Positions 1 through 50,992 of a DNA stretch of 50,992 bases are shown here, piece after piece (position 1 is the stretch's first letter; every line of letters begins with the position of its first letter). The notes beneath the pieces are model-generated. The model saw only the letters and a program-made list of their open reading frames with translations. It had not been told where the DNA came from and ran no database searches. Source of the DNA: Rhodospirillaceae bacterium SYSU D60007 (GTDB taxonomy: Bacteria > Pseudomonadota > Alphaproteobacteria > Reyranellales > Reyranellaceae); contig QOCQ01000030.1 of assembly GCA_003574685.1 (NCBI GenBank), positions 1 through 50,992 of the forward strand. Direction: 5' to 3'. A program made the translations under genes and the position numbers.

Positions 1-53
1 GGCTCACCCTCGCCGAGCCGCTCTCCGATCATGCCATTGACCTCGCCGCATGA
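1..53 (+). CDS. possible 3' end of a gene entering from the left edge
   Basis: One forward frame is open from the window edge to a TGA at 51-53 and encodes a peptide ending LSDHAIDLAA, which reads like the end of a real protein. It would be convergent with the DUF4169 gene. Only 16 codons are visible, so no family can be named. An alternative on the other strand is a gene starting at an ATG at 32 (MIGERLGEGE) and leaving the window. The two cannot be separated here. Confidence 0.25.
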   Translation, partial: LTLAEPLSDHAIDLAA

Positions 54-118
54 ACCGATACCTTCAATCCGCCGGTGACCGCCACCCCAATTCCAACACT
101 TCTCGCGACGGCACCTCT

Positions 119-190
119 CCACCTGTCTCCACTTGTCTCAACCTGTCTCCGGCTGCCTTATCTGTTTCAACCTGTCTCCCGCTGTCTCAA
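119..190. repeat. imperfect ~10-bp tandem repeat (ACCTGTCTCC-like)
   Basis: About seven consecutive decamer-like units related to acctgtctcc / acttgtctca / cctgtctccc run through this stretch and reach the stop codon of the DUF4169 gene. The purine/pyrimidine pattern is strongly asymmetric. It looks like local slippage expansion in a gene tail or spacer. No function is inferred. Confidence 0.5.
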
Positions 191-369
191 GGCTCGTCGT
201 CGCGGCGGTGGGCGTCGTGGGTGCGGCGGGCGCGGTCCTCCTCCAGGCGGGTGCGCTCCTTCTGCGCTTTCGGTTGTCCGTGCTTGAGGCGGTTGGCTTC
301 CGCGCTACGTTCGCGCTCGGCGCGGGCCTTGCGCTTGCGTGCCTGCCGCAGGTTCACGACCTCACCCAT
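187..369 (-). CDS. DUF4169 family protein
   Basis: A 60-residue, very basic, mostly helical protein starting MGEVVNLRQARKRKARAERE and continuing with the family-typical AEANRLKHGQPKAQKERTR. This matches the small alphaproteobacterial DUF4169 family, whose function is unknown. The ATG at 369 was chosen because the conserved MGEVVNL begins there and an AGGAGTG ribosome binding site lies just upstream; a start at 408 would add an unconserved leader. In related genomes, as I recall, this gene sits next to the ribbon-helix-helix gene and fumC. Here both lie about 3.5 kb away on the same strand, with the AsmA gene inserted between on the opposite strand. Confidence 0.82.
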   Translation of the reverse strand: MGEVVNLRQARKRKARAERERSAEANRLKHGQPKAQKERTRLEEDRARRTHDAHRRDDEP

Positions 370-455
370 TTCCACACTCCTGCAGGAACATAAAACCGCC
401 GCGATCATATGTACGTTAGCCTACAATAGACGCTGCAGCGTGGCGAGGACGGGCC

Positions 456-3400
456 ATGAAGAAAGTCCTGATCGGGATTGGCGTGGTCATCGGGCTGCTC
501 GTGGCGGCGATCATTGCCCTTCCCCTGCTGATCGACCCCAACATCTTCAAGCCACAGATCATTGCCGAGGCGAAGAAGGCGACCGGCCGGGACGTGGCGA
601 TCGACGGGCCGCTGCGGCTCTCGATCCTGCCGACGCCCTCGGTTTCAGCGGAGGGTGTGCGTCTGGCCAACGCGCCGGGCGGCAAGGCCCCGCAGATGGT
701 CGAGATCAAGGCAGTGCGCGCCGGCGTGTCGCTGCTGCCGCTGCTGGCCCGGCGCATCGAGGTGCATGAGCTGCGGCTGGTCGAACCGAAGATTGCCCTC
801 GAAGTGGGGCCTGACGGCCGCGCCAACTACGATTTCACGTCCGCTGATCCTGCGCCGCCGACCGACAGCCCGAAGACCAATACGACCGCCACGGCCAGCG
901 ACGGCAGCAAGTTCGCGGTCGCCATCAACCAGGTGGTCATCGAAAACGGCACGCTGACCTGGAGCAATGCCCAGGCGGGACGCGAGTACCGGTTGGAGAA
1001 GATGTCGCTCAGCGTCTCGGCACCTTCCCGGGAAGGCCCCTTCGCGGCGGCGGGCTCGCTGACGGCGAACGGCGTGCCGCTGTCGCTGGACGGCAAGGTC
1101 GGGGCGCGGTCAGACGCCGGCATGCCCGTCGATGTGCAGGTGAAGACACCGGGCGGCGAGGCCAGGCTTGCCGGCAAGCTCTCCGCACTGACAGCAGACG
1201 CCCGGTTCGCCGGCACGGCCAGCATTGCGGCCACCGACTTCGCGTCCTTCGTCCAGGAGCTTGCCGCGGCAGGCGGGATGCCGGCACTCGACCTGCCGCC
1301 GGCACTGGCGCGCAAGATGAGCTTCGAAGGGAACATCGACGCGTCGGCGGACGGCTTCACGGCCCGTGCTTTCAAGCTGGGGCTGGGCGAGGACCAGGGC
1401 AGCGGCACGCTGGCCGTCACGCTGAAGCCGGCGACGCGCATCGAGGGCAAGCTCTCCTTCACGAAGCTCGATCTCGACAAGTGGCTGGCGACATCGCAGG
1501 CGCCGCAGACGCCGGAGAAGCCGGCCGGCAAGCCCGCAACGCCGCCGGCGGCGCGGCCCTCCCGCCCCGCCGCGCCGGCGCTGCCCAGCGATCTTGCCGT
1601 CAAGCTGGCCGTGGACGCCGCCGAGATCACCTACAACAAGGGAACCGTGCGCAAGGTCGTGGCGGACCTGACGCTGGAGAACGGCCAGCTCGCGGTGCGC
1701 CGCCTCGAGGCGCTGCTGCCGGGCGATGCGCAGCTTGCCGGCAGCATGGCCCTGGGCGGCGACGGCAAGACCTATAGCGGCGACATCACGCTTTCCGGCC
1801 CGAAGCTGCGCCAGACGCTCGACTGGCTGAAAGTCGATACGGCGCAAGTGCCCGCCGGCAAGCTGGGCGCCTTTTCGTTCAAGGGCAAGCTGCAATCTGC
1901 CGGCAATGGCCTGTCGGTAAGCGACGCCATGGTCCAGGTGGACGGCATGAGCGCACGCGGCAGTCTCGCTGTCGCGCTGGGCAGTCCGCTGCGGGTCACG
2001 GCCGACCTGCAGGCCGACACCATCGATGTCGATGCCTACATGCCGCGCAAGCCGGCCGCTGCCGACAAATCGCAGCCGCAGGGCAAGGCGGGCAAGCCCC
2101 CGGCCCGGCCCACGCCGGCGGCGATCGAGGCGCGGATCAAGGCCAGGGTGGGGCGCATCATCTACAACGGCGAGCGCATCGAGAATGTGGACGCCGACGT
2201 CACCTATAGCGGCGGCAAGCTGACCTTTGGCGACAGCAAGATCGGCAGCGTCGCGGGTGCTGCCGTGAGCATCAAGGGCAGCATCGCGAATCTGCAGACG
2301 ACGCCGCGCGCCGACCTGGTGCTGAGCGTGCAGGCCAGCGACGCGGATCGCCTGCTGAAGCTGGCCGGTGTTGACTCCCCGGTGAAGGGGCCGATCGGCA
2401 AGGTTTCGATGCAAGGGGGTGTCGCCGGCACGCCGTCGGACCTGACGTTCCGGGATTTCCGGATTGCAGCCCTGGGCGCCGACCTGAAAATGACGGGCAA
2501 GCTGGCACCGGCGGCAGGCAACCCGCGCTATGATCTTTCGGCCTTCAGTTTCCAGACCGACGACCTCGACAAGTTCCTGAGTGCGCTGGGCCAGCCCCGG
2601 GCCGGCGATGCCGTCGGCGCAGTCACCGCCAGCGGCGCGGTGAAGGGCGACAGCAAGAACGTTGCCTTCAAGGGCAGCTTTTCCGCCAAGGGCGTGCAGG
2701 GCAACGGTACGGTCAATGCCGCGCTGGGCGGGCAGTTGCCACGCATAGTGGCGAACCTCAAGACCAGCGAGCTCAACATCGACCGGTTGACCCAGGGCGG
2801 CGATGACTCGTCTGGCCCCGAGGCCAAGGGCGGCGGCGGCGACAGCGGCGGGCGGCAGTCGAAGAAGCCGATCAATCTCGCCTTCATGAAGGGCATCGAT
2901 GCCGAGCTCGATCTTGCCGCGCAGTCGATCATCAAGTCGCCATGGCGGCTCGACAATGCATCCTTGCGCGCCACGCTGAAAGGCGGCGTGCTGACGATCA
3001 CGCGTCTGGCCGGCGGCCTCTATGGTGGCACCGTCGAAATCACCGGCACCATCAGTGCGCTCAACAACACCTTCGATGCGCGGCTCGCCGCCAGCAACCT
3101 CAATCTCGGTACCGCCGGCCGTGCGCTGGGCGATACCAAGCGGGTCGATGGCACGCTGACGGCCAACCTGTCGCTCAACGGCAATCTTGCCAGCACGGCC
3201 GATCTGGTGGCGAGCCTCAATGGCGATGGCAAGGTGGGCGGCAACGTGCGGTTCAACGCCAGCATCGAGGAGCAGCTCGGCGGCAAGCTGGCCGGCAGCG
3301 CACTGAAGGAGCTGGGCAAGCGCCTGGACAAGATCACCGGCAACAAGGGCGCCAGCGAAGAGCTGGGCGATCTGCGCGCCGCCCTGAAGGTCGTGAACGA

Positions 3401-3785
3401 GCGCTTCGCCAACCGCACCGGTCCGCTGTCCGGCACGGTCATTATCCGCAAGGGCAAGCTGCACACGGACGATTTGCGGGTCGAGGGCCGTCGCGCCTGG
3501 GCCATCACGGAGGCCGACATCAACCTGGTGGCGATGACCATGACGACCACGACCAATGTGTTCGTCGAGGAGAAGCCGGAGGCGCCCTACGTGATCGTCC
3601 GCCAGAAAGGCCCCGTCGATAACCCCACCCGCTCGGTCGACCGCGGCCCCGGTGCGGCAGGTCTCGGCCGCCAGCAGCAGCCGCAAGATCAACAGCAACC
3701 ACAGGAGCAGCAACCACAGGAGCAGCAGCCAAAGCAGCAGAAGCCCAACGACCCGCTACGCAAGCTGAAGAAGCTGCTTCAGTAG
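456..3785 (+). CDS. AsmA family protein
   Basis: A protein of 1109 residues with one N-terminal membrane anchor (about residues 4-26: ...IGIGVVIGLLVAAIIALPLL) followed by DPNIFKPQI and ATGRDVAIDGPLRLSI, the hallmark start of AsmA-type proteins. The body is long beta-rich repeats; the C-terminal AsmA_2-like part lies near residues 860-1050 (LNGNLAST, GGNVRFNAS). AsmA/TamB relatives are anchored in the inner membrane, span the periplasm and are linked to phospholipid transport and outer-membrane assembly. The C-terminus is an odd Gln/Pro-rich tail (about residues 1068-1095) built partly from two 15-bp repeats at 3696-3725, ending in a basic LRKLKKLLQ. The ATG at 456 has a GAGGA site upstream. 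It is flanked by minus-strand genes, so it is probably monocistronic. Confidence 0.9.
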   Translation: MKKVLIGIGVVIGLLVAAIIALPLLIDPNIFKPQIIAEAKKATGRDVAIDGPLRLSILPTPSVSAEGVRLANAPGGKAPQMVEIKAVRAGVSLLPLLARRIEVHELRLVEPKIALEVGPDGRANYDFTSADPAPPTDSPKTNTTATASDGSKFAVAINQVVIENGTLTWSNAQAGREYRLEKMSLSVSAPSREGPFAAAGSLTANGVPLSLDGKVGARSDAGMPVDVQVKTPGGEARLAGKLSALTADARFAGTASIAATDFASFVQELAAAGGMPALDLPPALARKMSFEGNIDASADGFTARAFKLGLGEDQGSGTLAVTLKPATRIEGKLSFTKLDLDKWLATSQAPQTPEKPAGKPATPPAARPSRPAAPALPSDLAVKLAVDAAEITYNKGTVRKVVADLTLENGQLAVRRLEALLPGDAQLAGSMALGGDGKTYSGDITLSGPKLRQTLDWLKVDTAQVPAGKLGAFSFKGKLQSAGNGLSVSDAMVQVDGMSARGSLAVALGSPLRVTADLQADTIDVDAYMPRKPAAADKSQPQGKAGKPPARPTPAAIEARIKARVGRIIYNGERIENVDADVTYSGGKLTFGDSKIGSVAGAAVSIKGSIANLQTTPRADLVLSVQASDADRLLKLAGVDSPVKGPIGKVSMQGGVAGTPSDLTFRDFRIAALGADLKMTGKLAPAAGNPRYDLSAFSFQTDDLDKFLSALGQPRAGDAVGAVTASGAVKGDSKNVAFKGSFSAKGVQGNGTVNAALGGQLPRIVANLKTSELNIDRLTQGGDDSSGPEAKGGGGDSGGRQSKKPINLAFMKGIDAELDLAAQSIIKSPWRLDNASLRATLKGGVLTITRLAGGLYGGTVEITGTISALNNTFDARLAASNLNLGTAGRALGDTKRVDGTLTANLSLNGNLASTADLVASLNGDGKVGGNVRFNASIEEQLGGKLAGSALKELGKRLDKITGNKGASEELGDLRAALKVVNERFANRTGPLSGTVIIRKGKLHTDDLRVEGRRAWAITEADINLVAMTMTTTTNVFVEEKPEAPYVIVRQKGPVDNPTRSVDRGPGAAGLGRQQQPQDQQQPQEQQPQEQQPKQQKPNDPLRKLKKLLQ

Positions 3786-3799
3786 CAACAATTCATGGT

Positions 3800-3820
3800 C
3801 CTTCCCCCTCCGGGGGAAGG
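3800..3820. terminator. palindrome between convergent genes, probable bidirectional terminator
   Basis: A perfect 9-bp inverted repeat (CCTTCCCCC, 3-nt loop, GGGGGAAGG) lies 14 bp after the asmA stop and before the end of the convergent RHH gene. There is no U-tract. The same 18 arm bases recur at 50743-50763, so this is also a dispersed repeat element. Confidence 0.5.
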
Positions 3821-3857
3821 CAGTCTTGTGCCGTATACGCGATGCCTTGCTGAGGCC

Positions 3858-4118
3858 TCAGCCGCGCTGGCGCAGTTCGGCGAGCACATGCAGGCGCAAC
3901 GCGCTCGACAGATTGGCAGCGTCCCGCAGCTCGCGGCCGCGCAGGCGCTCGCGGTCGATCTCGGCGACCAGCGCATTGAGCGAGATGCCGCGGCGTGCCG
4001 CAATCGCGCCAAGCTCGTCCCAGAAAGCGGCTTCCAGCGAGATGCTGGTGCGATGCCGGCCGATGGTCACGGAGCGCTTGCGGATACGGGCGTCGGCGGC
4101 ATCCGCGGGCACGCTCAC
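3858..4118 (-). CDS. ribbon-helix-helix domain protein (RHH_4 type)
   Basis: An 86-residue protein. Residues about 14-60 ([20 protein letters not shown]...[15 protein letters not shown]) match the RHH_4 family: a short beta strand (RTSISLE) followed by two helices. RHH folds bind DNA as dimers, but this small alphaproteobacterial family is uncharacterised. Its ATG overlaps the fumC stop by 4 bp (4115-4118), which implies translational coupling. It is the last gene of the probable gltB-gltD-fumC transcript and converges with asmA. The fumC-RHH-DUF4169 association is common in alphaproteobacteria; here DUF4169 is displaced beyond asmA. Confidence 0.82.
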
Positions 4119-5524
4119 GTCGCGTCCTCGTCCGGCGCCGTCATCCGTTCGGGCCGTACCCAGTCGTCGAATTGCTCTGCCGTGACGAAGCCCAGCGCCA
4201 GTGCCGCCTCGCGCAACGAAAATCCTTCCAGATGCGCCTTGCGCGCGATCTTCGCGGCCTTGTCGTAACCGATATGCGGGTTCAGCGCCGTCACCAGCAT
4301 CAGCGACTGCTCAAGCTGCCCGGTGATACGCTGGCGGTTGGGCTCTATGCCGGCGATGCAGTTACGCGCAAAGCTGTCGGCGGCGTCGGCCAGCAGGCGG
4401 ATGGATTGCAGCACGGCATCGGCGATCACCGGCTTGTAGACGTTGAGCTGCAGATGACCGTTGGCACCGGCGAAAGTGGTGGTCACGTGGTTGCCGATCA
4501 CGCGCGCCGCCACCATGGTGAGGGCTTCCGCCTGCGTCGGGTTGACCTTGCCCGGCATGATCGAGGAGCCGGGTTCGTTCTCCGGCAGCAGCAGCTCGCC
4601 CAGGCCGGCCCGTGGACCCGAGCCCAGCAGGCGCACATCATTGGCGATCTTGTGCAGCGACACGGCGATGGTGTTCAGCGCGCCCGACAGCTCGACCAGC
4701 GCGTCGTGACTCGCCAGTGCCTCGAAGGTGTCGGGCGCCGTGCGGAAGGGCAGTCCGGTCAGCGCTGCAACCTTCTCCGCGAACAGCCCAGCGAAACGCG
4801 GGTGTGCATTCAGACCGGTGCCGACCGCCGTGCCGCCCTGCGCCAGCTCCAGCACGTGTGGGAGAGCGCTTTCCAGCCGCGCAATGCCGTTGTCGACCTG
4901 CGTTGCCCAGGCGCCAAACTCCTGGCCCAGCGTCAGCGGCGTGGCGTCCTGCAAATGCGTGCGGCCGATCTTGACGATGTCGGCGAAGGCCTTTGCCTTC
5001 GATGCGAGCTCTGCTTGCAATTCGGCGAGCGCCGGTCGCAGGCGCTGCGTCGCCTCGCGTGCCGCGGCGATGTGCATCGCAGTGGGGAAGGAGTCGTTGG
5101 ACGACTGGCAGCGGTTGACGTGGTCGTTGGGATGCACCGGACTCTTGCCGCCGCGGCGGCCCGCCAGCATCTCGTTGGCGCGTCCCGCGATCACCTCGTT
5201 GGCATTCATGTTGGTCTGCGTACCCGAGCCAGTCTGCCAGACCACCAGCGGAAACTCGTCGAGCAGCTTGCCGCTGATCACCTCGTCGGCGGCGCGGATG
5301 ATGGCATCGGCGATGTCGGCCGGCAGCAGCCCCAGCGCGCGATTGGCCTCCGCGGCGGCTTTCTTCTGGATGCCAAGTGCGGCGACCAGGGCCGCGGGCA
5401 TGCGCTCGCCGCCAATGCGGAAGTTCTGCAGGCTGCGCTGCGTCTGCGCGCCCCAATAGCGGTCGGCCGGGACCGCGACCTCGCCCAGCGAGTCGGTTTC
5501 GATGCGGGTGCTGCCTGTCGCCAT
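4115..5524 (-). CDS. fumC: fumarate hydratase class II
   Basis: A 469-residue enzyme interconverting fumarate and L-malate in the TCA cycle (oxygen-stable, cofactor-free, homotetrameric). The superfamily signature [10 protein letters not shown] is at residues 319-328. The substrate-site motifs [13 protein letters not shown] (about residue 98) and [11 protein letters not shown] (about 139) are the FumC forms; aspartase would have GAGTSVNMN at the first. The length is normal. The start at 5524 gives the standard [11 protein letters not shown]...DRYWGAQT N-terminus. It lies 51 bp downstream of gltD on the same strand and overlaps the RHH gene by 4 bp, so co-transcription is likely. Confidence 0.96.
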
Positions 5525-5575
5525 GGGCCACCTCCGCCTTTCATGTCGGCGGGAGGAGGCCGCAGGTCAAGGCGT

Positions 5576-7027
5576 TCAGCGCGGCAGTTCGCTCGAACCC
5601 ATCAGGAATTCGTCGACGGCGCGGGCGCACTGGCGGCCCTCGCGGATCGCCCATACGACCAGCGACTGGCCGCGGCGCATGTCGCCGGCGGCGAACAGCT
5701 TCGGCACCGACGTCGCGTAGTCCAGGACCGTGGCCTTGACGTTGCCGCGCGAGTCGAGTGCGACCTGCGCCTGCTCGATCATCCCCTTGCGGACCGGACC
5801 GACGAAGCCCATTGCCAGCAGCACGAGATCGGCCTTCAGCCGGAAGGTGCTGTCCGGCACCACCTGCATGGCCATGCGGCCGTCCGCACCCTTCACCCAC
5901 TCGACGCGCACGCACTCCAGCGCCTCGACCTTGCCGTTCGAACCCACGGCGCGCTTCGTCAGCACTGCGAAATCGCGCTCGCAGCCTTCCTCCTGCGAAG
6001 AGGATGTGCGCATCTTCAGCGGCCAGTCCGGCCAGGTCAGGCCCTTGTCTTCCTTGTCGGGCGGCCGGGACAAAATCTCGAGCTGCGTGATCGAAGCGGC
6101 ACCCTGGCGAGTAGACGTGCCGATGCAATCCGAACCAGTGTCGCCGCCACCAATCACGATGACATGCTTGTCCGCGGCCGTGATGGTGCCGCGCGGCGCG
6201 GCCCGCGCCTCGTCATCGCCGGCATTGCGCTTGTTCTGCTGGGTGAGGAACTCCATGGCGAAATGGATGCCGGCCAGCTCGCGGCCAGGCACCTCAAGGT
6301 CGCGGGGCGCTTCCGCTCCGCCGGTCAGCGCCACGGCGTCGTAGCCTTCCAGCAGCGACTTTACCGAGATGGTCGTGCCGACCTCGACACCGGTACGGAA
6401 CTCGACGCCCTCGGCTTCCATCTGCCGCACGCGCCGGTCGATGAGATGCTTCTCCATCTTGAAATCGGGGATGCCGTAGCGCAGCAGGCCGCCGATGCGG
6501 TCGGCCTTCTCGAACAGCGTCACGGCATGCCCGGCGCGCGCGAGCTGCTGGGCGCAGGCCATGCCGGCCGGTCCCGATCCGACCACGGCCACACGCTTGC
6601 CGCTGCGGCGCGCCGGCACCTGCGGCGATATCCAGCCTTCCTCCCAGCCGCGATCGACGATGGCGCACTCGATGGTCTTGATGGTCACCGGGTTGTCGTC
6701 AATGTTCAGTACGCAGGCGGCTTCGCACGGTGCCGGACAGATGCGGCCGGTGAACTCCGGGAAGTTGTTGGTGGAGTGCAGGGTTTCGAGCGCGTCCTGC
6801 CACTGGTCGCGGTAGACCAGGTTGTTCCAGTCCGGGATCATGTTGTTGACCGGACAGCCGTTGTGGCAGAACGGGACACCGCAATCCATGCAGCGCGCGC
6901 CCTGCTGGCGCAGCTCTGCGGTCGGCAGCGGCTTTACGAATTCCTTCCACGACCGGATGCGCGCTTCCACCTTCTCGTAGGGCCGGTCGCGGCGCTCGAT
7001 CTCGAGGAAGCCTGTCGGCTTTCCCAT
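5576..7027 (-). CDS. gltD: glutamate synthase [NADPH] small subunit
   Basis: A 483-residue beta subunit of NADPH-GOGAT, which oxidises NADPH and passes electrons to the GltB subunit. N-terminal cysteine clusters C46/C49/C54/C58 and C97/C101/C105 bind the [4Fe-4S] centres. An FAD-binding GSGPAG motif lies at 150-155, and the NADPH-binding [10 protein letters not shown] motif is near residue 290. Full length. It lies 42 bp after gltB, the usual operon order. The N-terminus [18 protein letters not shown] is typical of the family. Confidence 0.96.
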
Positions 7028-7069
7028 GTGACTGACTCCGAATTCGTTATTGTCCGGGTGAGAAGGGAC

Positions 7070-11716
<4,647 letters not shown>

Positions 11717-12041
11717 GGGCGACTTCCTTCAACGCTGGCCGCTGTTGTGCGCCCGCGCGGTCCCCTGTCCGCGGAGGCGAGCCAACTCTATGCCGCAAAG
11801 CAAGGCGGGACGCCAGCCGATTCGTCAGTCTTCCTGACACATTTTGTGAAAACTCGCAATACTCTGCCGATCATTCGCCGAGATGAGAAATTTTATGTCT
11901 CTGATAAGGCCGATGTGGAACTAATTGCGATGCCATTGTTCCGGATTACTCCCGGACCATTTTCCATGGTCTCGGCGCGCGCGGCTGTTGCTGCGGCGCA
12001 ATATGACCCGTATAAGCCCGCACCCCCACATGGCTGCCCCA
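11717..12041. other. intergenic region between divergent gltB and typA
   Basis: This 325-bp stretch must hold the promoters of both flanking genes. Its middle part (11830-11930) is clearly AT-richer than the neighbouring genes. I found no convincing -35/-10 pair or operator palindrome. An open frame upstream of the chosen typA start has no SD and no conserved sequence and is treated as non-coding. Confidence 0.5.
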
Positions 12042-13871
12042 ATGGAAATCCGCAACATCGCCATCATCGCGCATGTCGACCATGGCAAGACAACTCTGGT
12101 CGACAAGCTGCTGCAGCAGAGCGGCACCTTCCGACAGAACCAGCAGGTGGCCGAACGCGCCATGGACTCCAATGACTTGGAGCGCGAGCGCGGCATCACC
12201 ATCCTTGCCAAATGCACTTCCGTGGTGTGGCAGGGGGTACGCATCAACATCGTCGATACGCCCGGCCACGCGGATTTCGGCGGCGAGGTCGAGCGCATCC
12301 TCTCGATGGTCGATGGTGTCGTTGTGCTGGTCGATGCCGCCGAAGGCCCGCTGCCGCAGACCAAGTTCGTTGTCGGCAAGGCGCTGCGGCTGGGGCTGCG
12401 GCCCATCGTGCTGATCAACAAGGTGGACCGGCCGGACGCGCGCCCGCACCCGGTGCACGACGAGATCTTCGACCTGTTCGCGGCGCTGGAAGCGAGCGAC
12501 GAGCAACTTGATTTCCCGACGCTGTTCGCCTCCGCCAAGCAGGGCTGGGCTGCGGAGTCGCTGGAGGCCGAGCGCAAGGACCTTGCACCCCTGTTCGATC
12601 TGATCCTGCGCCATGTGCCGCCCCCGGAGGTGCAGCCGGACGAGCCCTTCCGCATGCTGGTAACGACGCTGGAGTACGATCCCTTCCTGGGACGCGTGCT
12701 GACCGGGCGCATCCAGTCCGGTTCGGTGAAGGCCAACGCCACGGTCAAGGCGATCGCGCGCGACGGGCAGACCATCGAGCAGACCCGCATCACCAAGCTG
12801 CTCGCCTTCCGCGGTCTCGAGCGGCAGGGCGTCGAGACGGCCGAGGCGGGCGACATCGTGGCCGTGGCCGGCTTCAAGACCGCCACCGTGGCCGACACCA
12901 TCTGCGACGTGTCGGTCCAGTGGGCATTGCCGGCGCAGCCGATCGATCCGCCCACGCTGGCCATGACCTTCCAGGTCAACGATTCGCCGCTGGCCGGCCG
13001 CGAGGGCGACAAGGTCACCAGCCGCATGATCCGTGCGCGGCTGGTGCGCGAGGCCGAGGGCAATGTCGCGATCCGCGTGCGCGACACCGAGAACGCCGAC
13101 GCCTTCGAGGTGGCCGGCCGCGGCGAATTGCAGCTCGGCGTGCTGATTGAGACCATGCGGCGCGAGGGCTTCGAGCTGGCGGTCGGCCGGCCGCGCGTGC
13201 TGTTCCGCACCGACCAGCAGACCGGCCAGCGCCAGGAGCCGATCGAGGAGGTCGTGATCGACGTTGACGATGCCTATTCCGGCGTCGTCATCGAGAAGAT
13301 GAGCCTGCGCAAGGCCGAGCTGAAGGACATGCGCCCCTCGGGCGGGGGCAAGACGCGGCTGACCTTCCATGCGCCGTCGCGCGGGCTGATCGGCTATCAC
13401 GGTGAGTTCCTGACCGACACGCGCGGCACCGGCGTGATGAACCGCATCTTTCATTCCTACGGCGCCTATCGCGGGCCGATCGCCGGACGGCGCAACGGCG
13501 TGCTGGTCGCCACCGATGCCGGCGTCTCGGTGGCCTATGCGCTGTGGTACCTGGAGGAGCGCGGACCGCTCTTCATCGATCCGGGCGTGCAGGTCTACCA
13601 GGGCATGGTGATCGGCGAGCACACGCGCGACAGCGACCTCGACGTCAATCCGCTGAAGGAAAAGCAGCTCACCAACATCCGCACCACGTCGAAGGACGAG
13701 GCGATCCGCCTGACGCCGCCGCGGCGCATGTCGCTGGAGCAGGCCATCGCCTACATCGAGGAGGACGAGCTGGTCGAGGTGACGCCGAAATCAATCCGCA
13801 TCCGCAAGCGCCACCTCAACCCCGAAGACCGCAAGCGCGCCCGCAAACTCGCCGCCGCTTCCGGCGAATAG
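12042..13871 (+). CDS. typA: translational GTPase TypA/BipA
   Basis: A 609-residue ribosome-binding GTPase of the EF-G-like family, involved in ribosome assembly and stress or cold adaptation. GTPase motifs are all present: G1 AHVDHGKTT, switch I RERGITI, G3 [13 protein letters not shown]4 [10 protein letters not shown] and G5 SAKQGWA. The C-terminal half carries the BipA-specific [18 protein letters not shown] and [12 protein letters not shown]. The start was set at the ATG giving [16 protein letters not shown], since family members begin with M(D/N)LRNIAI. An ATG at 12030 (MAAPMEIR) is equally possible; neither has a clear SD. The frame remains open upstream to 11925 but is not conserved. 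Confidence 0.95.
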
Positions 13872-13969
13872 CCGCGAGCGACCGGGGGTGGCCTTGTCCT
13901 CACCGACGGCCTGGGGTAGATTTTCTGATCTGAAATAGAAAAAATGCGGCAGCGATTGCGGAGGAGCCC

Positions 13970-15097
13970 ATGACTGTCCTTCCGGACGACGCGCATATCA
14001 CGCACGACCCGGCCTACAAGGTCGTGGCTCCGGACGATTTCCCCTCGATGATCGATGTCGATCGCTATGCCACCCGCTCCAACGCGTTCGACGGCATCAT
14101 CGGCGCGACGCACGATCATTTCTGGGATCCGTACAACGCCGCCTATCTCGACTACGACCAGCCCTTCGACGTCACGCGCGAGCACATCATGCCGCCCGAG
14201 CGTGTGCCGGAGCTGATGACCGCGGTAGCCGACCGGCTGGACGAGGGCCAGCAGATCCGGCTGGGCAACAACATCACCCGCTTCCGCCTGTCCGGCATCC
14301 TGCACGGCGAGCAGGGTGCGCTCTCGCTCTCGGCCTCGCTGTGCGACATCCTGCTCGATCCCGGCGCGCAGGAGTATGCCGCCAACCAGGCGCGCGAGGA
14401 GGCCCGCCATGTCGCGGGCTTCGGCCGTTACATCGCGGCGCGCTGGGGCAAGCCCTATCCGTGCAGCCCCGAGCTCGGCAAGTTCCTGAACGAGATCGTG
14501 CTGTCGCCCATCGTCTACAAGAAGCTGGTGGGCATGCAGATCATGCTCGAAGGTTTGGCGATGGGGGCATTCGCCGACACGCACGCCTATACGCGTGACC
14601 CGCTGCTGAAGCGTCTGGTCCAACTGGTGATGACCGACGAGGCGTTTCACCACAAGTTCGGCAAGATCTGGGCCGACCGCACGCTGCCGAAACTGTCGCC
14701 GGAAGAGCATGAGCGCGTCGAGGACTGGGCGGCGCATGTCTTCGAGTCACTGCTGTTCAACCTCACCAGCATCAGTCAGCGCACCTACATCTACGACGAA
14801 TTCGGGCTCGACTGGCAGTGGGTGCGCGATGCCGTGCGCGAGGCGTTCGGCCACAACATGCGTCGCAAGGCGATGCAGGAGAGCACCAACATCTTCCGCG
14901 TGCTGGTGAAGACGCTGCTGAAGGCCGGCATCATCACCGAGCGCACCCGGCACGTCTATGCCGCCTGGCTCGACATGGACGAGCTGGCAGGCGAGGGCGA
15001 GACGATGCTGGGCGAAGCCGTCGCTGCCGAGGGCATCGCCTATCTGCGCGAGATCAACCGCAAGCGCCGCGTCATCGGCCAGAAGCTCCCAGCCTGA
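13970..15097 (+). CDS. ferritin-like di-iron domain protein
   Basis: A 375-residue soluble protein with the four-helix di-iron carboxylate ligand pattern E114 (HGEQGAL), E144-x-x-H147 (EEARHVAGF), E194 (MLEGLAMGAF) and E224-x-x-H227 (DEAFHHKFG). This is the E...ExxH...E...ExxH arrangement of R2-like oxygenase or ferritin-like folds. The activity is unknown; a di-iron oxidase or hydroxylase is the simplest inference. A GGAGG-type site (ggaggagccc) precedes the ATG at 13970. It is about 98 bp after typA and before a small lipoprotein gene, and nothing nearby suggests a pathway. Confidence 0.8.
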   Translation: MTVLPDDAHITHDPAYKVVAPDDFPSMIDVDRYATRSNAFDGIIGATHDHFWDPYNAAYLDYDQPFDVTREHIMPPERVPELMTAVADRLDEGQQIRLGNNITRFRLSGILHGEQGALSLSASLCDILLDPGAQEYAANQAREEARHVAGFGRYIAARWGKPYPCSPELGKFLNEIVLSPIVYKKLVGMQIMLEGLAMGAFADTHAYTRDPLLKRLVQLVMTDEAFHHKFGKIWADRTLPKLSPEEHERVEDWAAHVFESLLFNLTSISQRTYIYDEFGLDWQWVRDAVREAFGHNMRRKAMQESTNIFRVLVKTLLKAGIITERTRHVYAAWLDMDELAGEGETMLGEAVAAEGIAYLREINRKRRVIGQKLPA

Positions 15098-15235
15098 GGT
15101 TTCTCTCCGCGGAAAAATTCTCCGAACGGCCGTGCCGGCGGTCTTTGCTTCGGGGCGTCGTGGTCACGCACAATCCACAGACGCGGACGAAGGCGCGCGC
15201 TACTGCAGGTGCGAAGCGCACGAAAGGAGAAGAGC

Positions 15236-15469
15236 ATGCCGATTCCTGCCCTGCCGCGTTGGCTGACGCCTGTTGCCGCCACGACTTGCCTGCTTTTGCT
15301 GACGGCATGTGGCGCCAGAGTCGAGGCCGGCCCTACCGGCGGTCTGGTGGAGGCCGACGATGCCATGACGGCCCAGCAGGAAGCACTGGCACACTGCCGC
15401 AAGTACGGAAAGACCGGCCGCGTCACGCAAACCATCGGCGAGGAAACTTACAACTTCGTCTGCGAATAA
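15236..15469 (+). CDS. small putative lipoprotein
   Basis: A 77-residue protein with a lipoprotein signal: a hydrophobic stretch LTPVAATTCLLLLTAC ending in the lipobox LLTAC, with the Cys at about residue 25. The mature part is only about 50 residues and holds two further Cys (AHCRKYGK, YNFVCE) that could form a disulphide. The ATG at 15236 follows a strong AAAGGAGAAG site; an upstream in-frame start at 15209 lacks one. No family is recognised; it resembles the many short cell-envelope lipoproteins of alphaproteobacteria. Confidence 0.72.
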   Translation: MPIPALPRWLTPVAATTCLLLLTACGARVEAGPTGGLVEADDAMTAQQEALAHCRKYGKTGRVTQTIGEETYNFVCE

Positions 15470-15548
15470 CTGGCGGGCAGCGGATGCGTGCTTTCAATTG
15501 CGGGGGTGGGTTAACGTAGTCTCCGGTTGTCCACCTCCGGAGACTCCA

Positions 15549-16421
15549 ATGACTGCCGGCCGCCGACTACGCGACATCATCGCGCGCGAGGGCCTGGCGC
15601 ATGCCATGGCCGCGCACAACCCGCTGTCGGCGCGGCTGGCCGAGCGCGCCGGGTTCCACGCGATCTGGGCCAGCGGCTTCGAGCTGTCGGCGGCCTACGG
15701 CGTGCCCGATGCCAGCCTGTTGTCGATGACGCAGCATCTCGACATGACCCGCGCCATCGCCGAGCAGGTGGCCCTGCCGGTGGTCGCCGACCTCGATACC
15801 GGCTACGGCAATGCGATCAATGTGCTGCACGTGGTGGCTGCCTACGGCCGGGCGGGCGCCGGCGCCGTCGTCATCGAGGACAAGACCTTCCCCAAGGACA
15901 CCAGCCTTCTGGCCGGCGGGCGGCAGGAGCTGGTGCGGGTGGAGGAGTTCCAGGGCAAGGTCGCGGCGGCCTGTGCGGCGCGGCCGGATCGCGACATGGT
16001 GGTGATCGCGCGCACCGAGGCGCTGATCGCGGGCGCCGGCATGGACGAGGCGCTGAGACGGGCCCACGCCTATGCCGAGGCAGGTGCCGACCTCATCCTC
16101 GTGCATTCGAAGCAAAAGACGCCAACGGAGGTGCTGGATTTCGTGTCGCGCTGGGACGGCAGCCGGCCGATTGCGCTGGTCCCGACGGCCTATCCCGAGT
16201 TGACAGAAGCCGACATGAAGGCGACCGGCAAGATTGGCCTCGTGATCTACGGCAACCATGCTATCCGCGCTGCTGTCACGGCCATGCAGGACGTGTTCGC
16301 GCAAATCCGGCGCGAAGGCGGCATCGCCGGCGCCGATCGCCGTATCGTGCCGGTTGACGCGGTGTTCGAGCTGCAGGGGGTGCCGGCCATGAAGGCAGCC
16401 GAGGGAAAGTTCCTGCGCTGA
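15549..16421 (+). CDS. PEP mutase/isocitrate lyase superfamily enzyme, phosphonopyruvate hydrolase-like
   Basis: A 290-residue (beta/alpha)8 enzyme. Metal and substrate motifs are GFELSAAYGVPD (about 43-54), DLDTGYG (81-87) and E110-D-K112. The gating loop reads K116-D-T118-S119. From established knowledge, PEP mutase carries Asn at the third loop position (K-x-N-S) whereas phosphonopyruvate hydrolase carries Thr, so this protein looks like the C-P bond-cleaving hydrolase (phosphonopyruvate to pyruvate plus phosphate). The flanking GRQELVRVEEFQGK also fits. The start at 15549 has a GGAG site; an earlier in-frame ATG at 15498 adds unconserved residues. No phosphonate transporter or transaminase lies nearby, so the role is inferred from residues alone. 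Confidence 0.78.
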   Translation: MTAGRRLRDIIAREGLAHAMAAHNPLSARLAERAGFHAIWASGFELSAAYGVPDASLLSMTQHLDMTRAIAEQVALPVVADLDTGYGNAINVLHVVAAYGRAGAGAVVIEDKTFPKDTSLLAGGRQELVRVEEFQGKVAAACAARPDRDMVVIARTEALIAGAGMDEALRRAHAYAEAGADLILVHSKQKTPTEVLDFVSRWDGSRPIALVPTAYPELTEADMKATGKIGLVIYGNHAIRAAVTAMQDVFAQIRREGGIAGADRRIVPVDAVFELQGVPAMKAAEGKFLR

Positions 16422-16443
16422 GGCCTGGCGAGAGAGCGGCGCC

Positions 16444-17232
16444 TCAATAGCCGGCGTCGCGATAGCCGGGCTGCAGGAAGGGTGGCATTGCCGCGAGGTG
16501 GCGGCGCGCCGCCACGAGGCGCGTCGCGCACAAGGTCCGTGCTTCCGCCGGGCCGGTGCCAAGCTTCTCCGCCAGAATGCCGCAGGCTGCGGCCGAGGCT
16601 TCGGCTGCCCGCATGCCGGCCCGCAGGCGGGGATCGTACAGTGCTTCCAGCATGAGGCGGTCGATGCCGGTGAGCTGTGCCTGGTGCGGATGCCGGTAGC
16701 TCAGCACGCTGAACGAGCCGTGCGGGTGCCCGCGGAAGCCGAAACCGTGCAGCACCTCGTGGTTGATGCAACGCGTGACCCGGTCCGGCGCCGTCACGTT
16801 CACAACAATCTCGACGCGCACCATGCTGCCGTCGTCCATCCAGTCGACGCTCGAACGGCACAGCGACTTGCCCGGCTCCTGGACGGTGCCGGCGCGCACG
16901 ATGAAGTTGGCCCGGGTGTCGCCCCAGTTGACGCGGCTGACGGTCACCCGGGCGATACCGGCTATCATGCGCACCGCCGCCTCGACCTTGCCGGTATGCG
17001 GCTCCATGCCCTGATGTTCAGCGATGGCGAGGTAGATGGGGCCGGTCCAGCGCGCGAGTTCCGTTGCCGGCGAGGTATCGATCCGCAGCGCCGCATCGTC
17101 GAAAGCCTGCGCAGCTTCCTGCACGGCCGAACTGTTGGGCCCGTCCGTGGCGTGGCCGGCAGGTGCAGGGATCAAGGCCGCGCCGAGGGCGGAGACGATC
17201 GCCATGCCGCGCCATGATCGTATCGTCGGCAT
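16444..17232 (-). CDS. exported DUF2927-like protein with zinc-protease motif (copy 1)
   Basis: A 262-residue protein with an N-terminal signal peptide (about residues 10-28). Its layout resembles DUF2927: an early ARWTGPIYLAI strand, conserved Cys residues, and a C-terminal LDRL-type segment ending LYDPRLRAGM. Unlike the DUF2927 members I recall, it has an intact zincin signature H158-E159-x-x-H162-x-x-G-F-x-x-H169. A secreted zinc metalloprotease is therefore plausible but unproven. It lies 6 bp downstream of a paralogue (17239-17970) on the same strand; the two share most motifs and clearly arose by tandem duplication. Confidence 0.68.
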   Translation of the reverse strand: MPTIRSWRGMAIVSALGAALIPAPAGHATDGPNSSAVQEAAQAFDDAALRIDTSPATELARWTGPIYLAIAEHQGMEPHTGKVEAAVRMIAGIARVTVSRVNWGDTRANFIVRAGTVQEPGKSLCRSSVDWMDDGSMVRVEIVVNVTAPDRVTRCINHEVLHGFGFRGHPHGSFSVLSYRHPHQAQLTGIDRLMLEALYDPRLRAGMRAAEASAAACGILAEKLGTGPAEARTLCATRLVAARRHLAAMPPFLQPGYRDAGY

Positions 17233-17238
17233 TGCTGT

Positions 17239-17970
17239 TCAGCGGCCTGCGGCGGCGAACATCTCGCCGGTGCAGAGCGTGCCGGCCGCCTGCGCCGTCA
17301 GGCCCAGCCTTTCCGCGATGATCCCGCAGGCCGCCGCGCTACCGGCAGCGGGCTTCATGCCGGCTTGCAGGCGCGGATCGTAGAGCGTCGCGACCAGCAA
17401 CCGGTCGAGTTCCGAGAAACCGGCCTGGTGCCGCTGCCGGTAGCTCAGGATGCTGGCGGCGCCATGGGCGTGGGAGCGGAAGCCAAAGGCGTGCATCACC
17501 TCGTGGTTGGCGCAGCGCCGGATGGCGCGGCTGGCGCGCCAGAGCTCGACCTCGACGCGGGTGATGCGGCCGGCCTGCGAGTAGACGCTGGCACGGCAGG
17601 CGGCGCGTCCGGCGGGATCGGCCTCGCGCACGAGGAAGTTGCGTCGCGGGTCGTCGGTCCCGACGCGCACCACCGTGATGCCGGCAATTTCCGCCAGGCT
17701 GCGGACGGATGCCTCGACCTCCGGTGCGAGGTCCTGCAAGCCTTCGATGTCGCTGACCGCGAGGAAGATCGGTCCCGCCCAGCGCACCAGATCGGCCGGC
17801 TGTGAATCGTTGACGTGCAGGGCGGCTTCGTCGAAAGCCCGCGCCGCTTCAATGAGCGACGCCCGCAAGGGCGTGTCGCTGGCCGCAGCGACATTCACGA
17901 TGGCGCACATGAAGCCGGCAGCCAGTGCAGCCCGCGTCGCGGCGCGACGCACCATCCCCATGGCTATCAT
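17239..17970 (-). CDS. exported DUF2927-like protein with zinc-protease motif (copy 2)
   Basis: A 243-residue paralogue of the downstream gene. It has a signal peptide (about 12-30, ending AAAS), VRWAGPIFLAV, two Cys in the middle, the zincin motif H156-E157-x-x-H160-x-x-G-F-x-x-H167, and LDRLLVATLYDPRLQAGM. Both copies keep a C-terminal SAAACGI-x-AE(K/R)LG segment and a final Cys, so the duplication covers the full length. Three candidate ATGs (residues 1, 4, 6) are close together and none has a strong SD. No neighbouring gene suggests a substrate. Confidence 0.66.
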   Translation of the reverse strand: MIAMGMVRRAATRAALAAGFMCAIVNVAAASDTPLRASLIEAARAFDEAALHVNDSQPADLVRWAGPIFLAVSDIEGLQDLAPEVEASVRSLAEIAGITVVRVGTDDPRRNFLVREADPAGRAACRASVYSQAGRITRVEVELWRASRAIRRCANHEVMHAFGFRSHAHGAASILSYRQRHQAGFSELDRLLVATLYDPRLQAGMKPAAGSAAACGIIAERLGLTAQAAGTLCTGEMFAAAGR

Positions 17971-18125
17971 TTGGTGCTGAAAAACCTTTGCGGACTAAAT
18001 CGACGTGCTGAAAAGAAATGCCAAGTATTCGGGGAGGGTAGGTGAAGGCTTGACGCAGCGCAACGGCGTTGGCCAGCGCGGTGCCGGGATTCAGTCCAGA
18101 ACGGTGAGACGAAAGCGGCGCGCCG

Positions 18126-18497
18126 CTATTCGGCGGCCTGGATGACGCGGGTCAGGGGAGCCGTTGGCCTGCTTTCCACCATCCATTTGCGACCCAGCGC
18201 CGCCAATTGATCGAGCACGCTGCCGAGTTCGCGGCCCCGCGTCGTCAGGGCGTAAGTGACCTTGGGCGGGATGGTGGGCTCGTAATGGCGGCTGATGAGC
18301 TCAGCCTGCTCCAGCGAGCGCAGCCGCTCCGTCAGCATCTTGGCCGAGACACCGGTCACGCGCCGCTTCAGCTCGCCGAACCGCTGGGGTCCATGCTCGC
18401 CAAGCGTATACAAGATATAGGTCGTCCACGGACCCATGAGGATCCGCAGGATGTAGTCCATCGGGCAGGACGCCGCATCATGACGCTGGTCGCTCAT
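18126..18497 (-). CDS. HxlR family transcriptional regulator
   Basis: A 123-residue winged-helix regulator: CPMDYILRILMGPWTTYILYTL, then RFGELKRRVTGVSAKMLTERLRSLE (recognition helix) and the wing PKVTYALTTRGREL. This is the standard HxlR layout; such proteins are dimeric and often respond to aldehydes, quinones or redox through the N-terminal Cys (here in AASCPMDY). The start at 18497 follows GGGAGGGACC. It is a lone gene downstream of rplI on the same strand, so no divergent target gene is visible. Confidence 0.88.
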   Translation of the reverse strand: MSDQRHDAASCPMDYILRILMGPWTTYILYTLGEHGPQRFGELKRRVTGVSAKMLTERLRSLEQAELISRHYEPTIPPKVTYALTTRGRELGSVLDQLAALGRKWMVESRPTAPLTRVIQAAE

Positions 18498-18613
18498 GGT
18501 CCCTCCCGGCGCACGCACGTGTGGCCTGTACCGGAAACACCCTTCGCGTTACCCGTATTCCATACACTTACAAATATTTATCTGCTCTCCTGCTGCGCCG
18601 TATGCCCAACAGG

Positions 18614-18646
18614 CTTCCCCCGGAGGCCCCGCCCCTCCGGTGGAAG
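18614..18646 (-). terminator. hairpin downstream of rplI
   Basis: A 13-bp inverted repeat (one mismatch) with a 7-nt loop lies just after the rplI stop codon at 18658. The arms read cttcccccggagg and cctccggtggaag. It is the likely end of the rpsF-rpsR-rplI transcript. There is no U-run, so it may be a processing or pausing structure. Confidence 0.5.
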
Positions 18647-18657
18647 GTTGTTTGTGC

Positions 18658-19290
18658 TTACTCGTTCTTCCCGGCCTCGGGCGCAGGGGCGGCTTCTTCT
18701 TCCGCCGGGGCTGCCGGTTTCTCCAGCAGGGCGGCAGCCTGCTGCTCGGCGGCGAGCGCGGCGGCTGCCAGCTCCTGGGAGCGCCGCTCGGTTTCGGCGA
18801 CCAGCGTGCCGCCGCCGGCGAGGAACTCGGCCTCCTCCGCCGAGCGCGCCACCAACACGTCGATATTCACCACCACCTCCGCATGCAGGTGGATCTCGAC
18901 GACATGCTTGCCCAGCGTCTTGATCGGCTTGGGAAGCTCCACCTGCCGGCGCTCGATCTTGATGCCGGCATCGATCACCGCCTGGGCGATGTCGCGCGCG
19001 CTTACCGAGCCGTAAAGATGCAGGCTCTCCGACGCCTGGCGGATCAGCGTCACGGAGAAGCCCTTCATCTTCGTGCCGATGGCGTCGGCTTCCTGCTTGC
19101 GCTGCAGGTTGGTGGCTTCCAGCTCCTTGCGCTTGCCCTCGAAGTACTTCTTGTTCGCCTCGGTGGCGCGCAAGGCCTTCTTCTGCGGCAGCAGGAAGTT
19201 GCGGGCGAAGCCGGGCTTCACCCTCACCACGTCGCCCATCTGGCCAACGTGCATGACGCGCTCCAGCAGGATCACTTCCATGTGGGCCAT
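18658..19290 (-). CDS. rplI: 50S ribosomal protein L9
   Basis: A 210-residue protein. The N-domain MEVILLERV...GDVVRVKPGFARNFLLP and the long helix to LRATEANKKYFEGK are diagnostic. The C-domain (about 75-150) contains GFSVTLIRQASESLHLYGSVSARDI. An Ala/Glu-rich tail of about 40 residues extends past the usual E. coli length, as in many alphaproteobacteria. The start at 19290 (MAHMEV) is favoured over 19281 because GGAGGAGCGGACC sits in register. It is the third gene of the rpsF-rpsR-rplI operon. Confidence 0.96.
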   Translation of the reverse strand: MAHMEVILLERVMHVGQMGDVVRVKPGFARNFLLPQKKALRATEANKKYFEGKRKELEATNLQRKQEADAIGTKMKGFSVTLIRQASESLHLYGSVSARDIAQAVIDAGIKIERRQVELPKPIKTLGKHVVEIHLHAEVVVNIDVLVARSAEEAEFLAGGGTLVAETERRSQELAAAALAAEQQAAALLEKPAAPAEEEAAPAPEAGKNE

Positions 19291-19305
19291 GGTCCGCTCC
19301 TCCGC

Positions 19306-19551
19306 CTAGCGCAGCACGTAGGGCAGCAGGCCCAGGAAGCGGGCGCGCTTGATGGCGTTGGCCAGCTCGCGCTGCTTCTTGGTCGAGACTGCCGAGATAC
19401 GGCTGGGTACGATCTTGCCGCGCTCGGAAATGAAGCGTCCAAGCAGGCGGATGTCCTTGTAGTCGATCTTCGGCGCGTTCGGGCCCGAGAACGGGCACGA
19501 CTTGCGGCGCCGCACGAACGGCCGCCGCGGGCCGCCACCACCCATGCTCAT
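19306..19551 (-). CDS. rpsR: 30S ribosomal protein S18
   Basis: An 81-residue protein with the S18 core [25 protein letters not shown] and [21 protein letters not shown]. The N-terminal [21 protein letters not shown] is basic and Gly-rich. S18 pairs with S6 on the platform of the 30S subunit. Its ATG overlaps the rpsF stop codon (19548-19551), which indicates translational coupling, and rplI follows after a 15-bp gap. Confidence 0.97.
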
Positions 19552-20015
19552 TGGGCTTCTCCTCCTTCACTCTCGCCGCTGCCTTCGGCCGGCGCCGGCG
19601 CACCCTCACGGGCAAAGCGCGGACGCTCGCCGCGCGGCTCGCGGTCGCCACGGTCGCGATCGCCGCGCCGGCGATCGCCGCGGTCGTCGCGGTCGCTCTT
19701 GCGCATCATCGCCGACGGTCCGGCCTCGAGCTCGTCCACGCGGATGGTCAGATAGCGCAGGATGTCCTCGTTGATCGACATCGTGCGCTCCATCTCCTTG
19801 ACCGCGTCAGGGGGCGAGTCGATGTTCATGAGCATGTAATGGGCCTTCCGGTTCTTCTTCATCCGGTAGGCGAGCTGGCGCAGGCCCCAGTATTCCTTCT
19901 TCGGCACCTGCCCGCCCATGCCGGCGATCAGGTCCGAGAACTGGTTGCCCAGCGCCTCGACCTGCGTCTGCGCCACGTCCTGGCGCACGACGAATACGGT
20001 TTCATAAAGAGGCAT
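19548..20015 (-). CDS. rpsF: 30S ribosomal protein S6
   Basis: A 155-residue protein with the S6 core [40 protein letters not shown] and [18 protein letters not shown]. It carries a long C-terminal tail of RDRGDR-type repeats and an acidic end (GESEGGEAQ), a common alphaproteobacterial extension. The true start is 20015, where AAGGAGCGCT precedes the ATG; the frame is open further upstream but that part is the leader RNA. It is the first gene of the rpsF-rpsR-rplI operon. Confidence 0.96.
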
Positions 20016-20132
20016 AGCGCTCCTTGCGGCTGATGATGACCCGGAGTCCGCCGGCCGCCATGGCCAGCCGTCGACCGGCCGGATCGAGCCGGCCCCGGTG
20101 CCCGCAAGGCGGACGGTGGAACCGGCAAGGAG

Positions 20133-20157
20133 CCGCCGGGGCTTTGGTCCCCGGCGG
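20133..20157 (-). promoter_or_regulatory. leader hairpin of the rpsF operon (possible S6:S18 autoregulatory site)
   Basis: A perfect 9-bp stem (CCGCCGGGG / CCCCGGCGG) with a 7-nt loop begins only a few nucleotides from the predicted transcript start. From established knowledge, many bacteria carry an rpsF leader element that binds the S6:S18 complex and contains a CCG trinucleotide by a stem. The position fits and CCG triplets are present, but the detailed consensus could not be verified. The remaining leader (20016-20132) is GC-rich without a gene. Confidence 0.35.
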
Positions 20158-20166
20158 AAGGCGGGG

Positions 20167-20194
20167 GTTATACAGGTTTTCCGGGGCGAGGCAA
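20167..20194 (-). promoter_or_regulatory. sigma-70-like promoter of rpsF-rpsR-rplI
   Basis: On the minus strand a -35-like TTGCCT (20194-20189) is separated by 16 bp from a -10 TATAAC (20172-20167). Transcription would start near 20160, giving a leader of about 145 nt before the rpsF ATG. This is the best promoter match seen upstream of any operon in the window. Confidence 0.6.
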
Positions 20195-20318
20195 GACGCC
20201 GGCCAAGGGCGTCAATTCCGGTCCAGCATGGAGGGATCACGCTTGCCCGGCTACTACTTGCACGTCGTGTATCTTAAAAGCTCAGGAGAGCCAATCGCGC
20301 GACGGGAGCAAAACGCAG

Positions 20319-21515
20319 GTGCTCCAGATGCAATCTAGTTTTGCCGGCAATCGGGCGAGCTACTTAATTCTTTCCGTCGCCTTGCTGATCCCACTTGCCC
20401 GCTTCTATTGGCCGGCGGGCGATGGTCTGGATGTCACCGGTCATCCGGTCGGACGTGACTTCATCAATATGTGGGTTGCCCCACAGCTTGCGTTCGGCGG
20501 AGCGCTTTCTGATCTGTTCGACCTGCAGGCCTATCACACGGCGATCGGTAGACTGTTCGGCCATTCCCTTCCTTTCCACAACTGGAGCTACCCGCCAACC
20601 ACCTTGCTCATCTCCTGGCCGTTAACGCTGCTATCCTATTTCTGGGCGCTTGCTTTCTGGACGTTGGGCGCTTTCGCGGTGTTTGCAGCAATCGTCCTGT
20701 CTCAAGTTGCGCCTGAACAGCGCCGCTTTGCGCTGCTGGCGCTTTCGCTGGCTCCGGCTTGCCTCATCAACACCATCGGCGGCCAGAACGGTTTCCTCAC
20801 AGCGGCCCTCATGATTGGAGCAGTGCTGTCGATTGATCGGCGTCCGATACTCGCCGGTTTCCTCTTCGGCATACTTACATTCAAGCCTCATCTCGGTCTT
20901 GTCGTTCCGTTTGCTTTGCTTGCGCTAGGGGCTTGGCGTGTCATCATAGTCGCCTTCATCACCGCGATCCTCTTCGCGGCGGCTTCCATTGCCGTACTGG
21001 GAGTCGACGCGTGGCAACTCTTTTTCCGTGAGACTGGCAGCTACCAGCTTGTGATCATCACCAGTTTCGACGGTTTCTATACCTGCATGATGGCGTCCGT
21101 ACTCGCTGCCGCGCGGACGTTTGGCCTCTCCTACCAGGCGGCGCTCGCTATCCAGATTGCGGTGGCGGTTTTCGTCCTGGTGACCGCCTGCTGGGCCATT
21201 CGCCAGACGAGTGACCCTGTCTGGCGCATAGCGATCCTCGCGACGGCGACTCCGCTCGTGACACCCTACGCCTTCAATTACGATCTCACAGCAGTGGCGG
21301 CCGTACTCGTCTGGCGCCTCGCAGGCGTCCTCCCGTCCGATCGGAGGTGGGATTTCACCTGCCTGCTCGCGTGGCTGGCTCCGACCGCCATGATGCCGCT
21401 GAACGTCGTTGGTCTTGGTTTGACTCCCTTCCTGCAGGGCGCCATTTTCTGGATGGTGGTTGCGACGATCCGGAGCGAGACAGCCACGTCAAGAGATCCG
21501 GCGCCAGCCCCCTGA
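20319..21515 (+). CDS. GT87-like (DUF2029) polytopic glycosyltransferase
   Basis: A 398-residue protein with about ten hydrophobic segments. The N-terminal luminal loop GHPVGRDFINMWVAPQLA, then HNWSYPPTTLLISWPL, IGGQNGFLTAALM and the FLFGILTFKPHLGLVVPFALL segment are typical of GT87/DUF2029, the GT-C fold family that uses polyprenyl-phosphate sugars (for example mannosyltransferases). The Asp in GRDF is the candidate catalytic residue. The start codon is GTG at 20319, with GGGAG upstream; an ATG at 20328 is an alternative. Base composition is noticeably less GC-rich than the flanking rps and fab genes, which may hint at transfer. The sugar substrate is unknown. Confidence 0.8.
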   Translation: MLQMQSSFAGNRASYLILSVALLIPLARFYWPAGDGLDVTGHPVGRDFINMWVAPQLAFGGALSDLFDLQAYHTAIGRLFGHSLPFHNWSYPPTTLLISWPLTLLSYFWALAFWTLGAFAVFAAIVLSQVAPEQRRFALLALSLAPACLINTIGGQNGFLTAALMIGAVLSIDRRPILAGFLFGILTFKPHLGLVVPFALLALGAWRVIIVAFITAILFAAASIAVLGVDAWQLFFRETGSYQLVIITSFDGFYTCMMASVLAAARTFGLSYQAALAIQIAVAVFVLVTACWAIRQTSDPVWRIAILATATPLVTPYAFNYDLTAVAAVLVWRLAGVLPSDRRWDFTCLLAWLAPTAMMPLNVVGLGLTPFLQGAIFWMVVATIRSETATSRDPAPAP

Positions 21516-21567
21516 CAATCTGCTCGCGTCGGCATGCGAGTAGACATTCGTCTGGAGGGAAGGGCTC

Positions 21568-22002
21568 TTGAAACGACGGGCAGTTCTGTTGAGTAGCTTT
21601 CCGCTTCTGATCGCAGCGCCGGCAATGGCGCAGTCCTACGCAGGCGGGCCGGTGTCGTTCAGCATCCGCACCATTGGTGGCCTGATCCTGCCGACCGTGA
21701 TCCGCTGGTCGGGCGATCGCCGTACGCTCACGGTGCGCCACGAGCCCGGGCCGGTACCGCCTGGCAGCGAAGCCGACGTTTCGCAAACCACGCAGATGCT
21801 GGTAAGCCGCGCCACCGCCGTGAAGCTGGCAGGCGCCGGCCTCTCCGCGCATGGCGAGGGCAAGGGGTATGTCGGCAATATGCAGTACCCGCTGCGCATC
21901 GAGCATCACGTTGAGCGTGGCGGGCTGCGGCAGGTGGTCACCATCATCGGCTACGATCGCCGCGTCTTCACCGACTACGACGCGCGCCTGCTGTTCCAAT
22001 AA
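21568..22002 (+). CDS. small exported protein of unknown function
   Basis: A 144-residue protein with a clear signal peptide (KRRAVLLSSFPLLIAAPAMA, cleavage before QS). The mature part is beta-rich with no recognised motif. The start codon is an unusual TTG at 21568, preceded by a strong GGAGGGAAGGGCTC; no better start exists in frame. It lies about 50 bp after the GT87-like gene and about 100 bp before fabD, possibly co-transcribed with the former. Confidence 0.62.
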   Translation: MKRRAVLLSSFPLLIAAPAMAQSYAGGPVSFSIRTIGGLILPTVIRWSGDRRTLTVRHEPGPVPPGSEADVSQTTQMLVSRATAVKLAGAGLSAHGEGKGYVGNMQYPLRIEHHVERGGLRQVVTIIGYDRRVFTDYDARLLFQ

Positions 22003-22099
22003 GCCATCCGTTCCGTGCGTCGCCGCCCGGCCCTGCTGGACGCCACGGCGGGCCGCCGCTAAGACATTGCCGGCGCAAATCAGTCAGGGGTGACTTAGC

Positions 22100-23041
22100 A
22101 TGGTCAGCGCGTTCGTGTTTCCCGGCCAGGGATCGCAGGCGATCGGCATGGGGAAGGATCTGGCCGGCGCCTTTGCGGCGGCTCGCGAGGTGTTCGAGGA
22201 AGTCGATGCGGCGCTGGGGCAGTCTCTTTTCCGCCTGATGCAGGAAGGACCCGAGGAGGAGCTGACGCTGACCGAGAATGCGCAGCCGGCCCTGATGGCT
22301 GTCAGCATTGCCGCCGTGCGCGTGATCGAGAAGGAGGGTGGCAAGCCGCTGCCGCAAATCTGCGCCTGCGTTGCCGGTCACTCGCTGGGCGAGTATTCGG
22401 CGCTGGCGGCGGCCGGTGCGCTGTCCCTGAGCGATGCGGCGCGCCTGCTGAAATTGCGTGGCCAGGCCATGCAGAAAGCGGTGCCTGTGGGCACCGGCGC
22501 AATGGCCGCATTGCTGGGTGCGGAGGTCGAGCAGGCCTTGGCGGTGTGTTCCGAAGCGGCGCAGGGCGAGATTGTCGAAGTGGCGAACGACAATGGCGGC
22601 GGGCAGGTGGTGATCTCCGGTCATAAGGATGCCGTGGGCCGCGCGGTTGAAGTCGCCAAGGCCAAGGGTATCCGCCGTGCGATGATGCTGTCCGTCAGCG
22701 CACCGTTTCATTGCGCGCTGATGCGTCCGGCTGCCGATGCGATGGCGCGGGCGCTGGAGGGGGTCGCGCTATCGCCGCCGGGCGTACCGGTGGTCGCTAA
22801 CGTCACGGCTGCGCCCGCGGTTGATCCGGCGCGGATCAGGACCCTGCTGGTGCAGCAGGTCACCGGCCGGGTGCGCTGGCGCGAATGCGTGCTGGCGATG
22901 AAGGCGATGGGCGTTGACAGGATGGCGGAGCTCGGCGCCGGCAAGGTGCTGACCGGCATGCTCAAGCGTATCGACAGGGACGTCGCCGGCGTTGCCCTCA
23001 ACACGCCGGCCGACATCGCGGCGTTCCTCAAACCGGCATGA
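22100..23041 (+). CDS. fabD: malonyl-CoA:ACP transacylase
   Basis: A 313-residue enzyme that loads malonyl onto acyl carrier protein, the first committed step of type II fatty acid synthesis. N-terminal FVFPGQGSQAIGMG; nucleophile Ser95 in GHSLGEYSAL; later SVSAPFHCALM (second catalytic His); C-terminal LGAGKVLTGM. The length is standard. It is followed after 19 bp by fabG and then acpP and fabF, the usual fab cluster order. Confidence 0.97.
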   Translation: MVSAFVFPGQGSQAIGMGKDLAGAFAAAREVFEEVDAALGQSLFRLMQEGPEEELTLTENAQPALMAVSIAAVRVIEKEGGKPLPQICACVAGHSLGEYSALAAAGALSLSDAARLLKLRGQAMQKAVPVGTGAMAALLGAEVEQALAVCSEAAQGEIVEVANDNGGGQVVISGHKDAVGRAVEVAKAKGIRRAMMLSVSAPFHCALMRPAADAMARALEGVALSPPGVPVVANVTAAPAVDPARIRTLLVQQVTGRVRWRECVLAMKAMGVDRMAELGAGKVLTGMLKRIDRDVAGVALNTPADIAAFLKPA

Positions 23042-23060
23042 CACGGACGGGAGGCGACTG

Positions 23061-23798
23061 ATGTTCGATCTGACCGGCAAGACGGCGCTGGTGACGGGTG
23101 CCTCCGGCGGCATTGGCGGCGCCATTGCGCGGGCGCTGCACGCGCAGGGTGCGACGGTGACCCTGTCGGGCACGCGCGTCGAGGCGCTGGAAGCGATCAA
23201 GGGCGAACTGGGCGCGCGGGCCTATGTCGTCGCCGCCAAAATGGATGATGCCGCCGACATTGATCGCCTGGCGAAGGAAGCCGAAGCCGCGATGGGCAAG
23301 ATCGACATCCTTGTCAACAATGCCGGCATCACGCGCGACAATATCTCCATGCGCATGAAGGACGAGGAATGGGAGAAGGTGCTGCAGGTCAATCTTGGCG
23401 GCACCTTCCGGCTCACCCGCGCCGTCATGCGCGGCATGATGCGTCGCCGGTTCGGGCGCATCATCAGCATTACCTCGGTGGTGGGCGTCACCGGCAATCC
23501 CGGTCAGGCCAACTATGCTGCGGCCAAGGCCGGGCTGATCGGCATGTCGAAGTCGCTGGCGCAGGAGCTGGCGTCACGCGCCGTGACGGTGAATTGCCTG
23601 GCCCCCGGTTTCATCGCCACGCCGATGACCGACGTGCTGAACGAGGAGCAGAAGAAAGCCATCCTCGCCCGCGTGCCGGCCGAACGCCTGGGCACCCCGG
23701 CCGAAATCGCCGCCGGCGTCGTCTACCTCGCTTCCGACGAGGCCGCCTACATTACCGGCCAGACCCTGCACATCAACGGCGGCATGGCCATGATCTGA
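23061..23798 (+). CDS. fabG: 3-oxoacyl-[acyl-carrier-protein] reductase
   Basis: A 245-residue NADPH-dependent SDR. The cofactor motif VTGASGGIG is at about residues 12-20, NNAG near 85, and the catalytic Ser139-Tyr152-Lys156 lie in ITSVVGVTGNPGQANYAAAKAG. The C-terminal IAAGVVYLASDEAAYITGQTLHINGGM is the FabG form. The ATG at 23061 follows GGGAGGCGACTG, 19 bp after fabD; the open frame upstream overlaps fabD and is not used. It catalyses reduction of beta-ketoacyl-ACP. Confidence 0.96.
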   Translation: MFDLTGKTALVTGASGGIGGAIARALHAQGATVTLSGTRVEALEAIKGELGARAYVVAAKMDDAADIDRLAKEAEAAMGKIDILVNNAGITRDNISMRMKDEEWEKVLQVNLGGTFRLTRAVMRGMMRRRFGRIISITSVVGVTGNPGQANYAAAKAGLIGMSKSLAQELASRAVTVNCLAPGFIATPMTDVLNEEQKKAILARVPAERLGTPAEIAAGVVYLASDEAAYITGQTLHINGGMAMI

Positions 23799-23826
23799 CA
23801 AAGGCTGTCAGTCGTGCTCGCCACCG

Positions 23827-23857
23827 CCTGTCATCCCGAGCGCAGCGAGAGATCTTT
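23827..23857 (+). repeat. short dispersed repeat, copy R1
   Basis: Core cgagcgcagcgag preceded by cctgtcat and followed by agatcttt. It is the first of five copies (R1-R5) in the fabG-acpP gap; copies alternate in orientation. Confidence 0.7.
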
Positions 23858-23888
23858 CCACTGGCAGCATGTTACGCACGACCGGACG

Positions 23889-23915
23889 AAAGATCCCTGC
23901 TGCGCTCGGGATGAC
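23889..23915 (-). repeat. short dispersed repeat, copy R2 (inverted)
   Basis: Inverted copy (aaagatccctgctgcgctcg...). With R1 it could form a large hairpin enclosing about 30 bp. Confidence 0.7.
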
Positions 23916-23940
23916 CGGCGGTTTTCGGGATGACAGGCTC

Positions 23941-23971
23941 CCTGTCATGTCGAGCGCAGCGAGACATCTTT
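23941..23971 (+). repeat. short dispersed repeat, copy R3
   Basis: Forward copy with the variant cctgtcatgtcgagc. It is immediately preceded by a gacagg-ctc-cctgtc mini-palindrome (23932-23946) at the junction of two repeat units. Confidence 0.7.
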
Positions 23972-23987
23972 CGGGGGATGGGGAGAA

Positions 23988-24134
23988 ATGCTTCCTCACG
24001 CCTACTACGTCTACATCCTGACGAATGCACCGCGCACCGTGATGTACGTCGGGGTAACGAACGATCTGGAACGCCGCCTCGGGGACCTCGCCGGGGGCGC
24101 CGCAGCCCAAGGTCCCTCGCTGCGCTCGGGATGA
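23988..24134 (+). pseudogene. truncated GIY-YIG endonuclease-like gene
   Basis: A 48-codon frame starts at an ATG with GGGGAGAA upstream and encodes HAYYVYILTNAP...MYVGVTNDLERRL, the unmistakable N-terminal half of a UvrC/YhbQ-type GIY-YIG domain (YVYIL for GIY, MYVGVTND for YIG). After ERRL the homology stops; the rest (GDLAGGAAAQGPSLRSG) is read from inverted repeat R4, which supplies the TGA. Family members are about 90-100 residues and need a downstream catalytic Glu, absent here, so the gene is presumably inactive. It sits between repeats R3 and R4. Confidence 0.8.
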
Positions 24135-24139
24135 CAGGG
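24109..24139 (-). repeat. short dispersed repeat, copy R4 (inverted)
   Basis: Inverted copy (aaggtccctcgctgcgctcg...gatgacagg). It truncates the GIY-YIG frame and pairs with R3 across it. Confidence 0.7.
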
Positions 24140-24159
24140 GTTTCAGGGATGACGCCCTG

Positions 24160-24191
24160 CCTGTCATGTCGAGCGCAGCGAGACATCCCTT
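24160..24191 (+). repeat. short dispersed repeat, copy R5
   Basis: Forward copy nearly identical to R3 (cctgtcatgtcgagcgcagc, then gagacatccctt). The following 220 bp up to acpP hold no gene I can support; they presumably contain the acpP promoter, though no clear -35/-10 was found. Confidence 0.7.
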
Positions 24192-24412
24192 TGCCCGCCA
24201 AGCCTCAGGTCTGGAAGTATACCGGAACCTACACACGCGTGCGCCGTCGTGCCAGAAAGGCCCGGCCCACCGGCTTGTTCCACTTGGGTTTTCGCCGGGC
24301 GGCCTTGAAATCGGCGGGGTAGTCGGATAAGCGGGCGGTGCCGGTTCCTCCGGCGAACTCAAGCCGGCTTGTCCGGCGGGCAAGGCGCATAAACCAGGAC
24401 CTGAGGACCGAC

Positions 24413-24646
24413 ATGAGCGACGTCGCGGATCGTGTGAAGAAGATCGTTATCGAACACCTGGGCGTGGAAGACGGGCAGGTGAAGCCGGAGGCGAAGTTCA
24501 TCGACGACCTCGGGGCGGACAGCCTTGACACCGTCGAGCTGGTCATGGCGTTCGAGGAGGAGTTCGGCGTCGAGATTCCCGACGACGCGGCGGAGAAGAT
24601 CCAGACCGTCGGCGACGCCATCAAGTTTATCGAGACCAATTCGTAG
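24413..24646 (+). CDS. acpP: acyl carrier protein
   Basis: A 77-residue acidic four-helix protein. The 4'-phosphopantetheine attachment site is Ser37 in [20 protein letters not shown]. The ATG at 24413 lies after CTGAGGACCGAC and matches the family start [12 protein letters not shown]; the upstream open frame is spacer. It carries the growing acyl chain for FabD, FabG and FabF. It is separated from fabG by a 614-bp repeat-filled gap, so it probably has its own promoter; fabF follows after 45 bp. Confidence 0.97.
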
Positions 24647-24691
24647 TATCCGGCGCCGGCCGGCAGGCCGGCGGTGCGGCAGGGTGGATGG

Positions 24692-25951
24692 ATGCGGCGC
24701 GTAGTCGTAACAGGCACGGGGATGGTAACGCCGCTGGCGGATGGCGTTGACGCCACCTGGAAGCGGCTGATTGCCGGCGAGTCGGGGATCCGCGCCATCC
24801 AGTCGTTCGACACGTCCGACCTGCCGACCAAGATCGCGGGTGAAGTGCCGGTCGGCGACAAGGCCCACGGCCATTTCAATGCCGACCTGTACATGGCGCC
24901 GAAAGACCAGCGGAAGGTCGACCGGTTCATCATCTTCGCGACAGCGGCAGCCGCCCAGGCCATCGACGATTCCGGCTGGGAGGCTGGTTCCGAGGAGGCT
25001 CGCGAGCGCGCGGGCGTGATGATCGGCTCGGGCATCGGCGGACTGCAGACGATCTACGAAGGTTCGATTACGGTGAAGGAGAAGGGCCCGCGCCGCCTGT
25101 CGCCCTTCTTCATCCCCTCGGCCCTGATCAACCTCGCCTCGGGGCAGATCTCCATCAAGTATGGGCTCAAGGGCCCCAATCATGCGGTGGTTACCGCCTG
25201 CTCGACGGGCGCGCATGCGATCGGCGATGCGGCGCGGCTGATTGCGCTTGATGATGCCGACATGATGGTGGCCGGTGGCGCCGAGGCCGCGGTCTGCCGG
25301 CTCGGTTTCGCAGGCTTCAATGCCTGTCGTGCCATGTCGACCTCCTACAATGATACGCCCCCGCGCGCGTCGCGGCCTTGGGACAAGGGCCGCGACGGCT
25401 TCGTGATGGGTGAGGGCGCCGGTGCGGTGGTGCTGGAGGAGTATGAGCACGCCCGCAAGCGCGGTGCGCGGATTTACGGCGAGGTGATCGGCTACGGCCT
25501 GTCGGGTGACGCCTATCACATCACCGCGCCGGCGGAGGATGGTGATGGCGGCTTCCGCTCGATGCGGGCGGCCCTGAAGCGGGCCGGGCTGACGACGGAT
25601 CAGATCGACTACGTCAATGCGCACGGCACCTCGACGCCGCTGGGCGACGAGATCGAGCTGGGTGCCATCAAGCGCCTGTTCGGCGCCGATGCCTACAAGC
25701 TCTCGATGTCATCGACGAAATCGGCCACCGGGCATCTGCTGGGCGCGGCCGGCGCCATCGAGGCGATCTTCGCGCTGCGCACCATCACCGACCAGATCGT
25801 GCCGCCCACGATCAACCTCGACGATCCCTCCGAAGGTTGCGACCTCGACCTGGTGCCGCACAAGGCGAAAGAGCGCAAGGTGCGCTACGCGCTCTCCAAT
25901 TCCTTCGGCTTCGGCGGCACCAACGCCTCGATCATCTTCGGCCCGGTCTGA
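24692..25951 (+). CDS. fabF: 3-oxoacyl-[acyl-carrier-protein] synthase II
   Basis: A 419-residue condensing enzyme (KAS II) that elongates acyl-ACP with malonyl-ACP. The catalytic triad is complete: Cys170 (TACSTGAH), His311 (NAHGTSTPLGD) and His348 (KSATGHLLGAAG). The C-terminal NSFGFGGTNAS is present. The start at 24692 gives MRRVVVTGTGMVTPL, the family N-terminus; an in-frame start 6 codons earlier is not conserved. It ends the fab cluster and is convergent with the GT-C-like gene. Confidence 0.96.
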   Translation: MRRVVVTGTGMVTPLADGVDATWKRLIAGESGIRAIQSFDTSDLPTKIAGEVPVGDKAHGHFNADLYMAPKDQRKVDRFIIFATAAAAQAIDDSGWEAGSEEARERAGVMIGSGIGGLQTIYEGSITVKEKGPRRLSPFFIPSALINLASGQISIKYGLKGPNHAVVTACSTGAHAIGDAARLIALDDADMMVAGGAEAAVCRLGFAGFNACRAMSTSYNDTPPRASRPWDKGRDGFVMGEGAGAVVLEEYEHARKRGARIYGEVIGYGLSGDAYHITAPAEDGDGGFRSMRAALKRAGLTTDQIDYVNAHGTSTPLGDEIELGAIKRLFGADAYKLSMSSTKSATGHLLGAAGAIEAIFALRTITDQIVPPTINLDDPSEGCDLDLVPHKAKERKVRYALSNSFGFGGTNASIIFGPV

Positions 25952-25963
25952 GTCGCCGGGATC

Positions 25964-26041
25964 GCGCCACTCCGGTGGCGCCATTGGCGAGACTGGCTGC
26001 CCTTCGCGGTCGCTCCGGGCAGGGCGCCACTGGAGTGGCGC
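25964..26041. terminator. twin identical hairpins between convergent genes
   Basis: Two hairpins with the same 7-bp stem GCGCCAC/GTGGCGC lie at 25964-25981 (loop TCCG) and 26024-26041 (loop TGGA), exactly 60 bp apart. They sit between the ends of fabF (+) and the GT-C-like gene (-). They are likely bidirectional termination or mRNA-end structures, without U-runs. Confidence 0.5.
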
Positions 26042-26051
26042 GCCCCCAGCG

Positions 26052-27767
26052 TTACTGGACGGCGTAGAGGCGGAAACCTGAGGCCGGGCGGATCGGGACT
26101 TCCTTGAGCCAGGACGGCGGCGCGCCGTTCGCGAGGGCTTCCGCCAGCGTGCCGGGGTCATGAGCCTGCGTCGCACACACGAGCACGGCGACGGCCTCGG
26201 TCTTTCGGAACGAGTCTGGCATCCCCGCGCGGAAGTCGCGTTCGCCGTAGGCGTCCATCACGTTGAGGATGCGCTGCTCGGCGCGATGGTACGGACCGGC
26301 CACGGTGATGATCCTGGAAAAATAGAGCAGGGCCGGTGCATCGTTGACCGGCGAGAGCACGACCTTGCCGGCGAAATTCGTGAGGTCGGCCGCGGCGGCA
26401 CGGGCATCGCACTGGCCGGCGCCAGTCTTTGGCGGTGCGGGAAAAGCGAGGGCCCCGATATAGGGCGCCACGGCGAGAGCGAAGGTGGCAACAATGATAG
26501 CGAGCCGCTGGTGCAGCGCCGGCAGTCGCGAAGCCATGCGGTCCAGCAGCAGGGCGGCGGCGACGGCGGCTGCAAGCTGAAGATAGACCGAGAGCCGGAC
26601 GTGACGGCAGGCCATGTAAGCGACGAAGGCCATGCCGATCACGGCGAGCACATCTGCTGGCCGCGGCCGGCGCCACAGCAGCACCGCAGCCGCCGCGACG
26701 ACGATAGTCAGCGGCACGACCAGGAACACGGCCGTATCGTGCGCCGTCTCCAGCGGCGAGCGCATCTCGTTGTTCGTGCGCCAGATGCGCAGCCACGCTT
26801 CTGCGGAAAACACGCCTTCGGCGCCGCGCAGGATGGCTGGATAGATCAGTGCCCAGGCACCGACCGCGAGTGTAGCCAGGGCGCCGGCGGCGATGGCAGC
26901 AGGCCAGCTTCCCGCGGCCAGCCGCGGCAGATACCGGCCCAGCAGCGCCACGGCCATCATCAGCGCCGCCAGCTCCACGAACGGCCGCGACAGGCGGTCG
27001 ATTTCCGCGGCCCAGCGTCCGGAAGGGGGCGGGTCGATCAGGAGGGCCAGCACGACGGTCACGAGAAGGGCCGCGCAGAAGTCGCGGGTGCGGTTGGCGA
27101 TCCGGCCGCCGTCGTCGACGTCGCGCAGCACCGCGAAGGCCCACGCCAGCAACACGAAAGGCAGGATCTCCGGGCTCAGCCACAGGCCCAGTCCTGCCGT
27201 CACGCCGCCCCACAGCGCGGCACTGGCGAACCGGAAGCGGCGATCCATACCGGCCAGCAGGGGGCAGGTGACGGCGATCGCGCCCAGCAGCACGTGATGG
27301 TCGGCGCGCCCGAAGGCACCGTAGCCTGTGATCGCAGGGCTCATCGCGGCGAGGATGCCGGCGGCGAACGCAGCCTGCACGCGGGCACCCAAGACCCGTG
27401 CGGCCCAGAGCGTGGCCAGCACGGCCGCCACAGCGCTAATTGGTCCCAGCGCCGCACCAGCCAAGTGCAGGGCTTTGGGTTGGCCAAGAAGAGGCCAGAG
27501 CGGTAACGCCAGGAGCAGGATTACCGCATCCAGCAGATGCGACCAGTGCAGGGCGATCGCGTGGCCGGAATTGTCGCGTGGAATGTGGGCGAGAACGCCG
27601 CCCGCCTCCAGCGAAGCGACGATGCGGCTTAGCCGTGTATAGGAATCGGTGTCGACCAGCAGCCCGCTGAGAGCGCCATTGAACTTGCCAACAATTAGCG
27701 TGAAGGAGAGGGCCAGCACGGCGACAAGCACGGCCCGGATAGCATTGCTGTCTACCTCACGCGACAT
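26052..27767 (-). CDS. polytopic GT-C (STT3-like) membrane protein
   Basis: A 571-residue protein with about eleven hydrophobic segments and a soluble C-terminal domain (about 445-571). The first external loop carries VDTDSYTRL (D39-T-D41), followed by HWSHLLD (74-80) and GRADHHVL (D156-H-H). This D-x-D plus DHH pattern is that of the STT3/oligosaccharyltransferase-like GT-C group, which transfers lipid-linked sugars on the periplasmic side. The true substrate is unknown and no WWD-type motif is obvious, so it should be called GT-C-like only. It is a single gene, convergent with fabF and divergent from the pilus locus. Confidence 0.66.
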   Translation of the reverse strand: MSREVDSNAIRAVLVAVLALSFTLIVGKFNGALSGLLVDTDSYTRLSRIVASLEAGGVLAHIPRDNSGHAIALHWSHLLDAVILLLALPLWPLLGQPKALHLAGAALGPISAVAAVLATLWAARVLGARVQAAFAAGILAAMSPAITGYGAFGRADHHVLLGAIAVTCPLLAGMDRRFRFASAALWGGVTAGLGLWLSPEILPFVLLAWAFAVLRDVDDGGRIANRTRDFCAALLVTVVLALLIDPPPSGRWAAEIDRLSRPFVELAALMMAVALLGRYLPRLAAGSWPAAIAAGALATLAVGAWALIYPAILRGAEGVFSAEAWLRIWRTNNEMRSPLETAHDTAVFLVVPLTIVVAAAAVLLWRRPRPADVLAVIGMAFVAYMACRHVRLSVYLQLAAAVAAALLLDRMASRLPALHQRLAIIVATFALAVAPYIGALAFPAPPKTGAGQCDARAAAADLTNFAGKVVLSPVNDAPALLYFSRIITVAGPYHRAEQRILNVMDAYGERDFRAGMPDSFRKTEAVAVLVCATQAHDPGTLAEALANGAPPSWLKEVPIRPASGFRLYAVQ

Positions 27768-28149
27768 GGGAGATAACCTCCCCCGCGCAGTGACTTGTTC
27801 GTTGCCAAGGCGTCCTAATCATACTACAAAATGTAGCCGTTTTCTGCCGTAGGACCATATATGGGGAGGAATCTGGCTGGGTTCGCTTCACTTTGGACCA
27901 AACAGCTTAGAAATCAAGCGATTAGTCTGTTTACCTAAGTCATGGGTGCATCTATAAGGCTTCGCGTCAGGCAGAGAGTAGGCGTTTCACATTGCCGCAC
28001 GGGGAAAGGGGCCCTTCGGCGGCGAGACATCGGGGGACCTTCGATGTCGACCAAGGCCTCGTGAAAGTCTGGTGCCGAATTCCGTTTTAGTCCTCCAAGT
28101 TATTGTTCCAGACGGATATTCGGAACTCATAGATTAATGGAGATTTGGA
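27768..28149. other. upstream region of the tad pilus locus
   Basis: This 382-bp gene-free region lies between the divergent GT-C-like gene and flp. It holds a weak sigma-70-like pair TTTACC-N17-TATAAG (27930-27958, plus strand) and a small inverted repeat ctaca-aaa-tgtag (27824-27836). These could serve pilus or GT-C gene expression, but the match is modest. No conserved operator was recognised. Confidence 0.35.
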
Positions 28150-28329
28150 ATGGTGATGCTGTCCATGTTTCGTGTGCTGCTGCGCAACTTCTGCAAGAAC
28201 GAGAAGGGCGCAACTGCGATCGAATATGCCCTGATTGCCGCGCTGATTTCGGTTGCCGCGATCGTCGCGTTCGGCGCTGTCGGCAATCAGATCGGCAACA
28301 CGATGAACGACGTGAAGAACAACATGTAG
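28150..28329 (+). CDS. flp: Flp/Fap-type pilin
   Basis: A 59-residue major pilin subunit of the tight adherence pilus. The leader ends NEKG and is followed by ATAIEYALIAALISVAAIVAFGAV, the Flp hydrophobic helix with the conserved Glu-Tyr of the (G)xxxxEY motif. Prepilin peptidase would cut after the Gly (residue about 19). The ATG at 28150 is preceded by GGAGATTTGGA. It is the first gene of the tad cluster, followed by cpaA after about 130 bp, a spacing that often lets the pilin be expressed more strongly than the assembly genes. Confidence 0.92.
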   Translation: MVMLSMFRVLLRNFCKNEKGATAIEYALIAALISVAAIVAFGAVGNQIGNTMNDVKNNM

Positions 28330-28461
28330 CCAGTCGGGGCCGCTTGTTGCACGAGCGGCTACCATATTGGCTGCAAAGGTTCCCGGTTCAGCGGATGTAC
28401 GCGGGAGGCGTCGCAAGCGCCACCCGCGTTCCCTGACTAGGGCACCGGAGGTCACGGGGCC

Positions 28462-29007
28462 ATGCTGCCAGCGCTCCATATCCTTGACCAGGGGTTCATC
28501 ATAGCGTTTGCCACCCTGGCCTTGCTGGCGGCCCTCAGCGATTGGTCCCGGTTCATCATTCCCAACTGGATCTCGCTGGGCGTGGCGGGCCTTTGGGCGC
28601 TGCATGCCCTGCTTCTCGTGGTGCAGGGTCATTCGCCTGATTTCATTCTCTGGTCGGTCGGGGTTGCCTTTGTGGTTTTCCTGGCCGGCTTTGGCATGTT
28701 CGCCACCGGCCTGCTGGGCGGCGGCGACGTGAAGCTGATGGCGGCCGCGGCCCTGTGGGCCGGGCCTCAATTCGTTCTTCCATTCATTGTCATCGTGACC
28801 GTTTCCGGCGCGTTGCTCGGCCTGGCCTTTCTCATCCCCGGCCTGGGCAACCGCCCCGAGGATGACCCCGCGGATGGCGCGCCGGCTGGTCCGGCTGCCG
28901 GCGGGATCGTCACAGCCGGCCGGCTGGGCCGGAAGATGCCTTATGGCCTTGCGATTGCCGTGGGCTCTGTTGCGGTCACGGTCCACTTGTTGTCGGCCGG
29001 AGGCTGA
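28462..29007 (+). CDS. cpaA: prepilin peptidase CpaA/TadV
   Basis: A 181-residue inner-membrane aspartic protease (A24 type) that cleaves the Flp leader. Catalytic aspartates are Asp27 (LSDWSRFIIPNW) and Asp89 in GLLGGGDVKLM. There are about five membrane segments. It has a hydrophilic insertion (GNRPEDDPADGAPAGPAAGG, about 130-150) before the last segment. The start at 28462 follows GGAGGTCACGGGGCC. cpaB begins 3 bp after its stop. Confidence 0.92.
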   Translation: MLPALHILDQGFIIAFATLALLAALSDWSRFIIPNWISLGVAGLWALHALLLVVQGHSPDFILWSVGVAFVVFLAGFGMFATGLLGGGDVKLMAAAALWAGPQFVLPFIVIVTVSGALLGLAFLIPGLGNRPEDDPADGAPAGPAAGGIVTAGRLGRKMPYGLAIAVGSVAVTVHLLSAGG

Positions 29008-29010
29008 ATC

Positions 29011-29964
29011 TTGAGTGCGCAACGTATACTTATGCTGGTTATCGCGGTGGTGATTGCCGGCGGCACCGTGCTGTTCCTCCGGTCGTATCTGAACGCCCAG
29101 CTCATGGCTGCCCAGCAGGCGGCGAGGCCTGTCAAGCAGGAGGCGCCCAAACCTGCCCTGCAGGTGCTGGTGGCGCGCGGTGACGTGCGTACCGGCCAGA
29201 TCATCAAGCCCGACGATCTGCGCTGGCAGGCCTGGCCCGAGGGCACGCTGGCGCCGAGCTATGTCGTCGAAGGCCGCCGCCCGCTCTCCGATTTCGTCGG
29301 TGCGGTGGCGCGTGCGCCGCTGGCCGCTGGCGAGCCTGTGACGGAAGGCCGGGTGGTGCTGCCGGGCGACCGCGGCTTCATGGCTGCAGTTCTGCAGCCA
29401 GGCATGCGCGCGGTGACGGTGCCAGTAACGGCGACGTCGGGCATTGCCGGCTTCATCTTCGCCGGCGACAAGGTCGATCTGATCCTCACGCATGTGGTGC
29501 AGCAGGCCGCCGACGGCGAGAAGGAGCGGCAGGCCAGCGAAACCATCCTGCGCGACATCCGCGTGATTGCGATGGATCAGCGGCTCGACTCCAAGCCCGG
29601 CGAGCCGCCGCAGCTCGCCAAGACCGCGACGCTTGAGGTGACATCCAAGCAGAGCGAAATCATTACGCTCGCCCAGGAGATGGGCAAGCTGTCCCTCAGC
29701 CTGCGCAGTCTGCAGGAAGGCCAGGAAAGCCAGGAGCCCGAAGGCCACACCTTCACGCGCGACAGCCAGGTCAGCGTTCTGCTGCCACCGCCCTCTGGTG
29801 GCCGCAGCGGCAAGGCGCCGGAACCCCCTCCGTCGCCCGCGCCGTCAACAGCCGCACCGCCCCCGGCGCCTCCCTCGATCACGATCATCCGCGGCAGTGC
29901 CGTTGCGGATGCCGTGCCGGGTGGAGACGGCAGGCGCGGAAGCGGTGGGAGTAGTAAACCATGA
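29011..29964 (+). CDS. cpaB: Flp pilus assembly protein CpaB/RcpC
   Basis: A 317-residue protein with an N-terminal membrane anchor (about 5-24) and an SAF domain (about 48-115: VLVARGDVRTGQIIKPDDLRW...APLAAGEPVTEGRVV). It then carries the RcpC region with GMRAVTVPVTATSGIAGFIFAGDKVDLILT. A Pro-rich C-terminal tail (PPPSPAPSTAAPPPAPPS) resembles the linker in CpaC. It probably connects to the secretin in the periplasm. The start codon is TTG at 29011 with GGAGG upstream. The stop overlaps the cpaC start (29961-29964). Confidence 0.9.
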   Translation: MSAQRILMLVIAVVIAGGTVLFLRSYLNAQLMAAQQAARPVKQEAPKPALQVLVARGDVRTGQIIKPDDLRWQAWPEGTLAPSYVVEGRRPLSDFVGAVARAPLAAGEPVTEGRVVLPGDRGFMAAVLQPGMRAVTVPVTATSGIAGFIFAGDKVDLILTHVVQQAADGEKERQASETILRDIRVIAMDQRLDSKPGEPPQLAKTATLEVTSKQSEIITLAQEMGKLSLSLRSLQEGQESQEPEGHTFTRDSQVSVLLPPPSGGRSGKAPEPPPSPAPSTAAPPPAPPSITIIRGSAVADAVPGGDGRRGSGGSSKP

Positions 29965-31979
29965 CATGTGAAACGCCCGCGTCTGCATCCCTGTTGTCCC
30001 GCTGGTGGTGGCCGAAGTTCACGGCCGCCGCCATGGCCCTTGTGATCAGCGCCTGCCCTCCCGGTTTGTCGCTGGCTCAGTCGCCGCCGCAGAGCAAGCC
30101 GGCGATCCAGGGAGCCGCCGGGCCTGCGGCACCCAGGGTGACGCACGACAGGACCGACAGATTCTCCAGCGGGCCTGTGCCGACGCTGTCCGCCCAGGTT
30201 CCCTCCGCACCCGCGGCGGCGCCATCGGTGGATCCCGCGCCGGCCGCCCAGCCCGCACCGCGAGGCAGGCGTTACGATCCGGCCGACCATTCCGCCGACG
30301 ACCTGAACCGGCAGTTCAACGAGCGACTGCAGGCGCAGATGCGCGCCGAGCAGGAAGCGGCGGAGGCGCAGAAGCGCGGGGGTTCGAGGACCGTCGAGCT
30401 GAGCGACCGCACCGTCGGAGCGACGGCGCCGGCCGCTGCGCCGGCGACGGGCGGCCAGGTCGCTCATCTGCCGCCGCCGAGCGCGGCCATCCCGCCCACC
30501 GCCACGATCCCGCCGCCGGTGCTGCCGCCGCCGGGCCAGTATGCGCAGGCCCCTGCGCCAACGCCCACGCCGATCCAGCCGCCAACGCTGATCACCCCGC
30601 CAGCGCCGCCGCCGGGTGCGGTGCCGCCGCCCTCCCAGCCGGTGGACGAGGCGCGCCCGCGGCAGTTCGGCCGCAGCGCCGTGGTGCCGACCGAATCGCC
30701 CACCCTGTCGATCGATGCCGGCAAGGGCACGATCATCAAGTTGAAGTCGCCGGCCTCGACCGTGTTCATCGCCAATCCCGACATTGCCGATGTCCAGGTC
30801 AAGACGGGCGGCTCGATCTACGTCTTCGGCAAGAAGCCGGGTGAAACCGTGCTTTACGCCGTCGATGAGCAGGATCGCGTGCTGCTCAACACCATCGTGC
30901 TGGTCACCCATCCCACCGGCCGGGTGGTGGGCAACGTCGCCTCGAACGTGAACACGGCAATGGGCAGCACGGGCATCCAGGCCACGACCGTGGGCGGCGC
31001 CGTGGTACTGCACGGCCGGGCAGACAACCCGGCGGCGATCGAAATGGCGCGCCGCATGGCGATCGGCGTCACGGGCGATCCTACCAAGGTGATCAACAAC
31101 GTGGCGCTTGATGGCCCCAACCAGGTGCTGCTGAAAGTGAAGATCGTCGAGGCCCAGCGCGAAAGCCTGAAGCGGCTGGGCATCAACTGGGAGTCGGTAT
31201 TCCGGCTCAGCAACAGCCTTGTTGCAGGCCTCGCGACTCCGACCGACCTGATTACCGATCCGGTCACCAGGCTGGCCAACGGCGGTGCCATCTTCGGCCG
31301 CTACACCAAGGGCGGCACCGACATCTTCGGCCTGATCGACCTGCTGGCCACCGAGAACATGCTGACGGTGCTGGCCGAGCCCAATCTCACCGCGATGTCT
31401 GGCGAGACGGCGAGCTTCCTCGCCGGCGGCGAGTTTCCGATCGTCGTGCCGCAGACTAACGGCGCCTTTGCCGTGCAGTTCAAGCAGTTCGGCGTCAGCC
31501 TCGCCTTCACGCCGACGATCCACGGCAATGGCCGCATTACGCTGCGGACCCGGCCCGAGGTCAGCCAGCTCAGCACCAACGGCCAGGTGAACTTCCAGGG
31601 CTTCACCATCCCGGCGCTCACGACGCGGCGCGTCGATACCACGGTGGAGCTGGCCAGCGGCCAGAGTTTCGCAATCGCAGGCCTGATCCAGAACAACTCG
31701 ACCCAGGACATCAACAAGCTGCCTGGCCTGGGTGACATTCCGATCCTCGGTGCGCTCTTCCGCTCCGACTCGTTCCGCCGCCAGGAGAGCGAGCTGGTGG
31801 TGATCGTGACGCCCTATCTCGTCCGGGGCGTGAACCATCAGCTCTCAACCCCGACGCAGGGCTATGTGCCGCCCACGGACGCCGACCGCTATCTTTTCGG
31901 CCGCACCTATCGCGCGCAGGGCGCCGGCGTCCGTCCAACGCGGGCAGGCGCCCGCGCCGGCGGCTTCATGCTCGAGTAG
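29961..31979 (+). CDS. cpaC: outer-membrane secretin CpaC/RcpA
   Basis: A 672-residue secretin that forms the outer-membrane channel of the pilus. It has a signal peptide (about 20-40, ending SLAQ), an unusually long Pro/Ala/Gln-rich region (about 45-230), a T2SS/T3SS-type N-domain (SIDAGKGTIIKLKSPASTVFIANPDIADVQ) and a BON-like part. The secretin core runs about 420-640 (LAEPNLTAMSGETASFLAGGEFP; PALTTRRVDTTVELASGQSFAIAGL). The Pro-rich region is much larger than in typical CpaC. It overlaps cpaB by 4 bp. Confidence 0.92.
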   Translation: MTCETPASASLLSRWWWPKFTAAAMALVISACPPGLSLAQSPPQSKPAIQGAAGPAAPRVTHDRTDRFSSGPVPTLSAQVPSAPAAAPSVDPAPAAQPAPRGRRYDPADHSADDLNRQFNERLQAQMRAEQEAAEAQKRGGSRTVELSDRTVGATAPAAAPATGGQVAHLPPPSAAIPPTATIPPPVLPPPGQYAQAPAPTPTPIQPPTLITPPAPPPGAVPPPSQPVDEARPRQFGRSAVVPTESPTLSIDAGKGTIIKLKSPASTVFIANPDIADVQVKTGGSIYVFGKKPGETVLYAVDEQDRVLLNTIVLVTHPTGRVVGNVASNVNTAMGSTGIQATTVGGAVVLHGRADNPAAIEMARRMAIGVTGDPTKVINNVALDGPNQVLLKVKIVEAQRESLKRLGINWESVFRLSNSLVAGLATPTDLITDPVTRLANGGAIFGRYTKGGTDIFGLIDLLATENMLTVLAEPNLTAMSGETASFLAGGEFPIVVPQTNGAFAVQFKQFGVSLAFTPTIHGNGRITLRTRPEVSQLSTNGQVNFQGFTIPALTTRRVDTTVELASGQSFAIAGLIQNNSTQDINKLPGLGDIPILGALFRSDSFRRQESELVVIVTPYLVRGVNHQLSTPTQGYVPPTDADRYLFGRTYRAQGAGVRPTRAGARAGGFMLE

Positions 31980-31992
31980 GGAGGAGATCGCG

Positions 31993-32667
31993 ATGAAACC
32001 GCTTCGCCCTCTTGCCCTGCTCGCCGCGGTGCTGGCCGCACCGCTTGCCGCCTGCGACAGCCCGGAGACGGCTGTCCATTATTCGCCCAAGGAGCCCCGC
32101 GCTGATCGCGCGACTGCACTGCACGGGGTTTCCTTCGCGCCATCGCAGGGGGATCTCTCCGGCCAGGAGCAGTACCGGCTTGCGGCCTTCGTGCAGCGTC
32201 TGCCCGCCGATCGCACCCGCGTGAGCCTGCTCACGCCGGACAGCAGCCCGATCCAGGCCCAGCGTACCGCGGCCATCCGTGGCCACCTCCATGCGCTGGG
32301 CGTTCCGGTCGAAGGCGTAAGGCCGGCGCAAGGTCTCGCGGTCGGGCCTGACACGATCGTGGTTTCGGCGGAAAGCTACTCGGCGCGGAACCTCAACTGC
32401 CCCGACTGGAGCAAGAACTCCACCTACGATCCGCTGAACCTGCCGGGCAGCAATCTCGGCTGTGCCACGGCACGCAATATCGGCGACATGGTTGCCGATC
32501 CGCGCGATCTTGAGATGGGGCGCACGCCGGGCCCGGGCAGCGGCCACCTTGGCGCCAGCGCCGTGGACCGGCTCTACAATGACAAGGTGAAGGGTGCGAA
32601 CACGTCCGGCGCCTCCGGCTCCGGCGTTTCTACGCCAGGCGCAGGAGGTGGCGTCAGCACCAACTAG
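31993..32667 (+). CDS. cpaD: CpaD family pilus lipoprotein
   Basis: A 224-residue outer-membrane lipoprotein, with lipobox LAAC at residues 18-21 after a short signal peptide. The CpaD family motifs RADRATALHGVSFAPSQGDLS, NLNCPDWSKNSTYDPLNLPGSNLGCATARNIGDMVADPRDL are all present. The protein is associated with the secretin in the pilus complex. The start at 31993 follows GGGAGGAGATCGCG, 13 bp after cpaC. The C-terminal end is Gly/Ser-rich. Confidence 0.9.
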   Translation: MKPLRPLALLAAVLAAPLAACDSPETAVHYSPKEPRADRATALHGVSFAPSQGDLSGQEQYRLAAFVQRLPADRTRVSLLTPDSSPIQAQRTAAIRGHLHALGVPVEGVRPAQGLAVGPDTIVVSAESYSARNLNCPDWSKNSTYDPLNLPGSNLGCATARNIGDMVADPRDLEMGRTPGPGSGHLGASAVDRLYNDKVKGANTSGASGSGVSTPGAGGGVSTN

Positions 32668-32710
32668 TCAAGGCATAGTCGCAGAATTTTATATTGGAGA
32701 AATTGATATT

Positions 32711-34072
32711 ATGGCCGTGCCTGTTGCTGTTCATTCCGGTGCGCCGGCGGGGCTTCCACAATTGCCCGCCGGTGCCTTTGTTGCCTTTGTCGATGAGCCC
32801 GCCACGCGCAGCCGCGTCGAAACCGAGGTGGCGCTGGCCCTCGCCGGGCATGCGCCGCTGCACATGGCCGATGGCGGCTTCGCGGCGGCGCTGGAAATCG
32901 TGGAGTGGCCGGCAGGGCTCGGCGGCCTGATTCTCGATATCAGCGGCTCGCCCTCACCGGTTGCCGACATGGCGGCCCTCATGGGCGCGGTCCCGCAGGA
33001 CTGCGTCGTGCTTGCGATCGGCGAGGCGAACGACGTCGGGCTGTTCCGGGACCTGATGGGAACAGGTGTCGCCGACTATCTCGTTCGTCCGCTTGGCGAA
33101 GGTCTGTTGCACGAGGCGCTCGCAAAGGCGCTGGCGGCGAGGTCGCGCGAGCTCGAACTGCGCAACGCCCAGGCAGCGCTGCTTGCTGCCCAGGCGAACA
33201 CTGCCACGCCCGGGGCCGCGAACGATGTTGCGCCGCTGGTGGTTGCCTGCACCGGCACCCGGGGTGGCGTGGGCGCGACGACGGTGGCGATTGCCCTGGC
33301 GTCAATGCTGGGGGAAGCGCGCCAGCGCGAATCGCTGATTGTCGATCTCGATCTCCACTACGGCTCGGTGATGCTGGCGCTCGATCTGGATCCCACCGAT
33401 GCGCTGCAGGAGGCGCTGGCGGCTCCGCATCGGGTCGACAACCTGTTCGTCGACCAGACAGCGCAGCGCAAGAGCGAGATGCTGTGTGCGCTGGGCGCCG
33501 AGGCGCCGCCGCAAGGCGCCGTGGCATTGTCCGCACGGATGGAGGACGGTGCGGTCGGCAAGGTGATTGCCAGTTACCAGCGCCGTTTCCGGCAGATCGT
33601 TCTCGATGTGCCGCGGGGCGATCCGCTGATGCAGCGCCATGCGCTGGAAGCCGCGACCGACCTGGTGCTGGTGTGCGATCTCACCCTGGCGGGCGCCCGC
33701 GATGCCATGCGGCTGCTGACCCTGGCCCATGAGGTTGCCCCGCAACTGCGGGTGCACGTGATCGGCAGCGGCACCACCGACCCGAAGAAGGCACCGATCA
33801 AGCTTGCTGATCTGGAGCGCAGCATCAAGCAGAAGAGCGTCTGTCAGGTTGCCTTCGACGACAAGACCGTGGCTGCTGCCATCAATGCCGGCAAGCCGCT
33901 GAACGAGGCCGCACCGCGCAGCCCCTTCACCAAATCGCTGCAGCCGCTGCTCAACGGCATGCTGGCGGCCACCGGTGATGCTCCGGCGCGTGCTGGTGGC
34001 ATGCCGCTCTGGTCGAAATTTCTGAAGCCGAAAGCCAGCTCGAAAGCCGCACCGGCCGGGGCGGGAGCCTGA
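32711..34072 (+). CDS. cpaE: pilus assembly ATPase-like protein CpaE/TadZ
   Basis: A 453-residue protein with an N-terminal receiver-like domain (about 20-160, without obvious phosphorylatable Asp context) and a C-terminal MinD/ParA-like ATPase. The deviant Walker A is T183-R-G-G-V-G-A-T-T191, followed by SLIVDLDLHYGSVMLALDL and FRQIVLDVPRGD. TadZ/CpaE marks the cell pole and recruits the pilus machinery. The ATG at 32711 is chosen as the first codon after GGAGAAATTGATATT; a longer in-frame start overlaps the cpaD end. Confidence 0.9.
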   Translation: MAVPVAVHSGAPAGLPQLPAGAFVAFVDEPATRSRVETEVALALAGHAPLHMADGGFAAALEIVEWPAGLGGLILDISGSPSPVADMAALMGAVPQDCVVLAIGEANDVGLFRDLMGTGVADYLVRPLGEGLLHEALAKALAARSRELELRNAQAALLAAQANTATPGAANDVAPLVVACTGTRGGVGATTVAIALASMLGEARQRESLIVDLDLHYGSVMLALDLDPTDALQEALAAPHRVDNLFVDQTAQRKSEMLCALGAEAPPQGAVALSARMEDGAVGKVIASYQRRFRQIVLDVPRGDPLMQRHALEAATDLVLVCDLTLAGARDAMRLLTLAHEVAPQLRVHVIGSGTTDPKKAPIKLADLERSIKQKSVCQVAFDDKTVAAAINAGKPLNEAAPRSPFTKSLQPLLNGMLAATGDAPARAGGMPLWSKFLKPKASSKAAPAGAGA

Positions 34073-34074
34073 CC

Positions 34075-35880
<1,806 letters not shown>

Positions 35881-35885
35881 GTCCC

Positions 35886-36896
35886 GTGCAGCAGCTTTTT
35901 GGTACTACCGACCCCGTCATCCTGCTGCTGATGCTGTGCCTCGTGCTCGGCCTTGTCAGCGTGACGTACTTCATCCTGTTCGCCGACAAGGAGCAGCGGC
36001 GTACCCGCGAGCGCCTGGACGACATGCGCCAGCGCATGCAGGGCATGGACACCCGCCAGGCCAAGCAGGCCCGCGCAAGACTGAAGAAGGTCGAGATCGA
36101 CAGCCGCAATCCGCTGCTCGATCAGCTGTTGAAGCGCTTTCTTCCCAACCGGCAGGAGCTGCGGGCGCGGCTGGCGCGCACCGGCCGAAAGACGACCGTG
36201 GGCGATTATGTACTTGCCAGTATCGGACTGGCCGGTGCCTCGGGCGCGCTGTTCTACTTCATTCTCGGCCTGCAGCCGTTGATGGCCGCGGTCGGCGCAG
36301 TGGCACTGGGTATGGGAATCCCCCACTTCGTGGTCGCGAGGATGGGCCAGCGGCGGATCGACAGGTTCAATGCAATCTTTCCTGATGCCATCGACCTGAT
36401 CGTACGTGCGCTCCGTTCGGGCATTCCCATCCAGGAGGCCATTGCCACGGTTGGCCGCGAGACGGGCGATCCGGTAGGGCCGCTGTTCACCCAGGTGACG
36501 AACGAGGTGAAGCTGGGCGGCAGTCTGGACGATGCGCTCTGGAACGTTGCCGAGACGATCCGGGCGCCGGAGTTCAACTTTCTGATCGTCAGCATGTCCA
36601 TCCAGCGCGAAACCGGCGGCAATCTCGGCGAGACGCTTGCCAATCTCGGCAAGCTGCTGCGCGACCGGCGGCAGATGAAGCTCAAGATCAGGGCCTTCAG
36701 CTCCGAGGCCCGCGCCACCATGCTGATCATGACCGCCCTGCCATTTGTCGTCGGCGGCATGATCTTCATGCTTAATCCCGAATACATGTCCCTGCTGATC
36801 ACTGACCCGCGCGGCATGATGATGCTGATGGTCGCAGCCGGCATGATGAGCTTGGGCATCTTCGTCATGCGCCGCATGTCGAACTTCGAGATCTGA
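35886..36896 (+). CDS. tadB: inner-membrane pilus assembly protein TadB
   Basis: A 336-residue GspF-type platform protein. It has an N-terminal membrane segment (about 12-33), two central segments (about 108-145) and two C-terminal ones (about 275-325). The T2SSF domain is seen in FPDAIDLIVRALRSGIPIQEAI and IQRETGGNLGETLANL. The start codon is GTG at 35886, five bases after the cpaF stop. TadB and TadC form the base that CpaF acts upon. Confidence 0.92.
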   Translation: MQQLFGTTDPVILLLMLCLVLGLVSVTYFILFADKEQRRTRERLDDMRQRMQGMDTRQAKQARARLKKVEIDSRNPLLDQLLKRFLPNRQELRARLARTGRKTTVGDYVLASIGLAGASGALFYFILGLQPLMAAVGAVALGMGIPHFVVARMGQRRIDRFNAIFPDAIDLIVRALRSGIPIQEAIATVGRETGDPVGPLFTQVTNEVKLGGSLDDALWNVAETIRAPEFNFLIVSMSIQRETGGNLGETLANLGKLLRDRRQMKLKIRAFSSEARATMLIMTALPFVVGGMIFMLNPEYMSLLITDPRGMMMLMVAAGMMSLGIFVMRRMSNFEI

Positions 36897-36912
36897 CCGG
36901 ACGGCCGCCGCC

Positions 36913-37887
36913 ATGATGAACTATGTGTTCTTTCTCGGCCTTACGGGCGCGGACATCGTCTCGGCACTCGCCGGCGTGGCGGCCCTGGTCGTCACGCTGA
37001 CAGCCTGGCGGGCGCTGCTGCCGGCCGCCGACTATGGCCCGCGCCTGCGCGCCCTTCAGGACCGGCGCACCCGGCTCAAGCACGAGTTGATGGGCAGCCA
37101 GCGGCGATCGCGGCGGGGGGTGGCCACCACGGGCGCCTTGCGCGGACTGATGACCCGCATGAACGCCCTGAAGGGCGACAGCTCGACGAAGGCGCAGCAT
37201 CAGCTCATGACGGCCGGCTTCCGCGGCAAGGACGCGGTGGTCGTCTTCCTGTTCATGAAGCTGTGCCTGCCGATGGTGTTCGGCCTGGCCGCCGTTGCCG
37301 GCATCTACCTGCTGAAGGTCATCTCGTTGCCGGACATGCTGAAGCCGGTTGCGGCGATGGGCAGCGTACTGCTGGGCTGGATGGCGCCGGATCTGTTCGT
37401 GAAGAACGCCGCCGAGCGGCGCCGTGCTGCCATCACGAAAGCTCTCCCGGAAGGGCTCGACCTGCTGACGATCTGTGTCGAAGCAGGCCTGGGGCTGGAT
37501 GCGGCGCTCAACCGCGTCGCCAGGGAAGTTCAGAACCTCTCGCCCGAGCTGGCATTCGAGCTGCAGCTCACGTCGATCGAGTTGACCTTCCTGCCCGACC
37601 GGCAGGTTGCGTTCGAGAATCTCTCGATGCGCAACGACGTTCCGGGCATCCGCGGGCTGGTCAACACCTTTCGGCAAACGGAGAAATACGGCACGCCGCT
37701 GGCGCAGTCGCTCAAGGTCCTGGCCGCAGAGTATCGCAACGAACGGATGATGCGGGCCGAGGAGAAGGGCGCCCGCCTGCCGGCGATGATGACGGTGCCC
37801 CTGATGCTCTTCATCCTGCCGACGCTGTTCATCGTGATCATGGGCCCCGCCATCATCAACGTCCTGGACAATCTGAAGGACCTGTAA
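36913..37887 (+). CDS. tadC: inner-membrane pilus assembly protein TadC
   Basis: A 324-residue paralogue of TadB: an N-terminal segment (about 10-32), segments about 112-155, the T2SSF motif ALPEGLDLLTICVEAGLGLDAALNRVA and a C-terminal anchor (about 295-318). It lies 16 bp after tadB. It is the last gene of the first block of the locus; after it about 360 bp lack a gene. Confidence 0.92.
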   Translation: MMNYVFFLGLTGADIVSALAGVAALVVTLTAWRALLPAADYGPRLRALQDRRTRLKHELMGSQRRSRRGVATTGALRGLMTRMNALKGDSSTKAQHQLMTAGFRGKDAVVVFLFMKLCLPMVFGLAAVAGIYLLKVISLPDMLKPVAAMGSVLLGWMAPDLFVKNAAERRRAAITKALPEGLDLLTICVEAGLGLDAALNRVAREVQNLSPELAFELQLTSIELTFLPDRQVAFENLSMRNDVPGIRGLVNTFRQTEKYGTPLAQSLKVLAAEYRNERMMRAEEKGARLPAMMTVPLMLFILPTLFIVIMGPAIINVLDNLKDL

Positions 37888-38244
37888 CGGCCGGCGGGAG
37901 GATCAATGGAGAAACACCAGAACGGATCAACCCTTGCGGGAAACCTGCAAGAAACGGATTGACTGGGTATTTGCATCAGGGTAAGAGAATAGTTTAAGGA
38001 CCATGTGCAGCGTTCAAAAGCCGTGGGCCAGAAGGCGTAGTAGTGTGCCGGACAATAATTTCCTCCGTCCGGATGGTTATTTGGAAGTATTCATAAACAG
38101 CGTAATCCGCCGATAGTCGCGGGAACGTAACGTCAAGCTGTCCGGAACTCGCAAAGCGAAGCGTGATCTTCAGGAGTTGCAGGCGGCGGCTACATGCGCC
38201 GCCCGGTTGCAGCTTTGTGCGGCAGGGGCTGGAAGCTACGTTGA
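37888..38244. other. gene-free gap between tadC and the tadG remnant
   Basis: A stretch of about 360 bp, less GC-rich than the flanking genes (several aataatt/tattcataa-type tracts near 38055-38100). It probably contains a promoter for the tadG-E-F-D block, but I found no convincing -35/-10 and no coding signature. Confidence 0.4.
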
Positions 38245-38951
38245 TTGCCGGGCGATCGGGGTTTTCGCAATGATCGCGAGGCGGTCGTGGTCTGCATCGA
38301 TTCTGGCAGGAAATTGCTCTCCAGGTTCCGTGAACTCGGCAAGGCCCGTGACGGTGCCACGGTCACCCTGGTAGTGTTCGCCGCGCCGGTGGTGATCGGG
38401 TCGATGGCGCTGGCGATCGACACCGGCGTCTGGGTTCTCGAGAAGCGCAAGACGCAGCAGATGGCCGACAGCGCCAGCCTGGGCGCGGTGCGGGCGCTAA
38501 AGAACGGCGAGTCGGTGACGGCGGCAGCGACCGTGGCCCGCAACGACGCCATACGGAATGGCTATGTCGAGGAGACGGGCAACTCCCTGAGCGCCGTGTC
38601 TCCGCCGACCAGCGGGCCCTATGCCGGACAGGGGGGCGCCGTGGAGGTGATCGTGCAGCGCCGGTTGCCGCTGTTCTTCAGCCGTTACCTGTTCGGCGCG
38701 AGCAGCGGTATGGCCGTGCGGGCCCGTTCGGTGGCCTATGCGCCCACGATCCTGGGCAAGAACCTCGAAGTGGCGATGATGCTCGACGTCAGCTCCTCAA
38801 TGAGCGGCAACAGCGACGTCCGTGGCGTCAGCAAGCTCCGCGCCATGACTACTCGGCCAATACGGTGAGCGAGCTGGTGGCCGCCTTCGAGGCTATCGCG
38901 TCCAAGACGCTGAATGCGTCACTCACGGACGATGTACGGCTTGGCGAATAG
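38245..38951 (+). pseudogene. tadG: TadG (vWA pilus protein) with internal deletion and frameshift
   Basis: The first part encodes a TadG N-terminus: ARDGATVTLVVFAAPVVIGSMALAIDTGVWV (membrane segment and TadE/G-like motif) and then the start of a von Willebrand factor A domain, LEVAMMLDVSSSMSGNSD (DxSxS MIDAS). At about 38840-38850 the frame runs into TGA (38866-38868). In the -1 frame the sequence resumes as HDYSANTVSELVAAFEAIASKTLNASL and stops at 38951, which is the normal C-terminus of vWA-type TadG. The middle of the vWA domain, probably around 200 residues, is missing. The true start is uncertain (TTG 38245, GTG 38288 or TTG near 38311). Confidence 0.8.
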
Positions 38952-38977
38952 CGGAGCCTGCCCGAAACAAGCGTTGA

Positions 38978-39451
38978 ATGGTGAAAGGCATGACTTCCAT
39001 AGCGGCATTGTGGCGCCGGTTTCTCGCGGACCGGCGCGGTATCTCGGCGGTCGAGGCGGCCATCGCGCTGCCGGTGCTGGCGCTTGCGCTGGCTGGCACG
39101 CTGGAGTTCGGCATCAACATCTACAATCGCCAGCAGCTCCAGGCGGCGGTCCAGGCGGGCGTGCAATACGCCCTTTACAATCCCACAGACACGGCCGGTG
39201 TGCGGAGCGCCATTGCTGCTGCGCTGCCTGCGGACGTCGGAGTCGCGGTCGATACGCCGAGCTATGTCTGCGAGTGCAATAACGGGACAGCGGTCGCCTG
39301 CAATCCGCTCGGCACCTGTGCCGCCGGTTCTCCGCGCAAGATCATGACGATGTCCGTCACGCGCCCGCCGGTGCAGCTGGTGTCCTACCTGATAGGCCTG
39401 CGGCCCACCATCCTGAGAGCATCGGGCGCCGTCAATGTCCCGGCTTCCTGA
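38978..39451 (+). CDS. tadE: TadE-like pseudopilin
   Basis: A 157-residue minor pseudopilin of the tad system. DRRGISAVEAAIALPVLALALAGTLEFGINIYNRQQ is the TadE hydrophobic helix with its conserved Glu residues. The C-terminal part has four Cys (VCECNNG..ACNPLGTC) that may form disulphides. The start is at 38978 or at 38990 (MTSIAALW); neither has a strong SD. The next pseudopilin gene begins 13 bp after its stop. Confidence 0.85.
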   Translation: MVKGMTSIAALWRRFLADRRGISAVEAAIALPVLALALAGTLEFGINIYNRQQLQAAVQAGVQYALYNPTDTAGVRSAIAAALPADVGVAVDTPSYVCECNNGTAVACNPLGTCAAGSPRKIMTMSVTRPPVQLVSYLIGLRPTILRASGAVNVPAS

Positions 39452-39464
39452 GAGGATGCAGATC

Positions 39465-39881
39465 ATGGCCGGCCTTGTTCGCCGCTTCCGTCTTGACCGC
39501 GCCGGCACGGCGGCCCTGGAGTTTGCCATTGCCGGGCCCGTGGTTCTGCTGGTGCTGATCGGTTGCCTGGAATTCGGACGCTACTACTGGGTGCGCAATA
39601 CGCTGGAGCATGCAATCGAGGAAGCGGCGCGCTACGTGATCCTGAACAAGAACGCCTCGGATGCGGATATCCAGGCGCAGGTTCGCAGCAAGGTCATGGG
39701 AATCGACCCGGCGAAGATCAATGTCGCGGTGACCCTGGCCACAGGCAGCAACGTCACCTTCAAGACCATCACGGCCACCGTCGACAATGCCGACAGCAGC
39801 CTGAGCATGATCACAGGCTTCCTGCCGGTCAAAAGTATGAAGCTGACCGCCAAGACCCGCATTCCGGTCCCGACGAATTGA
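39465..39881 (+). CDS. second TadE/TadF-like pseudopilin
   Basis: A 138-residue protein with the helix DRAGTAALEFAIAGPVVLLVLIGCLEFGRYYWVRN, again the TadE-family signature, and a beta-rich C-terminus. The ATG at 39465 has AGAGG nine bases upstream and avoids overlap with tadE; starts at 39435 and 39456 are also open. Tad loci usually have TadE and TadF in tandem, so this is the best candidate for TadF. Confidence 0.82.
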   Translation: MAGLVRRFRLDRAGTAALEFAIAGPVVLLVLIGCLEFGRYYWVRNTLEHAIEEAARYVILNKNASDADIQAQVRSKVMGIDPAKINVAVTLATGSNVTFKTITATVDNADSSLSMITGFLPVKSMKLTAKTRIPVPTN

Positions 39882-40016
39882 CGGCCGCCATCTGATCCAA
39901 AGTGGAGTGACCACCTAGTATTCGGTTTTCCCACATTGACCACCCCCATATCTGGTATCACACTTCATGTGTGGCCGACATCCGGGGGGAGGGCGGCACC
40001 TTCCGTTGGGGGGCAC

Positions 40017-40850
40017 GTGGGAACAGGCTTGTCCGTCGATTTCACCCGACTGGGGCGCCGATGGATGTCTGGCGCCGTTCTTTCGATCCTGGCGGCGTGC
40101 TCGGCGGGTGAGCGTCCGGGCGGTGGCGGCGGTTACGATTCGCTGCTGCGCATCGCCGACGGCATGGTGCAAACGGATCCCCTGAACGCCGTTCCGCTCT
40201 ATCGCCGCGCCCATGAGCTCAATCCCGGTTCGCCCGAACCGCTGGTCCGCGTTGGTCAGGCCATGCTGCTGGTCGGCAATCCCCCGGAGGCCGCGGCTGC
40301 CTTCCAGGATGCCCTGAAGCTGCGGTCCAACGATCCGGACGCCCTTCGGGGACTGGGCGCTGCCCTCATCGCCATGGACCAGGCAGAGCTGGCGCTGGGG
40401 CAGTATGAGGCCGCCATGCGGGCTGACTCGAACGATCCCCGGGCGCTGAATGGCGCGGGTGTGGCGCTCGACGTGCTGGGGCGGCACGACGAGGCACAGG
40501 CCCGCTATGCCGAGGCGCTGAGGGTTGATCCGAACTACCTTCCCGCGCGCAACAATTACGGGCTCTCGCTGGTATCGTCGGGCCGATACCCGGAGGCGAT
40601 CGACGTGCTGCTGGTTGCGGCACGGCACCCGGAAGCCAGCCCGCGGACGCGCGGCAACCTCGCGCTGGCCTATGGCATGCAGGGAGAAATGGAACAGGCC
40701 TTGCGCTGGCTGCGGGCCGACATGGACGCGGTATCGGCCAACCGCTATCTGGCTTATTTCGGCCAGCTTCGCAGCGCGGGCCCGGCCGTCGCCGCCGCGT
40801 CCATCCGGGCAAACCCCGAGTACTACCCGCGCGGCGGCAGCCGTCAGTAG
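40017..40850 (+). CDS. tadD: TadD-like tetratricopeptide lipoprotein
   Basis: A protein of about 277 residues with a lipoprotein signal (FTRLGRRWMSGAVLSILAAC) followed by at least four TPR units (ADGMVQTDPLNAVPLYRRAHELNPGS, GQAMLLVGNPPEAAAAFQDAL, GAALIAMDQAELALGQYEAAM, GVALDVLGRHDEAQARYAEAL). TadD is needed for pilus biogenesis, possibly as a pilotin. A start at the ATG 40065 would lack the basic n-region, so GTG 40017 or TTG 40029 is preferred. It lies about 135 bp after the TadF-like gene. Confidence 0.85.
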   Translation: MGTGLSVDFTRLGRRWMSGAVLSILAACSAGERPGGGGGYDSLLRIADGMVQTDPLNAVPLYRRAHELNPGSPEPLVRVGQAMLLVGNPPEAAAAFQDALKLRSNDPDALRGLGAALIAMDQAELALGQYEAAMRADSNDPRALNGAGVALDVLGRHDEAQARYAEALRVDPNYLPARNNYGLSLVSSGRYPEAIDVLLVAARHPEASPRTRGNLALAYGMQGEMEQALRWLRADMDAVSANRYLAYFGQLRSAGPAVAAASIRANPEYYPRGGSRQ

Positions 40851-40867
40851 CACGTCTCGGGCCGAAG

Positions 40868-41635
40868 TCAGCCCTGCACCGAGTAGCCGCCGTCCACGGG
40901 GATGGCGGTGCCGGTGACGAAGTCCGAAGCGCGGCTGCACAGGAAGACGGCGATCCCGGCGTGGTCATCGGGCGTGCCCCAGCGTCCGGCCGGCGTGCGC
41001 GCCAGCACCCGCTCGTGCAATCCCGGTACTTCCTGGCGGGCGCGCACGGTCAGCTCCGTCTCGATCCAGCCGGGCAGCACAGCGTTCACCTGGATGTTGT
41101 CGCCGGCCCAGGCCGTCGCGCAGACCCGGGTGAACTGCACGATGCCGCCCTTGCTGGCGGCATAGGCGGGCGTGAAGGGCGCACCGAAGATCGACATCAT
41201 CGAGCCGATATTGATCACCTTGCCGCCGGCCGCGCGCTTCAGATGCGGATAGGCGGCATGGCTGCACAGATAGGCGCTGGTGAGGTTCGTCTCGATCACG
41301 CTTGTCCATTCCGACAGCGAGATCTCGTTGGGCGGCTTGCGCACGTTGATGCCGGCATTGTTGATCAGGATGTCCAGCCGTCCGTGGCGCCGGACCGTCC
41401 CCTCGACCATGTCCCGCACCGAGGCTTCGTCGCGCACATCCACTTCGGCCTGGCTGGCCTTTCCGCCGAGTTCCTCCAGAGCCTTCACCGCCCCGGCCGA
41501 CTTCGCAGCATTACGCGCCGCGATCACCACCGTGGCTCCGGCGGTGGCCAGCCCTCGGGCCATGCCCAAGCCGATGCCGCCATTGCCGCCAGTGACAATC
41601 GCCACCTTGCCCGTCAGATCGAACATTCCCGTCAT
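40868..41635 (-). CDS. SDR family oxidoreductase (gluconate dehydrogenase-like)
   Basis: A 255-residue NAD(P)-dependent short-chain dehydrogenase. Cofactor motif VTGGNGGIGLG near residue 14, NNAG near 93, catalytic Ser in INIGSMMSIFG, and Tyr/Lys in YAASKGG. The N-terminus MFDLTGKVAIVTGGNGGIG and C-terminal DFVTGTAIPVDGGYSVQG resemble the 5-keto-D-gluconate / 2-deoxy-D-gluconate dehydrogenase group, but no sugar genes are nearby. The start at 41635 (MTGMFDL) has only a weak SD; 41626 is possible. It lies downstream of the candidate RNA gene. Confidence 0.85.
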   Translation of the reverse strand: MTGMFDLTGKVAIVTGGNGGIGLGMARGLATAGATVVIAARNAAKSAGAVKALEELGGKASQAEVDVRDEASVRDMVEGTVRRHGRLDILINNAGINVRKPPNEISLSEWTSVIETNLTSAYLCSHAAYPHLKRAAGGKVINIGSMMSIFGAPFTPAYAASKGGIVQFTRVCATAWAGDNIQVNAVLPGWIETELTVRARQEVPGLHERVLARTPAGRWGTPDDHAGIAVFLCSRASDFVTGTAIPVDGGYSVQG

Positions 41636-41753
41636 CGCTGTCTCGTCCTGGATGATTCCGCCGACCTGCAACGTGCATTGAAACGGCCCGGGAGTGAAGC
41701 GCGCGAAAGCCGTCCCATACAATGTCGGGGCAACGTGTCCGCAGATTGTGAGC

Positions 41754-41864
41754 AAAAAAATTGCCCGAGAGGGGAAGCAGGCGACGATACGTCGCGATCC
41801 GCTTTCCTTATCCGCAGACGGGTGATGGCTGTCCTACATCACCGCTCGGCGGACCCTCTCGGGC
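41754..41864 (-). ncRNA. candidate structured small RNA of unknown class
   Basis: On the minus strand, a perfect 12-bp closing stem pairs 41865-41854 (TGCCCGAGAGGG) with 41773-41762 (CCCTCTCGGGCA). The 3' arm is followed by a run of seven T (41760-41754), a Rho-independent-type end. Between the arms are two more stems: TCCGC/GCGGA enclosing GGTGATG/CATCACC (41856-41811) and GGAAAGC/GC(T)TCC enclosing GCGACG-TAT-CGTCGC (41807-41776), giving a three-way junction. A perfect TATAAT lies directly upstream. Length about 105 nt. It lacks the SRP RNA domain (GGAAGnnAGCAG) and does not match the long 6S layout, so it is not assigned to a known class. It could also be a leader of the SDR gene 120 bp downstream. 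Confidence 0.6.
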
Positions 41865-41870
41865 ATTATA
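41865..41870 (-). promoter_or_regulatory. -10 element of the candidate small RNA
   Basis: A perfect TATAAT on the minus strand, with transcription expected to start around 41858. The -35 position at 17-bp spacing reads GGTTCG, which is a weak match, so an activator or an alternative spacing may be needed. Confidence 0.5.
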
Positions 41871-41980
41871 GTGATGTCCGCATTCAGCGAACCATCCTCC
41901 ACCGCCTATATGCCGCGAAGTGCCGTGGCCGTGGCGTATCAATGCTGTGACAGAGCTGTGATGGCTCCAACTTGGATGGA

Positions 41981-43507
41981 TCAGTCCTGCGGCAAACTGA
42001 CCACCACCCGCAGGCCGCCCGAGGCTGCGTTCCGCGCATGCACGGTGCCGCCCATGGCTTCGGTATTGCGCCGCACGAACCACAGGCCCATGCCGAAATG
42101 ATGCATGCCGCGCGGCGCCGCGAGGGTGACCTGTTCGCCGGGGCCAGCCTCGGGCCGGCGGCTGAAATTCTGCTCGAAGATGCGCTCCAGGTCTTCTTCC
42201 GGAACGCCTGGTCCCGCATCCTCGATGATGATGTCCGCGAATGCCGCGCGGGTTGCGACGATAATTCTGATCTCGCCGCCGGGCGGCGAGAAGCTGATCG
42301 CGTTCTCGATCAGATTGCCCATGATCGCTTCGAACAGGCGCTCGGCACCGCGCACATGGACACCCGGCGCGATGTCGCGCTGCAAACGGATATCGCCCAG
42401 CTCCAGCTCGTCCTCGTAGTCGACCACCACGTCGTTAACCAGATCGGACACATTGATGCGCTGGCGCCGCGGATCGAGCAGGTCGGCGATCATCCAGTCC
42501 ATGCGCCGGCCTGCGGCGATGATGCGGTCGATCTTGTCCAGCGAACGGTTGATGCCGTCGAGCGCTTCGCGGCTGCGCGCGTCGCCATCCGGCACGGCCT
42601 GGCGCAGCGGCACCACTAGCTGGCCGATGGTCGCCACCGGCGTCTTCAGCGCGTGGATGTTCTCTTCGGCCACATGCCGAATGAGCTCCGCCGACGAACG
42701 CAGCCCAGCGATCAGTCGATCGAACTCCCGCGCCACGCCGGACAGCTCGGGCATGCGGTTGAGCCTTTCGAAGGACTCATCGCTGCGTCCGGCACGCAGG
42801 TCATGCGCCAGGCGCTGGAAGCGGCGCAGGTGCAGCCAAATGCTGAGGAAGAGCCCCAGCACCAGGGCGGTGAGGCCGGCATAGACGACGGCGGCCATGC
42901 GCATTTCGCTCGACTGCCAGTATGGCCGGCCGATCGACGTTTCCAGGTAGGTCGCCGCGGTCCAGCTCGTTAGCACCGACCAGCACCCGGCGGCGGTGCG
43001 CGCCGAGGCGATGGCGAACAACAGCTCGTTCGTGCCCGTGTCGTTGCCAATCCGCGCCTCGATCGGCGCGGTGCCATCGCAGGTACGGGGCGCCTGCGCC
43101 AGCAGCCCCAGTTCCGCCAGCTTCTGCCGTACGGGTTCGAACGCCACCTGCGTCTCGCCGGGCGCGGCGGCGACGAGGAACACGCCCTCGCCTTCCGGAT
43201 CCTCGGTGTGGAGCAGCAAGCGGATCGTCAGGCCGTCATTGGCCATGGCATTGATGGCGTTGGTTACCAGCGTGATCGCCTGCGGGTTGAAGTGGTCGAT
43301 CATGGGCCGCAGACCGTTCATGATCAGCGCGGCCTGCTGCTGGGCCGCCCGCAGGACGATGACCTTCTTGTCCTCGTCGGCCTTGCGGAACTGCACATAA
43401 AGGATGAGCGGCACGGCGCTGCAAACGACCAGCAGGATCAGGACGCTGGCGGCGATCGAGCGGCCCGGAGACAGAAAGCGTCTGAACCAGTCAGACGGAA
43501 CGGCCAT
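41981..43507 (-). CDS. sensor histidine kinase
   Basis: A 508-residue membrane kinase: first membrane segment about 15-38, periplasmic sensor region about 40-235, second segment about 237-262, then a HAMP-like linker. The phosphorylation site is His285 in EENIHALKTPVATI, a PhoQ-like H-box rather than the common HELRTPL. ATPase motifs: GNLIENAISFSPPGGEI (N box), DAGPGVPEEDLERIF (G1) and GMGLWFVRRNTEAMGG (G2). The start at 43507 overlaps the 3' end of the response regulator by 17 bp, so the pair is translationally coupled. The signal is unknown. Confidence 0.9.
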   Translation of the reverse strand: MAVPSDWFRRFLSPGRSIAASVLILLVVCSAVPLILYVQFRKADEDKKVIVLRAAQQQAALIMNGLRPMIDHFNPQAITLVTNAINAMANDGLTIRLLLHTEDPEGEGVFLVAAAPGETQVAFEPVRQKLAELGLLAQAPRTCDGTAPIEARIGNDTGTNELLFAIASARTAAGCWSVLTSWTAATYLETSIGRPYWQSSEMRMAAVVYAGLTALVLGLFLSIWLHLRRFQRLAHDLRAGRSDESFERLNRMPELSGVAREFDRLIAGLRSSAELIRHVAEENIHALKTPVATIGQLVVPLRQAVPDGDARSREALDGINRSLDKIDRIIAAGRRMDWMIADLLDPRRQRINVSDLVNDVVVDYEDELELGDIRLQRDIAPGVHVRGAERLFEAIMGNLIENAISFSPPGGEIRIIVATRAAFADIIIEDAGPGVPEEDLERIFEQNFSRRPEAGPGEQVTLAAPRGMHHFGMGLWFVRRNTEAMGGTVHARNAASGGLRVVVSLPQD

Positions 43508-44258
43508 GGGCAGTCCACCGGTAGCCGAAACCGGGGTAGTTCTCGATGCACTCGAAAGTGTCATCAAGGTCCCGGAACTTCTGGCGGATGCGTTTGACGA
43601 AGGAGCGGACATTGGCGCGGTATCCCTCGGAGCCGAACCCGGCCGAGAAGCCGGGCCCGCGCACCGCGTTGTAGAGATCGCGATAGCGCACGTCGCGTCC
43701 GGCGTTGCGCGCCAGATGCTCGACGACGGCAAACTCCGCGACGGTCAGGTCCACCTCGCGGCCCTTCCACACGGCACGGCACGACGCGGGGTTGAGTTCG
43801 AGATCGCCGATCGTGATCGGCTCCGCCCCGGCCACGGGCTCGTCCTCGGTCCCCTCGCGGCCGCGAGCCAGAATCATCTCGATACGCTTCTGGATGATCG
43901 TGAAGGTGCGCGACTTGTCGATGAAGTCCACCGCGCCGTCGGCCAGCGCCGTTTCCTCGTAGAACGGTTCGCCGAGCACGGTGAGGAACACCACCGGCAC
44001 GTCGATCTGCGCTTCGCGCATCTTGCGCAGCAGCTCGATGCCGCTCATGGCCGGCATCTTCCAGTCCAGCAGCGCCAGCGTTGCGGAACGGTCGGCCTTC
44101 AGGTGCTCAAGCGCGATCCGGCTGTCACCGAAGGCGAGGACGTCCAGCCCGGCATCGCGCAGGTTGTTGCGCAGTGCCTCGCGGAACATATCGTCGTCAT
44201 CGACCAGGACGATCCGCGGTGTGCTGCCGTCCTTCGCGGCACTAGCCGGCCTTACCAT
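43491..44258 (-). CDS. OmpR-family response regulator
   Basis: A 255-residue protein. The receiver domain has acidic pocket VDDDD (about 19-23), phosphoacceptor Asp65 (LLDWKMPAMSG) and Lys near 116 (DFIDKSRTF, unlike the usual KPF). The C-terminal winged helix (about 150-250) contains LTVAEFAVVEHLARNAGRDVRYRDL, a recognition helix ANVRSFVKRIRQKF, and GFGYRW. Its ATG overlaps the end of the upstream lipoprotein by 17 bp and its stop overlaps the kinase start by 17 bp, so all three form one operon. Confidence 0.92.
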   Translation of the reverse strand: MVRPASAAKDGSTPRIVLVDDDDMFREALRNNLRDAGLDVLAFGDSRIALEHLKADRSATLALLDWKMPAMSGIELLRKMREAQIDVPVVFLTVLGEPFYEETALADGAVDFIDKSRTFTIIQKRIEMILARGREGTEDEPVAGAEPITIGDLELNPASCRAVWKGREVDLTVAEFAVVEHLARNAGRDVRYRDLYNAVRGPGFSAGFGSEGYRANVRSFVKRIRQKFRDLDDTFECIENYPGFGYRWTAHGRSV

Positions 44259-44787
44259 GTTGACCCAGCCGCTCGAGGCAGCCGCGCTCGCCCAGCACGT
44301 CGCGCCCGCTGCCTCCCAACTGATAGGTGAGGACTTTCTGCTGGCCCGAGCGCATGTCGGGGAACATGAACAGATCGAGCGTGCAGGCCTGGTCCTCGTA
44401 GGTCCAGATGACGGCCGAGGGGGTCTTGCGGATGTTCGCCGGCTTGCCGAACCGCTTCGTGACGTCGCTTTCCGTCAGGCCGGCCAGCGAAGGCGCTGTC
44501 TGGGGCGTCGGTTCGGTTTTTTCCTGCGGCTCGGAGGGCTTCACCGAACTTACCAGTGGCCCGTCGCTCTTGCCCGGATTGTCGGCCGAAAAGGTTGACT
44601 CCGTGGCCGCGGCCGTGGGGGCCGGGGGCTTGGGTGGTGCGGGACGCGGCGCGGGTTTTGGCGGCGCCATGGCAATGGGCACGGGCGGCGGGGGTTGCGG
44701 CTGGCTGCAGGCGGCGAGGCTGAGCGGGATCATCACGCCGGCAAGGCCGCCGGCGATCTTGCGGTAGACCCGAAGCATCCCGATCAT
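44242..44787 (-). CDS. lipoprotein with SmpA/BamE-like C-terminal domain
   Basis: A protein of about 181 residues with an N-terminal lipoprotein signal (RVYRKIAGGLAGVMIPLSLAAC), then a Pro/Ala-rich linker (about 24-90). The C-terminal domain LTESDVTKRFGKPANIRKTPSAVIWTYEDQACTLDLFMF resembles the BamE/OmlA fold. The start at 44787 or 44790 follows AGAGGCAG. It is the first gene of the operon with the response regulator and kinase, overlapping the former by 17 bp; it could be a target or an accessory sensor of this two-component system (inference). Confidence 0.78.
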   Translation of the reverse strand: MIGMLRVYRKIAGGLAGVMIPLSLAACSQPQPPPPVPIAMAPPKPAPRPAPPKPPAPTAAATESTFSADNPGKSDGPLVSSVKPSEPQEKTEPTPQTAPSLAGLTESDVTKRFGKPANIRKTPSAVIWTYEDQACTLDLFMFPDMRSGQQKVLTYQLGGSGRDVLGERGCLERLGQHGKAG

Positions 44788-45041
44788 CATCTGCCTCTGC
44801 GGCCCAACCGGCCATGCAATGCATATAGCTGCCGCACACCCGCACCGGCGCCGGCACACAATCAACACAACAATTTAACGCCGAGGTGAACAGCACGTTA
44901 AGGATACCAGATCAAGCCACTGGAAATGAAGCGGTTTCAGAGACGCATGGCGGGGGCCATGCGGGTCTTCCAGCGGCACCAGCGAAACGCGTATCCGCAA
45001 CGCCGATCAACAGGATTATGGTCCGTCCCGGTGCGGTTCTC

Positions 45042-46652
45042 TCAGGCGGCAGCGCGGATCAGGTCGGCAGCCTTCTCGCCGACCATGATGCAGGGCGCGT
45101 TGGTGTTGCCGGACGGCATGGTGGGCATGATCGAGGCGTCGGCAATCCTGAGCCCGGCGATGCCGTGAACCCGCAGCCGGTCATCGACCACGGCGTTGGG
45201 TCCCGGCGCCATGCGGCAGGTGCCGATCGGGTGATAGGCGGTTTCCGAGTTATTGCGGATCCAGGTCAGGATCTGCTCGTCGCTTTCGACCGCGCTGCCC
45301 GGCGAATACTCCTCGCCCCGGAAGGGCTCCATCGGCGGCGCGCCAACGATGCGGCGCATCATACGGAAGCCATCGACCATGGCACGCTGATCGATGGGGT
45401 CGGACAGGAAGTTGAAGCGAATGGCCGGGTCGACGGCAGGATCGGGCGACTTGATGTGGATCGAGCCGAGACTCTCGGGCCGGAGCTGATAGCAGGCGAC
45501 CGTCATGGCCGGGAAATCGTGGAGCTGGCGGCGCTTGGGGTTCTTTACCGCGTAGGGAACCAGGTGCATCTGCACATCCGGCGTCTCCAGTTCCGGCCGC
45601 GTCCTGAGGAAGGCCAGCAGCGGCGCCGAGGGCAGGCTGAGAAAGCCGCCGCCGGTCGCGAGATACTTCAGCGCCTGCTTCACCGCACCCACGCCGCGTG
45701 CCATCTCGTTGTAGGAGACGCCGCGTACCTTGATGCGCCACTGGATGCGCGCGTTGATATGGTCGCGCAAATTCTCGCCCACGGCCGGCAATTCATGCCT
45801 GACCGCGATGCCGTGCGCTGCCAGCACCTCGGGCCGGCCGATCCCTGACAGTTCCAGGATCTGCGGCGTTTTCACCGCGCCCGCCGACAGGATCACTTCC
45901 TTTCCGGCGCGCACCTCAACCACGCGCCCGTTGTGGCGGTAGGCGACGCCGACACACCGCTTGTCCTCCAGCAGGATCCGCTCGACCGGGACCTCGGTGA
46001 TGATGCGCAGATTGGGCCGCCGCATGGCCGGCCGCAGGTAGCAGTGGGCGGTGCTCATCCGCCGGCCCCGGCTGATCGTCGCCTGCGTCTTGACGATGCC
46101 TTCCTGGTCGGGGCTGTTGTAGTCGGCGTTGCGCTTGTAGCCGGCGGCGACAGCGGCCGCGAACAGCGCGTCATACAGCGGATTCTGGTCCGGCACCTCG
46201 GAAACCCGCAGCGGTCCGTCGCGGCCGCGCGTCTCGTCGCCGCTGCCCTCGAAGGTTTCCATGCGGCGGAAGACCGGCAGCACATCCTGCCAGCTCCAGC
46301 CGCGATTGCCGTACTGCGCCCACGTGTCGTAGTCGAGCGGCTGACCGCGTACGAACACTAGCCCATTGATTGAGCTGGAACCGCCCAGCAGCTTGCCGCG
46401 CGGCACCGGGATGGAGCGATTGGCGGTACCCGGCTCCGGCTCGGAGAAGAACCGCCAGTTCGCCGCCGGATTGTCGATCAGCATGCCGAAGCTCACCGGC
46501 ACGCGCGACCAGGGATGGCTGGCGCGGCCGGCTTCGAGCAGCAACACCCGGGTACTGCCGTTCTCGCTCAGGCGGCTGGCCAGCGCCGCACCCGACGACC
46601 CGCCGCCGACGATGATGTAGTCGTGCTGGATGTCGGCGCTGGCTTCACTCAT
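45042..46652 (-). CDS. GMC family FAD oxidoreductase (choline dehydrogenase-like)
   Basis: A 536-residue flavoprotein. FAD motif IIVGGGSSGAALASRLSE near residue 13, GMC signature 1 GKLLGGSSSINGLVFVRG (about 85-103), signature 2 GAVKTPQILELSGIG (about 258-272), catalytic His in ETAYHPIGTCRMAP, and C-terminal LRIADASIMPTMPSGNTNAPCIMVGEKAAD. It oxidises an alcohol; the substrate is not determined, and no betaine genes are nearby, so betA is not assigned. It lies 18 bp downstream of the substrate-binding protein gene and is probably co-transcribed with it. Confidence 0.9.
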   Translation of the reverse strand: MSEASADIQHDYIIVGGGSSGAALASRLSENGSTRVLLLEAGRASHPWSRVPVSFGMLIDNPAANWRFFSEPEPGTANRSIPVPRGKLLGGSSSINGLVFVRGQPLDYDTWAQYGNRGWSWQDVLPVFRRMETFEGSGDETRGRDGPLRVSEVPDQNPLYDALFAAAVAAGYKRNADYNSPDQEGIVKTQATISRGRRMSTAHCYLRPAMRRPNLRIITEVPVERILLEDKRCVGVAYRHNGRVVEVRAGKEVILSAGAVKTPQILELSGIGRPEVLAAHGIAVRHELPAVGENLRDHINARIQWRIKVRGVSYNEMARGVGAVKQALKYLATGGGFLSLPSAPLLAFLRTRPELETPDVQMHLVPYAVKNPKRRQLHDFPAMTVACYQLRPESLGSIHIKSPDPAVDPAIRFNFLSDPIDQRAMVDGFRMMRRIVGAPPMEPFRGEEYSPGSAVESDEQILTWIRNNSETAYHPIGTCRMAPGPNAVVDDRLRVHGIAGLRIADASIMPTMPSGNTNAPCIMVGEKAADLIRAAA

Positions 46653-46670
46653 GGCTGGCGCTCCCCTTGG

Positions 46671-47885
46671 CTACTGCTTCTTCGCGACCAGCGGGCACCC
46701 GCCCTGGTCCATCGGGCGGAACGCCTTGTCGCCGGGGATCGTGTCTACCAGCTTGTAGTAGTCGTAGGGACCCTTCGACTCCGACGGCTTCTTGACCTCG
46801 AACAGGTACATGTCGTGGACCTTGCGGCCGTCGGCCCGGATCACGCTCTTGCCGAACAGCGGCTCGTCAGCCGGCGACGACTTCATCTTCGCCATCACCT
46901 TGTCGGCGTCGTCGGTGCCCAGCTCCTTGACCATATTGAGGTAGTGCTTGGTGGCCGTATAGAAGCCGGCCTGGATGCTGGTCGGCATCTTGCCGTTCAT
47001 CTTCGCGGCGAAGCGCTTGGCAAAGGCGCGCGAGGCGTCGTTGCGGTCCCAGTAGAAAGCCTCGGTAAGCTGCAGCCCCTGGGTCAGCTCCAGGCCGAGG
47101 CTGTGCACGTCGGTGATGAACACCAGCAGACCGGCCAGCTTCTGGCCGCCCTTGACGACGCCGAACTCGGCCGCCTGCTTGATCGAGTTGATGGTGTCGC
47201 CGCCGGCATTGGCCAGCCCGATGATCTGCGCCTTCGAGGCCTGTGCCTGCAGCACGAAGGAGGAGAAGTCCGACGTGTTCAGCGGATGGCGCACGCTGCC
47301 CAGCACCTTGCCGCCATTGGCGGTCACGATCGCCGACACGTCGCGCTCCAGCGCATGGCCGAAGGCATAGTCGGCGGTGATGAAGTACCAGGTCTTGCCG
47401 CCCGCCTTGACGACGGCCGATCCCGTGCCGTTGGCAAGCGCGATGGTGTCATAGACCCAGTGCACGGTGTAGGCATTGCACAGCTTGCCGGTGATGTCCG
47501 ACGAGGCCGGATCCGTCGCGAAGAAGATGTGCTTGCGCGCGGCAGCCACATTCGAGGCCGAGATCGACGAAGCCGAACCGCCGGCACCCAGGATCGTGTC
47601 TACCTCCTCGGCGTCGTACCAGCGCCCGGCGATCGCCGCCGCGACGTCGGCCTTGTTCTGCACGTCGGCCACGACCATTTCGATTTTCTTGCCCAGCACC
47701 GATCCGCCGAACTCGCTGATCGCCAGCTCCGTCGCGGCGACGGCGCCCGGCCCGTTGATGTCGGCATAAAGGCTGGACATGTCCGTCAGCACGCCAATCT
47801 TCACCTTGTCGTTTGAGAGTTGTGCCGCGGCCGGCGGCGCGACAGTGCCCAGCAGCAAGATGCCCAACGCCAATACTTTGCGCAT
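46671..47885 (-). CDS. branched-chain amino acid-type ABC transporter substrate-binding protein
   Basis: A 404-residue periplasmic binding protein (Peripla_BP_6 / LivJ-like). Signal peptide about residues 1-21 (KVLALGILLLGTVAPPAAAQ), then DKVKIGVLTDMSSLYADINGPGAVAATELAI, typical of the family. The start at 47885 follows GGGAGGAGTGACGATC; the upstream in-frame ATG at 47903 lies within the leader. No LivH/M/G/F permease or ATPase genes are in the window, so it is an orphan. The following GMC oxidoreductase suggests an alcohol or related ligand (inference). Confidence 0.9.
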   Translation of the reverse strand: MRKVLALGILLLGTVAPPAAAQLSNDKVKIGVLTDMSSLYADINGPGAVAATELAISEFGGSVLGKKIEMVVADVQNKADVAAAIAGRWYDAEEVDTILGAGGSASSISASNVAAARKHIFFATDPASSDITGKLCNAYTVHWVYDTIALANGTGSAVVKAGGKTWYFITADYAFGHALERDVSAIVTANGGKVLGSVRHPLNTSDFSSFVLQAQASKAQIIGLANAGGDTINSIKQAAEFGVVKGGQKLAGLLVFITDVHSLGLELTQGLQLTEAFYWDRNDASRAFAKRFAAKMNGKMPTSIQAGFYTATKHYLNMVKELGTDDADKVMAKMKSSPADEPLFGKSVIRADGRKVHDMYLFEVKKPSESKGPYDYYKLVDTIPGDKAFRPMDQGGCPLVAKKQ

Positions 47886-48108
47886 GATCGTCACTCCTCC
47901 CATGTTGCATGACCGGCCGACGGCCGATTCTTTACGGTCGCCAGCCTAGGAGAAGGTTCGGCCCGTGACCAGACGTGCTCCTGCATGCGCTCACCGCCGC
48001 ATGCTCGGCAGCCTTGCATGTGACGGGTCTTGACGGGCCGGTGCAAGGGCAGAGGATCGCTCTCAGGTCCGACAAGCAAACGATCAAGCGGGCCGCAGGG
48101 GTCGAGGG

Positions 48109-49200
48109 ATGGCAAGGCCGCGTCTGGCCACAAGTTCCGCACGGCTGGTCATCATCTGCGCTGGAGCGATCGCGGCGCTGGCTTACGGCGGCCGCGAAGT
48201 CTACCTGCGCATGACGCATGTCTATGAATCGGATGCGCGCGTCACCGCCGACATGGTGATCGTGTCCAGCCGCGCCGATGGCTGGGTCGTGGAGATGCCA
48301 GCCAGGGAAGGCGCGAAGGTGTCAGCCGGCGCGGTGGTCGTGCGCATCGACGATCGCGTGGCAAAGCTGCGCGCCGAGGCGCTGCGGGCTCAGGTTGCCG
48401 CGACCCAGGCCGAGCGCGCACGCCTCCAGGCCGAGCACAAGCTGGTCGCCAACCAGGCCGACGCCATGATGCGCACGCGCGCCTCGGCCGTGCGTGCCAG
48501 CGCGGCAGCACGTGCAGCACTGGATTCCGACATCCTGCTGGCGCGCCAGGAGCTGGACCGCAGCCGCCAGCTCTATGAGCGCGGCGTGATTACCGACAAG
48601 CAGCTCGAGACGTCCCAGGCCAATGTCGCTCGCCTGGAGCACCTGCGCCGGCGCCTGGATGCCGAACGCGAGCAGGCGGAGGGAAGCCTGGCCGAGGCCG
48701 AGGTCGAGCGCGACCGCCTCGCAGTGATCGACGGGCAACTGGCGAGTCTCGAACACGCCAGGGCCAACCTGAAAGCCCAGTTGCGCCAGCAAATGGTCGA
48801 CGTGGAGGACCGAACCATCAAAAGTCCGGTGCCTGCCATCATCGACCGCACTTTCGTGCTGCCCGGCGAATACGTAAGTTCGGGGCAGCGCATCCTGATG
48901 CTGCACAATCCCGCCGAGGTGTGGGTCGAGGCCAACATCAAGGAAACCCATCTGCGGCATCTGAAGCTCGGGCAGCCCGTCGATGTCACCGTCGATGCCT
49001 TTCCCGCCGAGACGTTCAAGGGCAGGGTGGTGCGCGTCGGCAGTGCCACGACGGCCCGCTTTGCCCTGCTGCCCACGCCCAACCCTTCCGGCAACTTCAC
49101 CAAGATCACCCAGCGTGTGCCGGTGAAGATCGAGCTTGTCGACCCGCCGCGCCCCGTCGTGCCGGGCATGATGGTCGAGGTGAGCATTGACGTACGATAG
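48109..49200 (+). CDS. HlyD-family membrane fusion protein (EmrA-like)
   Basis: A 363-residue periplasmic adaptor with an N-terminal membrane segment (about 11-28). The barrel-sandwich part is DARVTADMVIVSSRADGWVVEMPAREGAKVSAGAVVVRIDD (about 43-84), followed by a long coiled coil (about 88-225) and IKSPVPAIIDRTFVLPGEYVSSGQRILMLHN. It bridges an inner-membrane transporter to the outer membrane. It overlaps the downstream MFS gene by 14 bp, as in emrAB pairs. Confidence 0.9.
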   Translation: MARPRLATSSARLVIICAGAIAALAYGGREVYLRMTHVYESDARVTADMVIVSSRADGWVVEMPAREGAKVSAGAVVVRIDDRVAKLRAEALRAQVAATQAERARLQAEHKLVANQADAMMRTRASAVRASAAARAALDSDILLARQELDRSRQLYERGVITDKQLETSQANVARLEHLRRRLDAEREQAEGSLAEAEVERDRLAVIDGQLASLEHARANLKAQLRQQMVDVEDRTIKSPVPAIIDRTFVLPGEYVSSGQRILMLHNPAEVWVEANIKETHLRHLKLGQPVDVTVDAFPAETFKGRVVRVGSATTARFALLPTPNPSGNFTKITQRVPVKIELVDPPRPVVPGMMVEVSIDVR

Positions 49201-50818
49201 CGTCGAGGTGCTCACCGAACGCTACGGCCCCGCGTATCGCTGGCTGGTGACGGGCGCCGGCATGCTCGGCGTGCTCAGCATGGTGCTGAGCATGACGACG
49301 GTGAATGTCGCCGTGCCCGACGTCATGGGCGCCTTCGGCATCGGCCAGGACAAGGCGCAATGGATGTCGTCGGCCTATATGGCCTGCATGACCGCCGGCA
49401 TGGTGATGAACGCCTGGATCACGGGCGTGCTGGGCGAGCGGCGAACCTTCATCAGCGCGCTGGCGCTGTTTTCCGCCGGCGCCGTGATGGGCGGCACCGC
49501 GCCCAACGAGGACGTGCTGATTTTGGCGCGCGTGCTGCAGGGCTTCTCCGCCGGCGTCGGCCAGCCGCTGGTGATGGCGACGATCTTCTCCGTGTTTCCC
49601 GCTGAACGCCGCGGCTCGGCCATGGGCGTCTTTGGTTTGGGCGTGGTGTTCGCGCCGGCCATCGGTCCGACGCTGGGCGGGCTGATGATCGAATATTTTT
49701 CCTGGCGTTACGTTTTCTTCATCGCGCTGCCGTTCAGCCTGATGTCGGCCATTCTCTCGGCCCTGTTCATGGCGACGCGGCCGTTCCCGCGGCAATTGCC
49801 GGCATTCGACTGGATCGGCTTTGCGTTGATGTGCACCAGCCTGTTCGGGTTGATGACGGGTCTGGCCGACGGTCAACGCGAAGGCTGGAGCTCCGACACC
49901 ATCGTCCTGCGCCTTCTCATCGGTGCGGCAGCCACGACGGGATTTATTTTGTGGGAGCTGCGGGCCGAGCGGCCGTTGCTCGACATCCGCATGTTCGCCA
50001 ACCGGCAGTTCGCGGCGGCAGCCGTGGTCGCCTTCATCTTTGGCGCCGGCATGCTGGGCTCGACCTATCTGGTGCCGGTCTTCGTGCAGACGGCGCAGGG
50101 CTTCACGCCGCTGCTGGCCGGCCTGATGATGATGCCCGCCGGTCTGATGCTGGCCGTCATCTTCCCCACGGCCGGGCGGTTGGCGGACACCCTGTCGCCG
50201 GCGCTGATGGTGATGGGCGGCCTGCTGGTCTTCGCCTTCGGCTTCCTGCTGATGAGTGGCACCGATGTGGACTCGACCTTCTGGGTGCTCGCCGGCATCA
50301 CCATGATGTCGCGGCTGGGGCTGGGTTTCATTAATCCCAGCCTGAACGCCTCAGCCCTCCAGGCGCTGGCCGCCGACCAGGTGCGCCAGGGCGCAGGTGC
50401 CGCCAACTTCATCCGCCAGCTCGGCGGCGCCTTCGGCACCATCCTGTTCGTGGCCTTTCTCGAAACCCGCACACGCTTTCATGCCGAGGCGCTGACCGCT
50501 ACCCAGGACTATGCGAACCACACCAGCGAACGCCTGATCGATCAGGTCATGTTCCTGCTGGGCTCGGCTGGCTTGCCCGAACAGGTCCAGCGCGCCGGCG
50601 CGCTCGAGTTCCTCGGCAGCATGGTCCATGCGCAGAGCCAGGTGCTCGCCTTCCAGGACACCTTCATGGTCGTGGCCGCGGTCGCGCTGCTGGCCATCCT
50701 GCCCGCCTGGATTCTCTCCCGTTCGCAGCGGGCGGTTATACGCCTTCCCCCGGAGGGGGAAGGCGGCGCGCAGCGCCGGAAGGGGGGTGCCTCAGCAAGC
50801 GCGGTGTCAGACGCGTGA
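49187..50818 (+). CDS. DHA2-family MFS multidrug transporter (EmrB-like)
   Basis: A 543-residue transporter with about 14 membrane segments. DHA2 motifs: MSMTTVNVAVPDVMGAFG (segment 1), QWMSSAYMACMTAGM, LGERRTF (motif A), ARVLQGFSAGVGQPLVMA, and FAPAIGPTLGGLMIEYFSWRYVFFIALPF (motif C and following). The start codon is TTG at 49187, overlapping the HlyD-like gene; a GTG at 49208 is possible. The last 30 or so residues (VIRLPPEGEGGAQRRKGG...) are translated from a dispersed palindromic repeat and probably replaced the native C-terminus. It works with the adaptor as a proton-driven efflux pump. Confidence 0.92.
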   Translation: MTYDSVEVLTERYGPAYRWLVTGAGMLGVLSMVLSMTTVNVAVPDVMGAFGIGQDKAQWMSSAYMACMTAGMVMNAWITGVLGERRTFISALALFSAGAVMGGTAPNEDVLILARVLQGFSAGVGQPLVMATIFSVFPAERRGSAMGVFGLGVVFAPAIGPTLGGLMIEYFSWRYVFFIALPFSLMSAILSALFMATRPFPRQLPAFDWIGFALMCTSLFGLMTGLADGQREGWSSDTIVLRLLIGAAATTGFILWELRAERPLLDIRMFANRQFAAAAVVAFIFGAGMLGSTYLVPVFVQTAQGFTPLLAGLMMMPAGLMLAVIFPTAGRLADTLSPALMVMGGLLVFAFGFLLMSGTDVDSTFWVLAGITMMSRLGLGFINPSLNASALQALAADQVRQGAGAANFIRQLGGAFGTILFVAFLETRTRFHAEALTATQDYANHTSERLIDQVMFLLGSAGLPEQVQRAGALEFLGSMVHAQSQVLAFQDTFMVVAAVALLAILPAWILSRSQRAVIRLPPEGEGGAQRRKGGASASAVSDA

Positions 50819-50876
50819 CACCGGGCGCGTTGCGCGATCCCCCTTCCGCCGTTCGGGCACCTTCCCCCTTCGGAGG
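50743..50876. repeat. MITE-like inverted repeat overlapping the MFS gene 3' end
   Basis: The left arm (50743-50787) begins with the perfect palindrome CCTTCCCCC-GGA-GGGGGAAGG and continues to a gccggaagggggg end. The right arm (50838-50876) is an imperfect reverse complement (tcccccttccgccgttcggg, then caccttcccccttcggagg). About 50 bp lie between. The same core palindrome occurs at 3800-3820. No coding capacity of its own; the left arm supplies the MFS stop region. Confidence 0.6.
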
Positions 50877-50992
50877 TGTACGGACCGGGGAGATGGGTGA
50901 CAGGTGTTCGGAGACATGGGTGACAGTTGCTCGATGGGAATGATCGAGCAACGGGGGACCGGATGCCTTGGCGGGAGCTGTCTGTGAAGGAG
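50877..50992 (+). mobile_element. 5' end of an IS481-type insertion sequence (incomplete)
   Basis: Starting at TGTACGGACCGGGGAG the sequence carries two copies of a GGAGA(CA)TGGGTGACAG motif (50889-50903 and 50910-50926) and a perfect 9-bp inverted repeat TTGCTCGAT/ATCGAGCAA (50927-50951) just before a transposase ATG. This arrangement is what I recall at the left ends of many alphaproteobacterial IS481 elements. The element runs off the window, so the right end and target duplication are unseen. The exact left boundary at 50877 is an estimate. Confidence 0.6.
50963..50992 (+). CDS. IS481 family transposase, N-terminal fragment
   Basis: Only ten codons are visible: MPWRELSVKE. MPWRE...  at the start is the usual opening of IS481-family transposases, which continue into an HTH (ELCRRFGVSRKTGYKW-like) and a DDE domain outside this window. 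The position right after the hairpin and TGGGTGACAG repeats supports the assignment. Truncated by the window edge. Confidence 0.65.
   Translation, partial: MPWRELSVKE

Follow-up and report, generated by a model that had tools for sequence, protein, structure and literature searches.

The minus strand of positions 41754 to 41900 in the window, by which we mean the whole stretch of 50,992 nucleotides analysed here, most likely holds an independent small RNA (sRNA) gene, a reading to which we assign a probability of about 0.8. We favour an independent sRNA over a leader of the adjacent SDR gene because the RNA is better conserved than its flanking genes and the spacer towards the SDR gene is not conserved. 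Together with a matching partner RNA at a second locus, termed RNA2, the element would be new to the Reyranella/Vineibacter lineage, for which no bacterial sRNA work was found in the open-licence literature (titles and abstract starts; subscription papers lie mostly outside this body of work). The locus is arranged as follows:

40868..41635, minus strand: SDR oxidoreductase gene (adh_short_C2 domain), downstream of the sRNA and the same neighbour in 4/4 genomes
41754..41900, minus strand: candidate full sRNA gene, 147 nt, covered by covariance model R1
41981..43732, minus strand: histidine kinase gene (HATPase_c), adjoining the sRNA; open reading frame as listed, the true start possibly lying later
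43491..44258, minus strand: OmpR/PhoB-type response regulator gene (Response_reg and Trans_reg_C domains)

Fold and conservation of the element

A first-pass annotation, made from the sequence alone, had described on the minus strand a TATAAT, a closing stem, two arms in a three-way junction and a run of seven T, all of which are present as described. The longer form considered here comprises the following parts:

41893..41900, minus strand: 5' end GGAGGAUG, candidate pairing segment, invariant in 4/4, as is the RNA2 segment CAUCCUCC that it complements
41876..41892, minus strand: 5' hairpin P0 (GUUCGC / GCGGAC), paired in 4/4
41865..41870, minus strand: TATAAT of the first-pass annotation
41855..41864, minus strand: 5' strand of the closing stem P1, GCCCGAGAGG, pairing with 41763..41772; 9/10 pairs invariant
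41811..41853, minus strand: arm P2, 41/43 positions identical in 4/4 and 13/14 pairs invariant
41836-41828, minus strand: 9-nt loop of P2, UAGGACAGC, invariant
41773..41807, minus strand: arm P3, variable, carrying all 4 pairs with two-sided changes
41763..41772, minus strand: 3' strand of P1, CCTCTCGGGC, doubling as terminator stem
41754..41760, minus strand: U-tract of seven T, the terminator end, directly after the structure

The minimum free energy calculated for 41870-41752 of the minus strand was −61.7 kcal/mol, compared with a shuffle mean of −37.7 (z −6.28), and 0/200 shuffles were as stable. For the longer form, the z values were −5.60 in the own genome and −5.26, −4.49 and −4.38 in the homologues G001, G003 (lacking two 3' bases) and G002, respectively. 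The T-run comprises seven residues in the own genome, six in both G001 and G003 and five in G002, and the four-sequence alignment revealed a longer P0 loop in G003 as well as one U-G to U-A change in this hairpin. A simple promoter and terminator scan of 41500-42100 reported nothing; we explain the missed terminator by the closing stem enclosing both arms instead of forming a short-loop hairpin. Short open reading frames overlap the element, e.g. 41808-42083 on the minus and 41694-41825 on the plus strand, and these look non-coding because the differences between the homologue lengths (147, 148, 152 and 146 nt) are not multiples of three.

A DNA search of 61 genomes detected the element in four, namely the own genome and three others of the genus (the Vineibacter group: Vineibacter terrae CC-CFT640, Reyranella sp. 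CPCC 100927 and the MAG TGS_PRO8). In 4/4 genus genomes it is flanked by the same two genes, that of the histidine kinase and that of the SDR. The pairwise identity of the RNA was 81–89% in the four genomes, whereas the kinase end (600 bases) exhibited 71–81%, the 66 bases upstream of the RNA 73–88% and the SDR gene 75–80% (3/4 genomes). Judged by these identities, the RNA is better conserved than the flanking genes, and the spacer between the RNA and the SDR gene is not conserved, with 19–27% identity among the own genome, G001 and G002, where the distance from the RNA to the SDR start is 127, 316 and 182 nt, respectively.

The covariance model R1, built from the four homologues, scores these at 154–178 bits, and its best match among the other 71 of the 75 family genomes reaches 19.8 bits; 10/71 yielded a match at E ≤ 1, and we take the matches outside the genus for chance. 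In three genus genomes R1 also gave matches on the reverse strand of the element (26.8, 19.1 and 17.7 bits). When 289 genomes from across the class were searched, the own genome was the only one among the matches listed, so that, as far as these searches reach, the sRNA is known so far from one genus only.

In the four-sequence alignment 97.6% of the cells pair. Two-sided changes occur in 4/41 pairs, all in P3, a number reached by 8/500 shuffles, and the structure derived by RNAalifold itself contains such changes in 3/43 pairs. The covariation is modest, because only four sequences are available, P1 and P2 hardly vary and the structure slid by −3 columns still gives three pairs with two-sided changes, with only 54% of the cells pairing. 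In P1 and P2 there is too little variation for covariation to speak for or against either helix. The fold, the conservation and the Rfam searches described below support the earlier proposal of a new structured sRNA absent from Rfam, the covariation adding modestly to it.

This conservation pattern also bears on the reading of the element as a mere strong transcription terminator of the kinase operon, devoid of any trans function. Its location directly behind the kinase stop and its stem with U-tract would suit such a role, but a terminator needs neither the near-invariant 43-nt arm nor the 5' hairpin nor the upstream box, and the conservation exceeds that of the flanking genes, making this reading very improbable in our estimation.

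A cis-acting leader or attenuator of the SDR gene, for which the first-pass annotation had considered a riboswitch-like role, would use the three-way junction to sense a ligand and the closing stem as terminator. The element lies on the same strand upstream of the SDR gene in 4/4 genomes, and its architecture, with the junction closed by a terminator stem, recalls that of attenuators. Against this, no alternative antiterminator is visible by eye, the U-tract follows directly after the structure, the poorly conserved spacer varies between 127 and 316 nt in three genomes, and the upstream box and 5' motif recur at a second locus that has no SDR gene. We consider the leader role unlikely.

Comparison with known RNA families

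Scanning the whole window with Rfam 15 at the gathering score yielded 0 matches, and no known family matched the element at E up to 10 or its counterparts in the three homologues at E up to 1. The sole Rfam match at E up to 10 was to Fungi_SRP (10.8 bits, 41953-41967, plus strand), located over the upstream box and not over the RNA. The first-pass annotation had seen neither an SRP RNA nor a 6S RNA here. No SRP model matched the element in the Rfam scans, and 6S RNA (RF00013) was rejected since the only 6S match of the genome lies elsewhere, at C56:131855-132011, with 55.8 bits compared to a gathering score of 46.4. Likewise, a CsrA sponge of the CsrB/RsmZ type was rejected: CsrA was found in 0/4 genus genomes by a search that detects it in 3/14 control genomes.

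The length, the strong fold and the GGA motifs, of which the four homologues contain 7, 6, 6 and 5, could still point to a known kind in disguise, be it 6S, SRP RNA or a CsrA/RsmA-titrating RNA. Given the 6S gene at another place, the lack of an Rfam match on the element and the missing CsrA in the genus, this appears the most remote of the explanations weighed here.

Probable start site and upstream box

Upstream of the folded region two further conserved elements were delineated:

41905..41912, minus strand: candidate −10 region CATATAGG; CATATAG (41912-41906) invariant in 4/4, the last G differing in G002
41936..41962, minus strand: tandem TCACAGC half-sites at 11-bp spacing, ATCACAGCTCTGTCACAGCATTGATAC, candidate box of an OmpR-family regulator; 2 variable positions in 4 homologues

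The first-pass annotation had regarded the TATAAT (41870-41865) as the sRNA's own promoter. We rejected it as the −10 element, as the hexamer is not kept in 3/3 homologues, which read TATAGCC, TATAGCC and TTTGGCC at this position (two of them retain TATA, the third not even that), and the resulting start would fall inside the closing stem and cut it. The TATAAT is probably located inside the transcript. From the conserved CATATAG and the tandem box upstream we infer a start near 41900, about 30 nt upstream of the TATAAT, and an RNA of ~147 nt that would probably begin with GGAGGAUG.

OmpR-family regulators typically bind direct repeats spaced 11 bp apart. Based on this spacing and on the adjacency of the genes, we see an even chance that the neighbouring two-component system controls the sRNA; its OmpR-type response regulator would then switch on both the sRNA and RNA2 through their tandem TCACAGC boxes.

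A first two-repeat TCACAGC pattern, allowing ≤ 2 mismatches, occurred at 19 places in the own genome compared to 30 for the reversed control, with the sRNA's box as the only exact match. The RNA2 place (G000:C15:43456-43494), where two matches lie side by side, was picked by eye from these 19. A refined pattern built from both sites, RTCACARSATTGAYAC, is found without mismatch at exactly two places per genome in 4/4, the sRNA and RNA2, at none with one mismatch and at 8 to 24 with two, the reversed control giving 1 or 2 at ≤ two mismatches; these counts show the rarity of the box and are not independent evidence.

The strict-pattern tandem box is absent from 11 R1 and 16 R2 match loci outside the genus (R2 being the model of RNA2, see below), with stray CATCCTCC or TAGGACAGC matches in four of the out-of-genus loci scanned. 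It is likewise absent from the kinase loci of 26/30 other genomes with a kinase match, from the surroundings of the kinase paralogue in three genus members and from the second copy in the own genome.

This second kinase/regulator copy resides at G000:C23:7062-8750. In the kinase search, which covered 46 family genomes, 34 contained a match at E ≤ 1e-40; orthologues of the window's kinase in the three other genus genomes are 79–80% identical, and the remaining family matches 34–40%. By these values the kinase beside the sRNA is a genus-specific paralogue, and the second pair is perhaps the ancestral copy, because only kinases similarly distant (34–40% identity) from that of the window occur in the other family genomes. 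Of the open reading frames near the second pair, one resembles by eye a mannose-1-phosphate guanylyltransferase and another a polysaccharide export protein.

We also considered ChvI as the regulator and rejected it, since its motifs as given in the available part of PMC9731502 (TTGC-N3-GCAA and GCC-N8-GCC) differ from the TCACAGC box and the kinase of the window scores far below the cut-off of the Caulobacter-type ChvG model (92 bits, cut-off 740).

A second locus behind the same type of box

The twin of the sRNA's box precedes a second conserved element:

G000:C15:43360-43430, minus strand: RNA2, conserved two-hairpin RNA-like element, 3' of a TerB-like gene and behind the twin of the sRNA's box

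RNA2 is kept in 4/4 genus genomes and consists of a 7-bp hairpin, the invariant CAUCCUCC and a 13-bp hairpin with an invariant 9-nt loop, AUUGCGACC. In excerpts of 67–71 nt the CAUCCUCC segment was predicted to be unpaired with a probability of 1.0 in 4/4. The model R2, built from the four sequences, scores these at 89–98 bits and other places at most 30.8; outside the genus it matches in 27/71 other family genomes at E ≤ 0.1, which we take for chance. No Rfam family matched RNA2 at E up to 1. The TerB-like neighbour itself scores 22.6 bits, under the Pfam cut-off of 24.4. The gene following RNA2 reads by eye as a sulfurtransferase in 3/4 genomes and is a different one in G003, which speaks against a simple leader function. 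RNA2 is less secure as an RNA than the sRNA, because its hairpin lacks a directly following U-tract in 4/4 and two-sided pair changes are missing in the four genomes.

As a separate observation, AGGUCGCA occurs behind RNA2 in 3/4 genomes, 75–82 bases after the start of CAUCCUCC, and complements UGCGACCU in and beside the hairpin loop, possibly enabling a pseudoknot or an alternative fold; in the own genome it was not found within 200 bases behind RNA2.

Complementarity between the sRNA and RNA2

The first eight bases of the sRNA complement the exposed CAUCCUCC of RNA2 in 4/4 genomes. With a 16-base query, the duplex of the sRNA 5' end with RNA2, containing one bulge, amounted to −21.4 to −25.8 kcal/mol across the four genomes, and among all sRNA 14-mers the first is the best RNA2 partner in 4/4. 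Shuffled RNA2 equalled this first 14-mer in 1, 0, 0 and 0 of 1000 cases (own, G001, G003 and G002, respectively), and when any sRNA 14-mer was allowed it equalled the pairing in 16, 0, 32 and 2 of 150. With whole RNAs, duplexfold, which ignores internal folding, preferred other, longer interrupted duplexes of −44 to −55. In the predicted fold of the sRNA, part of GGAGGAUG is itself paired, and a GGAGG shortly after RNA2 in the own genome is another possible partner for CAUCCUCC. Part of the complementarity arises because a GUUCG hairpin arm is common to both RNAs.

The RNA2 14-mer CGRACGCATCCTCC, whose predicted duplex with the start of the sRNA contains a single bulged base, is found exactly in RNA2 in 4/4 and exactly once elsewhere in the four genomes, antisense within an open reading frame reading as a sugar-transporter permease. 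Matches with one mismatch are common, at 9 to 24 per genome, so that the motif lacks specificity on its own and additional targets may exist. Within the window, complements of GGAGGAUG (2 versus 2.3 expected) and of the P2 loop (7 versus 5.6 expected, one being the element itself) are at chance level.

Taken together, we consider a functional pairing of the sRNA with RNA2 plausible, at slightly less than even odds. In such an interaction the Shine-Dalgarno-like GGAGGAUG end would pair with the exposed anti-Shine-Dalgarno-like CAUCCUCC, and the sRNA may serve as sponge or decoy for RNA2, or RNA2 may be the target of the sRNA. The invariant P2 loop UAGGACAGC probably offers a further site of contact, with either an mRNA or a protein. 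The combined model of a stand-alone, trans-acting sRNA that is linked to the two-component system and pairs with RNA2 via its 5' end can be held only tentatively, since its rating is capped by that of the pairing itself.

Alternatively, RNA2 may be unrelated to the function of an otherwise independent sRNA, which would act on mRNAs via the P2 loop or bind a protein; the 5' motif common to both loci would then reflect a DNA operator or chance. P2 is the least variable arm, with its 41/43 identical positions, comparable duplex energies were reached in up to 32/150 shuffles with any sRNA window allowed, and RNA2 is the less secure RNA. The occurrence of CGRACGCATCCTCC in RNA2 in 4/4 and only once elsewhere argues against this alternative, but the locus was first found via its box. 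We regard action independent of RNA2 as a serious possibility that also stays somewhat short of even odds.

A more far-reaching version of the combined model holds that a genus-specific two-component paralogue has its own post-transcriptional arm, in which one type of tandem-box promoter drives just two transcripts, the Shine-Dalgarno-mimicking sRNA and the anti-Shine-Dalgarno-like RNA2, with mutually complementary 5' segments. We rate this as rather doubtful. If true, a single regulator would govern a built-in pair of opposing riboregulators, of which one RNA is the effector and the other its sponge. Any ordinary alphaR8 sRNAs present in the genus could then be titrated by the sRNA as well. 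Should the pairing hold, the sRNA and its antagonist would answer jointly to a single response regulator, a compact, testable design for how a duplicated signalling system gains post-transcriptional control.

Relation to described sRNA circuits

The nearest described circuit is formed by CrfA and SisA of Caulobacter crescentus, the anatomy of which appears alike on paper. According to the available part of PMC12559287, a G/A-rich segment of CrfA sequesters the exposed UUUCCUCCCU core of alphaR8 sRNAs such as SisA; CrfA, which carbon starvation induces, uses the second of its stem loops for pairing and has four alphaR8 sRNA targets. In both cases the pairing, a putative one here, joins a G/A-rich sRNA segment to a single-stranded, C-rich core behind a weak hairpin of the partner RNA, whereas in our case the candidate segment is the 5' end and the partner shares the promoter box (PMC12559287).

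RNA2 in turn resembles the alphaR8 sRNAs (SisA-D, MmgR), as portrayed in the same source, in having a hairpin at its 5' side and, behind it, an open stretch containing UCCUCC, which is predicted to be exposed in 4/4. It differs from them in this stretch, CAUCCUCC compared to the core UUUCCUCCCU, the rest of the core being different, as well as in the lack of a U-tract directly behind the hairpin, and thus of the Rho-independent terminator expected of an alphaR8 sRNA, and in its neighbour, a TerB-like gene and not FGase (PMC12559287).

Like ChvR of Caulobacter, the sRNA is an alphaproteobacterial one with a link, putative in our case, to a two-component system of the OmpR family, whereas ChvR, in the available part of PMC6237742, comprises 84 nt and lies beside recF. 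Similarly, OmrA and OmrB, as summarized in PMC12559287, are sRNAs regulated together by the OmpR-type system EnvZ-OmpR and carry a conserved 5' pairing site; these two share one 5' end, whereas here the 5' end of one RNA complements the other.

Further features of the surrounding DNA

Two additional observations concern the neighbourhood of the sRNA. Direct repeats of TTGTGTTGATTGTGTG, differing from the TCACAGC box, are located at 44870-44855 on the minus strand of the window, upstream of the open reading frame preceding the response regulator, and are a possible promoter element. In V. terrae, the segment L002:1266-1347 between the sRNA and the SDR gene scored below the cut-off against the mir-281 and g2 models and is probably an inverted repeat.
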